Assembly: GCF_016722785.1 (NCBI RefSeq)
Contig: NZ_JAEQNE010000001.1
Span: 558,001-622,000, forward strand
Reading direction: 5' to 3'
Source: Ramlibacter monticola
GTDB taxonomy: Bacteria; Pseudomonadota; Gammaproteobacteria; Burkholderiales; Burkholderiaceae_C
Length of the DNA stretch: 64,000 nt
Below are positions 1 to 64,000 of this stretch, piece by piece. The notes under the pieces were generated by a model that saw nothing but the letters and a program-made list of their open reading frames with translations, made no database searches and was not told the DNA's origin. Each line of letters begins with the position of its first letter. Within the stretch, counting starts at the first letter, position 1. A program made the position numbers and the translations under genes.

Positions 1-555
1 CCGGCGGATTTCCGGCAGCGCCTTCTGCAGGTAGTAGACCATCGACCACACGGTCAGGATCGCCGAGGTCCAGATCAGCCAGGTGCCCCACACGCGCGTG
101 TCGATCACGCCCAGCAGGCGGCCTTCGAACAGCAGGAAGGGGATGGCGACCATCTGCACCGTCGTCTTGACCTTGCCGATCATGTGGACGGCGACGCTGC
201 GCGAGGCGCCGATCTGCGCCATCCACTCGCGCAGGGCGGAGATGGCGATCTCTCGCCCGATGATGATCAAGGCCACGAACACGTCGGCCCGCTGCAGGTC
301 CACCAGCACCAGCAGGGAGGCGCAGACGAGGAACTTGTCGGCCACCGGGTCGAGGAAGGCGCCGAACGCGGACGCCTGATTCAGCTTGCGCGCGAGATAG
401 CCGTCCAGCCAGTCGGTGGCGGCGAACACGACGAACATCACCGTCGCGATGAGGTTCTGCATCCGGTGCTCGAGCCCCAGGTAGAACACCCCCACCAGCA
501 AGGGGATCGCGATGATCCGCGTCCAGGTGAGGAGGGTCGGGACCGTGAAGAACAT
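1..555 (-). CDS. pgsA: CDP-diacylglycerol--glycerol-3-phosphate 3-phosphatidyltransferase (partial, C-terminus off window)
   Basis: Inner-membrane enzyme that joins CDP-diacylglycerol to glycerol-3-phosphate, the committed step to phosphatidylglycerol and cardiolipin. Reading the minus strand from the ATG at 555 gives about 185 residues of open frame to the window edge. The CDP-alcohol phosphatidyltransferase signature is complete: DGYLAR starts at residue 51 and GAFLDPVAD ends at residue 73, matching D-G-x2-A-R-x8-G-x3-D-x3-D. The N-terminus (MFFTVPTLLTWTRI) is typical of PgsA, and hydrophobic segments follow as expected for a polytopic protein. Full-length PgsA is about 185-195 residues, so only a few C-terminal residues should be missing. 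It lies 61 bp downstream of uvrC on the same strand, the usual proteobacterial arrangement. Confidence 0.95.
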   Translation of the reverse strand, partial: MFFTVPTLLTWTRIIAIPLLVGVFYLGLEHRMQNLIATVMFVVFAATDWLDGYLARKLNQASAFGAFLDPVADKFLVCASLLVLVDLQRADVFVALIIIGREIAISALREWMAQIGASRSVAVHMIGKVKTTVQMVAIPFLLFEGRLLGVIDTRVWGTWLIWTSAILTVWSMVYYLQKALPEIRR

Positions 556-616
556 AGAGCGCGATTCTGGCATGCCTCGGACCCCCGTCATCCGCGCGTC
601 CGCGGGGAATGGCCAA

Positions 617-2674
617 TCAATGCAGCGCCCGATAGATCTCTTCCGCCAGTTCCCGCGAAATGCCTTCGACCGTCGCGATGTCTTCCACGCTCGCCGCCGC
701 CACGCCTCGCACCCCGCCGAAGCGTTGCAGCAGGCGGGCGCGCTTCTTGGCGCCGATGCCCGGGATCTCCTCCAGCTGGCTGCCTCCGACGCGCACGCGC
801 GCGCGCCGCGCCCGCATGCCGGTGATGGCGAAGCGGTGGGCCTCGTCGCGGATCTGCGCCACCAGCATCAGGGCCGCCGACTCGCGACCGAGGTAGACCT
901 TGTCGCGCCCATCCGCGAACACCAGTTCCTCCAGGCCCACCTTGCGGCCCTCGCCCTTTTCGACGCCGACGATCACGGACAGGTCCAGCCCGAGCTCCGC
1001 GAACACCTCGCGCGCCATGCTGACCTGGCCGCGGCCGCCGTCGACCAGCACCAGGTCCGGCAGGCGCTGCGCGCTGCCGCCCGCGCCCGGCCTGGCGCGC
1101 TTGCCCGCCGCGGCGCCCGCATCGGGCGCCGGCGCCGGCTCCGGCGGCGGCGCTGCCTCTTCCACCTCTTCCTCCGGCGGGGTGGCCTCGGGCGTGTCGC
1201 GCCCGGCCTGCGCCAGCCGCGCATAGCGGCGCGTCAGCACCTGCCGCATGGCCGCGTAGTCGTCGCCGGGGGTGATGTCGTCGATGTTGTAGCGGCGGTA
1301 CTCGCGGTTCTGCATCTGGTGGTGGTGGAACACCACGCAGGATGCCTGGGTCGCCTCGCCCGCGGTATGCGAGATGTCGAAACACTCGACGCGAAAGGTG
1401 TCCAGCTGGTCCGGCTCCAGGTCCAGCGCCTCGACCAGGGCGCGCGTGCGGGCCTGCTGCGAGCCCTCCTCCGCCAGCAGCCGCGCGAGCTGGATCTGCG
1501 CGTTCTTCTCCGCCATCTCCAGCCACAGCCGGCGCTGGCCGCGCGGATTGTGCACCGCCGCGATGCGCGTGCCGGCCTGCTGCGACAGCGCCTCGCCCAG
1601 TTCGGGATCGATCGGATGGCTGGTGATCAGGGCCGAAGGCACCGGCACGCCGATGTAGTGCTGCGCGATGAAGGCCTCCAGCACCTGCACTTCGACCGAC
1701 TGCGCGTGCACGGCATCCTCGGCGTCGTCGAACTCCTGCACCGCCGTCGCGTCCTCGATGTGGCTCGGGAAATAGGCGCGGTCGCCGAGGTGGCGGCCGC
1801 CACGCACCATGGCGAGGTTCACGCAGGCCTTGCCGCCGTGCACCTGCACCGCCAGGATGTCGACGTCCTTGTCGGAGACGGTCTCCACCGACTGCTGGTG
1901 CAGCACCTTGGACAGCGCCGCCATCTGGTTGCGCAGTTCGGCCGCCTGCTCGAACTCCAGCTTCTCCGCGTGCGCCATCATGCGCTGCTCCAGCCCCTGC
2001 AGCACGGCCTGGGTGTCGCCGCGCAGGAAGGCCTCGGCGTTCAGCACGTCCTGGTGGTAGGCCTCGGGCGAGACCAGGTTCACGCAGGGTCCGGTGCAGC
2101 GCTTGATCTGGTACAGCAGGCAGGGCCGCGTGCGGTTGGCGAACACCGTGTCCTCGCAGGTGCGCAGCCGGAACACCTTCTGCAGCAGCTGGATCGACTC
2201 CTTCACCGCCCAGGCGCTGGGGTAGGGGCCGAAGTAGCGGTGCCTGCGGTCCACCGAGCCGCGGTAATACGCCACGCGCGGGAAGGCCTGGGCCGACGGC
2301 GCCGCGCCCTCCCTGCCGGCGGAGATCGCCTTGTCGGGCGCCCCCGTGATCTTCAGGTACGGGTAGCTCTTGTCGTCGCGGAACAGGATGTTGTAGCGCG
2401 GCGCCAGCGTCTTGATCAGGTTGTTCTCGAGCAGCAGGGCCTCGGCCTCGGAGCGCACCACCGTCGTTTCCAGCCGCGCGATCTTGCCGACCATGTGGCC
2501 GATGCGCGTGCCGCCGTGGTTCTTCTGGAAATAGCTCGAGACGCGCTTCTTCAGGTTGCGCGCTTTGCCGACGTAGAGCACGCCCTCGTCGGCATCGTAG
2601 TAGCGGTAGACGCCGGGCAATGCCGGCAGCGCGGCGACCTGCGCCAGCAGTTCCGCGGAATGCCCTTCGACCAT
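617..2674 (-). CDS. uvrC: UvrABC system protein C (excinuclease subunit C)
   Basis: Nucleotide excision repair nuclease that cuts on both sides of a lesion after UvrAB loading. The 685-residue product has an N-terminal GIY-YIG nuclease (GVYRYYD, then [14 protein letters not shown], roughly residues 20-45), a UVR coiled-coil motif near the middle ([14 protein letters not shown]), a C-terminal RNase H-like nuclease ([21 protein letters not shown]) and helix-hairpin-helix motifs at the end ([18 protein letters not shown]). It is longer than E. coli UvrC (about 610) because of an acidic and Pro/Ala-rich insert just before [11 protein letters not shown] believe such inserts are common in Comamonadaceae. 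The ATG at 2674 was chosen because the GIY-YIG domain begins there. The frame stays open further upstream, but only as a shadow of earP. Confidence 0.96.
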
Positions 2675-2692
2675 GCGCCTATTATCCAAGGC

Positions 2693-3736
2693 GTGCGCTG
2701 GGACATCTTCTGCAAGGTCATCGACAACCACGGCGACGCCGGCGTGTGCTGGCGGCTGGCCGCCGAACTGGGCGCGCGCGGACACGCCGTGCGCCTGTGG
2801 ATGGACGACGGTTCCATGCTGCAGTGGATGGCGCCCGGGGGCGCACCCGGGGTCGAGGTCGTCGCGTGGACCGAGCCGGTCCCGGACCTGGCGCCCGGCG
2901 AGGTCGCGATCGAGGCTTTCGGCTGCGACCCCCCGCCTTCCTTCGTCGCGCGGATGGCGGCCATGGCCAAACCCCCGGTGTGGCTGAACCTCGAATACCT
3001 TTCCGCCGAGCCCTACGTGGAACGCAGCCACGGCCTGCCCTCCCCGGTGATGCACGGGCCCGGGGCGGGGCTGGCCAAGCACTTCTTCTATCCGGGTTTC
3101 ACGCCGCGCACCGGCGGTCTGTTGCGGGAGCAGGATCTGCCGTCGCGCCGCGCCGCCTTCGACCGCGGCGCGTGGCTGCGGCAACGGGGCGTGGACCCCG
3201 GCGCGCGCGTGCTGAGCCTGTTCTGCTACGAGCCGCCCGCGCTGCCCGCACTGCTGGAGCGGCTGGCCGCCGAAGGCCCGCCCACCGAGCTGCTGGTCAC
3301 GTCCGGACGCGCAGCGGCCGCCGTGCGCCGCTGGGCTGCGCCCGCAGGAAGCCGCCTGCGCCTGCACTTCCTGCCCCTGCTGAGCCAGCGGGACTACGAC
3401 CACCTGCTGTGGTCCTGCGAACTCAATTTCGTGCGCGGAGAGGACTCGCTGGTGCGCGGCCTGCTGGCCGGCGTGCCCGCGATCTGGCACATCTACCCGC
3501 AGCCGGAGGACGACGCGCACCACGCGAAGCTGGATGCATTCCTCGCCTGGCTGCAGCCGCCGCCCGACTTGCGCGACTTTTTCCTCACCTGGAACGGGGT
3601 CCGCGCCGGCCCGCTGCCGGGCCTGGACCCCGCCGGCTGGCGCGAGACGGCCCGCCGCGCATTTGACCGGGCGCAAGCATTGCCCGAGCTCGCGACCGCT
3701 CTGGTGCGCTTCGCCACGGCCCGCGCTACAATATAG
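2693..3736 (+). CDS. earP: Elongation factor P arginine rhamnosyltransferase EarP
   Basis: Cytosolic inverting GT-B glycosyltransferase that transfers rhamnose from dTDP-L-rhamnose to Arg32 of EF-P, relieving ribosome stalling at polyproline. The 347-residue product starts [20 protein letters not shown], which carries the conserved Asp pair of the family (D11 and D15 here). Near the C-terminus is the nucleotide-sugar site [12 protein letters not shown] followed by [16 protein letters not shown]. It lies directly before efp on the same strand, and that EF-P has Arg at position 32, so the pair is self-consistent. The start is uncertain: GTG at 2693 fits the family N-terminus, while an in-frame ATG at 2660 would add 11 residues and overlap the start of uvrC. 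Neither has a clear ribosome-binding site. Confidence 0.9.
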
Positions 3737-3860
3737 AGCTTTGCGCAATCGCCCCACGGCGAGCCCTTGCGCACCCAACTTGCCGCCACCCGCAGATCGC
3801 CAGCCGGAGAATTTGCGCGCAGTCCCCGGACTTGTGGTGGCCCCACCCGAGAGACCCGTC

Positions 3861-4415
3861 ATGAAAATCGCTCAAGAAATCCGCGCCGGCAACGTGATCA
3901 TGCAGAACGGCAACCCCTGGGTTGTCCTGAAGACCGAATACTCCCGCGGCGGCCGCAACGCGGCGACCGTGCGCATGAAGCTCAAGAGCCTGCTGAACAA
4001 CCAGGGCACGGAACTCGTCTTCAAGGCCGACGACAAGATGGACCAGATCGTGCTGGACAAGAAGGACTGCACGTACTCCTACTTCGCCGACCCGATGTAC
4101 GTCTGGATGGACGCCGAGTACAACCAGTACGAGGTCGAGGCCGAGAACATGGGCGACGCCCTGAACTACCTGGCGGAAGGCATGCCCGCCGAAGTGGTGT
4201 TCTACGAAGGCAAGGCCATCTCCGTCGAACTGCCCACCAGCCTCGAGCGCGAGATCACCTGGACCGAGCCGGCCGTCAAGGGCGACACCTCGGGCAAGGT
4301 GCTCAAGCCCGCCAAGATCGCCACCGGATTCGAAGTCGGCGTGCCGATCTTCGTGAACCAGGGCGACGTCATCGAGATCGACACCCGCACCGGCGAATAC
4401 CGCCGCCGCGTGTAA
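3861..4415 (+). CDS. efp: Translation elongation factor P, EarP-modified type
   Basis: Binds between the P and E sites and stimulates peptide bond formation at consecutive prolines. The product is 184 residues, the normal length, with a KOW-like N-terminal domain, a central OB domain and a C-terminal OB domain ending [11 protein letters not shown]. The modification loop reads [10 protein letters not shown] with Arg at residue 32, the acceptor of EarP rhamnosylation rather than the lysine used by EpmA. The 124 bp between earP and efp may hold a promoter: TACAAT at 3727-3732, inside the end of earP, is a reasonable -10 box, but the -35 is weak. An intrinsic terminator follows directly. Confidence 0.97.
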
Positions 4416-4434
4416 GGCACCCGCGCACTCCCCG

Positions 4435-4458
4435 AAGGCTCCGCAAGGAGCCTTTTTT
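4435..4458 (+). terminator. Rho-independent terminator of efp
   Basis: A 6-bp stem GGCTCC/GGAGCC closes on a stable GCAA tetraloop and runs straight into six T residues; two A-T pairs extend the stem base. It sits 19 bp after the efp stop codon and 10 bp before the next start, so the following gene probably relies on read-through or its own promoter. Confidence 0.85.
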
Positions 4459-4468
4459 GCTGGTCCCC

Positions 4469-5263
4469 ATGGATTTCGAGCTCTCCCGCATCGCCGTGCC
4501 CTTCCGCATGCAGCCGGGGCTGCAGCGGCTGGAGGCGGGCGCGCGCCAGCTCACGCCGCTGGCGGCGGGCTCGCGCCTGTGGCGGGAAAAGAAGCAGGTG
4601 CTCGACGCGGGCGCGAGCCGGCTGGGGGTGCCGGGCTTCGATGAGGAGCCGGTGCTGCGCGCCATCCGCGCGCAGGCCGGGCGCGAGGGATTGCCGGCCG
4701 AGGGTCCCATCGAGCTCGCCTTCGAGGAGGACTTTGCCGTCCTCGACCGGGCGACGGGAACCCTGCCCTGGCTGTGCGTTTGCGTGCCTTCGCACTGGGC
4801 GCCCGAGGACAAGCTGGGACTGCCCTTCGGCAGCGTCCATGCCCCGGTCGCCGACAACCAGGCCCTGCTCGCGGCCGCGCACCAGCTGGTGCAGCTGGTC
4901 ACCTCCGGCGAGCGCTTCGAGCGCCACGTCTGGACCCTCACGCCCAGCGGCCGCTTCGACCAGCACCCGCGGCGCCACCCGCGTACGCCCTGGCCCGCCA
5001 CCGCGGATCCGGAGGCCTTCGCGCGCCAGTGCTTCCTGCGCGCGGAGCGCCAGACCTTCTTCGCCGTCGATGGAGTGCAGGGCCAGGCAGTGTTCACGAT
5101 CCGCGTGAGGCTGCGGCCCCTCGCCGAGGCGGTGGCGACGCGCGCGGACGCCCGCCGGCTGCATGACGCCCTCGCCTCCATGAGCGAGGCCGTGCTCGCC
5201 TACAAGAACCTCGCGCCGGCGCGCGAGCGCCTGCTGGCCTGGCTCGCGGAGCGGGAACGATGA
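4469..5263 (+). CDS. HODM_asu-like (DUF3445) heme-dependent oxidative N-demethylase family protein
   Basis: 264-residue soluble protein resembling the DUF3445 / HODM alpha-subunit-like family, whose founding member is a heme-containing dimethylamine demethylase subunit. Visible family hallmarks are PFRMQPGLQRL near residue 10, a charged WREKKQVL segment, the SHWAPEDKLGLPFG block followed by VHAPVADN in the middle, and an arginine-rich C-terminal part ending in YKNLAPARERLLAWLAE. There is no signal peptide. Its stop overlaps the start of the AEC transporter by 4 bp (ATGA), so the two are translationally coupled. ATG 4469 was chosen as the first Met after the efp terminator. The substrate cannot be read from sequence; demethylation is a family inference only. 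Confidence 0.7.
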   Translation: MDFELSRIAVPFRMQPGLQRLEAGARQLTPLAAGSRLWREKKQVLDAGASRLGVPGFDEEPVLRAIRAQAGREGLPAEGPIELAFEEDFAVLDRATGTLPWLCVCVPSHWAPEDKLGLPFGSVHAPVADNQALLAAAHQLVQLVTSGERFERHVWTLTPSGRFDQHPRRHPRTPWPATADPEAFARQCFLRAERQTFFAVDGVQGQAVFTIRVRLRPLAEAVATRADARRLHDALASMSEAVLAYKNLAPARERLLAWLAERER

Positions 5264-6141
5264 CGGAGCTGCTCGCGCGCATCGCGCAGGTGATCGTCCC
5301 GGTCTTCCTCGTGGTCGCCATCGGCTACGTGTACGCGCGCCGGCAGAAGCCGGACATGCGCGAGTTCAACCGCATGGTGCTGGACGTGCTCAGCCCCCTG
5401 CTGGTCTACACGGCACTGGCCGGCAAGGAGTTCCAGCTGCGCGACCACCTGCCGCTGCTGGCGGGCGGGGCCCTGCTGATCGTCGCCACCGGCGCCGCGG
5501 CGTGGCTGGTCGCGCGGGCCGCACGCACGCAGGTCCGCACCCTGGTGCCGGTGGTGATGTTCACCAACTGCGGCAACATGGGGCTGCCGCTCGCCCTGCT
5601 GGCTTTCGGGCCGCAGGGCTTCGGCGCCGCGGTGGCGCTGTTCTCCATCAGCAACCTGCTGCACTTCTCGCTCGGTTCGCGCATCACCAGCAGCGCGGCG
5701 ACCACGCGCGAACTGCTCCTCAGCCCGCTGATGATCTCCAGCGCCCTCGGCTTCGCCAGCGCGATGACCGGGGTGCGGCCGCCGGACATGCTCTTCACCG
5801 GCATGAAGCTGCTGGGCGACGCCATGGTGCCGCTGATGCTGTTCGCGCTGGGCGTGCGGCTGACGCAGCTGCGCCGCAGGGACGTGCCGCGCGGGCTGCT
5901 CGGCGCGTTCGCGCGTCCCCTGGTCGGCCTCGCCCTCGCCGTGCCGCTGGCGTGGGCGCTCGGGCTCGAGGGCATGGCGCGGGCCCAGCTGATCCTGTTC
6001 GGCGCGCTGCCGCCGGCGGTGATGCAGTACCTGCTGGCCGAACGCTACGAGCAGGAGCCGGAGCGCGTCGCCGCGATGATCCTGCTGGGGAACGCGCTCG
6101 CGGTGGTGTTCGTGCCCCTCGGGCTCGCGCTGGCGCTCTGA
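5260..6141 (+). CDS. AEC (auxin efflux carrier) family transporter
   Basis: 293-residue polytopic membrane protein with about ten hydrophobic segments in two inverted halves, typical of bacterial AEC permeases, several of which export or exchange malonate, malate or other organic anions. The N-terminal half contains the conserved asparagine/glycine-rich stretch VMFTNCGNMGLPLALLAFG, and the C-terminal half ends with a helix in PPAVMQYLLAERY and a final hydrophobic segment. The ATG at 5260 overlaps the TGA of the preceding DUF3445-type gene. This tight coupling suggests the transporter moves a substrate or product of that enzyme, which is an inference. No terminator with a T-run is visible before the convergent gene at 6224. 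Confidence 0.85.
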   Translation: MTELLARIAQVIVPVFLVVAIGYVYARRQKPDMREFNRMVLDVLSPLLVYTALAGKEFQLRDHLPLLAGGALLIVATGAAAWLVARAARTQVRTLVPVVMFTNCGNMGLPLALLAFGPQGFGAAVALFSISNLLHFSLGSRITSSAATTRELLLSPLMISSALGFASAMTGVRPPDMLFTGMKLLGDAMVPLMLFALGVRLTQLRRRDVPRGLLGAFARPLVGLALAVPLAWALGLEGMARAQLILFGALPPAVMQYLLAERYEQEPERVAAMILLGNALAVVFVPLGLALAL

Positions 6142-6223
6142 GGCGCGCGCGGTGCAGCCCCTCAGGGCGGCTGCGAAGGAAGGCCGGCCATGATCGGCCA
6201 GGCCCTCACGGTGCGCTCCAGGC

Positions 6224-6946
6224 TCAGGCGCGCTGCATCCAGACCCAGGCCAGCGCCGCGAACATGGCGAGCACGCCGCCTGCGAGGGCCGACCAGCGCA
6301 TCTTCCTGCCCTTGCGCCGCGCGGAGGGGCTCGCCCCCGCCAGCGGTTCGCTGCCCGGCCAGGGCACCGTGTGCGGAAGGCTCTCGGCCAGCTCGCACGC
6401 CGCTTGCGGCGTGTGCAAGTCGAGGCGCAGGCGCTGCAGACCCTCACCCGAAGGCGGACGCACCCCCAGTTCCACGATGCTGCCTTGCAGGCGGGCATGG
6501 ATGATGTCCTGCAGCGGGAACTTGACCCGGTCCTCCTTCCAGCCCTGGCGGTCGCGGAAGCGCCCCGCAAGCCGCAGGACCCTGGTCTGCACCCGGACTT
6601 CGACCTCGCCCTTGAAGGCCGGCACGGCGTAGCCGCGGCCGGCGACCTCCAGCAGGTCCGCCGCGTGCGTGGCCTGGATCACGGAGTAGCTGCTGATGCG
6701 CACGCCCTGCGCCGAGGCGGCGGGCTCCGGCGATGGAGGTTCGGGTTCGGGTTCGGGTTCGGGCGGCGGCGAGGCGGGAAGCGTGCCCCGCAGCAGTTCG
6801 GCCACCGTCAGGCGGGCCCCGTCGGTGCACTCCAGGACGTGCGTGCTCGTCAGCGTCTTGCGCACGCGCATGCCGACGATGGTCCGGCGGTCGTACGGGC
6901 CGAGGCGGCGGCCCTCGAGCACCACGTGGTAAAGAGTCTCTTCCAA
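6224..6946 (-). CDS. Tail-anchored protein with GYF_2-like N-terminus (hypothetical)
   Basis: 240-residue protein I do not recognise by name. Residues 1-45 (YHVVLEGRRLGPYDRRTIVG) resemble the GYF_2/DUF4339 fold, which begins with an aromatic and carries a G-P-Y/F motif. A Pro/Glu linker (EPEPEPEPP) encoded by a hexanucleotide repeat follows, then a roughly 110-residue globular region (VISSYSV... FPLQDIIHARLQG... LRLDLHTPQAACELAESLP). The C-terminus is a Lys/Arg patch (ARRKGRKMRW) and one hydrophobic helix, ending WVWMQRA, so the protein should be a tail-anchored membrane protein facing the cytoplasm. The start is TTG 6946 with AAGGA seven bases upstream; the frame is open upstream but holds no better start. 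It is divergent from the LOG gene. Confidence 0.65.
   Translation of the reverse strand: MEETLYHVVLEGRRLGPYDRRTIVGMRVRKTLTSTHVLECTDGARLTVAELLRGTLPASPPPEPEPEPEPPSPEPAASAQGVRISSYSVIQATHAADLLEVAGRGYAVPAFKGEVEVRVQTRVLRLAGRFRDRQGWKEDRVKFPLQDIIHARLQGSIVELGVRPPSGEGLQRLRLDLHTPQAACELAESLPHTVPWPGSEPLAGASPSARRKGRKMRWSALAGGVLAMFAALAWVWMQRA
6738..6761. repeat. Hexanucleotide tandem repeat (4 x GGTTCG)
   Basis: Four perfect copies of a 6-bp unit inside the GYF-like gene. On the coding strand they give alternating Pro-Glu dipeptides in the linker. Being a multiple of three, slippage here would change linker length without shifting the frame. Confidence 0.9.
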
Positions 6947-7037
6947 CCGACGGTCCTTGTCGTCTTGGCGCAAGGATAGCGCCAGCCCGGCCGTACGGCG
7001 TCCCCGCGCGGCCGGGATGCCGCCACAATGAGCGCTT

Positions 7038-7949
7038 ATGTCTTCGACCCGCAACATTCACGACCGGCGCCTGGCCGATGCCTGGGCCACCCTCAAGGCC
7101 CATTCCGACGAAGGACTGCCGCTGGACCCGGACGCCAACCGGCTCGCCTTCGCCGATCCGGAGTTCCTGCTGCGGCGGGACACCCGGGGCATCCGCATCC
7201 AGCTGGAACTGCTGAAACCGGACCTGGAACAGGCGGAGAACGGCATCGAGAACACGATCGTGGTGTTCGGCAGTGCCCGCTTCCGCGACCCGGAGACGGC
7301 CAACGCCCTGGCGCAGCAGGCGGCCGCTGCCGGGGTGGTGACGCAGCAGCCCAAGGCGGACGCCGGCGGCGAGACCGGCCCCAGCCCGATCGACGCGCGC
7401 CGCGCGCAGGCGCTCGCCCGCAACGCCCACTACTACGAGAAGGCGCGCGCCTTCGGCCGCATCGTCGCCGAGTACAGCGCCGGCAAGGAAGCACGCGACA
7501 AGCTGTTCGTGTGCACCGGCGGCGGCCCGGGCATCATGGAGGCCGCCAACCGCGGCGCGCACGAGGCCGGCGGCACCAGCGTGGGCCTGTCCATCGCCCT
7601 GCCCATGGAGGAGGCGGCCAACAAGTACGTGACGCCGGCCCTGTCCTTCAAGTTCCACTACTTCGCGCTGCGCAAGATGCACTTCATGATGCGCGCGAAG
7701 GCCCTGGTCGCCTTCCCGGGCGGCTTCGGCACGCTCGACGAACTGTTCGAGGTGATCACGCTGGTGCAGACGCGCAAGGCGCGCCAGGTGCCGATCGTGC
7801 TGTTCGGGTCCGACTACTGGAAGCGGCTGATCAACTTCGACATGCTGGTCGACGAAGGCGTGATCTCGGCGGCCGACCTCGACCTGTTCCAGTTCGCCGA
7901 CGACCCCGAGACGGCCTGGGAGATCATCAAGACGTTCTATCGCCTCTGA
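7038..7949 (+). CDS. LOG family protein (TIGR00730-type Rossmann fold, long form)
   Basis: 303-residue member of the LOG / 'lysine decarboxylase-like' family. Characterised relatives are cytokinin riboside 5'-monophosphate phosphoribohydrolases or nucleotide 5'-monophosphate nucleosidases (PpnN). The two diagnostic motifs are intact: GGGPGIMEAANRGA in the middle and PGGFGTLDE about 70 residues later, matching PGGxGTxxE. The N-terminal ~90 residues, absent from short LOG proteins, are helical and contain a VVFGSARFRDPE strand that begins the Rossmann core, with an insertion of about 30 residues after it. ATG 7038 follows a weak ribosome-binding site. Its 3' end overlaps the convergent MFS gene by 23 bp. 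Cytosolic; true substrate unknown. Confidence 0.88.
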   Translation: MSSTRNIHDRRLADAWATLKAHSDEGLPLDPDANRLAFADPEFLLRRDTRGIRIQLELLKPDLEQAENGIENTIVVFGSARFRDPETANALAQQAAAAGVVTQQPKADAGGETGPSPIDARRAQALARNAHYYEKARAFGRIVAEYSAGKEARDKLFVCTGGGPGIMEAANRGAHEAGGTSVGLSIALPMEEAANKYVTPALSFKFHYFALRKMHFMMRAKALVAFPGGFGTLDELFEVITLVQTRKARQVPIVLFGSDYWKRLINFDMLVDEGVISAADLDLFQFADDPETAWEIIKTFYRL

Positions 7950-9102
7950 GGCCCAGCGCCACGCGCGTGCCGGCCGCCAGGGTGGCGGCGACCGTCCAGA
8001 ACACGGCGGCCACCCCCACCACGGTGCCGGCCGCGCCGAACAGCAGCGGCATCGCCACGCTGGAGGCGTTGATCACCATGAAGCGCATGCCCACCGCCTC
8101 GCCGTGGCGGTGCCCCGGCGTGACCTGGTGCAGCAGGCTCATGACCATCGGCTGCACCATGCCCAGCGCGAGCCCCAGCAGCGCGGAGCAGATCCCCATC
8201 GCCAGGGCCGCGTGCACCAGGGGGTACACGGCGTAGATCAGCGCGGTGGCCACCATCGCGGCCACGATCAGGACCCATTCGTGCACCTTCGCGGCCAGCA
8301 CGGGCAGGACGATGCGCACCAGCGCCGCCGCCACCGCGAAGCCGCCCAGGATGGTGCCGATCACCGAGGCGGACAGCCCGCGCTCGTGCCCCAGCACCGG
8401 CACCACGAAGGTGTGCACGTCCCAGGCCGCGGACAGGAACCAGTTCACCAGCATCAGTCGGCGGAACATGGGCTCGCGCCAGAGGTCCCAGGCGCGGCCG
8501 GGGCGCGCCGCGTGGACGCCTTCCGGCGGCGGCAGTTCGGTCGCGAGCCGGACGAAGGCCCAGGTGACCAGCGGCAGCAGCGCGATCATGAAGAAGGCCG
8601 CACGGAAGCTCGCGTGGTCGATCACCAGGCCGGCGGCGAAGGGGCCCAGGAAGTTGGAGAAGGCGGGGCCGATCGCCAGCCAGGAGAAGGCCTGCTTGCG
8701 CTGCCCCGGCGTGTGGGCGGCCCGTCCAACGTGGCGCTGCAGCGCGATCACCGCGCTGCCGGTGGCGCCGCCGGTCAGCAGCGCGCTGAGGCACAGCACC
8801 GGGTAGATCGGAAAGGCGAAGGCCAGGGCCCCGCCCAGGCAGGCCGCGCCCACGCTCCACGCCACCGGGCGCTTGAGGCCATGGCGGTCGGCGTAGCGGC
8901 CGGCCGGCAGGGCCAGAAAGACCTGCGTGAGCGCATAGAGCGCCAGCAGCACGCCCACCGCGGCCTCGCTGTAGCCCTCGCGCAGCGCGAGCAGCGGCGA
9001 GGCCATCCGCATGCCCGCCATGGTGGCGTGCAGGAACACGTGGCCCGTGATCAGCCGGGCGAGTTCGCGCCCGGTGATGCCCTCGTCAGCTGTCTTCGTC
9101 AC
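7927..9102 (-). CDS. MFS transporter
   Basis: 391-residue major facilitator permease with 12 predicted helices. The first helix contains LARLITGHVFLHATMAG; the loop between helices 2 and 3 reads GRYADRHGLKRP, the usual MFS G-x3-D-R-x-G signature; a longer central loop (PPPEGVHAARPGRAWDL) separates the halves. The GTG at 9102 was taken because helix 1 follows directly and a GA-rich stretch lies upstream. The start overlaps the end of rmuC by 17 bp, so it is probably the last gene of the minus-strand run beginning at 12668. The substrate cannot be inferred; a drug-efflux-like or sugar-acid permease are both possible. Confidence 0.85.
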   Translation of the reverse strand: MTKTADEGITGRELARLITGHVFLHATMAGMRMASPLLALREGYSEAAVGVLLALYALTQVFLALPAGRYADRHGLKRPVAWSVGAACLGGALAFAFPIYPVLCLSALLTGGATGSAVIALQRHVGRAAHTPGQRKQAFSWLAIGPAFSNFLGPFAAGLVIDHASFRAAFFMIALLPLVTWAFVRLATELPPPEGVHAARPGRAWDLWREPMFRRLMLVNWFLSAAWDVHTFVVPVLGHERGLSASVIGTILGGFAVAAALVRIVLPVLAAKVHEWVLIVAAMVATALIYAVYPLVHAALAMGICSALLGLALGMVQPMVMSLLHQVTPGHRHGEAVGMRFMVINASSVAMPLLFGAAGTVVGVAAVFWTVAATLAAGTRVALGLRGDRTS

Positions 9103-10417
9103 CGCCCTCTTCGCCCAGCGGCAGCAGGGCCTGGGCCTGCGCTTCCGGCAGCGCCTCCACCACCTTCAGCGCACGCCGCATCTGCCGGGTTCGGGTGTCC
9201 GCCTTGTCCAGCGTGTCGGCCGCCTTCTGCACCTGTTCCTTGATCCGCGCCACCCATTCGCCGTAGCGCTCGAATTCGGTCTTCACCGCGCCCAGGACCT
9301 TCCAGACCTCCGAGGCCTGCTGCTCCAGCGCCAGCGTGCGGAAGCCCATGTGCAGGCTGTTCAGCATCGCCAGCAGCGTGGTCGGGCCGGCGAGGGTGAC
9401 GCGGTAGTCGCGCTGGATCTTGTCCATGAGCCCCGGGCGGCGCAGCACCTCGGCGTAGAGGCTCTCGATCGGCAGGAACAGGATCGCGAAATCGGTGGTT
9501 TCGGGCGGGCACAGGTAGTTCTCGCAGATCGCGCGCGCCTCCTCGCGGACGCGCACTTCCAGCGCGCGGCCGGCGCTTTCGATGCCGGCGGGGTCGGCGC
9601 GGTCCTGCGCCTCCAGCAGGCGCTCGTAGTCCTCGCGCGGGAACTTGGCGTCGATCGGCAGCCAGACCGGCGCGCCTTCGGCCGTGCGGCCGGGGAAGCG
9701 CACCGCGAAGTCCACCCGCTGGTTGCTGCGCGGCCGGGTCTCGACCTGCTTGCCGTACTGCTCGGGGGTCAGCACCTGCTCCAGCAGCGCCTCGAGCTGC
9801 ACCTCGCCGAACATGCCGCGCGTCTTGACGTTGGTCAGCACGCGCTGCAGGTCGCCCACGCCCTGCGCCAGCGTCTGCATCTGGCCCAGCCCGTGGTGCA
9901 CCTGCTCCAGGCGCTCGGCCACCTGGCGGAAGCTTTCGCCAAGGCGCGCCTCCAGCGTGGACTGCAGCTTCTCGTCGACCGTCCTGCGCATCTCGTCCAG
10001 CTTGGCCGCGTTGGTCTGCTGCAGGGCGGCGAGCTGCTGCTCGAGGGTCTGGCGCACTTCGGCGAGGCGACGCACGTTCGATTCGCTCAGGGCGCCCAGC
10101 TGGCTCGCCAGGGTGTCGTTGAGCGTCTTCTGCAGCAGCGCCAGCTGCTGGGCGAAGGCGTCGATCTGCGTGTTCTGGGTGCGCGTGGCCTCCCCGCCCT
10201 GCCGCACCAGCGCCTCCTGGAAGGTGGCCAGGGTCTGCAGCAGTTCGCCGCGTGTGCCGCGCGCGGTCTCGCTGATCTCGCGCCGAAGTTCGCGTTCCAG
10301 CCGCTCGCTGGCGGCCAGCAGTTCGGCCCGCCCCGTGTCGGGCGGCCGGCGCAGCAGGAGGACGAGCAGCAGGATGACGCTGGCGAACGCCAGCGCCACC
10401 AGGATCCAGAGTTCCAC
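9086..10417 (-). CDS. rmuC: DNA recombination protein RmuC
   Basis: 443-residue protein with a single N-terminal membrane anchor (WILVALAFASVILLLVLLL), a long Gln/Leu-rich coiled coil from about residue 35 to 190, and a C-terminal restriction-endonuclease-like RmuC domain. That domain contains TRGMFGEVQLEALLEQVL, RVDFAVRFPG, LPIDAKFPREDYERLL and a Val-Trp-Lys-Val-rich tail. RmuC limits inversions and recombination at short repeats. The start is GTG at 10417, which shares its first G with the TAG stop of the upstream dehydrogenase (TAGTG), a strong coupling arrangement. The downstream MFS start overlaps its end. Confidence 0.93.
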   Translation of the reverse strand: MELWILVALAFASVILLLVLLLRRPPDTGRAELLAASERLERELRREISETARGTRGELLQTLATFQEALVRQGGEATRTQNTQIDAFAQQLALLQKTLNDTLASQLGALSESNVRRLAEVRQTLEQQLAALQQTNAAKLDEMRRTVDEKLQSTLEARLGESFRQVAERLEQVHHGLGQMQTLAQGVGDLQRVLTNVKTRGMFGEVQLEALLEQVLTPEQYGKQVETRPRSNQRVDFAVRFPGRTAEGAPVWLPIDAKFPREDYERLLEAQDRADPAGIESAGRALEVRVREEARAICENYLCPPETTDFAILFLPIESLYAEVLRRPGLMDKIQRDYRVTLAGPTTLLAMLNSLHMGFRTLALEQQASEVWKVLGAVKTEFERYGEWVARIKEQVQKAADTLDKADTRTRQMRRALKVVEALPEAQAQALLPLGEEGGDEDS

Positions 10418-11400
10418 TAGGCCAGCACTTCCGCGTTCAGCGGCGTGACCGGCTTGCCGTGCACCAGGAAGCCGATCAGGTTGTCGGCGGCGAGGTCCGC
10501 CATGGCGCGCCGCGTCGGCACGGTGGCGCTGGCGATGTGCGGCGTGAGGACCACGTTGGGGACGGTCAGCAGGTCCGGGTGCACCTTGGGCTCGCCCTCG
10601 TAAACGTCCAGGCCCGCGGCCGCGATGCGCTTCTCGCGCAGGGCCTGCGCCAGCGCCGCGTCGTCGACGATGCCGCCGCGCGCCACGTTGACCAGCGTCG
10701 CCGTCGGCTTCATTTGCGCGAGCTCCGCCGCGCCGATCGCATGGTGCGATTCGGCGGAGTACGGCAGCACCAGCACCAGGTGGTCCGCTGTCTTGAGCAG
10801 TTCTTCCTTGCCCACGTAGCGGGCCTTGCAGGCGGCTTCCAGCTCGGACGCCAGGCGCGAGCGGTTGTGGTAGATCACGTTCATGCCGAAGCCGTGGGCC
10901 CCGCGCCTGGCGATGCCCTGGCCGATGCGGCCCATGCCCAGGATGCCCAGCGTGCTGCCGTGCACGTCGGCGCCGGCGAACATGTCGTAGCTCCATTGGG
11001 TCCACCGGCCGGCGCGCAGGTAATGCTCGCTCTCGGCCATGCGGCGGGCCGTGGCCATCAGCAGGGCGAAGCCGAAATCGGCGGTGGTCTCGGTCAGCAC
11101 GTCCGGCGTGTTGGTGGCCAGCACCTTGCGCGCCGTCATCGCCGGCACGTCGAAGTTGTTGAAGCCCACGGCCATGTTGGCGCAGATCTTCAGCTGCGGG
11201 CACGCCGCCAGGACTTCGGCATCGATGCGCTCGCTGCCGGTGGTGAAGGCGCCGGCCTTGTCCTTCAGGCGCGCGAGCAGTTCCTGCCTGGTGAAGACGG
11301 TGTCGGCCTGGTTGGTTTCGAGCTCGAAATGCTGTTCGAGCTTCTGCAGGGTTTCCGGGAACACGGCCCGGGCGACGAGGATGCGGGGTTGGGTGCTCAT
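10417..11400 (-). CDS. D-2-hydroxyacid dehydrogenase (glyoxylate/hydroxypyruvate reductase-like)
   Basis: 327-residue NAD(P)-dependent D-isomer-specific 2-hydroxyacid dehydrogenase, closest in style to GhrB / glyoxylate-gluconate reductases. The Rossmann motif is LGILGMGRIGQGIARRG, followed by an HNRSR segment; Arg after the second strand hints at NADPH preference. The catalytic triad is visible as Arg in NVARGGIVDD, Glu in YEGEPKVHP and His in LTPHIASAT. The ATG at 11400 overlaps the TGA of the NhaD-like gene by 4 bp, and its own stop overlaps the rmuC start. It probably reduces glyoxylate or hydroxypyruvate in the cytosol. Confidence 0.88.
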   Translation of the reverse strand: MSTQPRILVARAVFPETLQKLEQHFELETNQADTVFTRQELLARLKDKAGAFTTGSERIDAEVLAACPQLKICANMAVGFNNFDVPAMTARKVLATNTPDVLTETTADFGFALLMATARRMAESEHYLRAGRWTQWSYDMFAGADVHGSTLGILGMGRIGQGIARRGAHGFGMNVIYHNRSRLASELEAACKARYVGKEELLKTADHLVLVLPYSAESHHAIGAAELAQMKPTATLVNVARGGIVDDAALAQALREKRIAAAGLDVYEGEPKVHPDLLTVPNVVLTPHIASATVPTRRAMADLAADNLIGFLVHGKPVTPLNAEVLA

Positions 11401-12668
11401 GGTTTGGCGGGCAGGGTCTGGACGGGAGCGGGCGATTCCACCGACGGCGCGGACGGCTTGCCGGCATGCCCATCGGGGTCCCAGCCGACGACCGCCATCA
11501 GCACGGCGTAGCCGAGAACATAACCGACGGCGACGTGCCAGCCGCCGCGCAGCCAGGAGAGCACGGAGCGGCCCTGGGGGTACATGTTGCACAGGGCCAC
11601 GCCGGCGGAGGAGCCGAACCAGATCATGGAGCCGCCGAAGCCCACCGCGTAGGCGAGGAAGCCCCAGTCGTAGCCGCCCTGGCGCAGCGCCAGGGCCGTG
11701 AGCGGGATGTTGTCGAACACCGCGCTCACGAAGCCCAGGCCGAAGGCGGTGCTCCACGAGGCCGCCGGCAGCGCCTTCACCGGCATCATGGCGGCGCACA
11801 TGACGAGCGACAGCAGGAAGATGCTGCCGCGCAGCGCGCCGGGCAGCAGGCTCCAGGTGGGACGGCGCAGGGGCACGGTGAGCAGCAGCGCGACCCACAC
11901 GGCGAGGCCGATCATGGGCCAGTCGGTGAGCAGCTGCGGATTCCTCAGGTTCAGGAAGATGTTGGTGGCGATCGCCAGCGCGAGCATGAACACGACGACG
12001 CCGAGGCGGCCGTAGTCGAGCCGCACCTCGCCGGGGTTGTCCTTCATGATCGGCTGGAAGGCCTGCTGCTGCCGGGCGGCGATGACGCCGAAGAACAGCA
12101 CGGCGACGGACGCGCCGGCATAGGCCTCGAACACCTGGCCGGGCCGCACGCCGGCGATCCACATCATCGTGGTGGTGGTGTCGCCGACCACGCTGCCGGC
12201 GCCGCCGGCGTTGCTCGCGGCCACGATCGCGGCCAGGAATCCGATGTGCACCCGGCCCTTGTACAGCACGTGGGCCATCGCGCCGCCGATCATCGCCGCG
12301 GCGATGTTGTCCAGGAAGCTGGAGATCACCGCGATCATCACCAGCAGCACGAAACCACCCTTCCAGTCGTCCGGCAGGAACCGCGGCAGCAGGTCGGTGG
12401 CGTGGCTGCGCTCGAAGTGGTCCGCCAGCAGCGCGAACCCGAGGAGAAGGCCCAGCAGGTTGCCCAGCGTCACCCATTCATGGTGCAGCAGTTGGGTGAG
12501 GCCGGCCACGCCGGGCGTGCCGTTGAAGTCGCCGAACAGGATCTTGTAGACCGCGATGGCGACCATGCCCCAGAACGCCACGCGCAGGGTGTGGTGGTGG
12601 AACACCGCGACGCCCAGCAGGACGAGCGCGAAGAGGATGAAGTCCAGGGGAATGCCAGCCACGGTCAC
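11397..12668 (-). CDS. NhaD-type sodium:proton antiporter (SLC13/ArsB-NhaD superfamily)
   Basis: 423-residue inner-membrane protein with about 11-12 helices. The block SNAGGAGSVVGDTTTTMMW is the typical NhaD signature, and a second half-repeat contains FVSAVFDNIPLTALAL with another conserved Asp-Asn pair (a first copy is SSFLDNIAAAM). These features separate it from citrate/dicarboxylate members of the same superfamily. The C-terminus is a soluble Pro/Ser tail. The start is GTG 12668 with GGAG eight bases upstream. It heads the overlapping run NhaD-like, 2-hydroxyacid dehydrogenase, rmuC and MFS. A role in Na+/pH homeostasis is inferred from family only. Confidence 0.82.
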   Translation of the reverse strand: MTVAGIPLDFILFALVLLGVAVFHHHTLRVAFWGMVAIAVYKILFGDFNGTPGVAGLTQLLHHEWVTLGNLLGLLLGFALLADHFERSHATDLLPRFLPDDWKGGFVLLVMIAVISSFLDNIAAAMIGGAMAHVLYKGRVHIGFLAAIVAASNAGGAGSVVGDTTTTMMWIAGVRPGQVFEAYAGASVAVLFFGVIAARQQQAFQPIMKDNPGEVRLDYGRLGVVVFMLALAIATNIFLNLRNPQLLTDWPMIGLAVWVALLLTVPLRRPTWSLLPGALRGSIFLLSLVMCAAMMPVKALPAASWSTAFGLGFVSAVFDNIPLTALALRQGGYDWGFLAYAVGFGGSMIWFGSSAGVALCNMYPQGRSVLSWLRGGWHVAVGYVLGYAVLMAVVGWDPDGHAGKPSAPSVESPAPVQTLPAKP

Positions 12669-12808
12669 GAATGCGTCTCCAGTTTTCTTGTTCGGGCGAA
12701 GGGGCGATTATCACGGGAGCCCGGCCGTATGCGCCCCCGGGAAAGCGTCGGCGCGGGAGTACGGCGGCTGGCCTGCGCCCTACCCTTGCAGGAAGCTGAA
12801 CGACCCGA

Positions 12809-13246
12809 TCAGCGCAACGCGTCCAGCACTTCCCGCAGGCGTCGCGGCAGCGCCGTCGGCCGGCGCGTGTCGCGGTCCACGTACACGTGCACGAAATGGC
12901 CCTTGGCCACGGTGAGCGGCTCGCCGGCGAGGAACAGGCCGACCTCGTAGCGCACGCTGGAACTGCCGATGTGCGCGACCCGCAGCCCCCCTTCCACCAC
13001 CTGCGGGAATGCGACCGGCGCGAAGTAGTTGCACTGCGTCTCGATCACCAGGCCGATCGTCTCGCCGCGGTGGATGTCGAGCGCGCCCTGCTCGATCAGG
13101 TGTGCGTTCACGACCGTGTCGAACCAGCTGTAGTAGACGACGTTGTTGACGTGGCCATAGGCGTCGTTGTCCATCCAGCGGGTGCCGATGGTGCGGAAGG
13201 CCTTGTAGGCAGCACGTCCCTCGGGCTGCGGCTTGGCGGTGCTCAT
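12809..13246 (-). CDS. Acyl-CoA thioesterase (YbgC/4HBT hotdog fold)
   Basis: 145-residue single hotdog-domain protein. The 4-hydroxybenzoyl-CoA thioesterase-type active site is RWMDNDAYGHVNNVVY near residue 23, where the Asp in D-x-x-G-H-V-N is the catalytic residue. The rest (NYFAPVAFPQVVEGGLRVAHIG, SVRYEVGLF) follows the family strand pattern. It likely hydrolyses acyl-CoA or aromatic acyl-CoA esters in the cytosol. Its ATG overlaps the stop of the upstream histone-deacetylase-like gene by 4 bp (ATGA), so the two are coupled. Annotated relatives are often called 'thioesterase family protein' with no known substrate. Confidence 0.88.
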   Translation of the reverse strand: MSTAKPQPEGRAAYKAFRTIGTRWMDNDAYGHVNNVVYYSWFDTVVNAHLIEQGALDIHRGETIGLVIETQCNYFAPVAFPQVVEGGLRVAHIGSSSVRYEVGLFLAGEPLTVAKGHFVHVYVDRDTRRPTALPRRLREVLDALR

Positions 13247-14160
13247 CGCGCGCGATTGTGCCAGCGGCGGGCATAGGCCAGCGCCGCGGAGAAGGTGTTG
13301 ACCTGCGCCTGCACCGTGTCCTCGATGCGGTGACCGTAGCCGCCCGCCATGGCGAAGGCGAGCGGCACGCCGCGCTGCCAGGCCCAGTCGAACACGCGGC
13401 GGTCGCGCGCCTCCAGACCGTCCCAGGTGAGCTTGAGCCGTCCGAGGCGATCGCCCTCGTGCGGGTCGGCGCCGGCGAGGTAGATCACGAGGTCCGGGTC
13501 GAAGCGGTGGGCGAGCTCGTCGAGCGCGACATCCAGCGCGTGCAGGTAGGCCTCGTCGCCGGTGCCGTCCGGCAGGTCCACGTCGAGATCCCCCGGTTCC
13601 TTGCGGAAGGGGAAGTTCTTCTGGCCGTGCATCGACAGCGTGAAGACGCTGGGGTCGTGGCGGAAGATGTGGGCGGTGCCGTTGCCCTGGTGGACGTCGA
13701 GGTCGACGATCGCGACCTTCATCCCGCGCCGCGCCTCGGCCTGCATCAGCCGCGCGGCCACCGCGGCATCGTTGAACACGCAGAAGCCGCCGCCCCGGTC
13801 GGGATAGGCGTGGTGCGTGCCCCCGGCGATGTTGGCGGCGATGCCCTCGCGCAAGGCCGTGCGGCAGGCCGCGATGGTGGCGCCGACCGAGCGGCGGGCC
13901 CGTTCCGCCATCGCTTCGCTCCAGGGAAAGCCGATTTCGCGCAGGATCCTGGCGTCCACCGAGCCGTCGCTGATCGCCTGGATGTAGTGCGGCGCGTGGA
14001 CCAGGGCCAGCTGGCCGTCGCTGGCCGGTTCGGCTTGCGCCAGGTGGATTTCCGGCAGCTCCGCCGACAGGCGGTCGCGCAGCAGCCGGTACTTGCCCAT
14101 GGGAAAACGGTGCCCGGGCGGCAGGGGCAGTACGAACTGGGTCGCATAGTAGGCCTGCAT
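13243..14160 (-). CDS. Histone deacetylase / acetylpolyamine amidohydrolase family protein
   Basis: 305-residue zinc hydrolase of the HDAC superfamily. Visible metal and active-site motifs are the His pair in GGTHHAYPDRGGGF, the D-x-H zinc ligands in VDLDVHQGNGTAH and the later Asp in LAGADPHEGDRLG, followed by MAGGYG. Bacterial members deacetylate small amines, acetoin-related compounds or unknown targets. ATG 14160 (MQAYYATQFVLPLPPGH) was chosen because family members begin with a short YYxxxFVLPLPxGHRFPM segment; the open frame upstream is not conserved in character. It is coupled to the thioesterase gene by an ATGA overlap and is divergent from phaP. Confidence 0.88.
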   Translation of the reverse strand: MQAYYATQFVLPLPPGHRFPMGKYRLLRDRLSAELPEIHLAQAEPASDGQLALVHAPHYIQAISDGSVDARILREIGFPWSEAMAERARRSVGATIAACRTALREGIAANIAGGTHHAYPDRGGGFCVFNDAAVAARLMQAEARRGMKVAIVDLDVHQGNGTAHIFRHDPSVFTLSMHGQKNFPFRKEPGDLDVDLPDGTGDEAYLHALDVALDELAHRFDPDLVIYLAGADPHEGDRLGRLKLTWDGLEARDRRVFDWAWQRGVPLAFAMAGGYGHRIEDTVQAQVNTFSAALAYARRWHNRAR

Positions 14161-14217
14161 GGCCCCATTGTCCGGGCGCCGTACGGCCGGGCTGGGTGTT
14201 AGGGGAGCGTCTCTATT

Positions 14218-14231
14218 TTGCTGCATCGCAA
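14218..14231. promoter_or_regulatory. Inverted repeat upstream of phaP, candidate PhaR-type operator
   Basis: TTGC and GCAA arms flank a 6-bp centre, 12 bp upstream of the phaP -35 box, which itself contains another TTGCAA. TGC/GCA-rich sites are bound by the PHA repressor PhaR upstream of phasin genes in related bacteria; assignment here is inference. Confidence 0.35.
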
Positions 14232-14242
14232 CAAAAAAGCGC

Positions 14243-14270
14243 TTGCAATGCGCGGAGCGAACCCTATACT
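14243..14270 (+). promoter_or_regulatory. Sigma70-type promoter of phaP
   Basis: TTGCAA at 14243-14248 and TATACT at 14265-14270 with a 16-bp spacer, 85 bp before the phaP start. It is one of the best promoter matches in this very GC-rich window, and the surrounding 60 bp are noticeably AT-richer. Confidence 0.6.
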
Positions 14271-14354
14271 TCTTTCCATGCTGCACTGCACCATCGGTGA
14301 GACGCAGACGAAGAAGCCCACCTCAACCCCTTTATTGACCCGGAGAATCCATCC

Positions 14355-14903
14355 ATGCTGACCGCTGAGCAACTGCTGGCCGCCCAGAAGGCGAACGTCG
14401 AAACCCTGTTCGGCCTGACCACCAAGGCCTTCGAAGGCGTCGAGAAGCTCGTCGAGCTGAACCTCACCGCCTCCCGCGCCGCCCTGGTCGAGGCCGCCGA
14501 GACCGCGCAGTCCGTGATGAACGTGAAGGACGCCCAGGAACTGCTGGCCCTGCAAGCCGCCCTGTTCCAGCCCCTGGCCGAGAAGACCGCCGCCTACAGC
14601 CGTCACCTGTACGACATCACCTCCTCCACCGGCGCCGAGTTCGGCAAGGCCATGGAAGGCCAGGTCGCCGAAGCCCAGAAGAAGTTCCTGGCCGTGGTCG
14701 ACAACGCCGCCAAGAACGCCCCCGCTGGCTCCGAGACGGCCGTCGCCGTGTTCAAGAGCGCTGTTGCCGCCGGCAACAACGCCCTGGAGTCGGTGCAGAA
14801 GGCCGTGAAGCAGGCCGCCGACGTCGCCGAAGCCAACTTCAACGCCGTGGCCAACACGGCGGTGAACGCCAGCAAGGCCGCCCCCAAGGCCAAGCGCGCC
14901 TGA
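14355..14903 (+). CDS. phaP: Phasin family protein (PHA granule surface protein)
   Basis: 182-residue amphipathic helical protein of the TIGR01841 / Phasin_2 type that coats polyhydroxyalkanoate granules and controls their size and number. It starts [20 protein letters not shown] and is dominated by Ala, Glu, Lys and Val in long helices, with a Lys/Ala-rich tail ([11 protein letters not shown]). There is no signal peptide. The ribosome-binding site CGGAGA precedes ATG 14355 by about ten bases. The codon use is strongly biased to major codons, consistent with high expression. A good promoter and candidate operator lie upstream, and a triple terminator array lies downstream. Confidence 0.93.
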
Positions 14904-15057
14904 GCATCCTGAATTGAGCATTCCTGACGCCGTTTTTCTGGATCAGGAACTCTACGATTAGGATGACGTCTATCGGACACTGATTGCCCGATAGCGCCCA
15001 TCCCAAAGGTTGTCTCCTCGGGTCCTTTCGACACCTCACAGGTTCAGGGATCCATTA
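14904..15057 (+). other. phaP 3' untranslated region with two hairpins, no gene seen
   Basis: AT-richer non-coding DNA between phaP and the terminator array. TTCCTGA at 14921-14927 pairs with TCAGGAA at 14943-14949, and CTATCGG at 14970-14976 pairs with CCGATAG at 14988-14994. Neither is followed by a T-run, so they are more likely to stabilise the transcript end than to terminate. I see no open frame with a ribosome-binding site. Confidence 0.5.
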
Positions 15058-15085
15058 GCCCCAGTCGCAAGACTGGGGCTTTTTT
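15058..15085 (+). terminator. Terminator 1 of tandem array
   Basis: A 9-bp perfect stem (GCCCCAGTC/GACTGGGGC) with a GCAA tetraloop and six T residues. First stop signal for phaP transcription. Confidence 0.9.
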
Positions 15086-15123
15086 CATTGCGCCCCCCGG
15101 GGCGACGGAGCGCAGCGACGCTC

Positions 15124-15151
15124 GCCCCAGTCGCAAGACTGGGGCTTTTTT
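15124..15151 (+). terminator. Terminator 2 of tandem array
   Basis: Exact copy of the first hairpin, with the same 9-bp stem, GCAA loop and six T residues. Confidence 0.88.
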
Positions 15152-15188
15152 CATTGCGCCCCCCGGGCGACGGAGCGCAGCGACGCTC

Positions 15189-15216
15189 GCCCCAGTCCCA
15201 AGACTGGGGCTTCTTT
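15189..15216 (+). terminator. Terminator 3 of tandem array (degenerate)
   Basis: Same 9-bp stem with loop CCAA; the T-run is broken by a C (TTCTTT), so it is expected to be weaker. It lies 9 bp from the stop of the convergent patatin gene, which has no T-run on its own strand. Confidence 0.7.
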
Positions 15217-15225
15217 CATTCCCCC

Positions 15226-16173
15226 TCAGGGCGCATGCGCCTTCGCTTCCATCGCGGCGCGCAGTTGCGGCAGGGCCGCCTGCATCGCCGCCCGGCCGGC
15301 GTCAATCGCCCGGCGCTTGCCGGTGAAGTCGCCGCTGCTCATCCCGCGCAGCGCCGGACGCACGACCACCTCGGCATCCCGCAGCTCCCAGGCGTTGATG
15401 CTCTTGCCCATGATCGCGAAGGTCTGCAGCAGGATCTGCACCGTGTCGCCCGAGGGATTGCCTTCGGGCGCGCTGGAGATGTCCACCGCGATCACCAGTT
15501 CCGCGCCCATCTGCCGCGCATAGCGCACGGGCACCGGCGAGACCAGGCCGCCGTCCACGTACTCCTGCGCGCCGATCCGGACCGGCAGGAACAGAGCCGG
15601 CACGGCGCTCGAGGCGCGCACCGCCGTGCCGGTGTCGCCGCGCCGGAACAGGACGCCCTGCCCCGTGTTCAGGTCGGTCGCCACGATCCCCAGGGGCAGC
15701 GGCATGTTTTCGATCAGCCGGTTCGCCACCTGCGTGTTGACGTAGCGGGCCAGGGCCTCGCCGCGCAGCAGCCCGCGGTTGAAGATGGGCAGCGTCCAGT
15801 CCGCGAACGCGGCTTCGTCCATGGCCATGGCGGCCGCCTCCAGCTGCCTGCCGTTGCGCCCGCTCGCATAGAGCGCGGCGACCAGGCTGCCCGCCGACGT
15901 GCCCACCACCAGGTCGAGCTTGATCCCGGCCTCCTCCAGCACCTCGATGACGCCGACGTGGGCGAAGCCCCGGGCGGCGCCCCCGCCCAGCGCCAGCCCG
16001 ACCCGCGGCGGCACCTTCTGCACGGCCGGTGCGGGCGCCGGCGCCACAGGGGCCTCCGGCGCCGGCTTGGGGGCGGTCGCGCAACCGGCGAGCGCCGCCA
16101 CCACCAGGCTCCATTTGAGCCAGATCAAGCTTGTCTTCAATTTAGTGCGAATGATTCGCGTTTGACTTATCAT
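15226..16173 (-). CDS. Patatin-like phospholipase lipoprotein (RssA-like)
   Basis: 315-residue patatin-family serine lipase. It has the oxyanion loop GLALGGGAARGFAHVGVI, the nucleophile elbow GTSAG and the catalytic Asp in DGGLVSPVPV. The N-terminus is a lipoprotein signal with lipobox AALAGC, followed by a Pro/Ala linker, so the mature protein should be membrane-anchored on the periplasmic side. Probable hydrolysis of phospholipids or lysolipids; no substrate can be named. The start is uncertain: ATG 16173 gives Cys at residue 31, while TTG 16140 gives a more usual 19-residue signal and leaves the candidate Fur box outside the coding sequence. Neither has a strong ribosome-binding site. Confidence 0.85.
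   Translation of the reverse strand: MISQTRIIRTKLKTSLIWLKWSLVVAALAGCATAPKPAPEAPVAPAPAPAVQKVPPRVGLALGGGAARGFAHVGVIEVLEEAGIKLDLVVGTSAGSLVAALYASGRNGRQLEAAAMAMDEAAFADWTLPIFNRGLLRGEALARYVNTQVANRLIENMPLPLGIVATDLNTGQGVLFRRGDTGTAVRASSAVPALFLPVRIGAQEYVDGGLVSPVPVRYARQMGAELVIAVDISSAPEGNPSGDTVQILLQTFAIMGKSINAWELRDAEVVVRPALRGMSSGDFTGKRRAIDAGRAAMQAALPQLRAAMEAKAHAP
16146..16160. promoter_or_regulatory. Candidate Fur box (7-1-7 inverted repeat)
   Basis: TGCGAAT-G-ATTCGCG is an almost perfect 7-1-7 inverted repeat sharing the TG..AAT-n-ATT core of Fur sites. It lies 60 bp upstream of a ferric-iron receptor gene, next to a possible -35 (TTGACT at 16162-16167). Iron control is inferred. Confidence 0.5.
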
Positions 16174-16219
16174 CGGTCCAACAGTAACCCAGGGACGTCC
16201 CTCGAAAGGAACAACGATC

Positions 16220-17260
16220 ATGCTCAAGGCCGCAGGCATCGCCACGCTGCTGGTCGCCGCCGCCACCTCGGCGGGCGCGCAGGAACAGGTCCTCAACCTG
16301 TACTCGGCGCGCCACTACTCGACGGACGAGGCGCTCTACAACAACTTCACCAAGGCCACGGGCATCAAGATCAACCGCGTCGACGCGGACGATGCCGGTA
16401 TTCTGGCCCGGCTGAAGGCCGAGGGCGCCGCCTCCCCCGCCGACGTGATCCTGCTGGTCGACGCAGCCCGCCTGCACAAGGGCGAGGTCGACGGCCTGTT
16501 CAGGCCGGTCAAGTCCAAGGTCCTGGAAGACTCGATCCCGGCCCAGTACCGCGCCGCGACCACGCCCGAAGGCACGGCCTGGTTCGGTTTCTCCACCCGC
16601 GCCCGCGTCGTCGTGTACGACAAGGCCAAGGTGAAGCGCGAGGACGTGGACACCTACGAGGAACTGGCCGACCCGAAGAACAAGGGCAAGGTCTGCCTGC
16701 GCTCCGGCTCGCACCCCTACAACCTGTCGCTGTTCGGCGCCGTCACCGAGCACCTCGGCGAGCAGAAGGCCGAAGCCTGGCTGAAGGGCGTCGTCGACAA
16801 CATGGCCCGCGCGCCCAAGGGCGGCGACACCGACCAGATCAAGGCCGTCGGTTCCGGCGAGTGCCAGATCGCGGTCACCAACACCTACTACATCGCCCGC
16901 CTGCTGCGCTCCACCGCGCCGGAAGACAAGGCGCTGATGGACAAGGTCGCCATCGTGTTCCCGAACCAGACGTCCTGGGGCACGCACCTCAACATCGCCG
17001 GCGGCGCCGTCGCGAAGAACAGCAAGAACACGGCCGCGGCCGTCAAGTTCCTGGAGTACCTCGCCAGCGCCGAAGCGCAGAACTACTTCGCCAACGGCAA
17101 CAACGAGTGGCCGACCGCCAAGGGCGTGAAGGTGAACAACCCGGCCCTGACCGCGATGAGCGGCGGCGGCGACTTCAAGACCGAGACCATCCCGCTGGCC
17201 GCCGTCGGCGCCAACCAGGTCAAGGTACAGCAGATGCTCGATCGCGTGGGATTCAAGTAA
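16220..17260 (+). CDS. Ferric iron ABC transporter substrate-binding protein (FutA/FbpA type)
   Basis: 346-residue periplasmic protein with a 20-residue signal peptide ending SAGAQ. The mature start EQVLNLYSARHYSTDEALYN is the hallmark of FutA/FbpA/SfuA class D ferric receptors; the Tyr residues there and in the later VTNTYYIARL stretch are the usual iron ligands. GECQIAV and an adjacent Asn/Lys-rich C-terminal lobe follow the family. GAAAGGA precedes ATG 16220 by about nine bases. No permease or ATPase is adjacent, so the membrane part must be elsewhere. A Fur-like box lies upstream and a strong terminator downstream, so it is a single-gene transcription unit. Confidence 0.9.
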   Translation: MLKAAGIATLLVAAATSAGAQEQVLNLYSARHYSTDEALYNNFTKATGIKINRVDADDAGILARLKAEGAASPADVILLVDAARLHKGEVDGLFRPVKSKVLEDSIPAQYRAATTPEGTAWFGFSTRARVVVYDKAKVKREDVDTYEELADPKNKGKVCLRSGSHPYNLSLFGAVTEHLGEQKAEAWLKGVVDNMARAPKGGDTDQIKAVGSGECQIAVTNTYYIARLLRSTAPEDKALMDKVAIVFPNQTSWGTHLNIAGGAVAKNSKNTAAAVKFLEYLASAEAQNYFANGNNEWPTAKGVKVNNPALTAMSGGGDFKTETIPLAAVGANQVKVQQMLDRVGFK

Positions 17261-17290
17261 CGCGACGACTCCGGTTTCAGCCCCCTATTC

Positions 17291-17319
17291 AGCCCGCTCC
17301 CTCCGCGGGCTTTTTTTTT
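17291..17319 (+). terminator. Rho-independent terminator after the ferric receptor gene
   Basis: A 7-bp stem AGCCCGC/GCGGGCT with a 7-nt pyrimidine loop, followed by nine T residues. Strong. Confidence 0.92.
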
Positions 17320-17346
17320 GGTCCGGACGCCGCCTTCCCTGATAAT

Positions 17347-17362
17347 TTGACGTTTACGTCAA
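17347..17362. promoter_or_regulatory. Perfect palindrome upstream of the short-chain dehydrogenase, candidate operator
   Basis: TTGACGT-TT-ACGTCAA is a perfect 7-2-7 inverted repeat, and a further half-site ACGTCAAC follows directly. It ends 20 bp before the start codon, so a bound repressor would block transcription. Similar ACGT-centred palindromes precede fatty-acid and branched-chain degradation genes in proteobacteria; the regulator here is unknown. Confidence 0.5.
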
Positions 17363-17382
17363 CGTCAACACCAGGAGCGCGC

Positions 17383-18141
17383 ATGGAGATCCAGGGCAAG
17401 GTATTCATCGTCACGGGGGCCGCGTCCGGCCTCGGCGAAGGCACGGCCCGCATGCTGGCGGCCGCCGGCGGCAAGGTGGTCGTCGCCGACATGCAGGTCG
17501 AGAAGGGCGAGGCCGTGGCGCGGGAGATCGGCGGCGCCTTCGTCAAGTGCGACGTCACGCAGGACGCCGACGGCCAGGCCGTGGTGGCCAAGGCCCAGTC
17601 CCTGGGCAAGCTGATGGGCCTGGTGAACTGCGCCGGCATCGCGCCGGCCGAACGCACCGTCGGCAAGAACGGCCCGCACAAGTACGAGGTGTTCGCCCGG
17701 ACCATCATGGTGAACCTGGTGGGCAGCTTCAACATGATCCGCCTCGCCGCCGACGCCATGGCGAAGAACGAGCCCGAGGCCACCGGCGAGCGCGGCTGCC
17801 TGATCTCCACCGCCTCGGTCGCGGCCTATGACGGGCAGATCGGCCAGGCCGCCTACAGCGCGTCCAAGGGCGGCGTGGTCGGCATGACCCTGCCGATCGC
17901 CCGCGACCTCGCGCGCAGCGGCATCCGCAACATGACGATCGCGCCCGGCATCTTCGGCACGCCGATGCTGTTCGGCATGCCCAAGGAGGTGCAGGACGCG
18001 CTCGCGGCCAGCGTGCCCTTCCCTTCGCGCCTGGGAACACCCGAGGACTACGCCAAGCTCGCGAAGCACATCTTCGAGAACGACATGCTCAACGGCGAGG
18101 TGATTCGCCTCGACGGCGCGATCCGGCTGGCCCCGAAGTAA
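17383..18141 (+). CDS. Short-chain dehydrogenase, 3-hydroxyacyl-CoA dehydrogenase type 2-like (HSD17B10 family)
   Basis: 252-residue NAD-dependent SDR. Cofactor motif TGAASGLG starts at residue 12, NCAGI follows, and the catalytic set is Ser in ISTASVAAYD plus Tyr and Lys in YSASKGG. The GIFGTPMLFGMP segment and the C-terminal IRLDGAIRL are typical of the HSD10-like bacterial enzymes acting on short branched 3-hydroxyacyl-CoA (isoleucine and fatty-acid degradation). The ribosome-binding site CAGGAG lies nine bases before ATG 17383. A perfect operator-like palindrome just upstream suggests substrate-controlled expression. Confidence 0.88.
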   Translation: MEIQGKVFIVTGAASGLGEGTARMLAAAGGKVVVADMQVEKGEAVAREIGGAFVKCDVTQDADGQAVVAKAQSLGKLMGLVNCAGIAPAERTVGKNGPHKYEVFARTIMVNLVGSFNMIRLAADAMAKNEPEATGERGCLISTASVAAYDGQIGQAAYSASKGGVVGMTLPIARDLARSGIRNMTIAPGIFGTPMLFGMPKEVQDALAASVPFPSRLGTPEDYAKLAKHIFENDMLNGEVIRLDGAIRLAPK

Positions 18142-18179
18142 GCCCCGCGCCCCGGGGCGCGCAACCCTATAGTGCGCGG

Positions 18180-19964
18180 ATGCGTCGCCCCATCCTTGCC
18201 TGGCTGGCCGCGGCCAGCCTGCTGGCCGCCTGCGCCAGCGCGCCGTCCAACTTCACCTATACCGTCCCGCAGCAGCCGGAGGCGGCCTCCGGCCTCACCG
18301 CCAAGCCCGGCTGGGCGACCACCCGCTTCGCGGTGGCCGCGGCCAACCCGCTCGCCACCGACGCCGGCTACCAGGTGCTCAAGGCCGGCGGCTCCGCGGT
18401 CGATGCCGCGATCGCGGTGCAGATGGTGCTCACGCTCGTCGAGCCTCAGTCCAGCGGCATCGGCGGCGGCACCTTCCTGCTGCACTTCGACGGGCGCGAG
18501 GTCGAGGCCTTCGACGGCCGCGAGACGGCGCCCGCCGCCGCCGACGAACGCCTGTTCCTGGGCGCCGACGGCAAGCCGCTGGCCTTTTACGACGCGGTCG
18601 TCGGCGGCCGTTCGGTGGGCGTGCCCGGCACGGTGCGCGTGCTGGAGATGGCGCACCGGCAGCACGGCAAGCTGCCCTGGGCCGCGCTGTTCCAGCCCGC
18701 CATCGCGCTGGCGGAGAACGGCTTCCGCGTCAGCCCGAGGCTCAACACGATCCTCAAGAGCGACGCCCACCTGGCGAAGGACCCCACGGCCCGCGCCTAC
18801 TTCTTCCAGCCGGGCGGCGAGCCGGTGGCCGTGGGCAGCACGCTGCGCAACCCGGAGCTGGCCGCTGTGCTGCGCCGCATCGCGAACGAGGGCTCCCGTG
18901 CCCTGTACGAAGGCGACATCGCGCAGGCCATCGTCGACAAGGTGCAGCGACACCCCACGAACCCCGGCAAGCTGTCGCTCGCGGACCTGGCGGGCTACCA
19001 GCCGAAGAAGCGCGCGCCGATCTGCCACGACTACGGCGCCCGCGGCCGCGACTACCGCATCTGCGGCTTCCCGCCCCCGAGTTCCGGCGCGATCGCGGTG
19101 GGCCAGATCCTCGGCGTCCTGGGCCGGACCAACGCGGCCACGCTGCCCCTGGACCAGGGCCTGCCTTCGGCCGACTGGCTGCACCTGTACACCGAGGCGG
19201 CCCGGCTCGCTTTCGCCGACCGCGGCCAGTACCTCGGCGATCCCGATTTCGTGCAGCCGCCAGCCGGCAGCTGGACGAGCCTGCTCGACCCGGCCTACCT
19301 GGCGGCGCGAGCCCGGCTGATCGGCGGACAGAGCATGAAGACCGCGCAACCGGGCACGCCTGGCCAGAGCACGAGCCGCTATGCGCCCGCGCCGGAGCAG
19401 GTCGAACACGGCACCTCGCACATCAGCATCGTGGACGCATTCGGCAACGCGGTCGCGATGACCACCACCATCGAGGACCAGTTCGGCGCGCGGCAGATGG
19501 TGCGCGGCTTCCTCCTGAACAACGAGTTGACCGACTTCAGCTTCGCGCCGGCCGATGCGCAAGGCCGCCCGATCGCCAACCGGGTGCAACCGGGCAAGCG
19601 GCCGCGCTCCTCGATGGCGCCGACCCTGGTGTTCGACAAGGCCTCGGGGCAGTTGCTGGCGAGCGCCGGCAGCCCCGGCGGCGCGCTGATCATCCACTAC
19701 ACCGCCAAGACCCTCTACGGCATGCTGAACTGGGGCCTGAACGCGCAGCAGGCGATCGACCTGCCGAACTTCGGCTCCACCAACGGCCCCACGCTGCTGG
19801 AGCAGCGCCGCTTCGCGCCGTCGGTGGTGCAGGCGCTGCAGGCCCGCGGCCACGAGATCCGCGAGATGGACATGACCAGCGGCCTGCAGGCCATCCAGCG
19901 CACGCCCGACGGCTGGTTCGGCGGCGCCGACCCGCGCCGCGAGGGCATCGTGATGGGCGATTAG
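18180..19964 (+). CDS. ggt: Gamma-glutamyltransferase (lipoprotein type)
   Basis: 594-residue Ntn-hydrolase that cleaves gamma-glutamyl bonds of glutathione and transfers or hydrolyses the glutamyl group. Large-subunit landmarks are GGSAVDAAIAVQ and QSSGIGGGTF, and autocatalytic processing is expected before Thr412 in EHGTSHISIVD, which would become the nucleophile. The small subunit includes NGNAV-like FGNAVAMTTTIEDQFG, AGSPGG and a typical C-terminal DPRREG. The N-terminus reads LLAACAS, a lipobox, so this enzyme is probably an outer- or inner-membrane lipoprotein rather than a soluble periplasmic one. It is convergent with the YihY-like gene. Confidence 0.92.
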   Translation: MRRPILAWLAAASLLAACASAPSNFTYTVPQQPEAASGLTAKPGWATTRFAVAAANPLATDAGYQVLKAGGSAVDAAIAVQMVLTLVEPQSSGIGGGTFLLHFDGREVEAFDGRETAPAAADERLFLGADGKPLAFYDAVVGGRSVGVPGTVRVLEMAHRQHGKLPWAALFQPAIALAENGFRVSPRLNTILKSDAHLAKDPTARAYFFQPGGEPVAVGSTLRNPELAAVLRRIANEGSRALYEGDIAQAIVDKVQRHPTNPGKLSLADLAGYQPKKRAPICHDYGARGRDYRICGFPPPSSGAIAVGQILGVLGRTNAATLPLDQGLPSADWLHLYTEAARLAFADRGQYLGDPDFVQPPAGSWTSLLDPAYLAARARLIGGQSMKTAQPGTPGQSTSRYAPAPEQVEHGTSHISIVDAFGNAVAMTTTIEDQFGARQMVRGFLLNNELTDFSFAPADAQGRPIANRVQPGKRPRSSMAPTLVFDKASGQLLASAGSPGGALIIHYTAKTLYGMLNWGLNAQQAIDLPNFGSTNGPTLLEQRRFAPSVVQALQARGHEIREMDMTSGLQAIQRTPDGWFGGADPRREGIVMGD

Positions 19965-19968
19965 GAGG

Positions 19969-19999
19969 CTGGGCGGCAGAGAAACGGGTCTGCGCCCAG
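19969..19999. terminator. Hairpin between convergent ggt and the YihY-like gene
   Basis: CTGGGCG(g)CAGA at 19969-19980 pairs with TCTGCGCCCAG at 19989-19999 with one bulged G and an 8-nt loop. There is no T-run on either strand, so it may act as a weak or Rho-assisted bidirectional stop. Confidence 0.4.
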
Positions 20000-20003
20000 G
20001 CTG

Positions 20004-20906
20004 CTAATGGGTGACGGCGGTGGCCTGCTGGGCCGTCGCCGTCTCCTTGCGGTCGATGCGCTCGTACTCGGAGATCACCTGCGCGCCGAACAGCAGCAGC
20101 GTGGCCCCGATCTCGAAGGTGAAGAGCACGACGATCGCGGTCGTCAGCGAGCCGTACACCACGTTCACCTGCGACAGGGTGGCGAAGTACCACACCAGCA
20201 CGCGCCGCGTGATCTCCCACAGCAGCGTCGCCGTCACGCCGCCCACGAGGGCATGGCGCCACCACAGGCGCCCCACCGGCATCACCATGTAGATGGACGT
20301 GAGCAGGAAGACCTCGCCCACGACGCCCAGCAGGTACAGCAGCACGCCGGACAGGCCGTACAGCGACCACTCGCGCCCGAGGAAGCTCACGCGGTCCTCG
20401 CTCATCGCCTGGATGCTGCCGGCCACCAGGGTGACCACCAGCAGGCCGAACGCCAGCGACAGGATGTAGCAATAGGGCAGCAGCACGGAGACCAGGCGGC
20501 GACGCTTCTTGATCGCGAAGCGGTGCAGGAAGATCACCGCCATCGCCTTCTCCAGCACCGTGAAGGCCAGCGAGCTGAAGAACAGCATGGTCCCGAACAG
20601 CAGCCAGCCGATCACCTCGCGGTGCTCGACGAAGTTGTCCAGTTCCTGCACGACGGCCCGCGACTGGCCGGGCATCAGCCACTCCAGGTAGCGTCCCAGC
20701 GTGGAGAGCAGCTCGCGCTGGTCGACGTAGTGCGACAGCGCGATCACCGACAGGATCAGCAGCGGCACCACCGACAGCAGCGCGTAGTAGGCCACGGCGC
20801 CCGCCAGCAGCAGGCCCTGGTTGGCCTTGAAGCCCTTGAGCACGCGCCGCAGGAATTCACCCGGGTGGGAGGCCACGTAGGCGGCTGCGGGACTCAACAC
20901 GCGCAT
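20004..20906 (-). CDS. YihY/virulence factor BrkB family membrane protein
   Basis: 300-residue inner-membrane protein with six hydrophobic segments. It carries the family features GAVAYYALLSVVPLLILSV after the first cytosolic helix, the FLHRFAIKKRRR basic loop, and a conserved W-R-H-A-L-V-G-G-x3-A-x-L-W-E block before the fifth segment, followed by YGSLTTAIVVLFTFEIGATLLLFGAQ. The family was once called ribonuclease BN in error; its function is unresolved. The tail is rich in Thr and Ala. Divergent from the Bug receptor gene, from which it is separated by about 110 bp. Confidence 0.9.
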   Translation of the reverse strand: MRVLSPAAAYVASHPGEFLRRVLKGFKANQGLLLAGAVAYYALLSVVPLLILSVIALSHYVDQRELLSTLGRYLEWLMPGQSRAVVQELDNFVEHREVIGWLLFGTMLFFSSLAFTVLEKAMAVIFLHRFAIKKRRRLVSVLLPYCYILSLAFGLLVVTLVAGSIQAMSEDRVSFLGREWSLYGLSGVLLYLLGVVGEVFLLTSIYMVMPVGRLWWRHALVGGVTATLLWEITRRVLVWYFATLSQVNVVYGSLTTAIVVLFTFEIGATLLLFGAQVISEYERIDRKETATAQQATAVTH

Positions 20907-21015
20907 GGCGGTGAGTATGCCGCCCCCGCCCGCCCGGCAGGCGCCGTGTTACAGGGTTTCCCTCATGGGCTGGGGGTGCCGCTGGGCTAGATTGGACCGT
21001 TCCAGAGGAGACACG

Positions 21016-21993
21016 ATGCCCAGAACCGATCGCTCGCGGCGGCGCCTGCTGCGAGCCGCCCTCGCCGCTCCTGCCGTCGTCGCGCTGCCGGCGCTGGCAC
21101 AGGGCTTCCCGGCCCGGCCGATCCGGCTGATCTGCCCCTGGCCCGCCGGCGGCTCCACCGACGCGGTGATGCGCTCGCTGGCCGAAAGCGCCGGCAAGGC
21201 GCTGGGCGGCCAGGTCGTCGTGGAGAACAAGGCCGGGGCCAGCGGCATGCTGGGGCCCAACGAGCTGGTCACCGCCAAGCCGGACGGCTACACGCTGTCG
21301 CAGCTCACGATCGGCATCGCCCGGCTGCCGCACATGCAGAAGATGCAGTTCGACCCGCTCAAGGACTTCACCTACGTCGCCTGCCTCACCGGCTACACCT
21401 TCGGGCTGGTCGTGCGCGCCGACTCGCCGGTGAAGTCCGTGCAGGAACTGGTGGACTGGTGCAAGGCCAATCCGGGCAAGTTCACCTTCGGCTCCCCGGG
21501 CAACGGCACGACCCCGCACCTCGCGGTGGAGGAGTTCGCCTTCAAGGCCGGCATCAAGATGCAGCACGTGCCTTTCAAGGGCGTGGCGGAGGGCATGCAG
21601 GCGCTGCTGGGCGGCCACATCATGTCGCACAGCGACTCCACCGGCTGGGCCTCGCACGTGGACGCGGGCACCATGCGGCTGCTGGCGACCTACGGCTCGA
21701 AGCGGACCCGGCGCTGGCCCAACGTGCCGACGCTGCACGAGCTGGGCTTCGAGACGCTGGCCGACTCGCCTTTCGGCATCGGCGGCCCCAGGGGCATGGA
21801 CCCGGCGGTCACGCGGCGGCTGCACGACGGCTTCCGCAGGACCCTGGAGGATCCGGCGGTGCTGGCGACCTTCGAGAAGTACGACCAGTCGGTGATCTAC
21901 ATGGGCAGCGCGGACTACGAGAAGTACATCCGCGAGCAGTACGTGAAGGAGAAGGAGATCATCGAGAAGCTGGGACTGGCGATGAAGGCCTGA
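21016..21993 (+). CDS. Bug-family tripartite tricarboxylate transporter substrate-binding protein
   Basis: 325-residue periplasmic receptor of the TctC/Bug superfamily. The N-terminus MPRTDRSRRRLLRAALAAPA followed by LPALAQ is a signal peptide with a twin-arginine-like run and an AxA-type cleavage site. The mature protein begins FPARPIRLICPWPAGGSTD, the Bug hallmark, and contains VVVENKAGASG and PDGYTL. GAGGAG lies seven bases upstream of ATG 21016. No TctA/TctB membrane genes are adjacent, which is normal for the expanded orphan Bug sets of Burkholderiales. The ligand is probably a carboxylate but cannot be named. Confidence 0.92.
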   Translation: MPRTDRSRRRLLRAALAAPAVVALPALAQGFPARPIRLICPWPAGGSTDAVMRSLAESAGKALGGQVVVENKAGASGMLGPNELVTAKPDGYTLSQLTIGIARLPHMQKMQFDPLKDFTYVACLTGYTFGLVVRADSPVKSVQELVDWCKANPGKFTFGSPGNGTTPHLAVEEFAFKAGIKMQHVPFKGVAEGMQALLGGHIMSHSDSTGWASHVDAGTMRLLATYGSKRTRRWPNVPTLHELGFETLADSPFGIGGPRGMDPAVTRRLHDGFRRTLEDPAVLATFEKYDQSVIYMGSADYEKYIREQYVKEKEIIEKLGLAMKA

Positions 21994-22011
21994 AGGCACC
22001 CACACGCCTGA

Positions 22012-22033
22012 CCTCTCCCGCCAGCGGGAGAGG
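22012..22033. repeat. REP-like palindrome between convergent genes
   Basis: CCTCTCCCG and CGGGAGAGG form a perfect 9-bp stem around a CCAG loop with no T-run. This style of palindrome is dispersed in many proteobacterial intergenic regions; here it separates the Bug receptor and acyl-CoA synthetase genes and could serve both as an mRNA end. Confidence 0.7.
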
Positions 22034-22045
22034 ACGCAGGACTGG

Positions 22046-23692
22046 TCAGACGTCGATCGCGGTGGCCGAGCCCGCCTTCTTGCGCAGTTCGAACTTCTGG
22101 ATCTTCCCGGTCGAGGTCTTCGGCAGTTCCCCGAACACCACCGCCCGCGGCACCTTGAAGCCGGCGAGGTGCTTCTTGCAGTGCGCCACCACGTCCTCCG
22201 GCGTCAGCTGCGACCCCGGCTTCAGCTCGATGAAGGCGCAGGGCGTCTCGCCCCACTTCGGGTCGGGCTTGGCGACCACCGCCGCGGCCAGCACGTCGGG
22301 GTGGCGGTACAGCACGTCCTCCACCTCGATCGAGGAGATGTTCTCGCCGCCGGAAATGATGATGTCCTTGCTGCGGTCCTTGATCTTGATGTAGCCGTCC
22401 GGGTACTGCACCGCGAGGTCGCCGGTGTGGTACCAGCCTCCCGCGAACGCTTCCTGCGTCGCCTTCGGGTTCTTCAGGTAGCCCTTCATGGTGATGTTGC
22501 CGCGGAACATGATCTCGCCCATGGTCTCGCCGTCCCAGGGCACCGGCGCCAGGGTCTGCGGGTCGAGCACGCGCGCTGCGCGCTGCAGGTGGTAGCGCAC
22601 GCCCTGGCGGGCGTTCAGGCGGGCGCGCTCGCCGATGTCCAGCCCGTCCCATTCCCCGTGCTTCGCGCAGGCGGTGGCCGGCCCGTACACCTCGGTCAGG
22701 CCGTAGACGTGCGTGAGGTCGAACCCCAGCATCTCCATTCCCTCGATCAGCGCGGCCGGCGGCGCGGCGCCGGCCACCATGGCCTTGACGCCCCGCGGCA
22801 GCCCCGCCTTCAGCTCCGCCGGCGCGTTCACCAGCAGGCCGTGCACGATGGGCGCGCCGCAGTAGTGCGTGACGCCGTGCTCGCGGATCGCGTCGACCAT
22901 CGCCTTGGCCTCCACCCGGCGCAGGCAGACGTTGACCCCCGCGCGGGCGGCGATGGTCCAGGGGAAGCACCAGCCGTTGCAGTGGAACATCGGCAGGGTC
23001 CAGAGGTACACCGCGTGCTTCGGCAGGTCCCACTCGAGGATGTTGGAGATGGCGTTGATGGTCGCGCCGCGGTGGTGGTAGACCACCCCCTTCGGGTTGC
23101 CCGTCGTGCCGCTGGTGTAGTTCAGCGCGATGGCGTCCCACTCGTCGGCCGGGAGCTCCCAGGCGAACTCCGGGTCGCCGCCGGCGAGGAAGTCCTCGTA
23201 GGTGGTGCTGCCGATGCGCTGGGCCGCGCCGGTGAACAGCGCATCCTCCACGTCGATGACCAGCAGCGGCTTCGCCTCCTTGCGCAGGGCGATCGCCCTC
23301 TGCATCACCAGCGCGAATTCCGGATCGACGATCACCGCCTTCGCCTCGCCGTGTTCCAGCATGAAGGCGATCGCTTCGGGGTCCAGCCGGGTGTTGAGCG
23401 TGTTGAGCACCGCGCCCGCCATCGGGATGCCGAAGTGCGCCTCCACCATGGGCGGCGTGTTGGGCAGCATCACGGCCACCGTGTCCCCCTTCCCGAGCCC
23501 GGCGCGGCGCAGCGCGCTCGCCAGCCGACGGCAGCGCTCGTAGGTCTGCAGCCAGGTGCGGCGCTGGGCGCCATGGACCACGGCCGTGCGCTGGGGATAC
23601 ACCTCAGCCGCCCGCTCGAGGAAGGACAGCGGCGAAAGGGGCGCGTGGTTGGCCGCGTTGCGCGGCAGGTCCTGGTCGAAAATGCTGGACAT
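22046..23692 (-). CDS. Acyl-CoA synthetase (AMP-forming, DmdB/medium-chain-like)
   Basis: 548-residue ANL-superfamily ligase that activates a carboxylic acid with ATP and CoA. Motifs are NYTSGTTGNPKGV (P-loop), YGLTEVYGP (A5 core), MFRGNITMKGYLKNP, WYHTGDLA, RSKDIIISGGENIS and PKTSTGKIQK with the adenylation Lys. The pattern FHCNGWCFPW and YGPATACAKHGEW resembles enzymes annotated as 3-methylmercaptopropionyl-CoA ligase (DmdB) or general fatty-acyl-CoA synthetases. ATG 23692 was chosen over the upstream in-frame ATG because GGAG sits seven bases before it. Divergent from dnaG. Confidence 0.9.
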   Translation of the reverse strand: MSSIFDQDLPRNAANHAPLSPLSFLERAAEVYPQRTAVVHGAQRRTWLQTYERCRRLASALRRAGLGKGDTVAVMLPNTPPMVEAHFGIPMAGAVLNTLNTRLDPEAIAFMLEHGEAKAVIVDPEFALVMQRAIALRKEAKPLLVIDVEDALFTGAAQRIGSTTYEDFLAGGDPEFAWELPADEWDAIALNYTSGTTGNPKGVVYHHRGATINAISNILEWDLPKHAVYLWTLPMFHCNGWCFPWTIAARAGVNVCLRRVEAKAMVDAIREHGVTHYCGAPIVHGLLVNAPAELKAGLPRGVKAMVAGAAPPAALIEGMEMLGFDLTHVYGLTEVYGPATACAKHGEWDGLDIGERARLNARQGVRYHLQRAARVLDPQTLAPVPWDGETMGEIMFRGNITMKGYLKNPKATQEAFAGGWYHTGDLAVQYPDGYIKIKDRSKDIIISGGENISSIEVEDVLYRHPDVLAAAVVAKPDPKWGETPCAFIELKPGSQLTPEDVVAHCKKHLAGFKVPRAVVFGELPKTSTGKIQKFELRKKAGSATAIDV

Positions 23693-23775
23693 GACCTGTC
23701 TCCGATCGTTGTGAGGCAAGATTAACGGTTCTGGGACAATCCCCGCAGGTATTCTCCGGATACCTCCCGGTATCC

Positions 23776-25635
23776 ATGGCCATCCCCCAGAACTTCATCC
23801 AGGACCTGCTCTCGCGCGCCGACATCGTGGAGATCGTCGGCCGGCACGTCCAGTTGAAGAAGGGCGGGGCCAACTATCTCGGGCTGTGCCCGTTCCACGG
23901 CGAGAAGACGCCGTCCTTCACGGTCAGCCCGGCGAAGCAGTTCTATCACTGCTTCGGCTGCGGCAAGCACGGCAATGCGGTCGGCTTCCTGATGGACTAC
24001 GCCTCGATGAACTTTGTCGAGGCGGTGAAGGACCTGGCTGGCCAGTACGGCATGCAGGTCCCCGAGGACGACCGCTCCCCCGAGGACCGCGCCCGGGCCG
24101 CGCAGCAGCGCGAGAAGCAGCAGACGCTGGCCGACGTGCTCGAAAAGGCCGGCGCCGCCTACCGCAAGCACCTGCGCGCCTCGCCGCGCGCCATCGCCTA
24201 CTTCAAGGGCCGCGGCGTGTCCGGCGAGATCGCCAGGCAGTTCGGCCTGGGCTACGCGCCCGAAGGCTGGCGCACCCTGGCCAGCGTGTTTCCCCAGTAC
24301 GACGACCCGCTGCTGGCCGAAAGCGGCCTGGTGATCGTCAACGAGGAGGAGGACAAGCGCTACGACCGCTTCCGCGACCGGGTGATGTTCCCGATCCGCA
24401 ACGTCAAGGGCGAGTGCATCGGCTTCGGCGGCCGGGTGCTGGGCGACGGCACCCCGAAGTACCTGAATTCCCCCGAGACCCCGGTCTTCAGCAAGGGCCG
24501 CGAGCTCTATGGCCTGTTCGAGGCCCGCAGCGCGATCCACGAACACGGCTTCGTGCTGGTGACGGAGGGCTACATGGACGTGGTCGCCCTCGCGCAGCTG
24601 GGCTTCCCGAACGCCGTGGCCACCCTGGGGACCGCCTGCACGACCGACCACGTGCAGAAACTGTTCCGCTTCACGGACCACGTGGTCTTCAGCTTCGACG
24701 GCGACGCGGCCGGCCGGCGGGCGGCGCGCAAGGCGCTGGACGGCGCCCTGCCCTACGCCACCGACACCCGCACCGTGAAGTTCCTGTTCCTGCCGGCGGA
24801 GCACGACCCGGACAGCTACATCCGCGAGCACGGCCAGGAGGCCTTCGCCCGCTTCGTGCGCCAGGCGGTCCCCCTGAGCACCTTCCTGCTGGAGGCCGCC
24901 GGCGAGGGCTGCGACCTGGCCACGGCGGAAGGCCGCTCGCACATGATCAGCAACGCCGCGCCCCTGTGGAAGCAGTTGCCGGAGGGTGCCCTGAAGCGCC
25001 AGCTGCTCGGGGAACTGGCCGACCGCTCCCTGCTCGGGCCGCACGAACTGCTGGAACTCTGGGGCCTGGCCGCCCCGCAGCGAGGCGCACCCGGCGAGCG
25101 CCGCCGCCGCGAGCGCCGCGGCGACGCCCCCTACGGCAAGCGCGCCTACGGCACCGGCGCCCGGCAGGCCATCAAGCCGAAGGCCGTCGCGCTGGCCGAA
25201 CTGGCCGCGCGCATCCTGCTGCGCAACACCGAGATCTGGCACGACCTCACCGACGCCGACCACCACCTCCTGTGCGAGCTGCAGCCGCCCCACGGCGACC
25301 TGTTCTCCTGGATCGACACCCGCTTTCACGAGCACGGCGGCGAGCCCTGGGCGGTCCTGCAACTCGCGCTGGAAGGCCAGCCGTTCGCGGACCTGGCCAA
25401 CCGCCTGGTGGACCTGGACAACATGCAGCCGATCGGCCGGGCCATCGAGGTGCAGGATTTCGGCGAGGGCGAACTGCGCCGGGCCATGGTGGGCATCCAC
25501 CTGGACGCCGTGGCCGGCGAGATCGAGCAGGCGGCCCGGCTGCCGCAGACGGATCCGTCGCGCACCGAGCGCCTTTACGAGCTCACCCGCCGCCAGCAGG
25601 CCCTGTTGCAGCTGAGCCGCGCTCCCACCACTTGA
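23776..25635 (+). CDS. dnaG: DNA primase
   Basis: 619-residue replicative primase. The N-terminal CHC2 zinc-binding domain has CPFHGEKTPSF and FYHCFGCGKHGNAV (residues about 40-70). The TOPRIM catalytic core contains VTEGYMDVV (metal-binding Glu) and FSFDGDAAGRRAA (Asp-x-Asp). A basic linker (GERRRRERRGD) leads to the C-terminal helicase-binding domain. Length is slightly above E. coli DnaG (581). It is the first gene of the dnaG-rpoD block, without rpsU in front, as in many betaproteobacteria. Confidence 0.97.
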   Translation: MAIPQNFIQDLLSRADIVEIVGRHVQLKKGGANYLGLCPFHGEKTPSFTVSPAKQFYHCFGCGKHGNAVGFLMDYASMNFVEAVKDLAGQYGMQVPEDDRSPEDRARAAQQREKQQTLADVLEKAGAAYRKHLRASPRAIAYFKGRGVSGEIARQFGLGYAPEGWRTLASVFPQYDDPLLAESGLVIVNEEEDKRYDRFRDRVMFPIRNVKGECIGFGGRVLGDGTPKYLNSPETPVFSKGRELYGLFEARSAIHEHGFVLVTEGYMDVVALAQLGFPNAVATLGTACTTDHVQKLFRFTDHVVFSFDGDAAGRRAARKALDGALPYATDTRTVKFLFLPAEHDPDSYIREHGQEAFARFVRQAVPLSTFLLEAAGEGCDLATAEGRSHMISNAAPLWKQLPEGALKRQLLGELADRSLLGPHELLELWGLAAPQRGAPGERRRRERRGDAPYGKRAYGTGARQAIKPKAVALAELAARILLRNTEIWHDLTDADHHLLCELQPPHGDLFSWIDTRFHEHGGEPWAVLQLALEGQPFADLANRLVDLDNMQPIGRAIEVQDFGEGELRRAMVGIHLDAVAGEIEQAARLPQTDPSRTERLYELTRRQQALLQLSRAPTT

Positions 25636-25651
25636 AATTTCCGACTTACGG

Positions 25652-25657
25652 TATAAT
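25652..25657 (+). promoter_or_regulatory. -10 element (TATAAT) of a probable rpoD promoter
   Basis: Perfect consensus TATAAT located 16 bp after the dnaG stop codon. A convincing -35 is not obvious: CACTTG at 25629-25634 has the right 17-bp spacing, and TTGAAA at 25632-25637 is a better match but only 14 bp away. It would give a leader of about 220 nt on the rpoD mRNA. Confidence 0.5.
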
Positions 25658-25800
25658 GTAGGGTTTGCTAGCGGCAAGAGCGACAGCAGCACCTCCGGAC
25701 CGGCCGGCCCTCACGTATGACGGGCGCCTTAGCGGGCATCAGGCCAACATACCGCAAGGACTGCACCCCAAATGTTCGCCCACCCATCTTGCCCACCGGA

Positions 25801-25818
25801 CAGGCCGGAATCGGCCTG
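25801..25818 (+). promoter_or_regulatory. Hairpin in the rpoD leader
   Basis: CAGGCCG and CGGCCTG form a perfect 7-bp stem with a GAAT loop within the roughly 247-bp dnaG-rpoD gap. No T-run follows directly, so its role, if any, is unknown. Confidence 0.35.
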
Positions 25819-25882
25819 ACTCCACCCGCGCCGGGTTCCGTCGCGCTTTTTCGTGTACCTGCCGTTTTTGTATCGAGGTCCC

Positions 25883-28270
<2,388 letters not shown>

Positions 28271-28298
28271 CGTCATCCCCGCGCAGGCGGGAATCCAG
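28271..28298. repeat. REP-like palindrome, left copy
   Basis: Begins CGTCATCCC and contains a CCCGC/GCGGG hairpin. Such CGTCATYCCCGCG elements are dispersed in proteobacterial genomes. A related copy lies in inverted orientation at 28761-28786, bracketing the intergenic region. Confidence 0.6.
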
Positions 28299-28309
28299 AG
28301 CTTTCGGAG

Positions 28310-28331
28310 AGCGGCCTGCGGGCCGCTTTTT
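28310..28331 (+). terminator. Rho-independent terminator of rpoD
   Basis: A 7-bp stem AGCGGCC/GGCCGCT with a TGCG loop leads into a five-T run that shares its first T with the stem, 39 bp after the rpoD stop. Confidence 0.88.
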
Positions 28332-28374
28332 CTTTGGTACTTCGCCGATTTGCGGGGTGAAATCGCGTTCGGCG

Positions 28375-28406
28375 GAGAGCGCGCTGTGGTTCGAATTGGC
28401 GCTCTC
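28375..28406. repeat. Inverted repeat GAGAGCGC/GCGCTCTC
   Basis: Perfect 8-bp arms with a 16-nt loop, 44 bp beyond the rpoD terminator. No T-run. Confidence 0.7.
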
Positions 28407-28523
28407 AGCCGCAGGCTCGTTGCCAGCGGGCCGGATCAGGCAGCCTCCCCTCGCGCACCTGCATCTTGCGGGGACGGCTTGCGGCACGCGTCAACGGAGC
28501 TGTTGCGACGAGCATGGCGCGGC

Positions 28524-28655
28524 GCAGGACCAGAGCGGGGCTGTCCGGCTCGGCGACATAAAGGAGGAGGCGCGGGCGCCGCGCTCACCCGGGGCGCGGT
28601 TCTCATCCGCGCCGGGGGACAGTCGCAGAGACGGACAGCCCCGCTCTGGTCCGGC
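28524..28655. repeat. Long inverted repeat (about 34-nt arms, 64-nt loop)
   Basis: Arm 28524-28557 pairs with 28622-28655 with three mismatches; the outer 21 bases from 28527 (starting GGACCAGAGCGGGG) are perfect. The loop contains a second GC hairpin (GGCGCGG/CCGCGCC). I see no exact target-site duplication at the edges. As RNA it would fold into one very stable stem-loop of about 130 nt. Confidence 0.9.
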
Positions 28656-28760
28656 AAGAAGGCCACTGCGCACACCCGCGGATTCCCTCACCCGGCGGAA
28701 ATGAACCCGGTCCTGCAGCCTCCCCGGAGATCGGCGGAGAACCTATTCCCTTGGGTGCCC

Positions 28761-28786
28761 TGCACCCCGCCTCCGCAGGGATGACG
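28761..28786. repeat. REP-like palindrome, right copy (inverted)
   Basis: Read on the minus strand it begins CGTCATCCC and contains GGAGGCGGGG, matching the left copy at 28271 in about 19 of 26 positions. It ends 8 bp before the stop of the KAP NTPase gene. Confidence 0.55.
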
Positions 28787-28793
28787 AGGAATT

Positions 28794-31700
28794 TCAGGCC
28801 TTCGCCACGGCGAGCGGAGGAACCTCGGCCCGCACGGCGATCGGCGGCAGGACGGCCACCGGCGCCACCGGCTGCGGCGGCGCCTCGCCCGCATCCAGGT
28901 CCCCGACGATCTGCAGGAACACGTCCACATCCCCCGCGCTCGGCGCCCCGCCCGACGCCACCGGCTGCAGCATCGCCTTGCGGACTTCAGCCTGCGGCCG
29001 CCCGCGCGCCATCATCCAGCGCGCGCTCAGTTCCACCAGCCGCGCCTCGGACACCGGCGCGGTGTCCCCCTTGCGCAGGCGCGCGACGGCGTAGCGGCTG
29101 ATGTTCAGGAAGCGCTTCAGCTCGCGCGGGCTGGCCGTCTCCTGCTGCGCCAGCAACTGCGCCTGCCAGGCCTGCACGGCGGCGCGGTATTCCGGGGTGG
29201 CGTGCACCCGGTACTCCTCGCGCCGGGCCCAGCCCCAGGCGAGCACGGCGAGCACGACCGCCACCGTCAGTCCGGCGGGCCACCAGACGGTGTCGCCCAC
29301 CGGCGCGTCCGGGGCCGCGGCGCCTCCGGGGCTGGCCGCATCGGCGTTGCCGGCGCCCTTGTCGCCGCCCGCCGTGCCCTTGCGCTCGCTGCGCCCGGGC
29401 CAGTCCTCGCCATCCGGCTGGCCACCGGCGATCAGCGCCCGCGCATTCGCCGCCGCCGGTTCGAAGCGCGTCTTGCGGATGCTGTCGAAACGGTCCGGCG
29501 CGCCGCTGGCGACTTCCGCCTCCAGCAGCACCAGCGCCTGCTCCATGCCCTTGACGCCGGCCTCGACCGCATCGGCCCGGGCCAGCAGGCTCGCCACCAC
29601 CTCCGGCGGTGCCGCGGCGGCCTTGCCTTTCAGCCGCACCCAGTGCTCGTAGGCGCGGGCGTCCTCCAGCTGCGCGCGCACCGCCTGGATGTCGCGTCCG
29701 AGCTGTTCGCGCGCCTGCCGCGTCTCCAGTTTCATGCGGGCGACGGTGTCGTCCATCTGCCAGAGCAGGCCGAAGACGACCAGCAGCGCGGCGATCCATC
29801 CGGCCGCCGCGGCGATGCGGGGACGCGCCGCTTCCACCCCTTCCCTTGCCGCCCGCAAGGCTCCGCGCAGGCCCGGCGCGCGCTTGTGCTCCGAGCTGGC
29901 GCCGTCTCCGCCCGGCTCCGGACCGAGCAGCATGTCGAGCGCGCAGGCGGATTCGAGCGTCGGCAGCTTCACGTCCAGCTGCACCAGCTTGCGCAGGTAG
30001 ACGCGCGCATAGGCGAGCCGGTCGACGACCGCCTGCGACTCGCGCGCGACCGGGTCGCGGTCCGGCTGCTGCCCCTGTTCGGCCCGCCGGATCGCCGCCT
30101 GCTCCTCGGCCAGCGCCTTGTGTGCGCTCGCGATCTGCGCCTCCACGATGCGGCGGTCGGTGCCGAGGATGACGAAGCACGGACCGGCTTCGCACAGGTA
30201 GTTCACGCATTCGAGCAGTTCCGCGGCCTTGGGCGGGCTGCAGCGGTCGAGGTCGTCGATGAAGATCGTCATCGTGCGGGCGCCGAGCGCGCGCGCCACC
30301 TCGCCGAAGTGCGTGCGGAAGCGGCGGCGGAAGTCGGTCTGCGCCTCGGCCTGCGTCACCGTGAACTTCGTCCCGAGGCTGGACAGCAGCACCGCCGGCT
30401 TCGCCGGGAAGGGCCGCAGCAGGAACATGCACAGCATCGCCCAGCACGCGGCGAGGAACACGACGCCCAGCGCGATCAGCGTCGTCACCGGATCCTGCTG
30501 GATGGCGCGCAGCGCTGCGCCCAGCAGGTCCAGGGGCCCGCCGCCCGCGGCGGTGGCGAGCCAAGGCCCCACCGTCACGTGGGTGAAGACGGAATAGACG
30601 TCGCGGAAGAAGCCGTCCGCCAGCGCCGGCGGCGCGGCGGAATGCACCCGCGCGCCCAGGCAGGCGAGATAGGCCGGCACGGACAGCAGCGCCACCCATC
30701 CCATGCGCGTGGCCCAGCCCCCGCGGCGCCAGCGCTCCACCACCAGGCGGGCCCGGAACGCGAGGCCGTGCCAGCTGAAGAAGCGCGGGATCGCCTGCTG
30801 CGTGATGGCCTGCAGCAGGGGCGCCAGCAGCACCTCCTCGTGCTGGTGGTGCCAGGCGTTGAACCAGACCGGCCGCGCGCCGCGCCCGTGCAACTCGCCC
30901 GCCAGCATCGCCATGAAGCTGCTCTTGCCCATGCCCCAGCGCGCATTGATCGCGATCGCGAGCGGCGGCTGCGTGCCGCTGTGGCGCAGGAAGCGGCTGA
31001 GGGCTTCCACCACCGGCCGGAAGGCGAGGCGGTCCTGGGCCGCATCGGCGATCGGTGCGTCGGAAACCGCCTGCTCCAGCACGCCGGCGCTCGTCACCGC
31101 GGCCCGGCGCGCGACCAGCCGCTCGCGCGCCGTCCCGAGGGCCGCCAGCGCGAAGAAGGCGAGCACGGCCCACAGCCAGGGCGCCGGCGACTTGCGCCAG
31201 GCGGGCTCCTGCCAGGCGTTGCGCGCCAGGTCGCCGCGCACGATGGTGCGGTCGGCCAGCGCCAGCACGACGCCGCCATCGGGCAGGACGGCCAGCGCCT
31301 TGAGCGTCTGGCCCGGGCGGCGGCGCAGTTCTTCCCAATGGCGGCCGCTGTCGAGCGTGCGCAGCACGACGCCGTCGGCGCCGGCGGCGAGGGCGCTGCC
31401 CCGCGCTTCGTCGAGCCACTGCGTGGCGAGGATGCGGTAGCCCTCGGGTAGCCGCGGGGTGTTCGCCTGCGGCGGCAAGGGCCGCTGCACCGTGGCCGGC
31501 GGCGCGGCCGGCGCATTGGGCGCGGCCGGCGCATTGGGCACGGCCTGCTGCTGCACCGGCGCGCCCTTCCCCTCCGCCTTCGAGTCGGGCGCGGGCGCCT
31601 TCGAGGGGGGCCGCTGCTCCGCCTGCAGCGCGGTCGGCACGAGCTGCCGCACGAGCTGCGGCGCGGCCGCGGCCTTCTGGCGGGGCGGCTGCAGCTGGCG

Positions 31701-32126
31701 GGGCGGCTGCAGCTGGCGGCGCAGCTCCGCCGGCATCTCGTCCGCAGCCGCGACACGCCAGAGGCGCCCGCCGTCCTCGCTGAGCAGGACGAAGGCTCCG
31801 TCCGCACTCGCCGCCGCCGCCGGCCCCGTCGCATTCACCGCGACCGAAGCCAGCACCGGTCGTTGCGCACCGGCGCGCAGCCAGCGGTTCTCCTCGCGCG
31901 GCGAGAGGAAGCCTTCCCCGCTGAGCCAGGAGGGCTCCGGCGCGAGCGGATCGCCGCGTGGCGCCTGCAGCACCGCGAACGCCACGAAGAGGGCCAGCGC
32001 GACCAGCACCGCGGTGAGTCGGCCCCAGACCGGCGGCGGGGTGGCGCGCGCCGCCGCGCCGGCGCTTGGCGAGGCTCGGGGACCCGGGGACGGTGCGCCC
32101 TTGCGACGGGGAGCTTCCTGCATCAT
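28794..32126 (-). CDS. KAP-family P-loop membrane NTPase with two Asp-box repeats
   Basis: 1110-residue protein. From the N-terminus: cytosolic Pro/Arg tail; membrane helix at about 36-53; an extracytoplasmic part with two perfect Asp boxes (SEDGGRLW near 116, TLDSGRHW near 257) separated by a Pro/Gln/Ala-rich linker; helix about 316-331; KAP NTPase domain with Walker A in NARWGMGKSSF (about 394-404) and Walker B in FIDDLDRC (about 622-629); two helices inserted between them (about 474-490 and 549-570), as is typical for KAP proteins; further helices near 775-790 and 952-966; a Pro/Val-rich C-terminal tail. KAP members include PifA of plasmid F (T7 exclusion) and Kidins220. ATG 32126 follows a perfect AGGAGG seven bases upstream. 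Apparently monocistronic. Function unknown; phage defence or envelope signalling are guesses. Confidence 0.82.
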   Translation of the reverse strand: MMQEAPRRKGAPSPGPRASPSAGAAARATPPPVWGRLTAVLVALALFVAFAVLQAPRGDPLAPEPSWLSGEGFLSPREENRWLRAGAQRPVLASVAVNATGPAAAASADGAFVLLSEDGGRLWRVAAADEMPAELRRQLQPPRQLQPPRQKAAAAPQLVRQLVPTALQAEQRPPSKAPAPDSKAEGKGAPVQQQAVPNAPAAPNAPAAPPATVQRPLPPQANTPRLPEGYRILATQWLDEARGSALAAGADGVVLRTLDSGRHWEELRRRPGQTLKALAVLPDGGVVLALADRTIVRGDLARNAWQEPAWRKSPAPWLWAVLAFFALAALGTARERLVARRAAVTSAGVLEQAVSDAPIADAAQDRLAFRPVVEALSRFLRHSGTQPPLAIAINARWGMGKSSFMAMLAGELHGRGARPVWFNAWHHQHEEVLLAPLLQAITQQAIPRFFSWHGLAFRARLVVERWRRGGWATRMGWVALLSVPAYLACLGARVHSAAPPALADGFFRDVYSVFTHVTVGPWLATAAGGGPLDLLGAALRAIQQDPVTTLIALGVVFLAACWAMLCMFLLRPFPAKPAVLLSSLGTKFTVTQAEAQTDFRRRFRTHFGEVARALGARTMTIFIDDLDRCSPPKAAELLECVNYLCEAGPCFVILGTDRRIVEAQIASAHKALAEEQAAIRRAEQGQQPDRDPVARESQAVVDRLAYARVYLRKLVQLDVKLPTLESACALDMLLGPEPGGDGASSEHKRAPGLRGALRAAREGVEAARPRIAAAAGWIAALLVVFGLLWQMDDTVARMKLETRQAREQLGRDIQAVRAQLEDARAYEHWVRLKGKAAAAPPEVVASLLARADAVEAGVKGMEQALVLLEAEVASGAPDRFDSIRKTRFEPAAANARALIAGGQPDGEDWPGRSERKGTAGGDKGAGNADAASPGGAAAPDAPVGDTVWWPAGLTVAVVLAVLAWGWARREEYRVHATPEYRAAVQAWQAQLLAQQETASPRELKRFLNISRYAVARLRKGDTAPVSEARLVELSARWMMARGRPQAEVRKAMLQPVASGGAPSAGDVDVFLQIVGDLDAGEAPPQPVAPVAVLPPIAVRAEVPPLAVAKA

Positions 32127-32162
32127 GTGCGTCCCTCCTGGCAGGCTGGCGAGCGGCCATGA

Positions 32163-33646
<1,484 letters not shown>

Positions 33647-33731
33647 CGGGGCCTCCTCACCTGAATTGGCAAGGGGCAGTATGCGCCCGCCCCCGGACCG
33701 CTTCAAGCGCAGGCGTTACTGCGCGATGAGG

Positions 33732-34568
33732 CTAGTCGAGGCACTCCAGGGCCATCATGCCGGCCGCCGTATTGGAGATCGGGATGTGGTAGTTCGTGTG
33801 CACCTTGCGCACGAAGCCCGGCACCGCCCCGCGCGTCGCCAGCCACATGAGCAGCTCGACGCCCTGGGTGCCCGTCTTCTCCACCAGCTCGTGGATGCTG
33901 TACTGGGTCGCCCACTCGGGATCGCTCACCAGGCTGTCCATGAACTTCAGGTCGAAGGGCTTGTTGATGAAGCCGGCGCGCTCGCCATCGAGCTGGTGCG
34001 AGAGGCCGCCGGTGCCGATCACGACCACGCGCTTGTCGCTGTCCCAGGAACGGATCGCCTCGCCCACCGCCTGCCCCAGCTGGTAGCAGCGGCGCGCGCT
34101 GGGCAGCGGGAACTGCACGGTGTTGATGCAGATCGGCACGGTTTTTACCGGGCAGGACTTCGGCCAGAACAGCTTCAGCGGGATGGTGAAGGCGTGGTCG
34201 ACCAGCATCTCCTGGCAGGTCGTGACGTCGAAATCCCTCGCCACCAGTTGCTCGATCACGTGCCAGGACAGATCCACCTCGCCCGGGATGGGCGGCAGCG
34301 TGGGAATGCCCCAGCCCTCGTCGGAGTTGCGGTACTCCGGCGCCGCGCCCACCGCGAAGGTCGGCATCTTGTCGAGGAAGAAATTGAGGCCGTGGTCGTT
34401 GTAGAAGACGACCGCGACGTCGGGCTTGACCTCTTCCAGCCACGCGTGCACGGGCAGGAAGCCGTCGAAGAAGGGTTTCCAGTAGGGCTCCTGCTGGAGC
34501 CCCCGGGCGATCGCGCCGCCGATGGCGGGCACGTGCGAGGTGGTGAGTCCACCGATGATCCTGGCCAT
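33732..34568 (-). CDS. ligB: Protocatechuate 4,5-dioxygenase beta subunit (class III extradiol)
   Basis: 278-residue catalytic subunit of the type III extradiol ring-cleavage dioxygenase, which opens protocatechuate between C4 and C5. The N-terminal MARIIGGLTTSHVPAIGGAI places the first iron ligand at His12; the second is in YNDHGLNFF (His59). GTGGLSHQLDG carries the catalytic-base His, and the carboxylate ligand is expected in the ISIHELVEK-like stretch of the C-terminal half. It lies 14 bp downstream of the alpha subunit gene, in the usual ligA-ligB order. Substrate could also be gallate or a substituted catecholate. No other genes of the 4,5-cleavage pathway are adjacent. Confidence 0.9.
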   Translation of the reverse strand: MARIIGGLTTSHVPAIGGAIARGLQQEPYWKPFFDGFLPVHAWLEEVKPDVAVVFYNDHGLNFFLDKMPTFAVGAAPEYRNSDEGWGIPTLPPIPGEVDLSWHVIEQLVARDFDVTTCQEMLVDHAFTIPLKLFWPKSCPVKTVPICINTVQFPLPSARRCYQLGQAVGEAIRSWDSDKRVVVIGTGGLSHQLDGERAGFINKPFDLKFMDSLVSDPEWATQYSIHELVEKTGTQGVELLMWLATRGAVPGFVRKVHTNYHIPISNTAAGMMALECLD

Positions 34569-34582
34569 GTTCTTGTCTCCTG

Positions 34583-34948
34583 CTAGCCGGCGGTCGCCGC
34601 CGGCTGATCGTTCTGGCGCACCAGGCGCGCCTTGAATTCTTCCTTGCTCATGCCCGTCTGCTGCGCACCGAGGTCCTGCACGTCCAGGCCCAGGATGCCG
34701 GCGAACTTCGCCAGGTAGTAGACGTTGCCGCCCGCGGCCAGCAGCCCCAGCACGTCGCGTCCCCGGACCGCCGCCGACTGCTGCTCGTTCAGCGCGTAGC
34801 TGCGCATGTAGCCTTCCTCGTCGGCCTTGAAGGCCGCGCGGTTGGCCGCGTCGTTGAAGGAGAAGCACATGCGGTTGAGGGCATAGCCCTTGCGCGCCTG
34901 CGAGCCATCGAAGATGGTGGTGCCGAAGATGGGGCGTGGCTGGTTCAT
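34583..34948 (-). CDS. ligA: Protocatechuate 4,5-dioxygenase alpha subunit
   Basis: 121-residue small helical subunit that covers the active site of LigB. It has the family features GTTIFDGSQARKGYALNRMC, YMRSYALNEQQSAAVRGRD and GGNVYYLAKFAGILGLDVQDLG. The ATG at 34948 starts MNQPRPIF, matching subunit length; an in-frame start 39 bp upstream has no ribosome-binding site. A perfect FNR-type palindrome lies 51 bp upstream of the start and is shared with the divergent DMT transporter gene. Co-transcribed with ligB. Confidence 0.9.
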   Translation of the reverse strand: MNQPRPIFGTTIFDGSQARKGYALNRMCFSFNDAANRAAFKADEEGYMRSYALNEQQSAAVRGRDVLGLLAAGGNVYYLAKFAGILGLDVQDLGAQQTGMSKEEFKARLVRQNDQPAATAG

Positions 34949-34998
34949 GGTGGGCAAAGAGTGCTTCGCAAGTTTTTCCCGAGCCAAAAGGCCCTTGT

Positions 34999-35012
34999 TT
35001 GATCGAGATCAA
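34999..35012. promoter_or_regulatory. FNR/ANR-type binding site
   Basis: TTGAT-CGAG-ATCAA matches the FNR consensus TTGATnnnnATCAA exactly. It is centred about 51 bp before the DMT start and about 57 bp before the ligA start, so it could control both divergent genes. Function is inferred from the motif. Confidence 0.6.
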
Positions 35013-35056
35013 GTACGCCGCATGGCCGACCGCGCCGCAAGTAAGATCGCGGCCGC

Positions 35057-35983
35057 ATGACAACGGATTCCTCCCACGCGCTGCGGGCGGCCAACCGCCG
35101 CGGCGTGCTCGCGATGGCGGCCGGCATGGCCAGCTTCGTCGCCAACGATGCCCTCGTGAAATACGTCAGCCAGACGCTCCCGGCCTCCGAGCTGATCTTC
35201 GTGCGCGGCGTGCTCGCCAGCCTGCTGCTGCTCGCGGTGGCCCGCGGCCTGGGCGCGCTGCCGCGGCTGCGCTCGCTCGGCGACCGGCGCGTGCTGCTGC
35301 GGGCGCTGTTCGACTCGTTCGCGACGGTCGTCTACCTGAGCTCGCTGTTCCACCTGCCGATCGCGAACGCCACGGCGATCAACATGGCGACGCCCCTGTT
35401 CATCACCCTGTTCGCCGTGCTGGCCTTCAAGGAGCGCGTCGGCGCCAGGCGCTGGCTGGCGATCGCCACCGGCTTCACCGGCGTGCTGCTGGTCGTGCAG
35501 CCGACCGGGGCCGCCTTCAACGCCTACGCCCTGCTGTGCCTGGCCGGCACCCTGCTGCACGCGAGCCGCGACCTGGTCACGCGCACCATCGACCGGGGCA
35601 TCCCGTCGATCCTGATCACGTTCAGCACGGCGCTGTCGGTCACGCTGCTGGCGGGACTGTGGGGCCTGTTCCAGCCCTGGCAAGCCGTGAGCTGGCGGCA
35701 GTTCGGCCTGCTCGCCGCCGCGAGCGTGTTCCTCAGTGGCGGCTACTTCCTGCTGACGGTCAGCATGCGCGCCGGCGAGATGAGCCTGATCGCGCCCTTC
35801 CGCTACGCGGGTCTGCTGTTCGCCGTGCTCCTGGGCTACGCCGTGTGGGGCGACGTGCCGAACGCCGTGGCCTGGGCCGGCATCGCGCTGCTGGTGGGCG
35901 CCGGCCTGTCCATCCTGCACGGGGGGCGGCGAGCCGTGCCGCAGCCGCCGCTGGCCAGCAGCGGCGCGCTTACCGACCCGTGA
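35057..35983 (+). CDS. DMT superfamily (EamA) transporter
   Basis: 308-residue inner-membrane protein with ten helices in two EamA repeats, the second starting near PSILITFSTALSV. Typical elements are ASFVANDALVKYVSQTLPASELIFVRG in the first helices, IANATAINMATPLFITLFAVLAFKERV at the end of the first repeat and MRAGEMSLIAPFRYAGLLFAVLLGY in the second. EamA proteins usually export metabolites. ATG 35057 lies just after the shared FNR-type site. Its 3' end overlaps the convergent crotonase gene by 14 bp. Confidence 0.88.
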   Translation: MTTDSSHALRAANRRGVLAMAAGMASFVANDALVKYVSQTLPASELIFVRGVLASLLLLAVARGLGALPRLRSLGDRRVLLRALFDSFATVVYLSSLFHLPIANATAINMATPLFITLFAVLAFKERVGARRWLAIATGFTGVLLVVQPTGAAFNAYALLCLAGTLLHASRDLVTRTIDRGIPSILITFSTALSVTLLAGLWGLFQPWQAVSWRQFGLLAAASVFLSGGYFLLTVSMRAGEMSLIAPFRYAGLLFAVLLGYAVWGDVPNAVAWAGIALLVGAGLSILHGGRRAVPQPPLASSGALTDP

Positions 35984-36767
35984 ACTTCGGCTTGCGCTTT
36001 TCCATGAAGGCCGTGCGGCCCTCGACGTAGTCCGCGCTCGCGAAGCAGCGCGCCACCACCTCCCGGCACAGGCGGGCGTCGCGTTCGGATTCGTCCTTCA
36101 GCGCCTGCGCCACCAGCGTCTTGATCGAGGCGACCGTCAGCGGCGCATTGGCCGCGATGGTGGCGGCGCAATCCCGCACGTACGACTCCAGCCCGTCCAC
36201 CGGCACCAGCCGGTTCACCAGGCCCATCGCCGCCGCTTCCTCCGCCGCGAACTGCCGCGCCGTGTAGAAGATCTCGCGCGCGAACGACGGCCCGACCACG
36301 TCCACCAGCTTGCGCACGCCCTCGAACGCATAGCCGAGGCCCAGCTTCGCCGCCGGCACGGCGAAGACCGAGTCTGCCGAGGCGATGCGCAGGTCGCACG
36401 ACAGCGCGATCGCGACGCCTCCGCCCACGCAGAAGCCGCGGATCATCGCGATCGTGGGCTTGTTCACTTCCGACAGGGCGTGGGTCGCCGCATGCGCCAC
36501 CTCGTCGTAGGCGCGCACGGTCTGCTCGCTCGAACGCTTCTCCTCGAACTCGGAGATGTCGGCGCCGGACACGAAGGCCTTGTCGCCCGCGCCCTTCAGC
36601 ACGATCACGCGCACCTCGGGGTCGGCGGCGAAGGCGCTCACCGCCTCGTACAGCCCCTTCCACATGGCCAGCGACATGGCGTTGCGCCGCGCCTGGTTGT
36701 CGAAGGTGATCCAGCCGATCGCGCCGTCCTTCTGCGCGAGCGTTCTCTTCATGGCGGCGCTGCTCAT
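35970..36767 (-). CDS. Crotonase-superfamily protein (enoyl-CoA hydratase/isomerase-like, atypical active site)
   Basis: 265-residue crotonase-fold protein. The oxyanion-hole segments are present (SGADISEFE and GFCVGGGVAIA), as is CDLRIASADSVFAVPAAKLG. The two catalytic glutamates of classical enoyl-CoA hydratases are replaced: the first (GGGxE) is Ala in GGGVA, the second (PE) is Ala in VPAAKLG. Hydration by the usual mechanism is therefore unlikely; hydrolase, decarboxylase or isomerase activity on a CoA thioester is possible. The start overlaps the CaiB-family stop (ATGA, 36764-36767); a second Met five codons on is an alternative. Last gene of the ABC/CoA-transferase operon. Confidence 0.85.
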   Translation of the reverse strand: MSSAAMKRTLAQKDGAIGWITFDNQARRNAMSLAMWKGLYEAVSAFAADPEVRVIVLKGAGDKAFVSGADISEFEEKRSSEQTVRAYDEVAHAATHALSEVNKPTIAMIRGFCVGGGVAIALSCDLRIASADSVFAVPAAKLGLGYAFEGVRKLVDVVGPSFAREIFYTARQFAAEEAAAMGLVNRLVPVDGLESYVRDCAATIAANAPLTVASIKTLVAQALKDESERDARLCREVVARCFASADYVEGRTAFMEKRKPKFTGR

Positions 36768-37969
36768 GCCGGTACTTCCGCCGCGCGGACCACGCCGTCC
36801 GCCACCAGGGCGCCGACCTGCGCCTGCGTGTAGCCGAGGTCGCGCAGCACCTCCGCGGTGTGCTGCCCGTGCAGTGGCGCCGGCTTGCGGATCTGCGTGA
36901 GCTCGCCCGTGGACTTCACCGGCAGGCCCAACGTCTTCATCGGCCCGATCACGGGATGCTCGATGTCGTACACCATCCGGCGGTGCTGCACGTGCGGGTC
37001 CGCCAGGGTCTGGTCGTAGGTGTAGACCGGGCCGCCCGGCACGCCGGCGGCATCGAGCTTCTCCACCCAGTGCGCGGTGGGCTGGGTCGTCGTGACCTCC
37101 TCGATCAGCGCCTCCAGGGCGTCGGCGTTCTTCACGCGCAGCGGATTGCGCTCGAAGCGCGGGTCTTCCAGCCAGTGCGGCTGCTCGACGACCTGGGTGA
37201 CGAAGGCGCGCCACAGCTTGTCGCCGGAGGCCCCCACCGTGACGTAGCCGTCCTTCGTGCGGAAGGCCTGGTAGGGCGCGGAGCGGCGGTGGCGCGTGCC
37301 GGTGGCCGTCGGCAGTTCGCCGTTGCCGAAGTAGGCGCCGAACTCCCAGATGCTCCACGCCATGCCCGCTTCCAGCAGCGAGGTCTCGATGTACTGGCCC
37401 TGGCCGTGGCGCAGCTTGCCGATGAAGGCGCCGAGGATGCCGTACAGCGTGGTCACGCCGCAGGCGATGTCGTTCATCGCGATGCCGACCTTGGCCGGAC
37501 GGCCGCCCGGGTGCCCCGTCATCATCATGATCCCGGACATGCCCTGGGCGATGATGTCGAAGCCGCCCTTCCTGCCGTAGGGGCCGGTCTGCCCGAAGCC
37601 GGACATGGAGGCGTAGATGATTCCCGGGTTGACCTGCTTCAGGGCCTCGTAGTCGATGCCCAGCTTCTTCACCACGCCCGGGCGGAAGTTCTCCATCACG
37701 ATGTCGCAGCCCGCGGCCAGCTTCAGCACGATTTCCTTTCCCGCGGGCGCCTTCATGTCGACCGAGATGCTCTTCTTGTTCCGGTTCAGCACGGCGAAGC
37801 AGTAGGACTCGTCGTTGACCTTGGGTTCGAAGTTGCGGGTGCTGTCGCCCTCGAGGCTCTCCAGCTTGATCACCTCGGCGCCCAGGTCGCCCAGCACCAT
37901 GCTGCAGTAGGGCCCCGCCATGACGTTGGTGAGGTCGAGAACGCGGATGCCTTCGAGGGGAAGCGGCAT
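36764..37969 (-). CDS. CaiB/BaiF family CoA-transferase (class III)
   Basis: 401-residue family III CoA-transferase that moves CoA between carboxylic acids through an aspartyl-CoA thioester. It begins MPLPLEGIRVLDLTNVMAGP, has the GAEVIKLES and ENFRPGVVKKLGIDYEAL blocks, and the expected nucleophile Asp in GGFDIIAQGMSG. The GSA-type C-terminal lobe contains AGVPGGPVYTYDQTLADPH. It lies 26 bp after the ABC ATPase gene and is translationally coupled to the crotonase gene, so the three functions belong to one operon. Formyl-, succinyl- or carnitine-type donors are all possible. Confidence 0.9.
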   Translation of the reverse strand: MPLPLEGIRVLDLTNVMAGPYCSMVLGDLGAEVIKLESLEGDSTRNFEPKVNDESYCFAVLNRNKKSISVDMKAPAGKEIVLKLAAGCDIVMENFRPGVVKKLGIDYEALKQVNPGIIYASMSGFGQTGPYGRKGGFDIIAQGMSGIMMMTGHPGGRPAKVGIAMNDIACGVTTLYGILGAFIGKLRHGQGQYIETSLLEAGMAWSIWEFGAYFGNGELPTATGTRHRRSAPYQAFRTKDGYVTVGASGDKLWRAFVTQVVEQPHWLEDPRFERNPLRVKNADALEALIEEVTTTQPTAHWVEKLDAAGVPGGPVYTYDQTLADPHVQHRRMVYDIEHPVIGPMKTLGLPVKSTGELTQIRKPAPLHGQHTAEVLRDLGYTQAQVGALVADGVVRAAEVPA

Positions 37970-37995
37970 GGAACGATTTTCCTTCGGTTGACGGT

Positions 37996-39069
37996 CTAAT
38001 TGGAAACGAGCGTGATCTGCGAGGTGTCGATCTCGGCGTAGATCGCCTGGCCGACCTCGAACACTTCGCCGGGCCGGGCGCTGACGCGGATGGGCTCCAG
38101 CGCCGGACCGAGGTGGATGTGGTAATCCCAGGACTCGCCGAGATAGGAGCGGCGCTGGATGCTGGCCTCCACGCAGCAACGCGCATCCCGCTCGGCGGGG
38201 CGGTCGCGCAGCAGCTGGATGGCCTGCGGGCGGATCGAGACCTGCACTTCGTCGGGCAGCCGCCCGTCCGGCGCCAGGGCGCGCGAAGGCAGGCGCAGCC
38301 CGCCGAAATCGACGACGTCGTCGCTGCGCCTGCCGGTCAGCAGGTTGGTGCGGCCGATGAAGCCCGCCACGAAGCGCGTGCGCGGGCGGGCGTACAGATC
38401 GAAGGGCGCGTCGATCTGCTCGATGCGGCCCTGGTTCATGACGGCGATGCGGTCCGAGGTCACCATGGCCTCGGCCTGGTCGTGCGTGACATACACCATG
38501 GTCATGTCGAACTCGTCGTGCAGGCGGCGGATCTCGAAGCGCATCTCCTCGCGCAGGTTGGCGTCCAGGTTGGACAGCGGCTCGTCGAGCAGCAGCACCT
38601 TCGGGTTGACGACGATGGCGCGGGCCAGCGCGACGCGCTGCTGCTGGCCCCCGCTCAGTTCCGCCGGATAGCGGTCGCGCAGGGCGCGCAGCTTCACCAC
38701 GTCGAGGATCTGGTCGACCCGGCGCTGCGCCTCGGCCGCCGGCACCTTCTGCAGCTTCAATCCGAAGGCGACGTTCTCGCCCACCGTCATATTCGGCCAG
38801 ATCGCGTAGCTCTGGAAGATCATCGACATGCCGCGCTTCTCGGGCGGCAGGCTGGACTGGGCCGAGGAGATCACCTTGCCGTCGAGTTCTATGCTTCCCG
38901 CACTCGGGTTGATGAACCCCGCGATCATGCGCAGCGTCGTGGTCTTGCCGCAGCCCGAAGGCCCCAGCAGCGACACCAGTTCGCCGTCGCGCAGGGTGAG
39001 ATTCAGGCCGTCCACCACCGTGAACTTTCCGAACATCTTGCTCACGTTGCGCAAGACCAATTGGCTCAT
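37996..39069 (-). CDS. ABC transporter ATP-binding protein (FbpC/PotA type)
   Basis: 357-residue ATPase with Walker A GPSGCGKTTT, Q-loop IFQSYAIWPN, signature LSGGQQQRVALARA, Walker B LLLDEPLSNLD and switch His in VTHDQAEAM. A C-terminal TOBE-type regulatory domain of about 120 residues follows (VQVSIRPQAIQLL). This places it in the ferric/polyamine/2-aminoethylphosphonate group. GGGGAGG lies six bases before ATG 39069. It is the third gene of the receptor-permease-ATPase set; downstream is the CoA-transferase gene. Confidence 0.93.
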   Translation of the reverse strand: MSQLVLRNVSKMFGKFTVVDGLNLTLRDGELVSLLGPSGCGKTTTLRMIAGFINPSAGSIELDGKVISSAQSSLPPEKRGMSMIFQSYAIWPNMTVGENVAFGLKLQKVPAAEAQRRVDQILDVVKLRALRDRYPAELSGGQQQRVALARAIVVNPKVLLLDEPLSNLDANLREEMRFEIRRLHDEFDMTMVYVTHDQAEAMVTSDRIAVMNQGRIEQIDAPFDLYARPRTRFVAGFIGRTNLLTGRRSDDVVDFGGLRLPSRALAPDGRLPDEVQVSIRPQAIQLLRDRPAERDARCCVEASIQRRSYLGESWDYHIHLGPALEPIRVSARPGEVFEVGQAIYAEIDTSQITLVSN

Positions 39070-39157
39070 GAAGTACCTCCCCCAGGCTGCGTCTTCGACT
39101 CCGGCTCCCCCCTCCGCGAGCGCAGGGGGCGAGCGCCTTCGGGCGGCCGTGCGGCGC

Positions 39158-40909
39158 TCACGCGACGGTCCTCCTCAGCATGAAGTCGCGCCCCATCAGG
39201 CGGAAGCCCGCCAGGATCAGGGCCACCGTGATCACCACCAGCACCAGGCCGATCGAGGCCAGCGTCTCGAAGTTGCCCTCGTCGCTCTTGTCGAACAGCA
39301 GCACCGAGAGCACCTGCGTGTCGATCGAGTACAGGAAGATCGCGGTGCTCAGCTCGCGCGTGGCGGGGATGAACACCAGGATGAAGGCGCCGGCCATGCT
39401 GCGCTTCAGCACCGGCAGCACCACGTGCCGGATGGCGGCCAGACGGGAGCCGCCCAGCGTGCGCACGGCCTCTTCCAATTCCGGGTTGATGCTGCGGATC
39501 GCCGCGTTGCTGTTGACGAAGGCGATCGGCAGGAAGCGCGTGGTGAAGGCAAGGACGAGGATCCAGGCCGTCCCGTACAGCAGCAGCGGCGGCCGCGTGT
39601 AGGCGGCGTAGAAGCCGATGGCGAGCACGATGCCCGGCACCACGAAAGGCGCCATGGTCAGGAAGCCCAGCGCGCTGCCGACGTGCCGGTTCACCAGGTT
39701 GCGGTTGGTGACATAGGCGATGCACATCGCCAGCACCAGCGCGATCAGCGAGGCCGCGCCGGCGTAGAGGAAGGTGTGCAGCGTGGCCGTGCGCGTCAGC
39801 GCGTTCTCGAACACGATCGCGTAGACGTTGCGGAACGTGAGGTTGTCCAGCGACCAGCCGCGGCCCCAGGCCTTGGCGAAGGCGGCCTGGCAGATCACCA
39901 CCAGCGGCAGGAAGAAGGACAGCGTCGTGACCAGCAGGCACCAGCCCAGCACGGCCCACCTCCACGGCCCCAGCGCGATGGAGCGCCGCTCGCCGCCCTT
40001 GCCCGTGAGCGACACGTAGCCCTTGCGGTGCGTGATGCGCCGTTGCAGCCAGAACAGCAGGATGGTGATCGCCAGCAGGGGCATGGCGTACGCCGCCGCC
40101 AGGCCCACCTTGGGCGGGAACTCGAAGAACTGCCACAACTGCGTCGTCACCACGTGGAAGCGCGCCGGCAGCGCCAGCAGCGCCGGCGAGCCGAACAGGG
40201 CGATCGCCTCGAGGAACACCAGGATGAAGGCGCCCAGGATCGACGGCAGCACCAGCGGCAGCGTGACCAGGAAGGTCGTCCTGAGATGCCCCGCCCCGAG
40301 GATGTTCGCCGCGTCCTCCATCTCGGAGGAGACCAGGTCCAGCGCCGACTTGGTCAGCACGAAGACGTAGGGAAAGCTGTAGCAGGCCACCACCAGCACC
40401 AGCCCCGGCATCGAGTAGATGTTGAAGGGGCCCTTGTCGGCGCCGGTCAGCGCCACCACCACCTTGTTGAGCCAGCCGGCGTTGGGGCCCGCCAGCAGGA
40501 TCCAGCCGACCGCGCCGAGGTAGGGCGGGATGATGAAGGTGCCGAGGATCGCGATCCAGACCAGCCCCTTGCAGGGCATGTCGGTCCGCGACAGCGCCCA
40601 GGCCATGGGCACGCCGAACAGGAGGCACAGCGCGCCGGCCGACACGCCGAGGACCAGCGAGTTGAGGAGGGCCTCGATGTGCCGGCTGCGCCCGTAGGCC
40701 CCGACGTAGTTGGCCAGCGTGAAGGCGCCGTTGGCATCCTGGAAGCTGACCGCGAACAGGCGCACCAGCGGATTGACCACGAGGAAGACCAGGACCGCAA
40801 TGGCGGCGAGCCAGACCAGCGAGGTCTTGTCCCAGTGCCTCCAGCGCTGCGCGAGGCCGCCGCCGGACGGCAGCGCGGCTTCCTCCAGGGCGGTCTTGGC
40901 GTAGGCCAT
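39158..40909 (-). CDS. ABC transporter permease (fused, FbpB-like)
   Basis: 583-residue protein with 12 predicted helices and two BPD_transp_1 domains, the fused arrangement of FbpB/SfuB ferric permeases. Each half has an EAA-type loop: DAANILGAGHLRTTFLVTLPLVLPS in the first and EEAVRTLGGSRLAAIRHVVLPVLK in the second. There is no signal peptide; the N-terminal 30 residues are cytosolic. It lies 20 bp after the receptor gene and 88 bp before the ATPase gene. The extended spacing to the ATPase contains GC-rich DNA but no clear terminator. Confidence 0.93.
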   Translation of the reverse strand: MAYAKTALEEAALPSGGGLAQRWRHWDKTSLVWLAAIAVLVFLVVNPLVRLFAVSFQDANGAFTLANYVGAYGRSRHIEALLNSLVLGVSAGALCLLFGVPMAWALSRTDMPCKGLVWIAILGTFIIPPYLGAVGWILLAGPNAGWLNKVVVALTGADKGPFNIYSMPGLVLVVACYSFPYVFVLTKSALDLVSSEMEDAANILGAGHLRTTFLVTLPLVLPSILGAFILVFLEAIALFGSPALLALPARFHVVTTQLWQFFEFPPKVGLAAAYAMPLLAITILLFWLQRRITHRKGYVSLTGKGGERRSIALGPWRWAVLGWCLLVTTLSFFLPLVVICQAAFAKAWGRGWSLDNLTFRNVYAIVFENALTRTATLHTFLYAGAASLIALVLAMCIAYVTNRNLVNRHVGSALGFLTMAPFVVPGIVLAIGFYAAYTRPPLLLYGTAWILVLAFTTRFLPIAFVNSNAAIRSINPELEEAVRTLGGSRLAAIRHVVLPVLKRSMAGAFILVFIPATRELSTAIFLYSIDTQVLSVLLFDKSDEGNFETLASIGLVLVVITVALILAGFRLMGRDFMLRRTVA

Positions 40910-40929
40910 CTACTGCTTCGGCCCTTGCT

Positions 40930-41979
40930 TCAGACGCCGAAGGTGTCGCGGAACTTTTCCTTGACCTCCGGGATGCCCTTGGTGATCTCGTCCTCCGTCG
41001 GACGCACCACCTTGATCTGCTCCAGCGGCTTGGCGCCGGCCCCGGGCGCCACGCCCTTCACCACCGACAGCGAGTGCGACTTGACCTGGATCTCGCCGGC
41101 TTCCTTCGACAGCAGGTACTCCATGTACAGCTTGCCGGCGTTCGGCGAGGGCGCGTTCTTCGGGATGCCGCTGGCCGACACCATCAGCAGCGCGCCATCG
41201 GTGGGGTACACCACCGCGAGCGGGTTGCCCTTGTCGCGCGACAGCAGGGTGGTGGCCTCGGGACCCGCCGCCACCAGCCGCTCCTTGGAATTGAGCATGG
41301 TCACCGTGTCGTTGACCGAGCGGCCGATCTGCGGCTGGTTCTTCTCGAGCTTCGTGAAGTAGTCCCAGCCATAGAGCTTCTGCATCAGCACCACCCAGGT
41401 GCCCACGTAGCCGCTGTAGGCGGGATGGCCGATGGAGACCTTGCCCTTCCACTTCGGATCGAGCAGGTCGGGCCAGTTCTTCGGTGCGTCCTTCTCCTGC
41501 ACCTCCGCCGTGTTGTAGGTCAGGAGCATCAGGGCCGCGGCCGTCACCCAGTACTGGCCGTCCTTGTCGTTGTAGGCCTTCAGCGAGTCCACCATCTGGG
41601 CGGCGTTGTGCGGCCTGTAGTCGAGCAGCAGGCCCTTCTTCTTCAGCTCGGGGTAGTGGCTGACGTCGGTGCTGCTGAAGACCGAGGCCACCGGCGCGTT
41701 GGCCTGCATGTCCTGCTGCAGTCGCTGGAAGGCCACCTGCGCGGTGGTGCGCACGAAGTTGCACTTGAGGCCCGGGTACTTCTTCTCGAAGCCGGCGCAC
41801 AGGGCCGCCGCTTCGTCGGTGTTGTAGTGCGCCGTGTAGACGGTGACCGGCTTTTCCTTCTTCGCGGCCTCGTACAGATCCTTTTCCCAGGGCTGCATCT
41901 GCTGCGCGAGGACCGGGGACGCCGCCAGCGCGGCCGCCGCCGCGCCCGCCAGGATCCACTTGGTGAGGTTCCGGTTCAC
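40930..41979 (-). CDS. ABC transporter substrate-binding protein (extracellular solute-binding family 1)
   Basis: 349-residue periplasmic receptor with signal peptide VNRNLTKWILAGAAAAALAA and cleavage after SPVLAQ. The mature start PVTVYTAHYNTDEAAALCAGFEKKYPG follows the FbpA-like fold, but the Tyr pair that binds iron in FutA proteins is not evident; the equivalent late region reads AAGPEATTLLSRD. The ligand may thus be organic. GTG 41979 was chosen because GGGAG lies six bases upstream; an ATG at 42039 would add 20 residues in front of the signal and has no ribosome-binding site. First gene of the five-gene operon. Confidence 0.88.
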   Translation of the reverse strand: MNRNLTKWILAGAAAAALAASPVLAQQMQPWEKDLYEAAKKEKPVTVYTAHYNTDEAAALCAGFEKKYPGLKCNFVRTTAQVAFQRLQQDMQANAPVASVFSSTDVSHYPELKKKGLLLDYRPHNAAQMVDSLKAYNDKDGQYWVTAAALMLLTYNTAEVQEKDAPKNWPDLLDPKWKGKVSIGHPAYSGYVGTWVVLMQKLYGWDYFTKLEKNQPQIGRSVNDTVTMLNSKERLVAAGPEATTLLSRDKGNPLAVVYPTDGALLMVSASGIPKNAPSPNAGKLYMEYLLSKEAGEIQVKSHSLSVVKGVAPGAGAKPLEQIKVVRPTEDEITKGIPEVKEKFRDTFGV

Positions 41980-42031
41980 GCATGCTCCCAGCGGCGCGGC
42001 CGCGTTGTCTCCAGCCGGCCACTCTAGGGTC

Positions 42032-42045
42032 GTTGGCATGCCAAC
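42032..42045. promoter_or_regulatory. Perfect 14-bp palindrome upstream of the ABC/CoA-transferase operon
   Basis: GTTGGCATGCCAAC lies 53 bp before the GTG of the receptor gene. TTGGnATnCCAA-like palindromes are often bound by GntR-family repressors. No regulator gene of that type is adjacent, so this is a candidate operator only. Confidence 0.45.
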
Positions 42046-42102
42046 CGAAATAGGAGTTTCCTTAGGTCAATCCCCGATACCGCAAGCGGCATGGCTGCCC
42101 GA

Positions 42103-43104
42103 TTAGAACGTTTCGGTATCCACTTCGCGGTTCGACTGTTCGCTGTAGCGGTTGCCCGCCACCGTGTGCTGGTTGATCAGCGCGTCGAGCCTGCCGACGA
42201 GGTTCGCGTCCAGGCGCAGGTCGGCCGCCGCGAGGTCTTCGCGCAGGTGCTCCACGCGGGTGGTGCCGGGGATCGGGATGACGTTGTCGCCCCGGTGCAG
42301 CAGCCATGCCAGCGCAAGTTGGGCCGGGGTGCATCCCGCCTCGCGCGCCAGCGCCTTGTACGGCGGCAGCAACTGCAGGTTCCGCGCGTGGTTCTCCGGC
42401 TCGAAGCGCGGCATCGCGCGGCGGATGTCCTTGGCCTCGAAGCTGCCCACGTCGTGGACGGCATCGCACAGGAAGCCGCGCGCCACCGGGCTGAAGGGCA
42501 CGAAGGCGACGCCCAGTTCGCGGCAGGCCGCCAGCATCGCGATCTCCGGATTGCGCGTCCACAGCGAATACTCGTTCTGCACCGCCGCGATGGGATGCAC
42601 GGCGTGCGCCTTGCGCAGCGTGGCGGCGGAAACCTCGGACAGGCCGAGGATGCGAACCTTGCCCTCCTCCACCAGCCGGCTCATCGCCCCCACGCTGTCT
42701 TCGATGGGAACGGCCTTGTCCCAGCGGTGCAGGTAGTACAGGTCGATGACCTCCGTCTGCAGGCGGCGCAGGCTGTCCTCGCAGTTCCTGCGGATCGTGT
42801 CGGGGCGGCCGTCGATCACGCGCTTGAGTATGCCGCTCGCGTCGGGAACGCCCGCGAGGCCGCCCTTGCTGCAGAGGGTGATGTCCTGGCGGTGCGGCTT
42901 GAGCACGCGGCCCACCAGTTCCTCGTTCCTGCCGAAGCCGTAGAGGGCGGCCGTGTCGAACAGCGTGACACCCTGCTCGATGGCGGCGCGCAGCACGCGC
43001 TCGCCCTGCTCTGCGCTGGGCGGGACGCCATACGCATGGCTGAGGTTCATGCAGCCGAAGCCGATGGCGGAGACGGTGAAAGGTCCGAGTTGTCTGTGGT
43101 GCAT
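42103..43104 (-). CDS. Aldo/keto reductase
   Basis: 333-residue NADPH-dependent TIM-barrel reductase. The catalytic tetrad is visible: Asp and Tyr in FDTAALYG, Lys in LCSKGG and His in YYLHRWD. The cofactor region is PIPGTTRVEHLREDLAAADL near the C-terminus. It resembles the AKR13/YakC-type enzymes that reduce aldehydes or act as general detoxifiers. It is 40 bp downstream of the VOC gene and may be co-transcribed with it. The product is cytosolic. Confidence 0.9.
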   Translation of the reverse strand: MHHRQLGPFTVSAIGFGCMNLSHAYGVPPSAEQGERVLRAAIEQGVTLFDTAALYGFGRNEELVGRVLKPHRQDITLCSKGGLAGVPDASGILKRVIDGRPDTIRRNCEDSLRRLQTEVIDLYYLHRWDKAVPIEDSVGAMSRLVEEGKVRILGLSEVSAATLRKAHAVHPIAAVQNEYSLWTRNPEIAMLAACRELGVAFVPFSPVARGFLCDAVHDVGSFEAKDIRRAMPRFEPENHARNLQLLPPYKALAREAGCTPAQLALAWLLHRGDNVIPIPGTTRVEHLREDLAAADLRLDANLVGRLDALINQHTVAGNRYSEQSNREVDTETF

Positions 43105-43144
43105 CGTGCCATTTTCCCGTCATTCGGAAGCGCGCGCGGCGCCC

Positions 43145-43588
43145 CTACTTCGCGAACAGCTTCGTGATGTCCGCGAAGGCCTTGATCTCGATGGCGTTGC
43201 CCGACGGATCCAGGAAGAACATCGTCGCCTGTTCGCCGGGCTGGCCCTGGAAACGGATGTAGGGCTCGATGACGAACTGGGTGCCCCTGGCCTTCAGGCG
43301 CCCGGCCAGCGCCTGCCACTCGGCCAGCGGCAGCACGATGCCGAAATGGCGCACCGGCACGCCGTGGCCGTCCACGGCGTTGCGCTGCGCCGCCCCGGTC
43401 TCGGAAGGCGCCAGGTGCGCCACGATCTGGTGGCCGTAGAAGTTGAAGTCGATCCATTCGTCCGAGCTGCGGCCTTCGGGGCAGCCGAGCGTCTGGCCGT
43501 AGAACTGGCGCGCCGCCGCGAGGTCGTGCACCGGGAAGGCCAGGTGGAAGGGAGACAGCGGGGCGGGGTTGGTGACGGGAGCTTGCAT
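43145..43588 (-). CDS. VOC (glyoxalase/bleomycin resistance/dioxygenase) family protein
   Basis: 147-residue protein with two beta-alpha-beta-beta-beta modules. [23 protein letters not shown] gives a His ligand near the N-terminus, and [15 protein letters not shown] contains the C-terminal Glu ligand, so a metal site is plausible. VRHFGIVLP supplies another His. The family is diverse (isomerases, epimerases, dioxygenases, resistance proteins); no substrate can be assigned. It lies 33 bp downstream of the dehydrogenase gene, so it may belong to the same long minus-strand unit. Confidence 0.85.
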
Positions 43589-43621
43589 GAGGAATGAGGA
43601 GTAATACTGCGACGCGCCAGC

Positions 43622-44605
43622 TTAGCCGAGCCAGCGCCGGAAGTTCTCGATGAAGCTGCCCACCACGCGCTCTTCGTGGCCCTGCGAAGCCGCGCAGTTG
43701 TGCGGGGTGATCCACACGTTGGGCAGCTCCCACAAGGGCGAGCGCTGCGGCAAGGGCTCTTCCACGAAAGTGTCGAGGTAGGCGCCACGCAGGCGCCCGG
43801 CCTGCAGCGCGTCGCACAGCGCCTGCTCGTCGACCAGCTCGCCGCGCCCCACGTTCGCGATGCGGGCTGACGGCGGCAGCAGGGCGAGGCGGCGCGCATC
43901 GAGCAGGCCCTTCGTGGCCTCCGTCAGCGGCACCGCCAGCACGAGCCAGTCGCAGCTGCCCAGCACTTCATCGAGTTGCGCCAGCGCGATCGTGCGGTCG
44001 AACGGGGGTGTCGGCGTGGCGCTGCGTCGCACCACCGTCACGTGCAGGCCCAGCGCCTTCAGCAGGCGGCCGATCTCCGAGCCGATCGCGCCGGCGCCGA
44101 CGACGACCACGCGCAATTGCTGCAGCTCCCTGGGCCGCTGCGCGCCCGTGAGCGGCGCCCACTCGCGGCGTGCCTGCGCCGCCAGCCAGTGGTCGAAGCC
44201 GCGCGACTGCGCGAGGATCGCCGCCACCGCGCTCTGCGCGATCGGGATGGCCGTCACGCCGGTGGAACCGGTCACGCGCACGCCGCGCTGCAGCGCCGGC
44301 CCATACTGGGGCAGGTCCACGCCGGAGGAGAACACGTGCAGCCAGCGCAGCCGCGGCGCCGCGTCCGCCACCCGGAAGAAGAGGTCCGACAGCACGCCCG
44401 GCTTGCGCAGCGAACTGCCCTCGTAGAGGTCGCGCGAGAAGAACGCGAGGTCGATCTGGTCGAGCGTCCCGGCCGCCTGCGACAGCGGCAGCCGCCGCAA
44501 GGCTACGCCGCGCTCCGCCGCAACCGCATCGAGGCGCGCGCCGTACGCGCCATCCACCTGGTCCGAAAGCAGCAGGCCGAGCGGCGACGCGGCCGGCGCA
44601 CTCAT
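43622..44605 (-). CDS. D-2-hydroxyacid dehydrogenase
   Basis: 327-residue NAD(P)-dependent dehydrogenase, more divergent than the one at 10417. The nucleotide motif is VVVVGAGAIGSEIGRLL followed by VVRRSA; Arg-Arg there hints at NADPH. The catalytic residues are Arg in NVGRGELVDE, Glu in FVEEPLPQ and His in ITPHNCAAS. ATG 44605 overlaps the stop of the enolase-superfamily gene by 4 bp. In context it probably oxidises or reduces a 2-hydroxy acid made or consumed in the same sugar-acid pathway. Confidence 0.88.
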   Translation of the reverse strand: MSAPAASPLGLLLSDQVDGAYGARLDAVAAERGVALRRLPLSQAAGTLDQIDLAFFSRDLYEGSSLRKPGVLSDLFFRVADAAPRLRWLHVFSSGVDLPQYGPALQRGVRVTGSTGVTAIPIAQSAVAAILAQSRGFDHWLAAQARREWAPLTGAQRPRELQQLRVVVVGAGAIGSEIGRLLKALGLHVTVVRRSATPTPPFDRTIALAQLDEVLGSCDWLVLAVPLTEATKGLLDARRLALLPPSARIANVGRGELVDEQALCDALQAGRLRGAYLDTFVEEPLPQRSPLWELPNVWITPHNCAASQGHEERVVGSFIENFRRWLG

Positions 44606-45750
44606 CGCACGGTCTGCCAGCGACCCTCCGCGCCGGGATACACGACACCGAACTCCTCGAGGGCCGCATCGTCGAAGCGGAAGCCGAGGCCCGGCAGCTT
44701 GGGCAGCAGCAGGTCCCCGTTGTCGGCGACGAGCTGGCGGTCGATCACGCGGCGGAAGTTGACGATGTGGTCGTCGGGCATCCACTCGACGTAGGTGGCG
44801 TTGGGGGTCGCCGCCACGAGGTGCACGTGCACGTCGTGCCAGGCATGCGGCGCCACGGTGAGGCCGTGGCTGTCCGCCATGGCGGCGATGCGGCGGAATT
44901 CCGTGATGCCGCCGCACACCGTGGCGTCGGTCTGCAGCAGCGTCGTGGCGCCCTGCTCGATCAGGTCCTTGAAGCGCCAGCGGCCGGCCTCGATCTCGCC
45001 GGTGGCCACCGTCACGCGGGTGGCGCGGGCCAGCCGCGCGTGGTTGGCGATGTCGTCGGGCGAGAACGGCTCCTCGATCCAGAACGGGTTGTAGGGCTCG
45101 AGGACGCGCATGTACTCCAGCGCCGTCGGCAGGTCGCGCCAGGCGTTGTTGGCGTCCAGCATCAGGCGCACGTCGTCGCCGATCGCCTCGCGCACGGCCG
45201 CGATGCGCTTGCGCTCGCCGGCCGCGCTTTCCAGGCCGACCTTCATCTTGACGGCGCGGAAGCCTTCCCGGACGTGCTGCTCCATCTCCTGCGCCAGCTT
45301 GTCCGGAGTCTTGCCGGGCTGGTAGTAGCCGCCGCTGGCGTACGCGGGCACGCGGCCCAGCGTCTTGGCGCCGAGGTACTGGTACAGCGGCAGGTTGGCC
45401 GTGCGGGCGTTCAGGTCCCACAGCGCGATGTCGATGGCGGACAGCACGCGCATCACGCCGCCGGCGCGACCGAGCAGCAGGGCTTCCTGGTACAGCTCGG
45501 ACCACAGGCCCTCGACGCGCAGCGACTCCTGCCCCACCAGGCGGGCCCCGAACAGGTCGGTGACGGCCACCGACAGCAGCCGGCCGGCGCTGTTGACGGC
45601 GTAGCAGTAGCCGAGGCCTTCCTGGCCGTCGGTGGAGCGGACCTTGACGAGGCAGTACTCGCGCGCCTTGACCTGCCGGGTGGAGAAGGTCACCGGATTG
45701 GCGAGCGGAACGCGCGCGATGCAGACGGAAACGGATTCGATCGTGGCCAT
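44602..45750 (-). CDS. Mandelate racemase/muconate lactonizing enzyme family (enolase superfamily)
   Basis: 382-residue enolase-superfamily enzyme. The (beta/alpha)7-beta barrel shows the KxK base motif (AVKMKVG), metal ligands Asp in LMLDANNAW, Glu in WIEEPF and Glu in ATGEIE, and the His base in PHAWHDVHVHL. KxK with a His places it in the mandelate racemase subgroup, which contains sugar-acid dehydratases and racemases. It lies 40 bp after the Bug receptor gene and is coupled to the D-2-hydroxyacid dehydrogenase. Likely substrate is a 2-hydroxy or sugar acid imported by the Bug receptor. Confidence 0.9.
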   Translation of the reverse strand: MATIESVSVCIARVPLANPVTFSTRQVKAREYCLVKVRSTDGQEGLGYCYAVNSAGRLLSVAVTDLFGARLVGQESLRVEGLWSELYQEALLLGRAGGVMRVLSAIDIALWDLNARTANLPLYQYLGAKTLGRVPAYASGGYYQPGKTPDKLAQEMEQHVREGFRAVKMKVGLESAAGERKRIAAVREAIGDDVRLMLDANNAWRDLPTALEYMRVLEPYNPFWIEEPFSPDDIANHARLARATRVTVATGEIEAGRWRFKDLIEQGATTLLQTDATVCGGITEFRRIAAMADSHGLTVAPHAWHDVHVHLVAATPNATYVEWMPDDHIVNFRRVIDRQLVADNGDLLLPKLPGLGFRFDDAALEEFGVVYPGAEGRWQTVR

Positions 45751-45790
45751 GGACTTCGGGTGCAGTGGTTCGGGTGGAAATGCCGGGCGC

Positions 45791-46756
45791 TCAGTCCAGC
45801 TTCAGGTTGCTCTTCTTGATCACGTCGGCCCACTTCACCTTTTCCTGGTCGATGAGCTTCTGGAATTGCGCGGGCGAGCCGTCGATGGGCGCGAGGCCCA
45901 GCTCCGTGAGGCGCTTCTGGAACTCGGGCTTCCTGATGACCTTGGAGATCTCGCCGTTGAGGAAGCTCACCACCGCCGGGGGCGTGCCGGCCGGGGCGAT
46001 GATCCCGAACCAGACGTTCGCGTCGTAGCCCGGGATGCCCGATTCCGCCAGCGTCGGCACGTCGGGCAGCAGGTCCAGCCGCTTGGTGGAGGTGACGGCC
46101 AGCGGCTTGAGCTTGTGGTCCTTGAGGAAGGGCAGGCTCTGCGTGGGCGTGGCGAAGATCAGCGGGATCTGCCCGGCCAGCAGGTCCTGCTGCGCCGGCG
46201 CGCCGCCCTTGTACGGGATGTGGTTCATCGAGATCCCGGCCATCTGGTTCATGAGCTCCATGGAGATGTGCTGGGTGGAGCCGGAACCGGGCGTGCCGAA
46301 ATCGATCTTGCCGGCCTTGGCCGTGGCGATCAGTTCCTTCACGGTGTTGGGCGCGAACTTCGGGTTGGCGACCAGGACGAAGGGCGTGTCCGCGATCAGC
46401 GACACGGGGGCGAAGTCGTTGAGCGTGTAGCTCAGGCCCGGATACAGGAAGGTGTTCGTGACATGCGACGAGATCACGATCATCAGCGTGTGGCCGTCGG
46501 GGGCGGACCGCTTCAGTTCGGCGGTGGCGATGGTGCTGTTCGCGCCCGGCTTGTTCTCCACGATCACCGGCTGCGGCAACGTCTTCGACAGCTCGGTGCC
46601 GATCATGCGCGCCACGGTGTCGTTCGAGCCCCCGGGGGCCATGCCCACGACCAGGCGGATCGGCTTCTTCGGGAAGTCCTGGGCGCCGGCCAGCGGGGCG
46701 GCCACGCAGGCCGCGGCGAGCAAGGCCAGGCGGGCGGTCTGGAGGAAGCGCTTCAC
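45791..46756 (-). CDS. Bug-family tripartite tricarboxylate transporter substrate-binding protein
   Basis: 321-residue periplasmic receptor with signal peptide VKRFLQTARLALLAAACVAA and cleavage around PLAGAQ. The mature start FPKKPIRLVVGMAPGGSND is the Bug hallmark; VIVENKPGANS and PDGHTL follow. Start is GTG 46756 with GGAG about eight bases upstream. Downstream are the enolase-superfamily and 2-hydroxyacid dehydrogenase genes, upstream is a LysR regulator, which together define a small catabolic cluster. No TctA/TctB genes are adjacent. Confidence 0.92.
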   Translation of the reverse strand: MKRFLQTARLALLAAACVAAPLAGAQDFPKKPIRLVVGMAPGGSNDTVARMIGTELSKTLPQPVIVENKPGANSTIATAELKRSAPDGHTLMIVISSHVTNTFLYPGLSYTLNDFAPVSLIADTPFVLVANPKFAPNTVKELIATAKAGKIDFGTPGSGSTQHISMELMNQMAGISMNHIPYKGGAPAQQDLLAGQIPLIFATPTQSLPFLKDHKLKPLAVTSTKRLDLLPDVPTLAESGIPGYDANVWFGIIAPAGTPPAVVSFLNGEISKVIRKPEFQKRLTELGLAPIDGSPAQFQKLIDQEKVKWADVIKKSNLKLD

Positions 46757-46859
46757 GTTTGTCTCCTGCTTTGTGTCCTACGGGAGCAGGCATTCTGGAG
46801 CGCGATGGCTCAGTGGACAAACGGATTATTTCGATGAATTCAGCGAACCGGTAGATTAT

Positions 46860-47765
46860 TCACGGAGCCAGCGCCTGGAGCGCCGGCTGCAGGCTGCCGC
46901 GCAGCAGCTTCATGAAAGCCTCCGCCGCGATCGAGTCCGTGTCGCCGCTGCGGCGCACCAAGCAGATGTCGCGCTCGTTCAGCGGCAGGGTCAGGGGAAT
47001 CGCCCGCAGGCGCAGGTGCGCGAACTGCGGCAGCCCCAGGGTGGGCACGATGGTCACGCCCAGCCCCGCGGAGACGAAGCCCGCCGCGGTGGACAAGCTG
47101 TTCACCATGTGCGAGCGGACCCACTGCTTCGGGTAGACCGCCGCATCGAGGTGCTGCCGCACGCTGCTGTTCGGCTCGAAGCCGATGATGGGCTCGGCGA
47201 TCACGTCCGCGATGCCCAGGCGCTTGCGCTGCGCGAGCGGATGGCCTTCCAGGCAGATGAACCAGAAGGTGTCCCGCGCCAGCGTTTCGATCGCGAGGTC
47301 GGCGCGCGGCGGCACCGCCGCGCCGAGCGCGAAGTCCACCTGGCGGTTGCGCACCATCTCCACGCAGACGGTGCTGGCGACGTCCTGCACCACCACTTCG
47401 ACGCCGGGAAAGTCGCGCCCGAAGCGGGCGATCAGCGGCGGCAGGATGCTCGCGGAGATCGACGGCAGGGCGGCCAGGCTCACCCGGCCCTTGCGCAGCT
47501 GCACGTAGTCCTGCATCTGGGCCAGCGCCCGCTCGGTCTCCGGCAGCAGCTGCGAGACGATCTCCAGGAACACCTGGCCCTCGGCCGTGAGGTCCACGTT
47601 GCGCGTGTTGCGCGCGAACAGCTTCACGCCCAGGTCGCCCTCCAGGTTCGAGATCAGGGCGCTGAAGGCGCTCTGCGTCAGGCTGCAGCTTTCGGCCGCC
47701 CGCGTGAAGTTGCGCAGGGTGGCGAGGGCCATGAAGGCCTTCATGTGACGGAGGGAGAGGTTCAT
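46860..47765 (-). CDS. LysR-family transcriptional regulator
   Basis: 301-residue regulator with an N-terminal winged helix (LRHMKAFMALATLRNFTRAA, then LTQSAFSALISNLEGDLG) and a C-terminal periplasmic-binding-like effector domain (VSLAALPSISASILPPLIARF, MVNSLSTAAGFVSAGLGVTIVP). It is encoded 103 bp upstream of the Bug receptor gene on the same strand and probably controls that cluster. Divergent from the FAD amine-oxidase-like gene across a 73-bp gap. The effector is likely the organic acid handled by the downstream enzymes. Confidence 0.92.
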   Translation of the reverse strand: MNLSLRHMKAFMALATLRNFTRAAESCSLTQSAFSALISNLEGDLGVKLFARNTRNVDLTAEGQVFLEIVSQLLPETERALAQMQDYVQLRKGRVSLAALPSISASILPPLIARFGRDFPGVEVVVQDVASTVCVEMVRNRQVDFALGAAVPPRADLAIETLARDTFWFICLEGHPLAQRKRLGIADVIAEPIIGFEPNSSVRQHLDAAVYPKQWVRSHMVNSLSTAAGFVSAGLGVTIVPTLGLPQFAHLRLRAIPLTLPLNERDICLVRRSGDTDSIAAEAFMKLLRGSLQPALQALAP

Positions 47766-47838
47766 TGCTCTGCTGCAGGATTGTGACGCGCGCTGCGGCC
47801 CCCGCGGCGGCCGCGCCGGCGTATGGTGGCGGGGGCGC

Positions 47839-49266
47839 ATGCGCGAGTCCTCTACCTTCGACGCCCTGGTGATCGGGGCCGGCGTGGCCGGCCTGTTCTG
47901 CGCGACCGAGCTCGCCGACGCGGGCCTGCGCGTGGGCGTGCTGGAGGCCCGCGCCTGCCCCGGCGGGCGCGCCCGCAGCTGGCACCACGCCGGCATGGGC
48001 CTGGAAGTGGACGTCGGGCCCCACGTCATCAGCTCGGAGCACGTGCACTTCATGCGCATGCTGCGCCGCGTCGGCACCGCCACGCAGGTGGACTGGCAGC
48101 CCGGCATCCTCGTCACGCTGCTCGAGGAGCGCCGGTTGCTGGACGTGGCGAGCGTGAGCTGGCCTCCGCCCCTGCACCTCCTCGCCAACGGACCGATGAC
48201 GCTGCGGCGCCTGGGCGTGCGCGCGTCCCTGTCGCACTGGCCCGTGATCCGGGAGGCGGCCCGCGTCGACGAAGCCGGCCTGCGCGCGCTGGACGCGGTG
48301 GACGCCTTCAGCTGGCTGGGCAGCAAGGGCATGGCCGCCGAGGCGATCGACTGGTTCTGGCGCTCGACCCTTCTCTCCCTGCTGAACGTGCCGCTGGAAG
48401 AGTGCTCCGCGGCCTCGGCCCTGCGCATCTTCCGCCTGATGCTGGGACGCAGCGGCTACCACTTCGGCTTCCCGAGAGTGGGCCTCTCGCAGCTCTACGT
48501 GCCCGGCTGCAGCGCGGCGATCCGCGAGCGCGGCGGCGAGGTCTACACCCGCAGCGCCGTGCGCGCGCTCGACGTGCAGGACGGATTCGTGCGCGGGGTC
48601 CGGCTGCGCTCGGGCGCCCTGCTGCTTGCACCCTGGTGCATCCTGGCGCTGCCGCCGTGGCATGCGGCACCGCTGCTGGCCCGCACCCGCGAGCCGCTGC
48701 TGGCGCCCTTGCAGGCCACGGCGCGGCGCTTCCTCGGCGCGCCCTACACCAGCACCGTGCTGGCCCTGGACCGGCGCCTGGGCCCGCGCCGCTTCTGGGC
48801 CCGGGTGTGGGACCCGGAGGACCTGAACACCGACTTCTACGACCTGGCGAACATCCGCCCGGAACTGGCTGGCGCCGGCTCGGTGGTCGCCTGCAATGCG
48901 ATCGGGCCGAATGCGCATCCGGAGTGGAGCGAACAGGCCGTGGTGGCCCGGACGCTGCAGGAACTGCAGGACTTCGCGCCGGCCGCGCGCGAGGCCCGCG
49001 TGCTCGGCGCCAGCGTGCACCGCATCCGCGGGGCGGTCCCGCAGCCGCGGCCGGGGACGGAGACGCTGCGCCCGGGCGCGCGTACTGCCGTGACGGGCTT
49101 GCTGCTCGCGGGCGACTGGACCGATACCGCCCTGCCCTGCTCCATGGAAAGCGCGGCGCGTTCCGCCGCACTGGCCGCCGAGGTGATCCTGCAGCGCACG
49201 ATCGCCCTTGCCCCGCCGGAAACGTACGGCCTCGTCGGCCTGCTGCGGTCCCGCCGTGCGAAGTGA
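47839..49266 (+). CDS. FAD-dependent oxidoreductase (flavin amine oxidase/desaturase-like)
   Basis: 475-residue flavoprotein. The N-terminal motif is ALVIGAGVAGLFCATELADAG followed by EARACPGGRARSW, the amine-oxidase/phytoene-desaturase signature. The C-terminal FAD-binding segment is LLLAGDWTDTALPCSMESA, similar to HpnE, carotenoid desaturases and 15-cis-phytoene desaturases, where substrate is a hydrophobic isoprenoid. No other terpenoid genes are adjacent. ATG 47839 lies a few bases after a GGGGGCG stretch. The stop overlaps the next gene by 11 bp. Confidence 0.85.
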   Translation: MRESSTFDALVIGAGVAGLFCATELADAGLRVGVLEARACPGGRARSWHHAGMGLEVDVGPHVISSEHVHFMRMLRRVGTATQVDWQPGILVTLLEERRLLDVASVSWPPPLHLLANGPMTLRRLGVRASLSHWPVIREAARVDEAGLRALDAVDAFSWLGSKGMAAEAIDWFWRSTLLSLLNVPLEECSAASALRIFRLMLGRSGYHFGFPRVGLSQLYVPGCSAAIRERGGEVYTRSAVRALDVQDGFVRGVRLRSGALLLAPWCILALPPWHAAPLLARTREPLLAPLQATARRFLGAPYTSTVLALDRRLGPRRFWARVWDPEDLNTDFYDLANIRPELAGAGSVVACNAIGPNAHPEWSEQAVVARTLQELQDFAPAAREARVLGASVHRIRGAVPQPRPGTETLRPGARTAVTGLLLAGDWTDTALPCSMESAARSAALAAEVILQRTIALAPPETYGLVGLLRSRRAK

Positions 49267-49774
49267 CGAGGCCCTGGCCCTGTTCGACCGTCTCGCCACG
49301 GTGGACACGGGCTTCCTGCTCGGGAACTGGAAGGGCGAGGAGTTCCCGACCGGGCACCCCCTGGACGGCGCCCTGGCCGCCTATGGCTGGCGCGGCAAGC
49401 GCTTCGACAGCGCGGAGCACGTCCAGCCGCTGGTCTTCGCGCGCGGCGGCCGCGAGTTCGCGGTGCGTCCGCGCGGGCTGTGGCCGGGCGTGCCCCTGCT
49501 GCTCCGGTGGCCGTGGCTGAAGGACCCGACGGTGGCGCGCGTCGGCCGTGGGCTGCTGCCGCTGCTGGCCACGCGCCGCTCGCACGCGCGGCTGCGCATG
49601 CTGCAGTTCCGCGGCCACCTCACGGCCGCGATGCTCTACGACGAGCTGCCGATCCAGGACGTGTTCCGCCGGCTGGAAGCGGACGCCGTGCTGGGGCTGA
49701 TGGACATGAAGGGGATGGAGACGCCGTTCTTCTTCGTGCTGCGGCGGGCGCCTGGCGACGGCCCACGGCGCTGA
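49256..49774 (+). CDS. GXWXG / DUF4334 domain protein
   Basis: 172-residue soluble protein. The GXWXG motif is GNWKGEEFPTGHPLDGAL near residue 22, followed by WRGKRFDSAEHVQPLV; the C-terminal DUF4334 part includes LRMLQFRGHLTAAMLYDELPIQDVFRRL and ends LMDMKGMETPFFFVLRR. The domain pair is common but uncharacterised. GTG 49256 was chosen because it sits 11 bp inside the end of the FAD gene, giving a coupled pair and a family-like N-terminus; the frame extends upstream to 49208. A role with the oxidoreductase is an inference from overlap. Confidence 0.75.
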   Translation: MRSDEALALFDRLATVDTGFLLGNWKGEEFPTGHPLDGALAAYGWRGKRFDSAEHVQPLVFARGGREFAVRPRGLWPGVPLLLRWPWLKDPTVARVGRGLLPLLATRRSHARLRMLQFRGHLTAAMLYDELPIQDVFRRLEADAVLGLMDMKGMETPFFFVLRRAPGDGPRR

Positions 49775-49840
49775 GCATCGGCTCGGGTTCCGTCCGCCGC
49801 TGCAGCACCCCGCAGGGCGGCGCCCAGCGCGAGCGCGGAA

Positions 49841-49981
49841 CTACTGTTTCTGCACGTATTGCAGAGGGTTGCAATCGTACGTGGCGCCCCCCAAGGCACA
49901 CGGCGACACGACGTACTGATGCGGGGGAGCGGACGAACAGCCGGCCAGGACAAGAAGAACGATGCCGAATGCCTTTGACAT
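49841..49981 (-). CDS. Small lipoprotein (hypothetical)
   Basis: 46-residue product: signal segment MSKAFGIVLLVLAGC with lipobox LAGC (lipidated Cys15), then SSAPPHQYV and a short tail with two more Cys residues (SPCALGG, YDCNP) that could form a disulfide. GAGGAGA lies a few bases before ATG 49981. A longer in-frame start exists but would place residues before the signal. It sits downstream of the porin gene on the same strand, so it may share its transcript. Too short for family assignment. Confidence 0.65.
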   Translation of the reverse strand: MSKAFGIVLLVLAGCSSAPPHQYVVSPCALGGATYDCNPLQYVQKQ

Positions 49982-50077
49982 GGCTTTCTCCTCAAGGGGG
50001 GGCTGGGCGTTGCAGCATACAACTTTCCGCATCGCGCCACCACCGTCCCCTGGAGCAAGCCCGCTCCCCGCGCGTCC

Positions 50078-51163
50078 TCAGAACCGATGGCGCATGCCGA
50101 GGTACAGCGCGTTCTGGTCCTGGCCCGCCGCGTTGCCCGCGGCGAACAGGCTCGCGCGCTGGTTGGGACCGGAAACATTCTGCACGGCGGCTCCGAGCAT
50201 GACGTCCGTGCGCTTCGAGAAGAAGTAGTCCAGGCCGGCGTTGAAGGTCGTCCAGCGGTTGCTGCCCATGGAGGAACGCCAGGCGCCCACGTCCAGCACC
50301 AGGGCTGGCGTCAGGTTGTAGGTCACCGCGAGTTCGGCCGTCTTCAGGGTCTCGGTCGCAGTCTCGCTGGCGGACACGAATTTCACGCGCGTACCCGCTG
50401 CCTTGAGCGTGGCCTGTCCCAGCTTGTACTTCACGCCCACGCCGTCGATGTCGGTGCGGTTCAGGAGCACGGTCGCCGGCGCGTCGAAGGACAGCGACTG
50501 GCCGAAGAAGCTGGCCACGCCGAGCGACGCCGCCGGCGCGATGGCCCCGCCACCGATCGACGAACGGACCGCGATCAACGCCAGCGCATCCACGTCGTAA
50601 TTGGCCTCGGCGCTATAGGAATGACGGGTGCCTTCGCCGAAGCCGTACAAGCCCTTGATCGCAACCCCGTACAGGCGGGGCGATTCGTAGCGCAGGGCAT
50701 TCGGCACCGGCACGCCGTTGACGCGGTCGACCGAACCAGGGTGGAACGCATACACGGTGGACTGGAACGCGTTGACGTAGCTGAGCATGTCGACCATGAA
50801 ATCGAACTGGGCGCCGGCGGACACGGTCCCGTACGTCGCATCGCCCAGACCGACCGCCACGCCATTCGTGAAGAACCTGGCCGGACTTCCCACCACGCCC
50901 GTGTCGGCCGCGAACGATGCGTTCATGTTGAACAACGCCTTGAGCCCACCGCCCAGGTCCTCGGTCCCGCGGAAGCCGAAGTTCGTGGACCAGTGCCCCG
51001 CGTTCTGCACGCGGTTCTGCCGCCCGCCTCCGACGTCGGATATCGTGGCGACGCCCTCCGTGACGACGCCGTAGATCTCGACCGATTGCGCGCTCGCGCA
51101 GCCGGCGGCAGCGAGCATGCCGGCGAGCAGCAGCGGCCGACGGGTATTCTTGTTCGCAGGCAA
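50078..51163 (-). CDS. Gram-negative porin (Porin_4 type)
   Basis: 361-residue outer-membrane beta-barrel. A cleavable signal ends AGCASAQ, the mature start is SVEIYGVVTEGVATIS, and the last residue is Phe in LYLGMRHRF, as required for barrel assembly. Alternating aromatic strands (YSAEANYDVDALALIAVRS, GLDYFFSKRTDVMLGAAV) are typical of burkholderial trimeric porins. The start is TTG 51163 with GAGGAG six bases upstream. It follows the TRAP/aldolase operon by 124 bp and could supply outer-membrane entry for the same substrate, which is an inference. Confidence 0.9.
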   Translation of the reverse strand: MPANKNTRRPLLLAGMLAAAGCASAQSVEIYGVVTEGVATISDVGGGRQNRVQNAGHWSTNFGFRGTEDLGGGLKALFNMNASFAADTGVVGSPARFFTNGVAVGLGDATYGTVSAGAQFDFMVDMLSYVNAFQSTVYAFHPGSVDRVNGVPVPNALRYESPRLYGVAIKGLYGFGEGTRHSYSAEANYDVDALALIAVRSSIGGGAIAPAASLGVASFFGQSLSFDAPATVLLNRTDIDGVGVKYKLGQATLKAAGTRVKFVSASETATETLKTAELAVTYNLTPALVLDVGAWRSSMGSNRWTTFNAGLDYFFSKRTDVMLGAAVQNVSGPNQRASLFAAGNAAGQDQNALYLGMRHRF

Positions 51164-51287
51164 AGAGAACTCCTCGAGTGTTGTTGTGGAAACCAGTGCG
51201 GCGCGCGGCCAGGGCTCCGCCAGCCCCGGCCTGCGGCCGGGAACGGGCGAGAGGGGATGGGGCTCGGCGCCTAAGAATGGCGCCCGG

Positions 51288-52082
51288 TCAGCGCGAAGGC
51301 TGCCAGGACGCGGCTTCGGCGCGCAGCGCCTCGGCCAGGCGGGCCGTGCCGACGGCGTGGAACAGCATCTCCAGTTCGGAGAACACGAAATCCGCGCCCA
51401 GTTCGGTGATGCCGCGCCGGCGCTCCTCGGGCGACCACGCGGGCAGCACGAGGGACTTGCCGTGGCGCTTGCAGGCCTGCGCGATGCTGGCGATGTCGTC
51501 CCAGTCGGCGGGCGTCCGCTTGTACATGCCGCGTCCGCGACGCAGCGACAGATCGGTCGGACCGGGGAACAGGCCGTCGACGGTCGGCAATGCCGCGATC
51601 TCGTCCGCCTGGGCCAGCGCCCCGGCGGTTTCGATCATCGCGTAGCAGCGGATGCGCCGATCGGTGGCCGCGAACCAATCGTCGGGAACCAGGCCGTAGC
51701 GCATGGTGCGGCCGCCGGCCAGGCTGCGATCGCCCAGCGGCGGGAATTTCGCAAAACTGCAAACGCGCCGCGCATGCTCCGCATCCTGCAGGTGGGGAAT
51801 CATCACGGCGTCGGCGCCGAAGTCGAGAACGGTCTGCACCGGGCTGCGCTCGGGCGCCAGCACCTTGACGAACACCTCCAGCCCCAGGCCCTTGAGGAAG
51901 GGAATGAAGGAGTGCAGCGTCTCGTGGCCGAACGGGCCGTGCTCCACGTCGAGGATCACGCGGCGGAATCCCGCCAGGGCGAGGCATTCCGCCAGCTGCC
52001 ACTGCGGGGTGGTCAGCCAGAATCCCATCAGCTGCGCGTTGTCCACGGCCTCGGTCTTGCGTTGTGCGTCCATGAGGCTCAT
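51288..52082 (-). CDS. HpcH/HpaI aldolase family protein
   Basis: 264-residue class II pyruvate aldolase-like (beta/alpha)8 protein. VILDVEHGPFG contains the conserved His, IETAGALAQADEIAALP the Glu metal ligand and FPGPTDLSL the Asp ligand. Relatives are 2,4-dihydroxyhept-2-ene-1,7-dioate aldolase and other 2-keto-3-deoxy acid aldolases that release pyruvate or glyoxylate. ATG 52082 overlaps the DctP stop by 4 bp, so it is coupled to the TRAP operon; a second Met three codons on is possible. It is the last catabolic gene of that operon. Confidence 0.88.
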   Translation of the reverse strand: MSLMDAQRKTEAVDNAQLMGFWLTTPQWQLAECLALAGFRRVILDVEHGPFGHETLHSFIPFLKGLGLEVFVKVLAPERSPVQTVLDFGADAVMIPHLQDAEHARRVCSFAKFPPLGDRSLAGGRTMRYGLVPDDWFAATDRRIRCYAMIETAGALAQADEIAALPTVDGLFPGPTDLSLRRGRGMYKRTPADWDDIASIAQACKRHGKSLVLPAWSPEERRRGITELGADFVFSELEMLFHAVGTARLAEALRAEAASWQPSR

Positions 52083-53113
52083 GCCTTCCGGCTGTTCTGC
52101 ACGATCTGCTCGATCGCGCCGACGAGCGTCGGGCTGATCTGTGCCTTCCAGCGCGCGTAGGAGCGGCGGGTGGAAACCGTGAACTCCTGCAGCTGCGCGG
52201 GAGTGGGCTCGTACACCGCCACGTTCACTGCCGCGGCCTGGCGCAAGTCTTCCGCAAAGAACTTGCGCACCTCGGCGATCTGCGCCTTGGCCGCGGCCTG
52301 CGCGGAATCGCGCAGGAGCGCCCGCTCGTCCTTGCCAAGGCCCTCCCAGGTGGAACGCGAGACGGCGAACAGCAGCACCTCGTTCATGTAGTTCCACTTC
52401 GTCACGTACTTCTGGCCCAGCATGTTCATCTTGGACGCGAAGAAGAGCTCCATCGGGTTCTCGCAGCCGTCCACGGCGCCGGAGGCCAATGCCGGTTGCG
52501 CGTCGGCCCAGCTCATGACGGTGGGGTTGGCGCCCAGTTCCTGGAAGGTGTCGCTCATCATCGGGGACGGCGGCAAGCGAAGCTTCATGCCTTTGAGGTC
52601 CGCGGGCGAGTGCACCGGCCGCTTGCTGTTGCTCAGCTGGCGGAACCCGGTCTCGCCGAGTGCAAGCGGCTCGAGTCCCGCGCGCCGGACTGCGTCGAAG
52701 TACTGGCTCACGAAAGCGCTGTTGTTCAGCACCGCGTCCAGGGCCTTGTGGTCCGGAAACAGGAAAGGCAGGGAGAAGCAGCCCAACTCACGGGCGGTGC
52801 CGCTCCAGTTGCTGGGAGAGCCGCAGACGAGGTCGATGGCGCCCTGGCGCAGCGCCGTGAGCTCGCGGGTGGCGTCACCCTGCACCAGCGAAGCCCCGGG
52901 GTACGCCTTGACGTTCATGCGGCCCTGCCCGCCTTCGCGCATCAGTCGCGCCCACGTCTCGGCAGCGCGACCCCAGGCGAAGGCCGGGGGCAGCACGGAG
53001 GACATCCGGTATTCGCTCTTGAGCGCTCCCTGGGCCAGGGCAGGCAGCGCAAGCCCGGCCAGGCCGCTGGCCGCGGCGCCCGCGGCCCCGCAAATCAGTT
53101 CTCGACGTTTCAT
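52079..53113 (-). CDS. dctP: TRAP transporter substrate-binding protein DctP
   Basis: 344-residue periplasmic receptor. The signal peptide is MKRRELICGAAGAAASGLAG with cleavage near PALAQ. The mature domain contains YPGASLVQGDATRELTALRQGAIDL and the receptor-helix region KGMKLRLPPSP, where the conserved Arg contacts the carboxylate of the ligand, then GAVDGCENPMELFFASK. Lies 36 bp after the DctM gene and overlaps the aldolase gene. Substrate is probably an organic acid related to the aldolase and hydrolase in the operon. Confidence 0.92.
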   Translation of the reverse strand: MKRRELICGAAGAAASGLAGLALPALAQGALKSEYRMSSVLPPAFAWGRAAETWARLMREGGQGRMNVKAYPGASLVQGDATRELTALRQGAIDLVCGSPSNWSGTARELGCFSLPFLFPDHKALDAVLNNSAFVSQYFDAVRRAGLEPLALGETGFRQLSNSKRPVHSPADLKGMKLRLPPSPMMSDTFQELGANPTVMSWADAQPALASGAVDGCENPMELFFASKMNMLGQKYVTKWNYMNEVLLFAVSRSTWEGLGKDERALLRDSAQAAAKAQIAEVRKFFAEDLRQAAAVNVAVYEPTPAQLQEFTVSTRRSYARWKAQISPTLVGAIEQIVQNSRKA

Positions 53114-53149
53114 CGACTGTCTCTCTCTTTGCTTTCGGTTGGATCGTCT

Positions 53150-54448
53150 TCAATAGCCCAGGGACCTGGGCAGCCATGTGGCAAGGCCGGGCATGACCAT
53201 CACGGCCACCATGGCCAGCACGAAGGTGGCCACCAGCCAGGCGGCCCACGGCAGGGTCTTTTCCACGCCCACGCCGGACATGCGGCAGGCCACGAGCAGG
53301 TTCACTCCGAGCGGCGGCGTGAAGCAGCCGATGGCCATGGCCATGGTCAGGAGCACCCCGAACCACACCGTGTCCCACTGGAAGGCCTGCATCAGCGGTG
53401 CGAGGACGGGCAGGAAGATCAGGAAGATCGGCACGCCCTCGAGCACGGTGCCGACGATCAGGACCGCGAAGATGACCAGGCACATCGTGCCGAAGCTGCC
53501 CAAGCCGAGCGCCTGGATGCCGTGCACGATCGGATCGGCCAGCCCCAGGGTGTTGACGCTGTACGAAAAGATGCTCGCCAGCGCGATCACCGTCATGATC
53601 ACGGCCGACACTTCCGCCGCCTCCCGGAACATTCCCGGCAGGTCGCGAAGGCGCAGCGTCTTGTGCACCACCATGCCCACGAACAGGCCGTAGACCACGG
53701 CCGCCACGGCCGCCTCGGTCGGCGTGAACAGGCCGATGCGCATGCCGCCCAGGATCAGCACCGGTGCCGCCAGGCCCCAGGACGCCTCTGCCAGACTCTT
53801 CCAGAAAGGCGGCTTGGGCAGCGCCTGGTCCCTCGCGCCAAATCCGTGCCGGCGACTGAGGAGGACGGCCGGCACGATCAGCGCGATGCCCGCCAGGATG
53901 CCGGGAATCATGCCGGCCGCAAAGAGCGCGGGGACGCTCGCGCTCGGCACGATCACGCTGTAGACCACGAAGGCGATCGAGGGAGGGATCAGCACATCGG
54001 TGGCCGCGGCCGCACCCACCACGCTCACCGCGAAGGGCGCCGGATAACCGGCCCTGCCCATGGCCCCGATCATCACCCCGCCCACGGCGGCCGCGTTGGC
54101 GACCGACGAGCCGCTGATGCCGCCGAGAACCATGGCCACGCTGATCGCCACGGCCGGCAGCATGCCCGGGCCCCGGCCGACGCAGGCAGTCGCGAAGTTC
54201 ACCATCCGCTGGGCGACCCCGGAGCGGTCGAAGATGGAGCCCACCAGGACGAACATCGGCAGCGCCATGAGCGGGTACTTCTCGATGCCGGCCAATGCGT
54301 TCTGCGAGGCCGCCAGCAGGCCGAACCAGCTCTGGTCGACGTTGGCCGCGGCGACGGCCGCCATGGCGGCGAGCCCCATGGCCACCCCGATGGGTGCGCC
54401 GACCACGATCAGCAGCACGAAGACGCCGAAAAGGAGCCCGCCGATCAT
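53150..54448 (-). CDS. dctM: TRAP transporter large permease DctM
   Basis: 432-residue inner-membrane protein with about 12 helices. Family motifs are LMALPMFVLVGSIFDRSGVAQRMVNF, GGISGSSVANAAAVGGVMI and the later PIFLIFLPVLAPLM with FTPPLGVNLLVACRMSG. These form the ion-coupled translocation unit with DctQ. ATG 54448 overlaps the DctQ stop by 4 bp. The second half contains the GLFTPTEAAVAAVVYGL repeat expected for the inverted copy. Na+-driven uptake is the usual mechanism. Confidence 0.94.
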   Translation of the reverse strand: MIGGLLFGVFVLLIVVGAPIGVAMGLAAMAAVAAANVDQSWFGLLAASQNALAGIEKYPLMALPMFVLVGSIFDRSGVAQRMVNFATACVGRGPGMLPAVAISVAMVLGGISGSSVANAAAVGGVMIGAMGRAGYPAPFAVSVVGAAAATDVLIPPSIAFVVYSVIVPSASVPALFAAGMIPGILAGIALIVPAVLLSRRHGFGARDQALPKPPFWKSLAEASWGLAAPVLILGGMRIGLFTPTEAAVAAVVYGLFVGMVVHKTLRLRDLPGMFREAAEVSAVIMTVIALASIFSYSVNTLGLADPIVHGIQALGLGSFGTMCLVIFAVLIVGTVLEGVPIFLIFLPVLAPLMQAFQWDTVWFGVLLTMAMAIGCFTPPLGVNLLVACRMSGVGVEKTLPWAAWLVATFVLAMVAVMVMPGLATWLPRSLGY

Positions 54449-54963
54449 GACGATTCCTTCGCGCGTCGCATGCGGATGCCGAGAGCGCGCACCGCGACCA
54501 GCGCGCACAGCAGCGCCTCGGGGACGCTCACCCACCAGCGCGGCAGGTTCAATGTGTTGAGCTCTTCGTACCGGATCTCGTCGAACGCCGTCCGCCCCAG
54601 CAGGACGGCCAGCGTGGCGAACACCACGACCGTGGCGCCCAGGGACACCAGCGCCATCCCACGCTGCCGCGCCTGGCTGCCGCGGTTGGAAAAGAGGTCG
54701 ATCCGGATGTGCTGGTTGCGGATCGCGGCGCCGGCCGCACCCGCGAAGACCATCAGCACCATCACGATGACCGACACTTCTTCGGTCCAGGCGAACGACA
54801 TCTCGGAGAAGTAGCGGACGACGACATTGGCGAGGGTGATCAGCATGAGCAGTGCCATGCAAACCGTGGCCACGACGTCCTCGACGTGCCAGCACGGCTG
54901 GTCACCGGCTTCGGCGGACAACTGCTCGATGCCGCTCCCATCCACGGGGAGGATCCCGCTCAT
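54445..54963 (-). CDS. dctQ: TRAP transporter small permease DctQ
   Basis: 172-residue membrane protein with four helices, typical of DctQ. The first helix contains VVATVCMALLMLITLANVVV followed by RYF and a characteristic FAWTEEVS segment, then GAAIRNQHIRIDLF before the third helix. A longer than usual cytosolic N-terminus (about 25 residues) precedes it. ATG 54963 overlaps the upstream RraA-like gene by 4 bp and its stop overlaps DctM. The three TRAP components are thus all present. Confidence 0.9.
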   Translation of the reverse strand: MSGILPVDGSGIEQLSAEAGDQPCWHVEDVVATVCMALLMLITLANVVVRYFSEMSFAWTEEVSVIVMVLMVFAGAAGAAIRNQHIRIDLFSNRGSQARQRGMALVSLGATVVVFATLAVLLGRTAFDEIRYEELNTLNLPRWWVSVPEALLCALVAVRALGIRMRRAKESS

Positions 54964-55640
54964 TTCGAGCTTCCCCCGGATTGCAGCGCTGCCGCGACCC
55001 GCGCCGTGGCGCCCGAGAGATCCCCGAGCTTGGCGCCCGCGCGCATCCTGGCGAGCGCCTCCACCTCGAACTCCTGCATGCCGATGGCCTTGCGGGCCAG
55101 CGCTTCGGCCCGATCGCGCGCCAGCACGACGACCCCGGATTCGTCCGCCAGCACCACGTCCCCCGGACACACCACCTGGCCGCCGACCGTGACGGGCACG
55201 TTCAGCGCGCCGCCGGTGCCCAGCTGCTTGGTGGTGATCGGCGAGAGACCGCGGGCCCACACCGGGAAGTCGCAGGCACGGATCTCGGACATGTCGGTGG
55301 CCGGCCCGTCGATCACGGCGCCGACGACCCCGGCGAGCTTGGCCGCATGCGTGACCATGCCGCCCAGGCAGGCATGGCGGCGATCGCCGCAGCGCTCGAT
55401 CACGAGGAAGTCGCCGGGACGGGCAATGCTGACGGCGTGGTGCAGCAGCACCGAATCCATGGCGGGAATGCGCACGGTCACCGCACAGCCGACCACCCTG
55501 CGGTCGCCGAGCAGGGAACGGATTTCCGGATCCACGAAGCCGTCATGCAGCACGTGGCCGATCGTGGCCGTCTCGACCCGCGCGAGCAGCGCCACCAGGT
55601 CCGTCGGCAGGGGCGCCGGAAGGTCATGGACTTCGAACAT
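54960..55640 (-). CDS. RraA-like family protein (possible 4-hydroxy-4-methyl-2-oxoglutarate aldolase relative)
   Basis: 226-residue member of the RraA / HMG-CHA aldolase fold. It shows LLARVETATIGHVLHDGF near the N-terminus and VVGCAVTVRIPAMDSVLLHHAV, and the active-site strand is VGAVIDGPATDMSEI. In aldolases this position reads D-G-x-x-R-D; here the Arg is Thr, so classical pyruvate-aldolase chemistry is uncertain. The RraA-type RNase E inhibitor role is also unlikely given the context. It starts 8 bp after the nitrilase stop and overlaps DctQ by 4 bp. Proteins of this type are often misannotated as dimethylmenaquinone methyltransferase. Confidence 0.85.
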   Translation of the reverse strand: MFEVHDLPAPLPTDLVALLARVETATIGHVLHDGFVDPEIRSLLGDRRVVGCAVTVRIPAMDSVLLHHAVSIARPGDFLVIERCGDRRHACLGGMVTHAAKLAGVVGAVIDGPATDMSEIRACDFPVWARGLSPITTKQLGTGGALNVPVTVGGQVVCPGDVVLADESGVVVLARDRAEALARKAIGMQEFEVEALARMRAGAKLGDLSGATARVAAALQSGGSSK

Positions 55641-55648
55641 GATGCGAC

Positions 55649-56446
55649 TCAGGAAAGACGATGGTGCTGGTGGGTCGGGACCTGCGCTCGCACTTGCGAG
55701 AGATAGGCCTTGTCCAGCGTCGCGGTCACGATGCCAACGGTGTCGGAGGCCTTGGCGACCACGTGACCCCAGGGATCGGCCACCAGGCTGTGGCCATAGT
55801 TGCTTCGGGTGCCGTTGGCGAAGCTGAAGATCTGCCCCGGCGCGGCGACATAGCAGCCGGTCTCGATGGCGCGGGCGCGCAACAGCACTTCCCAGTGGTC
55901 CTTGCCGGTCGCCAGCGTGAAGGCGGCGGGAACGATCAGCAGGTCGGCACCGCGATCGCGCAGTGCGCGGAACAGCTCGGGGAAGCGGAGGTCGTAACAG
56001 ATCGAGCAACCGATGGTCCAGTCACCCACCTTGTAGGTCACGACCTCGCTGCCGGGCGCCACGACATCGGATTCGCGGTAGGCGGTGCCATTCGGCAGGA
56101 CGATGTCGAACAGGTGGATCTTGCGGTAGCGCGCGATCCGGGAGCCGTCCGCCCCATAGACCACGGTGGTGTTGAAGGCCTTGTCGCCATCTGCTTCGAC
56201 CAGGCTGCCCGCATGGATCGTCGTGGCGGTCTCACGGGCCAGCGCGGCCATCATCTGGTCGATTTCCCCGAAGTACCGGCCGCTGTCGCGGTGCCGCACG
56301 GGGTCGGACCCCATGAAGGCATAGTACTCCGGCAGGACCACGAGGTCCGTCCCGGCATCGACGGCCCGCTGCACGAGCTCGCGCACCGTGTTCAACGACT
56401 TCCCCAGATCCTCCTGCGGATTGTTCTGGACCAAACTGACTCTCAT
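55649..56446 (-). CDS. Carbon-nitrogen hydrolase (nitrilase superfamily, omega-amidase-like)
   Basis: 265-residue amidohydrolase with the complete E-K-C triad: Glu40 in VLPEYYAF, Lys109 in RYRKIHLFD and Cys150 in SICYDLRFPELFR. The pattern resembles Nit1/Nit2-type enzymes that hydrolyse deaminated glutathione or alpha-ketoglutaramate, or other omega-amides. It is the first structural gene after the LysR regulator (108-bp gap with AT-rich sequence) and leads the operon nitrilase, RraA-like, DctQ, DctM, DctP, aldolase. A substrate imported by the TRAP system may be an amide that this enzyme opens. Confidence 0.9.
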   Translation of the reverse strand: MRVSLVQNNPQEDLGKSLNTVRELVQRAVDAGTDLVVLPEYYAFMGSDPVRHRDSGRYFGEIDQMMAALARETATTIHAGSLVEADGDKAFNTTVVYGADGSRIARYRKIHLFDIVLPNGTAYRESDVVAPGSEVVTYKVGDWTIGCSICYDLRFPELFRALRDRGADLLIVPAAFTLATGKDHWEVLLRARAIETGCYVAAPGQIFSFANGTRSNYGHSLVADPWGHVVAKASDTVGIVTATLDKAYLSQVRAQVPTHQHHRLS

Positions 56447-56554
56447 GAAACGTCCCCTTGCGGTGTCGGTGAACGCATTATCAAAACGCGTTACTTCAAC
56501 AACAAACGGGAAATTCCAGAGCCGAAACTCAAGAAAATCTTGATTGGGCGGAGT

Positions 56555-57469
56555 TCAGGGCAGGCTTCCGTGCTCGGGCGCGACGGTGGACCAGTACTCG
56601 CGAGTCACGTCGACCGCGGTCTCCGCCAGGGCGGCGTGCAGTGGCTGGCCATCGGCCTCGAAGTAGGCCAATTGCATCTGGAGGGGAGGAAACGGCTCCT
56701 CGACGTCCAGCAGCCGAAGCTGGCCGGAAGCGAGTTCGTCCACGAGAAGCGCCGTCGGAAGCGCGCTGACGCCCACGCCCGCGACCACGAGCCGCATGGT
56801 CATCGTCATCGAATTGCAGGCGTAGAGGCGGCGGGGCCCGCCATACGGCGCGAAGAGCGCCCGCGTGAACTCGTAGGGGCTCGAGCCCACCGGATAGCAC
56901 AGCACCGGGTAGCGCGCCAGTTCGGCCGGCCCGGTGGGCGGGTTGGCCTGCACCAGGGCCGGGTTCGCCACCCAACGCATCGCCAGCGTGAACAGCGGCA
57001 CCGTGCGCGCGCCGGCGATCGTCAGCCCACGCAGCAGGAAGCCCATGTCGAGGTCGCCGGAGGCCATGCGTTCGGCGATCTGGAGGCTGGTGTCCGAATG
57101 CAGGTCGATTTCGACGAGCGGATAGCGCCTCTCGACCTCCGAGAGGAACTGCGGCAAGAGGGTGGCCGCGACGGTGTCGATCACGCCCAGCCGCACGCGG
57201 CCCTCCAGGCGGTCGGGCGACACGACGCGCGATGAAAAGTCCGCGGCCGCCGAGAGGAGCCGTTCAGCGGCCGGCAGGATCTCGCGGCCTTTGGGCGACA
57301 GCCTGATCCTGCGTCCCGACCTTTCGAACAGCGGGAATCCCAGGTCTTCCTCCAGCGTCTGCATCCGCGAGGAGACGGCCGCCAGCGTGGTGTGCATGCG
57401 TTCGGCGGTGCGACTGAAGCTGCCCAGTTTCGCGGCAAGCACGAACGTTTCGATGAATCGGAGGTTCAC
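56555..57469 (-). CDS. LysR-family transcriptional regulator
   Basis: 304-residue regulator with N-terminal helix-turn-helix (VNLRFIETFVLAAKLGSFSR, then TTLAAVSSRMQTLEEDLGFPLFER) and C-terminal effector domain (VRLGVIDTVAATLLPQFLSEV; later VGVSALPTALLVDELASGQL). Start is GTG 57469; an upstream in-frame stretch exists but does not resemble LysR. It is the likely controller of the nitrilase-TRAP operon downstream. Upstream, on the other strand, is the KstD-like gene across a 195-bp gap, which could hold shared regulatory sites. Confidence 0.9.
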   Translation of the reverse strand: MNLRFIETFVLAAKLGSFSRTAERMHTTLAAVSSRMQTLEEDLGFPLFERSGRRIRLSPKGREILPAAERLLSAAADFSSRVVSPDRLEGRVRLGVIDTVAATLLPQFLSEVERRYPLVEIDLHSDTSLQIAERMASGDLDMGFLLRGLTIAGARTVPLFTLAMRWVANPALVQANPPTGPAELARYPVLCYPVGSSPYEFTRALFAPYGGPRRLYACNSMTMTMRLVVAGVGVSALPTALLVDELASGQLRLLDVEEPFPPLQMQLAYFEADGQPLHAALAETAVDVTREYWSTVAPEHGSLP

Positions 57470-57664
57470 TGGGAAGACCTGTGGGGGGCGGGAAGCTGCG
57501 CGCTCCGCGCACCCCGAAAATGGTACACGACACCCATGCCCGCCCCTCGTGGAGCGGTGGTGCGCGCGTGCCCCGCCCGCCGGTCGCGCGGGCGACACGG
57601 CACGGACCAGGCGAGGGACCTCTCTCTTCCTCGCCCCGGCCGCCGCTGCTAGCCTCGCGCTGCC

Positions 57665-59287
57665 ATGCCGAAGACACCCGACGCGCCCCCCGTCCGCCAC
57701 GACACCCTGATCGCGGGCGGTGGCCTCGCCGGCATCGTGACCGCGCTGGAGTTGCTGGCCGCGGGCCAGCGCGTGATGCTGCTCGAACGCGGCGACGCGT
57801 CCGCGCTCGGGGGACTGGCGCTGCAGGCCTTCGGCGGCATGTGCCTCGTCGACACGCCGCTGCAACGGCGCGCGGGCATCCGCGACAGCCAGGCGCTGGC
57901 CTGGTCGGACTGGCAGGCCGCGGCGGAATTCGGCGAGGACGACGCCTGGCCGCGCGCCTGGGCCCAGCACTACCTCGAACGCTGCGTGCCCGAGATCTAC
58001 GAATGGCTGCGCGGCTTCGGCCTGCGCTTCATCCCCGCGGTGCAGTGGGTGGAACGCGGGCTGTTCCGGCCGGGCAATTCCGTGCCGCGCTACCACGTGC
58101 TGTGGGGCACCTCGCGCCACATGGCGCGCACGCTGCTCGACGCGCTGGAACATCACCCCCGGCGTGCCAACCTGACCCTCGCGACCGGCCACGAGGTGCA
58201 GGCGATCGCACCGGTGCCGGGCGGCGGCTGGCGCTGCCGCGGCACGCTGGCGGCCGGCGGCGCCCCCTTCGAAGCGACGGCCGACCGCCTGGTCGTGGCC
58301 TCGGGCGGCATCGGCGGCGACCTTCGGCGCGTGCGCGCGCACTGGCCCGCCGACCTCGGCGCGCCGCCGGCACACCTGCTCAATGGCTCGCACCCGAACG
58401 CCGACGGCAAGCTGCACGATGCGGTGCAGGCGGCGGGCGGGCGGCTGACGCACCTGGGCGCGATGTGGAACTACGCGGCCGGCGTGTCCTATCCCTCGCC
58501 GCACTTCGAAGGCCACGGCCTCAGCCTGATCCCGCCGCGCTCGGCGCTGTGGCTGGACCCCTCAGGGCGACGCATCGGGCCCGTGCCGCTGGTGAGCGGC
58601 TTCGACACCCGCGAGATGGTGGCGCAGATCGCGCGGGCCGGCTGGCCGCACACCTGGCAGGTGCTGAACCGCCGCATCGCGCTGCGCGAGCTGGCGGCCT
58701 CGGGCGCCGAGCACAACCCGCTGATCCGCGACCGGCGCGCGCTGGCCTTCGCGTGGCAGATGCTGAGCGGCCGCGGTCCGCTGGCCGACGAACTGCTGGC
58801 GAAGTGCCCGGACTTCGTGCAGGCCAGTACCCTGCCCGAGCTCGCCGCGCGCATGAACGCGCTGGCCGGCGACGAGGCCGTGGACCCGGCCCTGCTCGCG
58901 CGGCAGATCGCCGGCTATGACGCGCAGATCGCGCGCGGCGAGCGCTTCCACGACGACGACCAGCTGCGCCGCATCGCGCAGCTGCGGCTCTGGCCGGGCG
59001 ACCGGGTGCGCATCTGCAAGTTCCAGCAGATCGTGGACCCGGCCGCCGGGCCGTTGATCGCGATCCGCTGCCGCCTGCTGGTGCGCAAGTCCATGGGCGG
59101 CATCCAGACCGACCTGCACAGCCGCGTGCTGGGCGCCGACGGCCAGCCGCTGCCCGGTCTCTACGCCGTGGGCGAGGCCGCCGGCTTCGGCGGCGGCGGG
59201 CTCAACGGCCGCGGCTCGCTGGAGGGCACCTTCCTGGCGGGCTGCATCCTCACCGCGCGCAGCGCGGCCCGGCACCTGGCGACCTAG
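57665..59287 (+). CDS. FAD-binding dehydrogenase (KstD / fumarate reductase flavoprotein-like)
   Basis: 540-residue flavoprotein. The N-terminal motif is LIAGGGLAGIVTALELLAAG with an Ala-rich substrate loop; the C-terminal closing motif is GEAAGFGGGGLNGRGSLEGT. This layout matches the putative FAD-binding dehydrogenases (COG3573) related to 3-ketosteroid-delta1-dehydrogenase and fumarate reductase. Other visible blocks are GHGLSLIPPRSALWLD and RKSMGGIQTDL. No signal peptide. It lies 18 bp before the ThDP enzyme gene and is probably co-transcribed. Substrate unknown; steroid-ring or organic-acid dehydrogenation are both possible. Confidence 0.85.
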   Translation: MPKTPDAPPVRHDTLIAGGGLAGIVTALELLAAGQRVMLLERGDASALGGLALQAFGGMCLVDTPLQRRAGIRDSQALAWSDWQAAAEFGEDDAWPRAWAQHYLERCVPEIYEWLRGFGLRFIPAVQWVERGLFRPGNSVPRYHVLWGTSRHMARTLLDALEHHPRRANLTLATGHEVQAIAPVPGGGWRCRGTLAAGGAPFEATADRLVVASGGIGGDLRRVRAHWPADLGAPPAHLLNGSHPNADGKLHDAVQAAGGRLTHLGAMWNYAAGVSYPSPHFEGHGLSLIPPRSALWLDPSGRRIGPVPLVSGFDTREMVAQIARAGWPHTWQVLNRRIALRELAASGAEHNPLIRDRRALAFAWQMLSGRGPLADELLAKCPDFVQASTLPELAARMNALAGDEAVDPALLARQIAGYDAQIARGERFHDDDQLRRIAQLRLWPGDRVRICKFQQIVDPAAGPLIAIRCRLLVRKSMGGIQTDLHSRVLGADGQPLPGLYAVGEAAGFGGGGLNGRGSLEGTFLAGCILTARSAARHLAT

Positions 59288-59305
59288 AGAACCGGAGACG
59301 ACGAC

Positions 59306-61039
59306 ATGAACATGACCGGCGCCCAGCTCGTGCGCTACGCCCTGGAGCAGCTCGGGGTGCGCTTCACCTTCGGCATCCCCGGGGTGCACAACACGGAGAT
59401 CTACGACCAGCTGGCCTCGTCCACGCAGATCACGCCGGTGCGCGTCACGCACGAGGGCGGCGCCGCGTTCATGGCCGATGCCGTCAGCCGCACCAGCGAC
59501 ACGCCGGGCACGCTGATGATGGTGCCCGCCGCCGGCACCGCGCTGGCCTATGCCGGCATGGGCGAAGCCTTCCTCGACGGCATCCCGATGCTGGTGGTCA
59601 CGGGGGGCGTCCGCAACGACCACGGCTTCGGCTTCCAGCTGCACGAGATCGACCAGCTGGAGATGGTGCGCAGCGTGACCAAGGGGCGCTGGCGCGTGGC
59701 GACGCACGCCGAGATCGTGCCCACGCTGTTCGAGGCCTGGCGGGTCGCCACCGAAGGCGAGCCGGGTCCGGTGTTCGTCGAGGTGCCGGTGAACCTGCAG
59801 CTGTTCCCCGGCGAAGTGCCGGACCTGCCCAAGCCCCACGCGCCCCCGGCGCCGCCCGCGCCCGATGCCGCCGCGATCGAGCGTGCCGCGAAGCTGCTGG
59901 CCGGGGCCAGGCGCCCGGGCCTGTTCCTGGGCTGGGGCGCGCGCGCAGCCACCGCGGAGGCGATCGCGCTGGCCGAGCGCCTGAACGCCCCCGTGGCCAC
60001 CACCTTGCAGGGCCTGAGCGTCTTCCCGGCCAGCCATCCGCTGCACGTGGGCATGGGCATCGGCCCCGCGGCGGTGCCCGCGGCCACGCGGGCCTTCGCC
60101 GAATGCGACGTGCTGCTCGCCGTGGGCAACCGCTTCGGCGAGATCGCCACCGGCAGCTTCGGGCTCGATCCGCGCTGGGCGCTGATCCATGCCGACATCA
60201 ACCCCAAGGTCTTCAACGTCAACTACCAGGCGGAGGTGACGATCGCCGCCGACGCGAAGCTCACCCTCGAGGCCCTGCTGCGCGCGCTGCCTCCCTCGGC
60301 GCCCGCGCCCGCGGACGATCCTCTGCGCACCCGCATCGCGCAGGACAAGCAGCGCTACCTCGAGGAGTGGCTGCGCCACGACGGCAAGGGGCGCGTCAAC
60401 CCGGCGCGTTTCTTCCGGGCCCTGCGCCGGCAGCTGGCGGACGACGCCTACCTGGTGGCGGACGACGGCAACCACACCTTCCTCGTCGCCGAGCTGTTCC
60501 CGGCCACCCGCAGCGGACACGTCTTCTCGCCCACGGACTTCAACTGCATGGGCTACTGCGTGCCGGCCGCCGTCGGCGTGAAGCTGGCGAACCCCGGGTC
60601 CCAGGTGGTTGGCGTGGTCGGCGACGGCGCCTTCCTCATGACCGGCCTCGAGATGCTGACCGCGACCGAACACGGCCTGGGCATCGTCTACTACGTCTTC
60701 AACGACGGCGAGCTCTCGCAGATCTCCCAGGCCCAGGCGCTGCCGTACAACCGCAAGGCCTGCACGGTGCTGCCGGAAGTCCGCATGCGCGGCATCGCCG
60801 ACGCGGTGGGCGCCGCCTTCTTCGAGATGGACAGCGACGCCGACATCGAGCGCGTGATCGCCGAGGCGGACCGGTGCGCGAGCGGAGGCAGGCCGGTGGT
60901 CGTGGACGTGCGCATCGACTACAGCAAGCCGACCCGCTTCACCCAGGGCATCGTCAAGACCAACCTGGGGCGCATGGACCTCGGGAACAAGCTGCGGATG
61001 ATCGGCCGGGCCGCCTGGCGGCGGGTGAGTGTCCCGTAG
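59306..61039 (+). CDS. Thiamine diphosphate-binding protein (acetolactate synthase large-subunit-like)
   Basis: 577-residue ThDP enzyme with the usual three domains. The catalytic Glu is in THEGGAAFMADA (around residue 50), the central domain starts near AAAIERAAKLLAGARRPGLFLG, and the ThDP/Mg motif is VGDGAFLMTGLEMLTATEHG with the closing Asn in VFNDGEL. The N-terminus MTGAQLVRYALEQLGVRFTFGIPG is typical. It is not the biosynthetic IlvB, since no small-subunit gene follows and the central region lacks clear FAD contacts; 2-oxoacid decarboxylase or carboligase activity is likely. CGGAGA lies 8 bases before ATG 59306. Confidence 0.87.
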   Translation: MNMTGAQLVRYALEQLGVRFTFGIPGVHNTEIYDQLASSTQITPVRVTHEGGAAFMADAVSRTSDTPGTLMMVPAAGTALAYAGMGEAFLDGIPMLVVTGGVRNDHGFGFQLHEIDQLEMVRSVTKGRWRVATHAEIVPTLFEAWRVATEGEPGPVFVEVPVNLQLFPGEVPDLPKPHAPPAPPAPDAAAIERAAKLLAGARRPGLFLGWGARAATAEAIALAERLNAPVATTLQGLSVFPASHPLHVGMGIGPAAVPAATRAFAECDVLLAVGNRFGEIATGSFGLDPRWALIHADINPKVFNVNYQAEVTIAADAKLTLEALLRALPPSAPAPADDPLRTRIAQDKQRYLEEWLRHDGKGRVNPARFFRALRRQLADDAYLVADDGNHTFLVAELFPATRSGHVFSPTDFNCMGYCVPAAVGVKLANPGSQVVGVVGDGAFLMTGLEMLTATEHGLGIVYYVFNDGELSQISQAQALPYNRKACTVLPEVRMRGIADAVGAAFFEMDSDADIERVIAEADRCASGGRPVVVDVRIDYSKPTRFTQGIVKTNLGRMDLGNKLRMIGRAAWRRVSVP

Positions 61040-61126
61040 GCTGGCGGAGGGCGGCGCGGGCCGAACCCCGCCTGCCCCTCGGCGCATAATCCTCGCCCTC
61101 CCTGCCCACTGGAATCCAGCTTGTCC

Positions 61127-61888
61127 ATGCCCACCCCGACCGGAGCCGGTCCCCTCACCCCCGAAGACTTCGACGCCCTGGACGACGAGCTCGACTTCAT
61201 GCGCGAGCAGGACGAAGAGATTCCCCAGTGGGAGTTCTGCGAGGGCTTCCTCGCCGCGCTGCTCTGCATGCGCCGCGAGGTGCCGCCCGAGGAATACTGG
61301 CCCGTGCTGCTGGGCGACGAGTTCCGGCCCATGGAACACATGGAGTTCGTCTGGCGCTGGCGGCGCCGCTGGCAGGAAATGGCCACGGCGCTCGACCACC
61401 CGGTGGAACTGCTGGATGACGAGCGCACCTACCAGCCCGAGGCGCTGGACACGCGCGGGGCCATGCTGGCCCTGCCACCCGAGGAACGCGGCGAGAGCGA
61501 TCTCGGCGAGCTGCCGGCCTACGCCCAGGTCTGGGCGCTGGGCTTCATGTACGCCGTGGAGTCCTGGCCCGAGGAGTGGCAGCCGCCGCGCGACGACGAA
61601 ACGGCGGAGATGTTCGACGGCGCGCTGCACGACGTCGTCGCGCTGACCGAGCCCGACCCGGGCGTGCCGGCCCTCTCGATGTACAGCGAGGACGGGCCGC
61701 CCAGCGTCAGCAACGAGCGGCTCGATGCGCTCGCCGCGGCCATCTGGGCGGTGTACGACCTGCGCCAGATCGCGCGCAGCCTGGGCCCGCGCGCGGAACC
61801 CGTGCGCAAGGAGCCGGAGCCCGGTCGCAACGACCTGTGCCCCTGCGGCAGCGGCAAGAAGTTCAAGAAGTGCCACGGGGCGGGCTGA
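61127..61888 (+). CDS. UPF0149 / YecA-like protein with C-terminal SEC-C zinc motif
   Basis: 253-residue acidic protein. The N-terminal UPF0149 helical region includes [36 protein letters not shown] and later [18 protein letters not shown]. The last 25 residues, [20 protein letters not shown], are the SEC-C zinc-binding motif found at the end of SecA and many accessory proteins. Unknown role; YecA of E. coli is the nearest named relative. ATG 61127 was used; TTG at 61121 is two codons upstream and possible. A bidirectional terminator follows. Confidence 0.86.
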
Positions 61889-61942
61889 GCGGCCCGCCGT
61901 GGCGAGGGCTCGCCGTCACCGCGTCCGATCGGGCACGAAATG

Positions 61943-61972
61943 AAAAAGGCGCCGCGACAGCGGCGCCTTTTT
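61943..61972. terminator. Bidirectional terminator
   Basis: AAAAAGGCGCCG pairs with CGGCGCCTTTTT as a 12-bp perfect inverted repeat around CGACAG. It gives a T-run on both strands and ends 18 bp before the stop of the convergent MFS gene. Confidence 0.93.
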
Positions 61973-61990
61973 CGTTGCAGCGGCTGCAAC

Positions 61991-63328
61991 TTACACCGGC
62001 AGCTTCCGGCTGTAGTCGATCAGCAGCGTCGAGCAGACGAACAGCCCCGCCCCCGCGGCGGCGAACAGCATCATCGCCATGTCGTAGGAGCCCGTGGTCT
62101 CCACGATCACGCCCACCAGGATCGGCACGCCGATGCCGGCGCAGTTGCCGCCCAGGTTCATGGTGCCGCCCAGGAAACCGACGCGGTCCTTGGTGCCCAG
62201 GATCGAGGGGATGCACCAGAACAGGCCGCACCAGCGCAGGAAGAACAGCGTGACCGACAGCAGCACCACCACCGACACCGGGTCCTTGATCTTGGCGACG
62301 CTGTAGATCGCGACGGTGGCGATCACCGAGGCGATGCCGAACAGCGTGCGCAGCACCTTGGCCTGCGAGGCGCCGGCGGCCTTCCACTTGTCGGCGATCC
62401 AGCCGCCGATCATCTCGCCCACGAAGCCGGAGAAGAACATGATGAACACGGCGCCGCCCATCTGCTTGATGTCGAAGCCGTGCACCTTGGACAGGTAGTT
62501 GGGCATCCAGGTCAGCAGGCCGTAGAACAGCGCGTTGAAGCACATCCAGCCGAAGAACATACCCCAGGTGGAGCGGTAGCGGAAGAAGTCCAGCACGCGG
62601 CCGCTGGCCGAGGCGGGCGCGGCGAGCGCGTCCTGCGCATGGGCCGCCTCGATGTAGCGCGCCTCCGCTTCGTTCACGTCGTCGTGCTCGCGCGGATGGT
62701 TGCGGATGTAGCGCCAGGCGAACCAGCCCGCGATCACGGTGCCCACGCCGGCGACCACGAAGGACATCCGCCAGGAACCGAAGGTCGCGATCAGGCCCGA
62801 GATCAGGATGGCGCCCAGCGCCGCGCCCAGGGGCGCGCCGCCATCGAGCAGGGTCGCGCCGCGGCCGCGCTCGTTCTGCGTCATCCAGATGCCATTGAGC
62901 TTGCCGCCCGCGGGATAGATGGGCGCTTCGGCGGCGCCCAGGCCCAGGCGGGTGACCAGCAGGCTCACCCAGCCCGTGCAGGCCGCGGCGATGGCCTGGA
63001 AGATGCCCCAGCCCACCGTGGCGCCGGCGATCACCGCGCGCGGGCCGTAGCGGTCCGCCAGCATGCCGCCGGGGATCTGCATGAAGGCATAGGTCCAGAA
63101 GAAGGATGACAGCAACAGCCCCTGCGTGGCCGGGCCGATGTCGAACTCCTTGGCGATCAGCGGCATGGCGACCGAGAGCGAGGCCCGGTCGATGTAGTTG
63201 ATCGAGATGAGGAACAGCATCATCAGGAAGATCTTCCAGCGCACCTTGGTGGGTGCGGCGCTGTCCGCAAGCGGGACGTCGATGGCGACGGCGGGCGGGT
63301 TCTTCAAGGGAATGTCTCCGGTGGTCAT
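61991..63328 (-). CDS. MFS transporter, ACS-type (anion:cation symporter)
   Basis: 445-residue permease with 12 helices. The N-terminal ISINYIDRASLSVAMPLIAKEF and the loop GMLADRYGPRAV are typical of the ACS/GudP/ExuT group that takes up hexuronates, glucarate, phthalate and similar organic anions. The central loop contains an acidic stretch (HPREHDDVNEAEARYIEAA). A later block is FLGGTMNLGGNCAGIGVPILVG. ATG 63328 follows a weak ribosome-binding site; the racemase-type gene upstream ends 9 bp away and is probably co-transcribed, so substrate and enzyme may be linked. Confidence 0.9.
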   Translation of the reverse strand: MTTGDIPLKNPPAVAIDVPLADSAAPTKVRWKIFLMMLFLISINYIDRASLSVAMPLIAKEFDIGPATQGLLLSSFFWTYAFMQIPGGMLADRYGPRAVIAGATVGWGIFQAIAAACTGWVSLLVTRLGLGAAEAPIYPAGGKLNGIWMTQNERGRGATLLDGGAPLGAALGAILISGLIATFGSWRMSFVVAGVGTVIAGWFAWRYIRNHPREHDDVNEAEARYIEAAHAQDALAAPASASGRVLDFFRYRSTWGMFFGWMCFNALFYGLLTWMPNYLSKVHGFDIKQMGGAVFIMFFSGFVGEMIGGWIADKWKAAGASQAKVLRTLFGIASVIATVAIYSVAKIKDPVSVVVLLSVTLFFLRWCGLFWCIPSILGTKDRVGFLGGTMNLGGNCAGIGVPILVGVIVETTGSYDMAMMLFAAAGAGLFVCSTLLIDYSRKLPV

Positions 63329-63337
63329 GGTGAGAGG

Positions 63338-64000
63338 TCAGCGGCCCGCCGCAAGCAGCGCGGCGATCGCAGGAGGAAGGCCCTGGTTGGGCTTGGCGGG
63401 GGGCAAGGCGAAACTGCCGCTGCGGGCGCGCCCGGGCTTCAGGGCGGCCAGCGTCTCGGCATGGCGCACGGCGCTGGAGACGCCGTCCACCACGGGCACC
63501 GGCAACTGCCCGTGCAGCGAGCGCGCCAGCCCGGCCAACGGCGCGCCCGCGAGCACGATCACCTCGGCGCCGTCCTCGGCGACGGCGCGCTCGGCCAGCG
63601 CCTTCAGCGCCTGCGCGTGCTCTTCCTGCACCCCGCCGATCGCGCTGATCGGGCGGTCGAGCGCGCGGATGCTGGCGAGGCGGCCGCCGAAGCCGTAGCT
63701 CTCGACGACTTCGCGGTACCAGGCCTGGATGCGCTGCGAGATGGCGATGATGGAGATGCGGTGGCCCAGCAGATGGGCGGTGGCAAGCGCCGCCTCGGTC
63801 ATGCCGGTCACGGGCACCGGCAGCAGTTCGCGCAGGCCGGTGAGGCCGGGATCGCCGAAGGCGGCCACGACCACCGCGTCGAAACGCTGGCAGTGTTCGG
63901 CCGCGACCTGGGCGGCGGCATAGGCGCCCACCAGCGCCTCGAAGCGGGTCTCGATGTAGGCGACGCCGAAAGGCGCCGTCAGCACCTCGATCTCGGTGCC
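63338..64000 (-). CDS. Aspartate/glutamate/hydantoin racemase family protein (partial, N-terminus off window)
   Basis: At least 220 residues of open frame to the window edge, beginning GTEIEVLTAPFGVAYIETRF, which is about residue 30 in relatives. The family fold is seen in FDAVVVAAFGDPGLTGLRE and EVIVLAGAPLAGLARSL. In active racemases two Cys residues occupy these strands (AxCFGDPG and GCAG/GCxP-like); here both are Ala or Gly, so a Cys-dependent racemase mechanism is doubtful. Such variants occur among uncharacterised family members. It lies 9 bp upstream of the ACS-type permease gene, on the same strand. Confidence 0.82.
   Translation of the reverse strand, partial: GTEIEVLTAPFGVAYIETRFEALVGAYAAAQVAAEHCQRFDAVVVAAFGDPGLTGLRELLPVPVTGMTEAALATAHLLGHRISIIAISQRIQAWYREVVESYGFGGRLASIRALDRPISAIGGVQEEHAQALKALAERAVAEDGAEVIVLAGAPLAGLARSLHGQLPVPVVDGVSSAVRHAETLAALKPGRARSGSFALPPAKPNQGLPPAIAALLAAGR

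What the first reader, a model, noticed from the sequence alone, without database searches (positions are those of the whole stretch)
28794..32126. Large KAP-family membrane NTPase with extracytoplasmic Asp-box repeats
Seen: Walker A and B, two helices inserted between them as in KAP proteins, four other helices, and two perfect S/T-x-D-x-G-x-x-W Asp boxes in the region between helix 1 and helix 2. Known: KAP proteins include PifA, which excludes phage T7. Inference: a membrane sensor whose outer part reads something outside the inner membrane and whose NTPase responds inside. I know of no described protein with this domain order.
Basis: partly seen in the sequence, partly recalled or inferred. 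Interest (0 to 1): 0.62.

Follow-up and report, generated by a model that had tools for sequence, protein, structure and literature searches.

The report
Membrane NTPase with outside propeller sensor
The gene encodes a membrane protein whose inner part is an energy-using switch of a kind known from phage defence and whose outer part looks like a shrunken ring-shaped sensor; its relatives in many bacterial groups carry full seven- or fourteen-bladed rings, some with a fast-changing face, as expected of a receptor that recognises something foreign.

Summary
In detail: on the minus strand, 28794-32126 encodes a 1110-aa membrane KAP NTPase with intact Walker motifs and two Asp boxes between its first two membrane helices. 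The model puts both boxes in propeller blades. It is not a fixed core gene: 2 of 40 same-genus genomes have it, its own included. A scan returned 80 related loci from about ten phyla; 73 have Asp boxes and blade counts peak at 7 and 14. So it belongs to a widespread plan, helix-propeller-helix-KAP, for which I found no paper in the library searched. The window copy is a reduced form: three blades and a Pro/Ala/Gln linker. In repeat-rich relatives a few positions, inferred to lie on the face opposite the Asp boxes, are hypervariable, as reported for fungal HNWD receptors (PMC2873952, passages). Plasmid proteins join similar blades to a patatin domain or a STAND-like P-loop. Most likely a membrane receptor whose outer propeller reads a ligand and whose KAP domain responds inside. 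The defence role is inferred; neighbours do not support a defence island.

The parts
28794..32126 (-). whole gene, 1110 aa: TM - Asp-box blades - TM - KAP NTPase with inserted helices - TM - helical segment - TM - C-terminal domain
32134..32139 (-). AGGAGG ribosome-binding-site-like sequence, 7 bases before the ATG
   Evidence: sequence printed
31968..32030 (-). transmembrane helix 1 (residues 33-53)
   Evidence: hydropathy, helix 33-53
31749..31853 (-). blade 1 (residues 92-126), four strands
   Evidence: AF2 strands, ten-residue blocks of mean pLDDT 87-90
31758..31781 (-). Asp box 1, SEDGGRLW (residues 116-123)
31461..31739 (-). Pro/Ala/Gln-rich linker (residues 130-222), mostly disordered in the model
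   Evidence: pLDDT below 50 at 145-221; composition; 18-nt tandem duplications
31326..31433 (-). blade 2 (residues 232-267), four strands
   Evidence: blocks 70-86; blade HMM 24 bits
31335..31358 (-). Asp box 2, TLDSGRHW (residues 257-264)
31209..31304 (-). blade 3 (residues 275-306), no Asp box, four strands
   Evidence: blocks 82-88
31101..31181 (-). transmembrane helix 2 (residues 316-342), starting at the PAPW motif 314-317
30117..31019 (-). KAP_NTPase domain (residues 370-670)
   Evidence: Pfam PF07693 E=1.5e-21; RdrA fold match
30918..30944 (-). Walker A (residues 395-403)
   Evidence: W397 G398 G400 K401 S403 invariant in the 65-row alignment
30843..30866 (-). family signature WFNAWHHQ (residues 421-428)
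   Evidence: invariant
30417..30716 (-). helices inserted in the NTPase domain (residues 471-570), putative membrane hairpin
30240..30272 (-). Walker B region ending DDLDRC (residues 619-629)
   Evidence: D624 D625 D627 R628 C629 invariant
29760..29816 (-). hydrophobic helix (residues 771-789) within a long predicted helix 753-832
29211..29285 (-). last transmembrane helix (residues 948-972)
29094..29129 (-). C-terminal motif with invariant P1000 R1001 N1008 R1011

Best explanation
A single-protein membrane receptor with a switch. The outer domain, between helices 1 and 2, is a YCF48-type Asp-box propeller that binds a ligand outside the inner membrane. The signal passes through helix 2 and the helices built into the KAP domain. 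The KAP NTPase on the inner side changes nucleotide or assembly state and triggers a response at the membrane. In repeat-rich relatives one propeller face varies quickly, as in receptors that track a changing, probably foreign, ligand, so I place the family among non-self or attack-sensing systems. The window copy keeps the KAP machinery but has a reduced, three-blade outer domain split by a flexible linker. Shown here: domain order, intact NTPase motifs, blades in the model, the family, its blade-count peaks, hypervariable positions, sporadic presence. Inferred: sidedness, ligand binding, signalling across the membrane, defence role.
For: KAP domain with intact motifs. PADLOC models of defence KAP proteins match it at domain level: candidate PDC-S20 3e-20, PifA 8.8e-17, QatA 1.3e-16. 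Closest fold RdrA of the RADAR defence system, Z 14.2, rmsd 4.8 over 267 residues. Blades modelled in blocks of mean pLDDT 70-90 and matched to propellers across residues 91-308. 80 related loci, 73 with Asp boxes; peaks at 7 and 14 blades. L010 model matches YCF48 at target TM-score up to 0.75 and double propellers. Left-out hypervariable positions change more than synonymous sites in 10 of 11 arrays. Similar outer blades occur with a patatin domain or a STAND-like P-loop on plasmids. Sporadic: 2 of 40 and 2 of 100 genomes, own genome included in both. Papers describe KAP NTPases as switches in conflict systems (passages).
Against: No widely shared neighbour; PADLOC tallies of near and distant neighbours alike; no phage match and no full-length plasmid match. 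This copy has lost most of the part that makes the family look like a receptor. Only 4 of 11 arrays exceed synonymous change by more than twofold; six others lie at 1.15 to 1.88, and L008 is below 1; codon bias, which lowers synonymous change, was not corrected. The ectodomain is less alike than the KAP core in 16 of 16 pairs, but so is the C-terminal part in 15 of 15, and the ectodomain is below the C-terminal part in only 9 of 15, so faster evolution of the ectodomain in particular is not established. A KAP domain does not prove defence: QatA is largely dispensable in qatABCD (PMC12424860, passages). Helix orientation was not tested; the charge count of the N-terminus is weakly in favour.
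Confidence: 0.5

Rival explanations
1. Envelope assembly or quality-control factor: as YCF48 binds the D1 protein during photosystem assembly (recalled; structures with D1 peptide listed), the propeller holds a cell-envelope protein and the KAP NTPase drives its assembly or turnover.
For: The propeller is of YCF48 type in sequence (PSII_BNR in L010, L038, L077 and L014 of six relatives scanned) and in structure. No full-length match on the plasmids or phages searched. No defence-island signal.
Against: Rare within the genus, blade number differs between close relatives, some positions of the blade are hypervariable; none of this fits a fixed client. No widely shared neighbour gene.
Confidence: 0.25
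2. The family is a receptor, but the window copy is a decaying remnant that has lost its sensor.
For: Three blades against seven counted by eye in its sister G011 (sequence, alignment); tandem-duplicated low-complexity linker.
Against: Open frame of 1110 codons with coding signature and ribosome-binding site. Invariant NTPase and C-terminal residues kept, 55% KAP identity to G011. Remaining blades modelled with fair to good confidence. Five other relatives with short ectodomains also keep an open frame.
Confidence: 0.2
3. Chance Asp-box motifs in a disordered loop of an ordinary KAP protein.
For: The blade HMM gives only two weak hits in this copy (9 and 24 bits), and Pfam names no propeller domain in it.
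Against: None of 20,000 shuffles gave two boxes; relatives have up to 14 boxes; blades in the model.
Confidence: 0.02

Closest known systems
KAP NTPases with inserted membrane helices: Tmn, PifA, Kidins220
   Same: KAP P-loop domain with membrane helices. Tmn is described as a KAP NTPase with two unusual transmembrane domains that inhibits several phages (PMC11846954, passages).
   Different: I saw no extracytoplasmic propeller described for them (Tmn from passages, PifA and Kidins220 from recall).
QatA of qatABCD
   Same: KAP NTPase in a proven anti-phage operon (PMC12424860, passages).
   Different: NCBIfam QatA score 74.5 against a cut-off of 600; the flanking genes are rpoD and an FAD oxidase.
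KAP NTPases in conflict systems with diversified sensors
   Same: A DGR study names KAP NTPases among the NTPases of DGR-diversified putative antigen sensors (PMC10907252, passages); another paper lists KAP replacing STAND NTPases in counter-invader systems (PMC8195603, passage).
   Different: There the diversified part is a CLec domain changed by a retroelement; here it would be propeller repeats, and the sensor is predicted outside the membrane.
YCF48 / Asp-box seven-bladed propellers
   Same: 42-residue Asp-box blades; the L010 model matches YCF48 structures at target TM-score up to 0.75.
   Different: Here between two membrane helices of an NTPase protein, with 14-blade arrays; YCF48 is a stand-alone assembly factor (recalled).
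Fungal HNWD/HET-E NLR receptors
   Same: Homogenised propeller repeats, varying repeat number, diversifying selection at four positions per repeat on one propeller face (PMC2873952, passages).
   Different: Fungal ones are STAND proteins with WD40 repeats (same passages), intracellular by recall. Here Asp-box repeats, predicted outside, and a KAP switch; selection is indicated, not proven.
RdrA of RADAR
   Same: Best structural match of the KAP part, Z 14.2 over 267 residues, 12% identity.
   Different: The match covers about residues 352-742 only; I did not examine the rest of RdrA.

Membership tests
KAP P-loop NTPase family (PF07693) | profile match above the gathering score | tested here: met
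   77.3 bits against 20, E=1.5e-21, residues 370-670
KAP P-loop NTPase family (PF07693) | intact Walker A and Walker B | tested here: met
   W397 G398 G400 K401 S403 and D624 D625 D627 R628 C629
KAP P-loop NTPase family (PF07693) | helices inserted between Walker A and B (feature recalled; title of the 2004 paper seen) | tested here: met
   helices 471-497, 500-526, 546-570 in the model, one strongly hydrophobic at 550-568; membrane insertion itself not tested
QatA | NCBIfam equivalog score of 600 bits or more | tested here: not met
   74.5 bits
QatA | qatB, qatC, qatD beside it | tested here: not met
   the genes on either side are sigma-70 rpoD and an FAD oxidase; only these flanking genes and the LigB-like gene after them were identified
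PifA | match along the whole PADLOC model | tested here: inconclusive
   58.9 bits, two stretches; the best covers model positions 4-99 of 720, the other is not printed
PDC-S20 (PADLOC candidate defence family) | match along the whole PADLOC model | tested here: inconclusive
   71.2 bits, two stretches; the best covers model positions 18-96 of 464
Tmn | match to a Tmn profile | not testable with these tools
   no Tmn match among the hits; I do not know whether these libraries hold such a model
YCF48/PSII_BNR propeller (PF14870), this copy | Pfam PF14870 match | tested here: not met
   not among the families listed for P0001 at E up to 1; four of six relatives scanned do match
Asp-box propeller-KAP family named here | helix, Asp-box blades, helix, KAP core with WFNAWHHQ and DDLDRC | tested here: met
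   the tree groups it with G011, L003 and L002 at 100/98
Asp-box propeller-KAP family named here | closed ring of seven or two times seven blades | tested here: not met
   three blades only in the model; many relatives also have other counts
anti-phage defence system | reduces phage infection | not testable with these tools
   needs an experiment

The most novel reading that the evidence does not exclude
A broad bacterial family of membrane receptors carries recombining, near-identical propeller repeats outside the inner membrane, with one hypervariable recognition face under diversifying selection and a KAP switch inside: a prokaryotic, outward-facing counterpart of fungal HNWD/HET-E non-self receptors. 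The same kind of outer module is also plugged into patatin and STAND-like parts. Short forms such as the window copy would close their ring by pairing of chains.
Probability: 0.3. Interest if true: 0.86.

Novelty: new variant of a known kind. Interest (0 to 1): 0.63.

Why it matters
Most bacterial immune sensors described so far act inside the cell (recalled). A widespread NTPase family that reads the outside of the inner membrane with fast-diversifying propellers would add a surface-receptor arm. It makes two questions testable: what KAP membrane NTPases sense, and whether bacteria diversify receptors by shuffling repeats as fungi do.

Tried and rejected
Core gene fixed beside rpoD: rejected. 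2 of 40 genus genomes have the KAP core. Of 24 stretches of about 4 kb around the FAD oxidase in other genus members, 7 reach rpoD, 4 of them with a gap under 200 bases (L089, L091, L094, L095); in the other 17 I did not look further out. An earlier search at a looser cut-off gave 4 of 31 genomes, two of them with weak partial matches only.

tRNA-linked insertion: no tRNA in the window or in five loci. Conserved partner: largest neighbour cluster 12 of 81 loci, generic by my reading. Defence island: 128 nearest proteins matched 90 PADLOC families, 101 distant ones 64, at E up to 1e-8; both lists are cut at 25 families and do not give the number of proteins hit; gene choice was my own simple ORF pick and 11 loci were left out. 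Mobile elements: P0001 no match in plasmids or phages; L009 matched 58 plasmid records, none over 80%, and no phage. But a PHROG family of unknown function does match the KAP part (2.8e-16).

Fold searches: Foldseek had no match at E up to 0.001 for the P0001 model; RdrA came first at 0.004. YCF48 is not among the 50 rows, which proves nothing.

Hypervariability: positions were first seen by entropy over all arrays, so I repeated the test leaving one array out. 11 of 23 arrays had at least three unit pairs at 80% DNA identity; 12 were dropped. At the 90% cut-off 58 of 79 pairs come from L072 alone and the leading positions differ between arrays. The non-KAP arrays L117 and L118 are too diverged to test.

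Short forms: I labelled six rows short (P0001, L014, L020, L023, L027, L077) by ectodomain length. The label needs at least five changes, gains or losses, which is hardly fewer than shuffled labels (mean 5.9; 69 of 500 shuffles as low).

Rows dropped: the folding alignment used 64 of 80 loci; left out were L004, L033, L034, L040, L050, L053, L055, L056, L058, L067, L068, L069, L071, L073, L074 and L079 (duplicates, short or broken frames, N runs, or size). The tree used 75 rows; left out were L001, L004, L040, L050, L073, L074, L079 and L080. L003 and L004 are two contigs with the same sequence span, so the 80 loci hold at least one duplicate.
Full report
What is there. The frame lies on the minus strand of 28794-32126 and gives 1110 residues from an ATG preceded by AGGAGG; codon-position GC of 0.78/0.55/0.93 marks it as coding. 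Pfam finds KAP_NTPase at residues 370-670 with E=1.5e-21. Hydropathy gives helices near 37, 315, 550, 771 and 947, and two Asp boxes stand at 116 and 257; none of 20,000 shuffles of that region has two. A Pro/Ala/Gln linker at 130-222 lies between them. The gene is single in its genome.

Do the boxes make blades? AlphaFold2 on P0001 with 64 relatives gave mean pLDDT 71.8 and pTM 0.60. Three groups of four strands appear at 92-126, 232-267 and 275-306, in ten-residue blocks of mean pLDDT 70-90; 145-221 is below 50. The first two groups hold the boxes. The region aligns to propellers (GH74 xyloglucanase Z 10.4 over 161 residues; two-blade nvPizza2 proteins Z 10.1 over 81) and the KAP part to RdrA of RADAR (Z 14.2, rmsd 4.8, 267 residues, 12% identity). 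Foldseek alone found nothing at E up to 0.001, RdrA first at 0.004.

Is it a core gene? The genes on either side are rpoD (sigma-70 domains) and an FAD oxidase (DAO), then a LigB-like gene. In relatives G037, G048, G011 and G034 rpoD is followed by the FAD oxidase with under 200 bases between; the window gene sits between them, where G037 has GC-rich repeats. The KAP core is found in 2 of 40 same-genus genomes and 2 of 100 family genomes, the window's own included in both; the second family hit is a 115-residue match in G055 that I did not inspect. The other genus member, G011, has a longer homologue beyond the FAD oxidase and the LigB-like gene. The first refuting condition is not met either.

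The family. One scan of genome contigs returned 80 loci (99 candidates confirmed, best 80 kept), from ten named phyla and KSB1 by the labels in the tree. 73 of 80 have at least one box of the form [ST]xDxGxx[WFY], 65 at least two, 41 at least five. A blade HMM built from 144 of the family's own units gives peaks of 12 loci at seven blades and 12 at fourteen; the other 56 loci have other counts, some cut by contig ends. Ectodomain lengths cluster near 325-345 and 610-640 residues. Some members use other repeats: WD40 in L067, and by eye L048 and L043. In the 65-row alignment 27 columns are invariant, including Walker A, WFNAWHHQ, five of six residues of DDLDRC and four C-terminal residues.

The 14-blade model. 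The first 760 residues of L010, with 10 relatives, folded with mean pLDDT 73.0 and pTM 0.56. Foldseek puts a highly repetitive propeller protein first (2ymu, E=1.4e-15), then GH74 enzymes, with YCF48 entries at target TM-score up to 0.75. I read it as two seven-bladed rings; overall packing is uncertain (rmsd 25-28 for the double-ring matches).

Evolution. The tree of 75 KAP cores pairs P0001 with G011 (100/98), and these with L003 (Derxia) and L002 (100/98). Short ectodomains are scattered: my label needs at least five gains or losses, little fewer than shuffled labels. In 16 of 16 chosen pairs the ectodomain is less alike than the KAP core, but the C-terminal part is too in 15 of 15, so this is not special to the ectodomain. 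Between two Gallionella members the KAP core is 91% and the C-terminal part 85% identical while the ectodomain is 49% identical and has 14 blades in one, 7 in the other.

Hypervariable positions. Within arrays of similar repeats, blade positions 10, 32, 34 and 36 (11 in place of 32 once) lead when each array is left out in turn. Amino-acid change there exceeds synonymous change in 10 of 11 arrays, by more than twofold in 4; the rest of the blade stays below it in 10 of 11. From the strands of the L010 model (unit 93-134: 96-101, 105-110, 117-119, 127-132), positions 10-11 lie between strands B and C, 32-34 between D and the next A, 36 at the start of A. By strand order these are on the face opposite the Asp box; this is inference, not measured on coordinates. 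The fungal HNWD paper reports two pairs of selected codons per repeat at the top face with concerted evolution (PMC2873952, passages). Caveats: codon bias uncorrected, pairs within an array not independent, highest-identity pairs mostly from one array.

Context. No neighbour family is widely shared; PADLOC tallies for 128 near and 101 distant neighbours look alike. Plasmid hits named YCF48-related include one with Asp-box blades and a C-terminal patatin domain (L117, E=2e-9) and one with at least 11 Asp boxes followed by a P-loop GGAGKTT that I take for STAND-like; Pfam did not name it. The outer module is thus not tied to KAP.

Mechanism. Shown: anatomy, intact NTPase motifs, the family and its variation. 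Inferred: the propeller is outside, binds a ligand and drives the KAP domain through helix 2 and the inserted helices. Non-self sensing is my first choice for the family because of sporadic presence, changing blade number, hypervariable positions, the RdrA fold match, domain-level matches to PADLOC KAP models and the company of patatin and STAND-like parts. An envelope-assembly role in the manner of YCF48 is the main rival. The window copy may close a ring by pairing chains, as the designed nvPizza2 proteins do (recalled), or may be losing its sensor.

Literature. I found no paper joining KAP with YCF48, Asp boxes or a propeller in one protein; searches on the open-licence PMC library, listings seen. 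The 2004 paper that defined the KAP family is not held, so a mention there cannot be excluded. Passages seen: PMC10907252, PMC11846954, PMC8195603, PMC11237479, which mentions an AAA+ ATPase fused to propeller repeats, PMC2873952, PMC13273231, PMC12424860. PMC7159879 was searched for the whole word KAP and had none.

Noticed in passing
L049, L051, L059: In three Bradyrhizobium loci a member of this family lies 0.9-4.8 kb from rpoD and convergent with it, as in the window; two lineages only, so a shared insertion spot or chance.
   Followed up: partly
window 28271-28296 and 28524-28655: A GC-rich repeat-like sequence (one copy in the window) and a 34-nt inverted repeat lie between rpoD and the KAP gene; similar GC-rich repeats follow rpoD in relative G037.
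   Followed up: partly
window 31501-31536 and 31677-31712: Two exact 18-nt tandem duplications lie inside the linker-coding part of the gene.
   Followed up: no
L117 2722-6438; L118 2644-6444: Plasmid genes with Asp-box blades plus a patatin domain or a P-loop GGAGKTT sequence.
   Followed up: partly
L071 and L072: Two copies of the family on one Siccirubricoccus contig with 96% KAP and 59% ectodomain identity; L071 lies near the contig end and its ectodomain may be cut.
   Followed up: no
L074, L079: The family gene is split over two frames in these loci: sequencing errors or pseudogenes.
   Followed up: no
G055:C1:211267-211608: The only other family-level hit, 45% over 115 residues within a 1238-residue open frame.
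   Followed up: no
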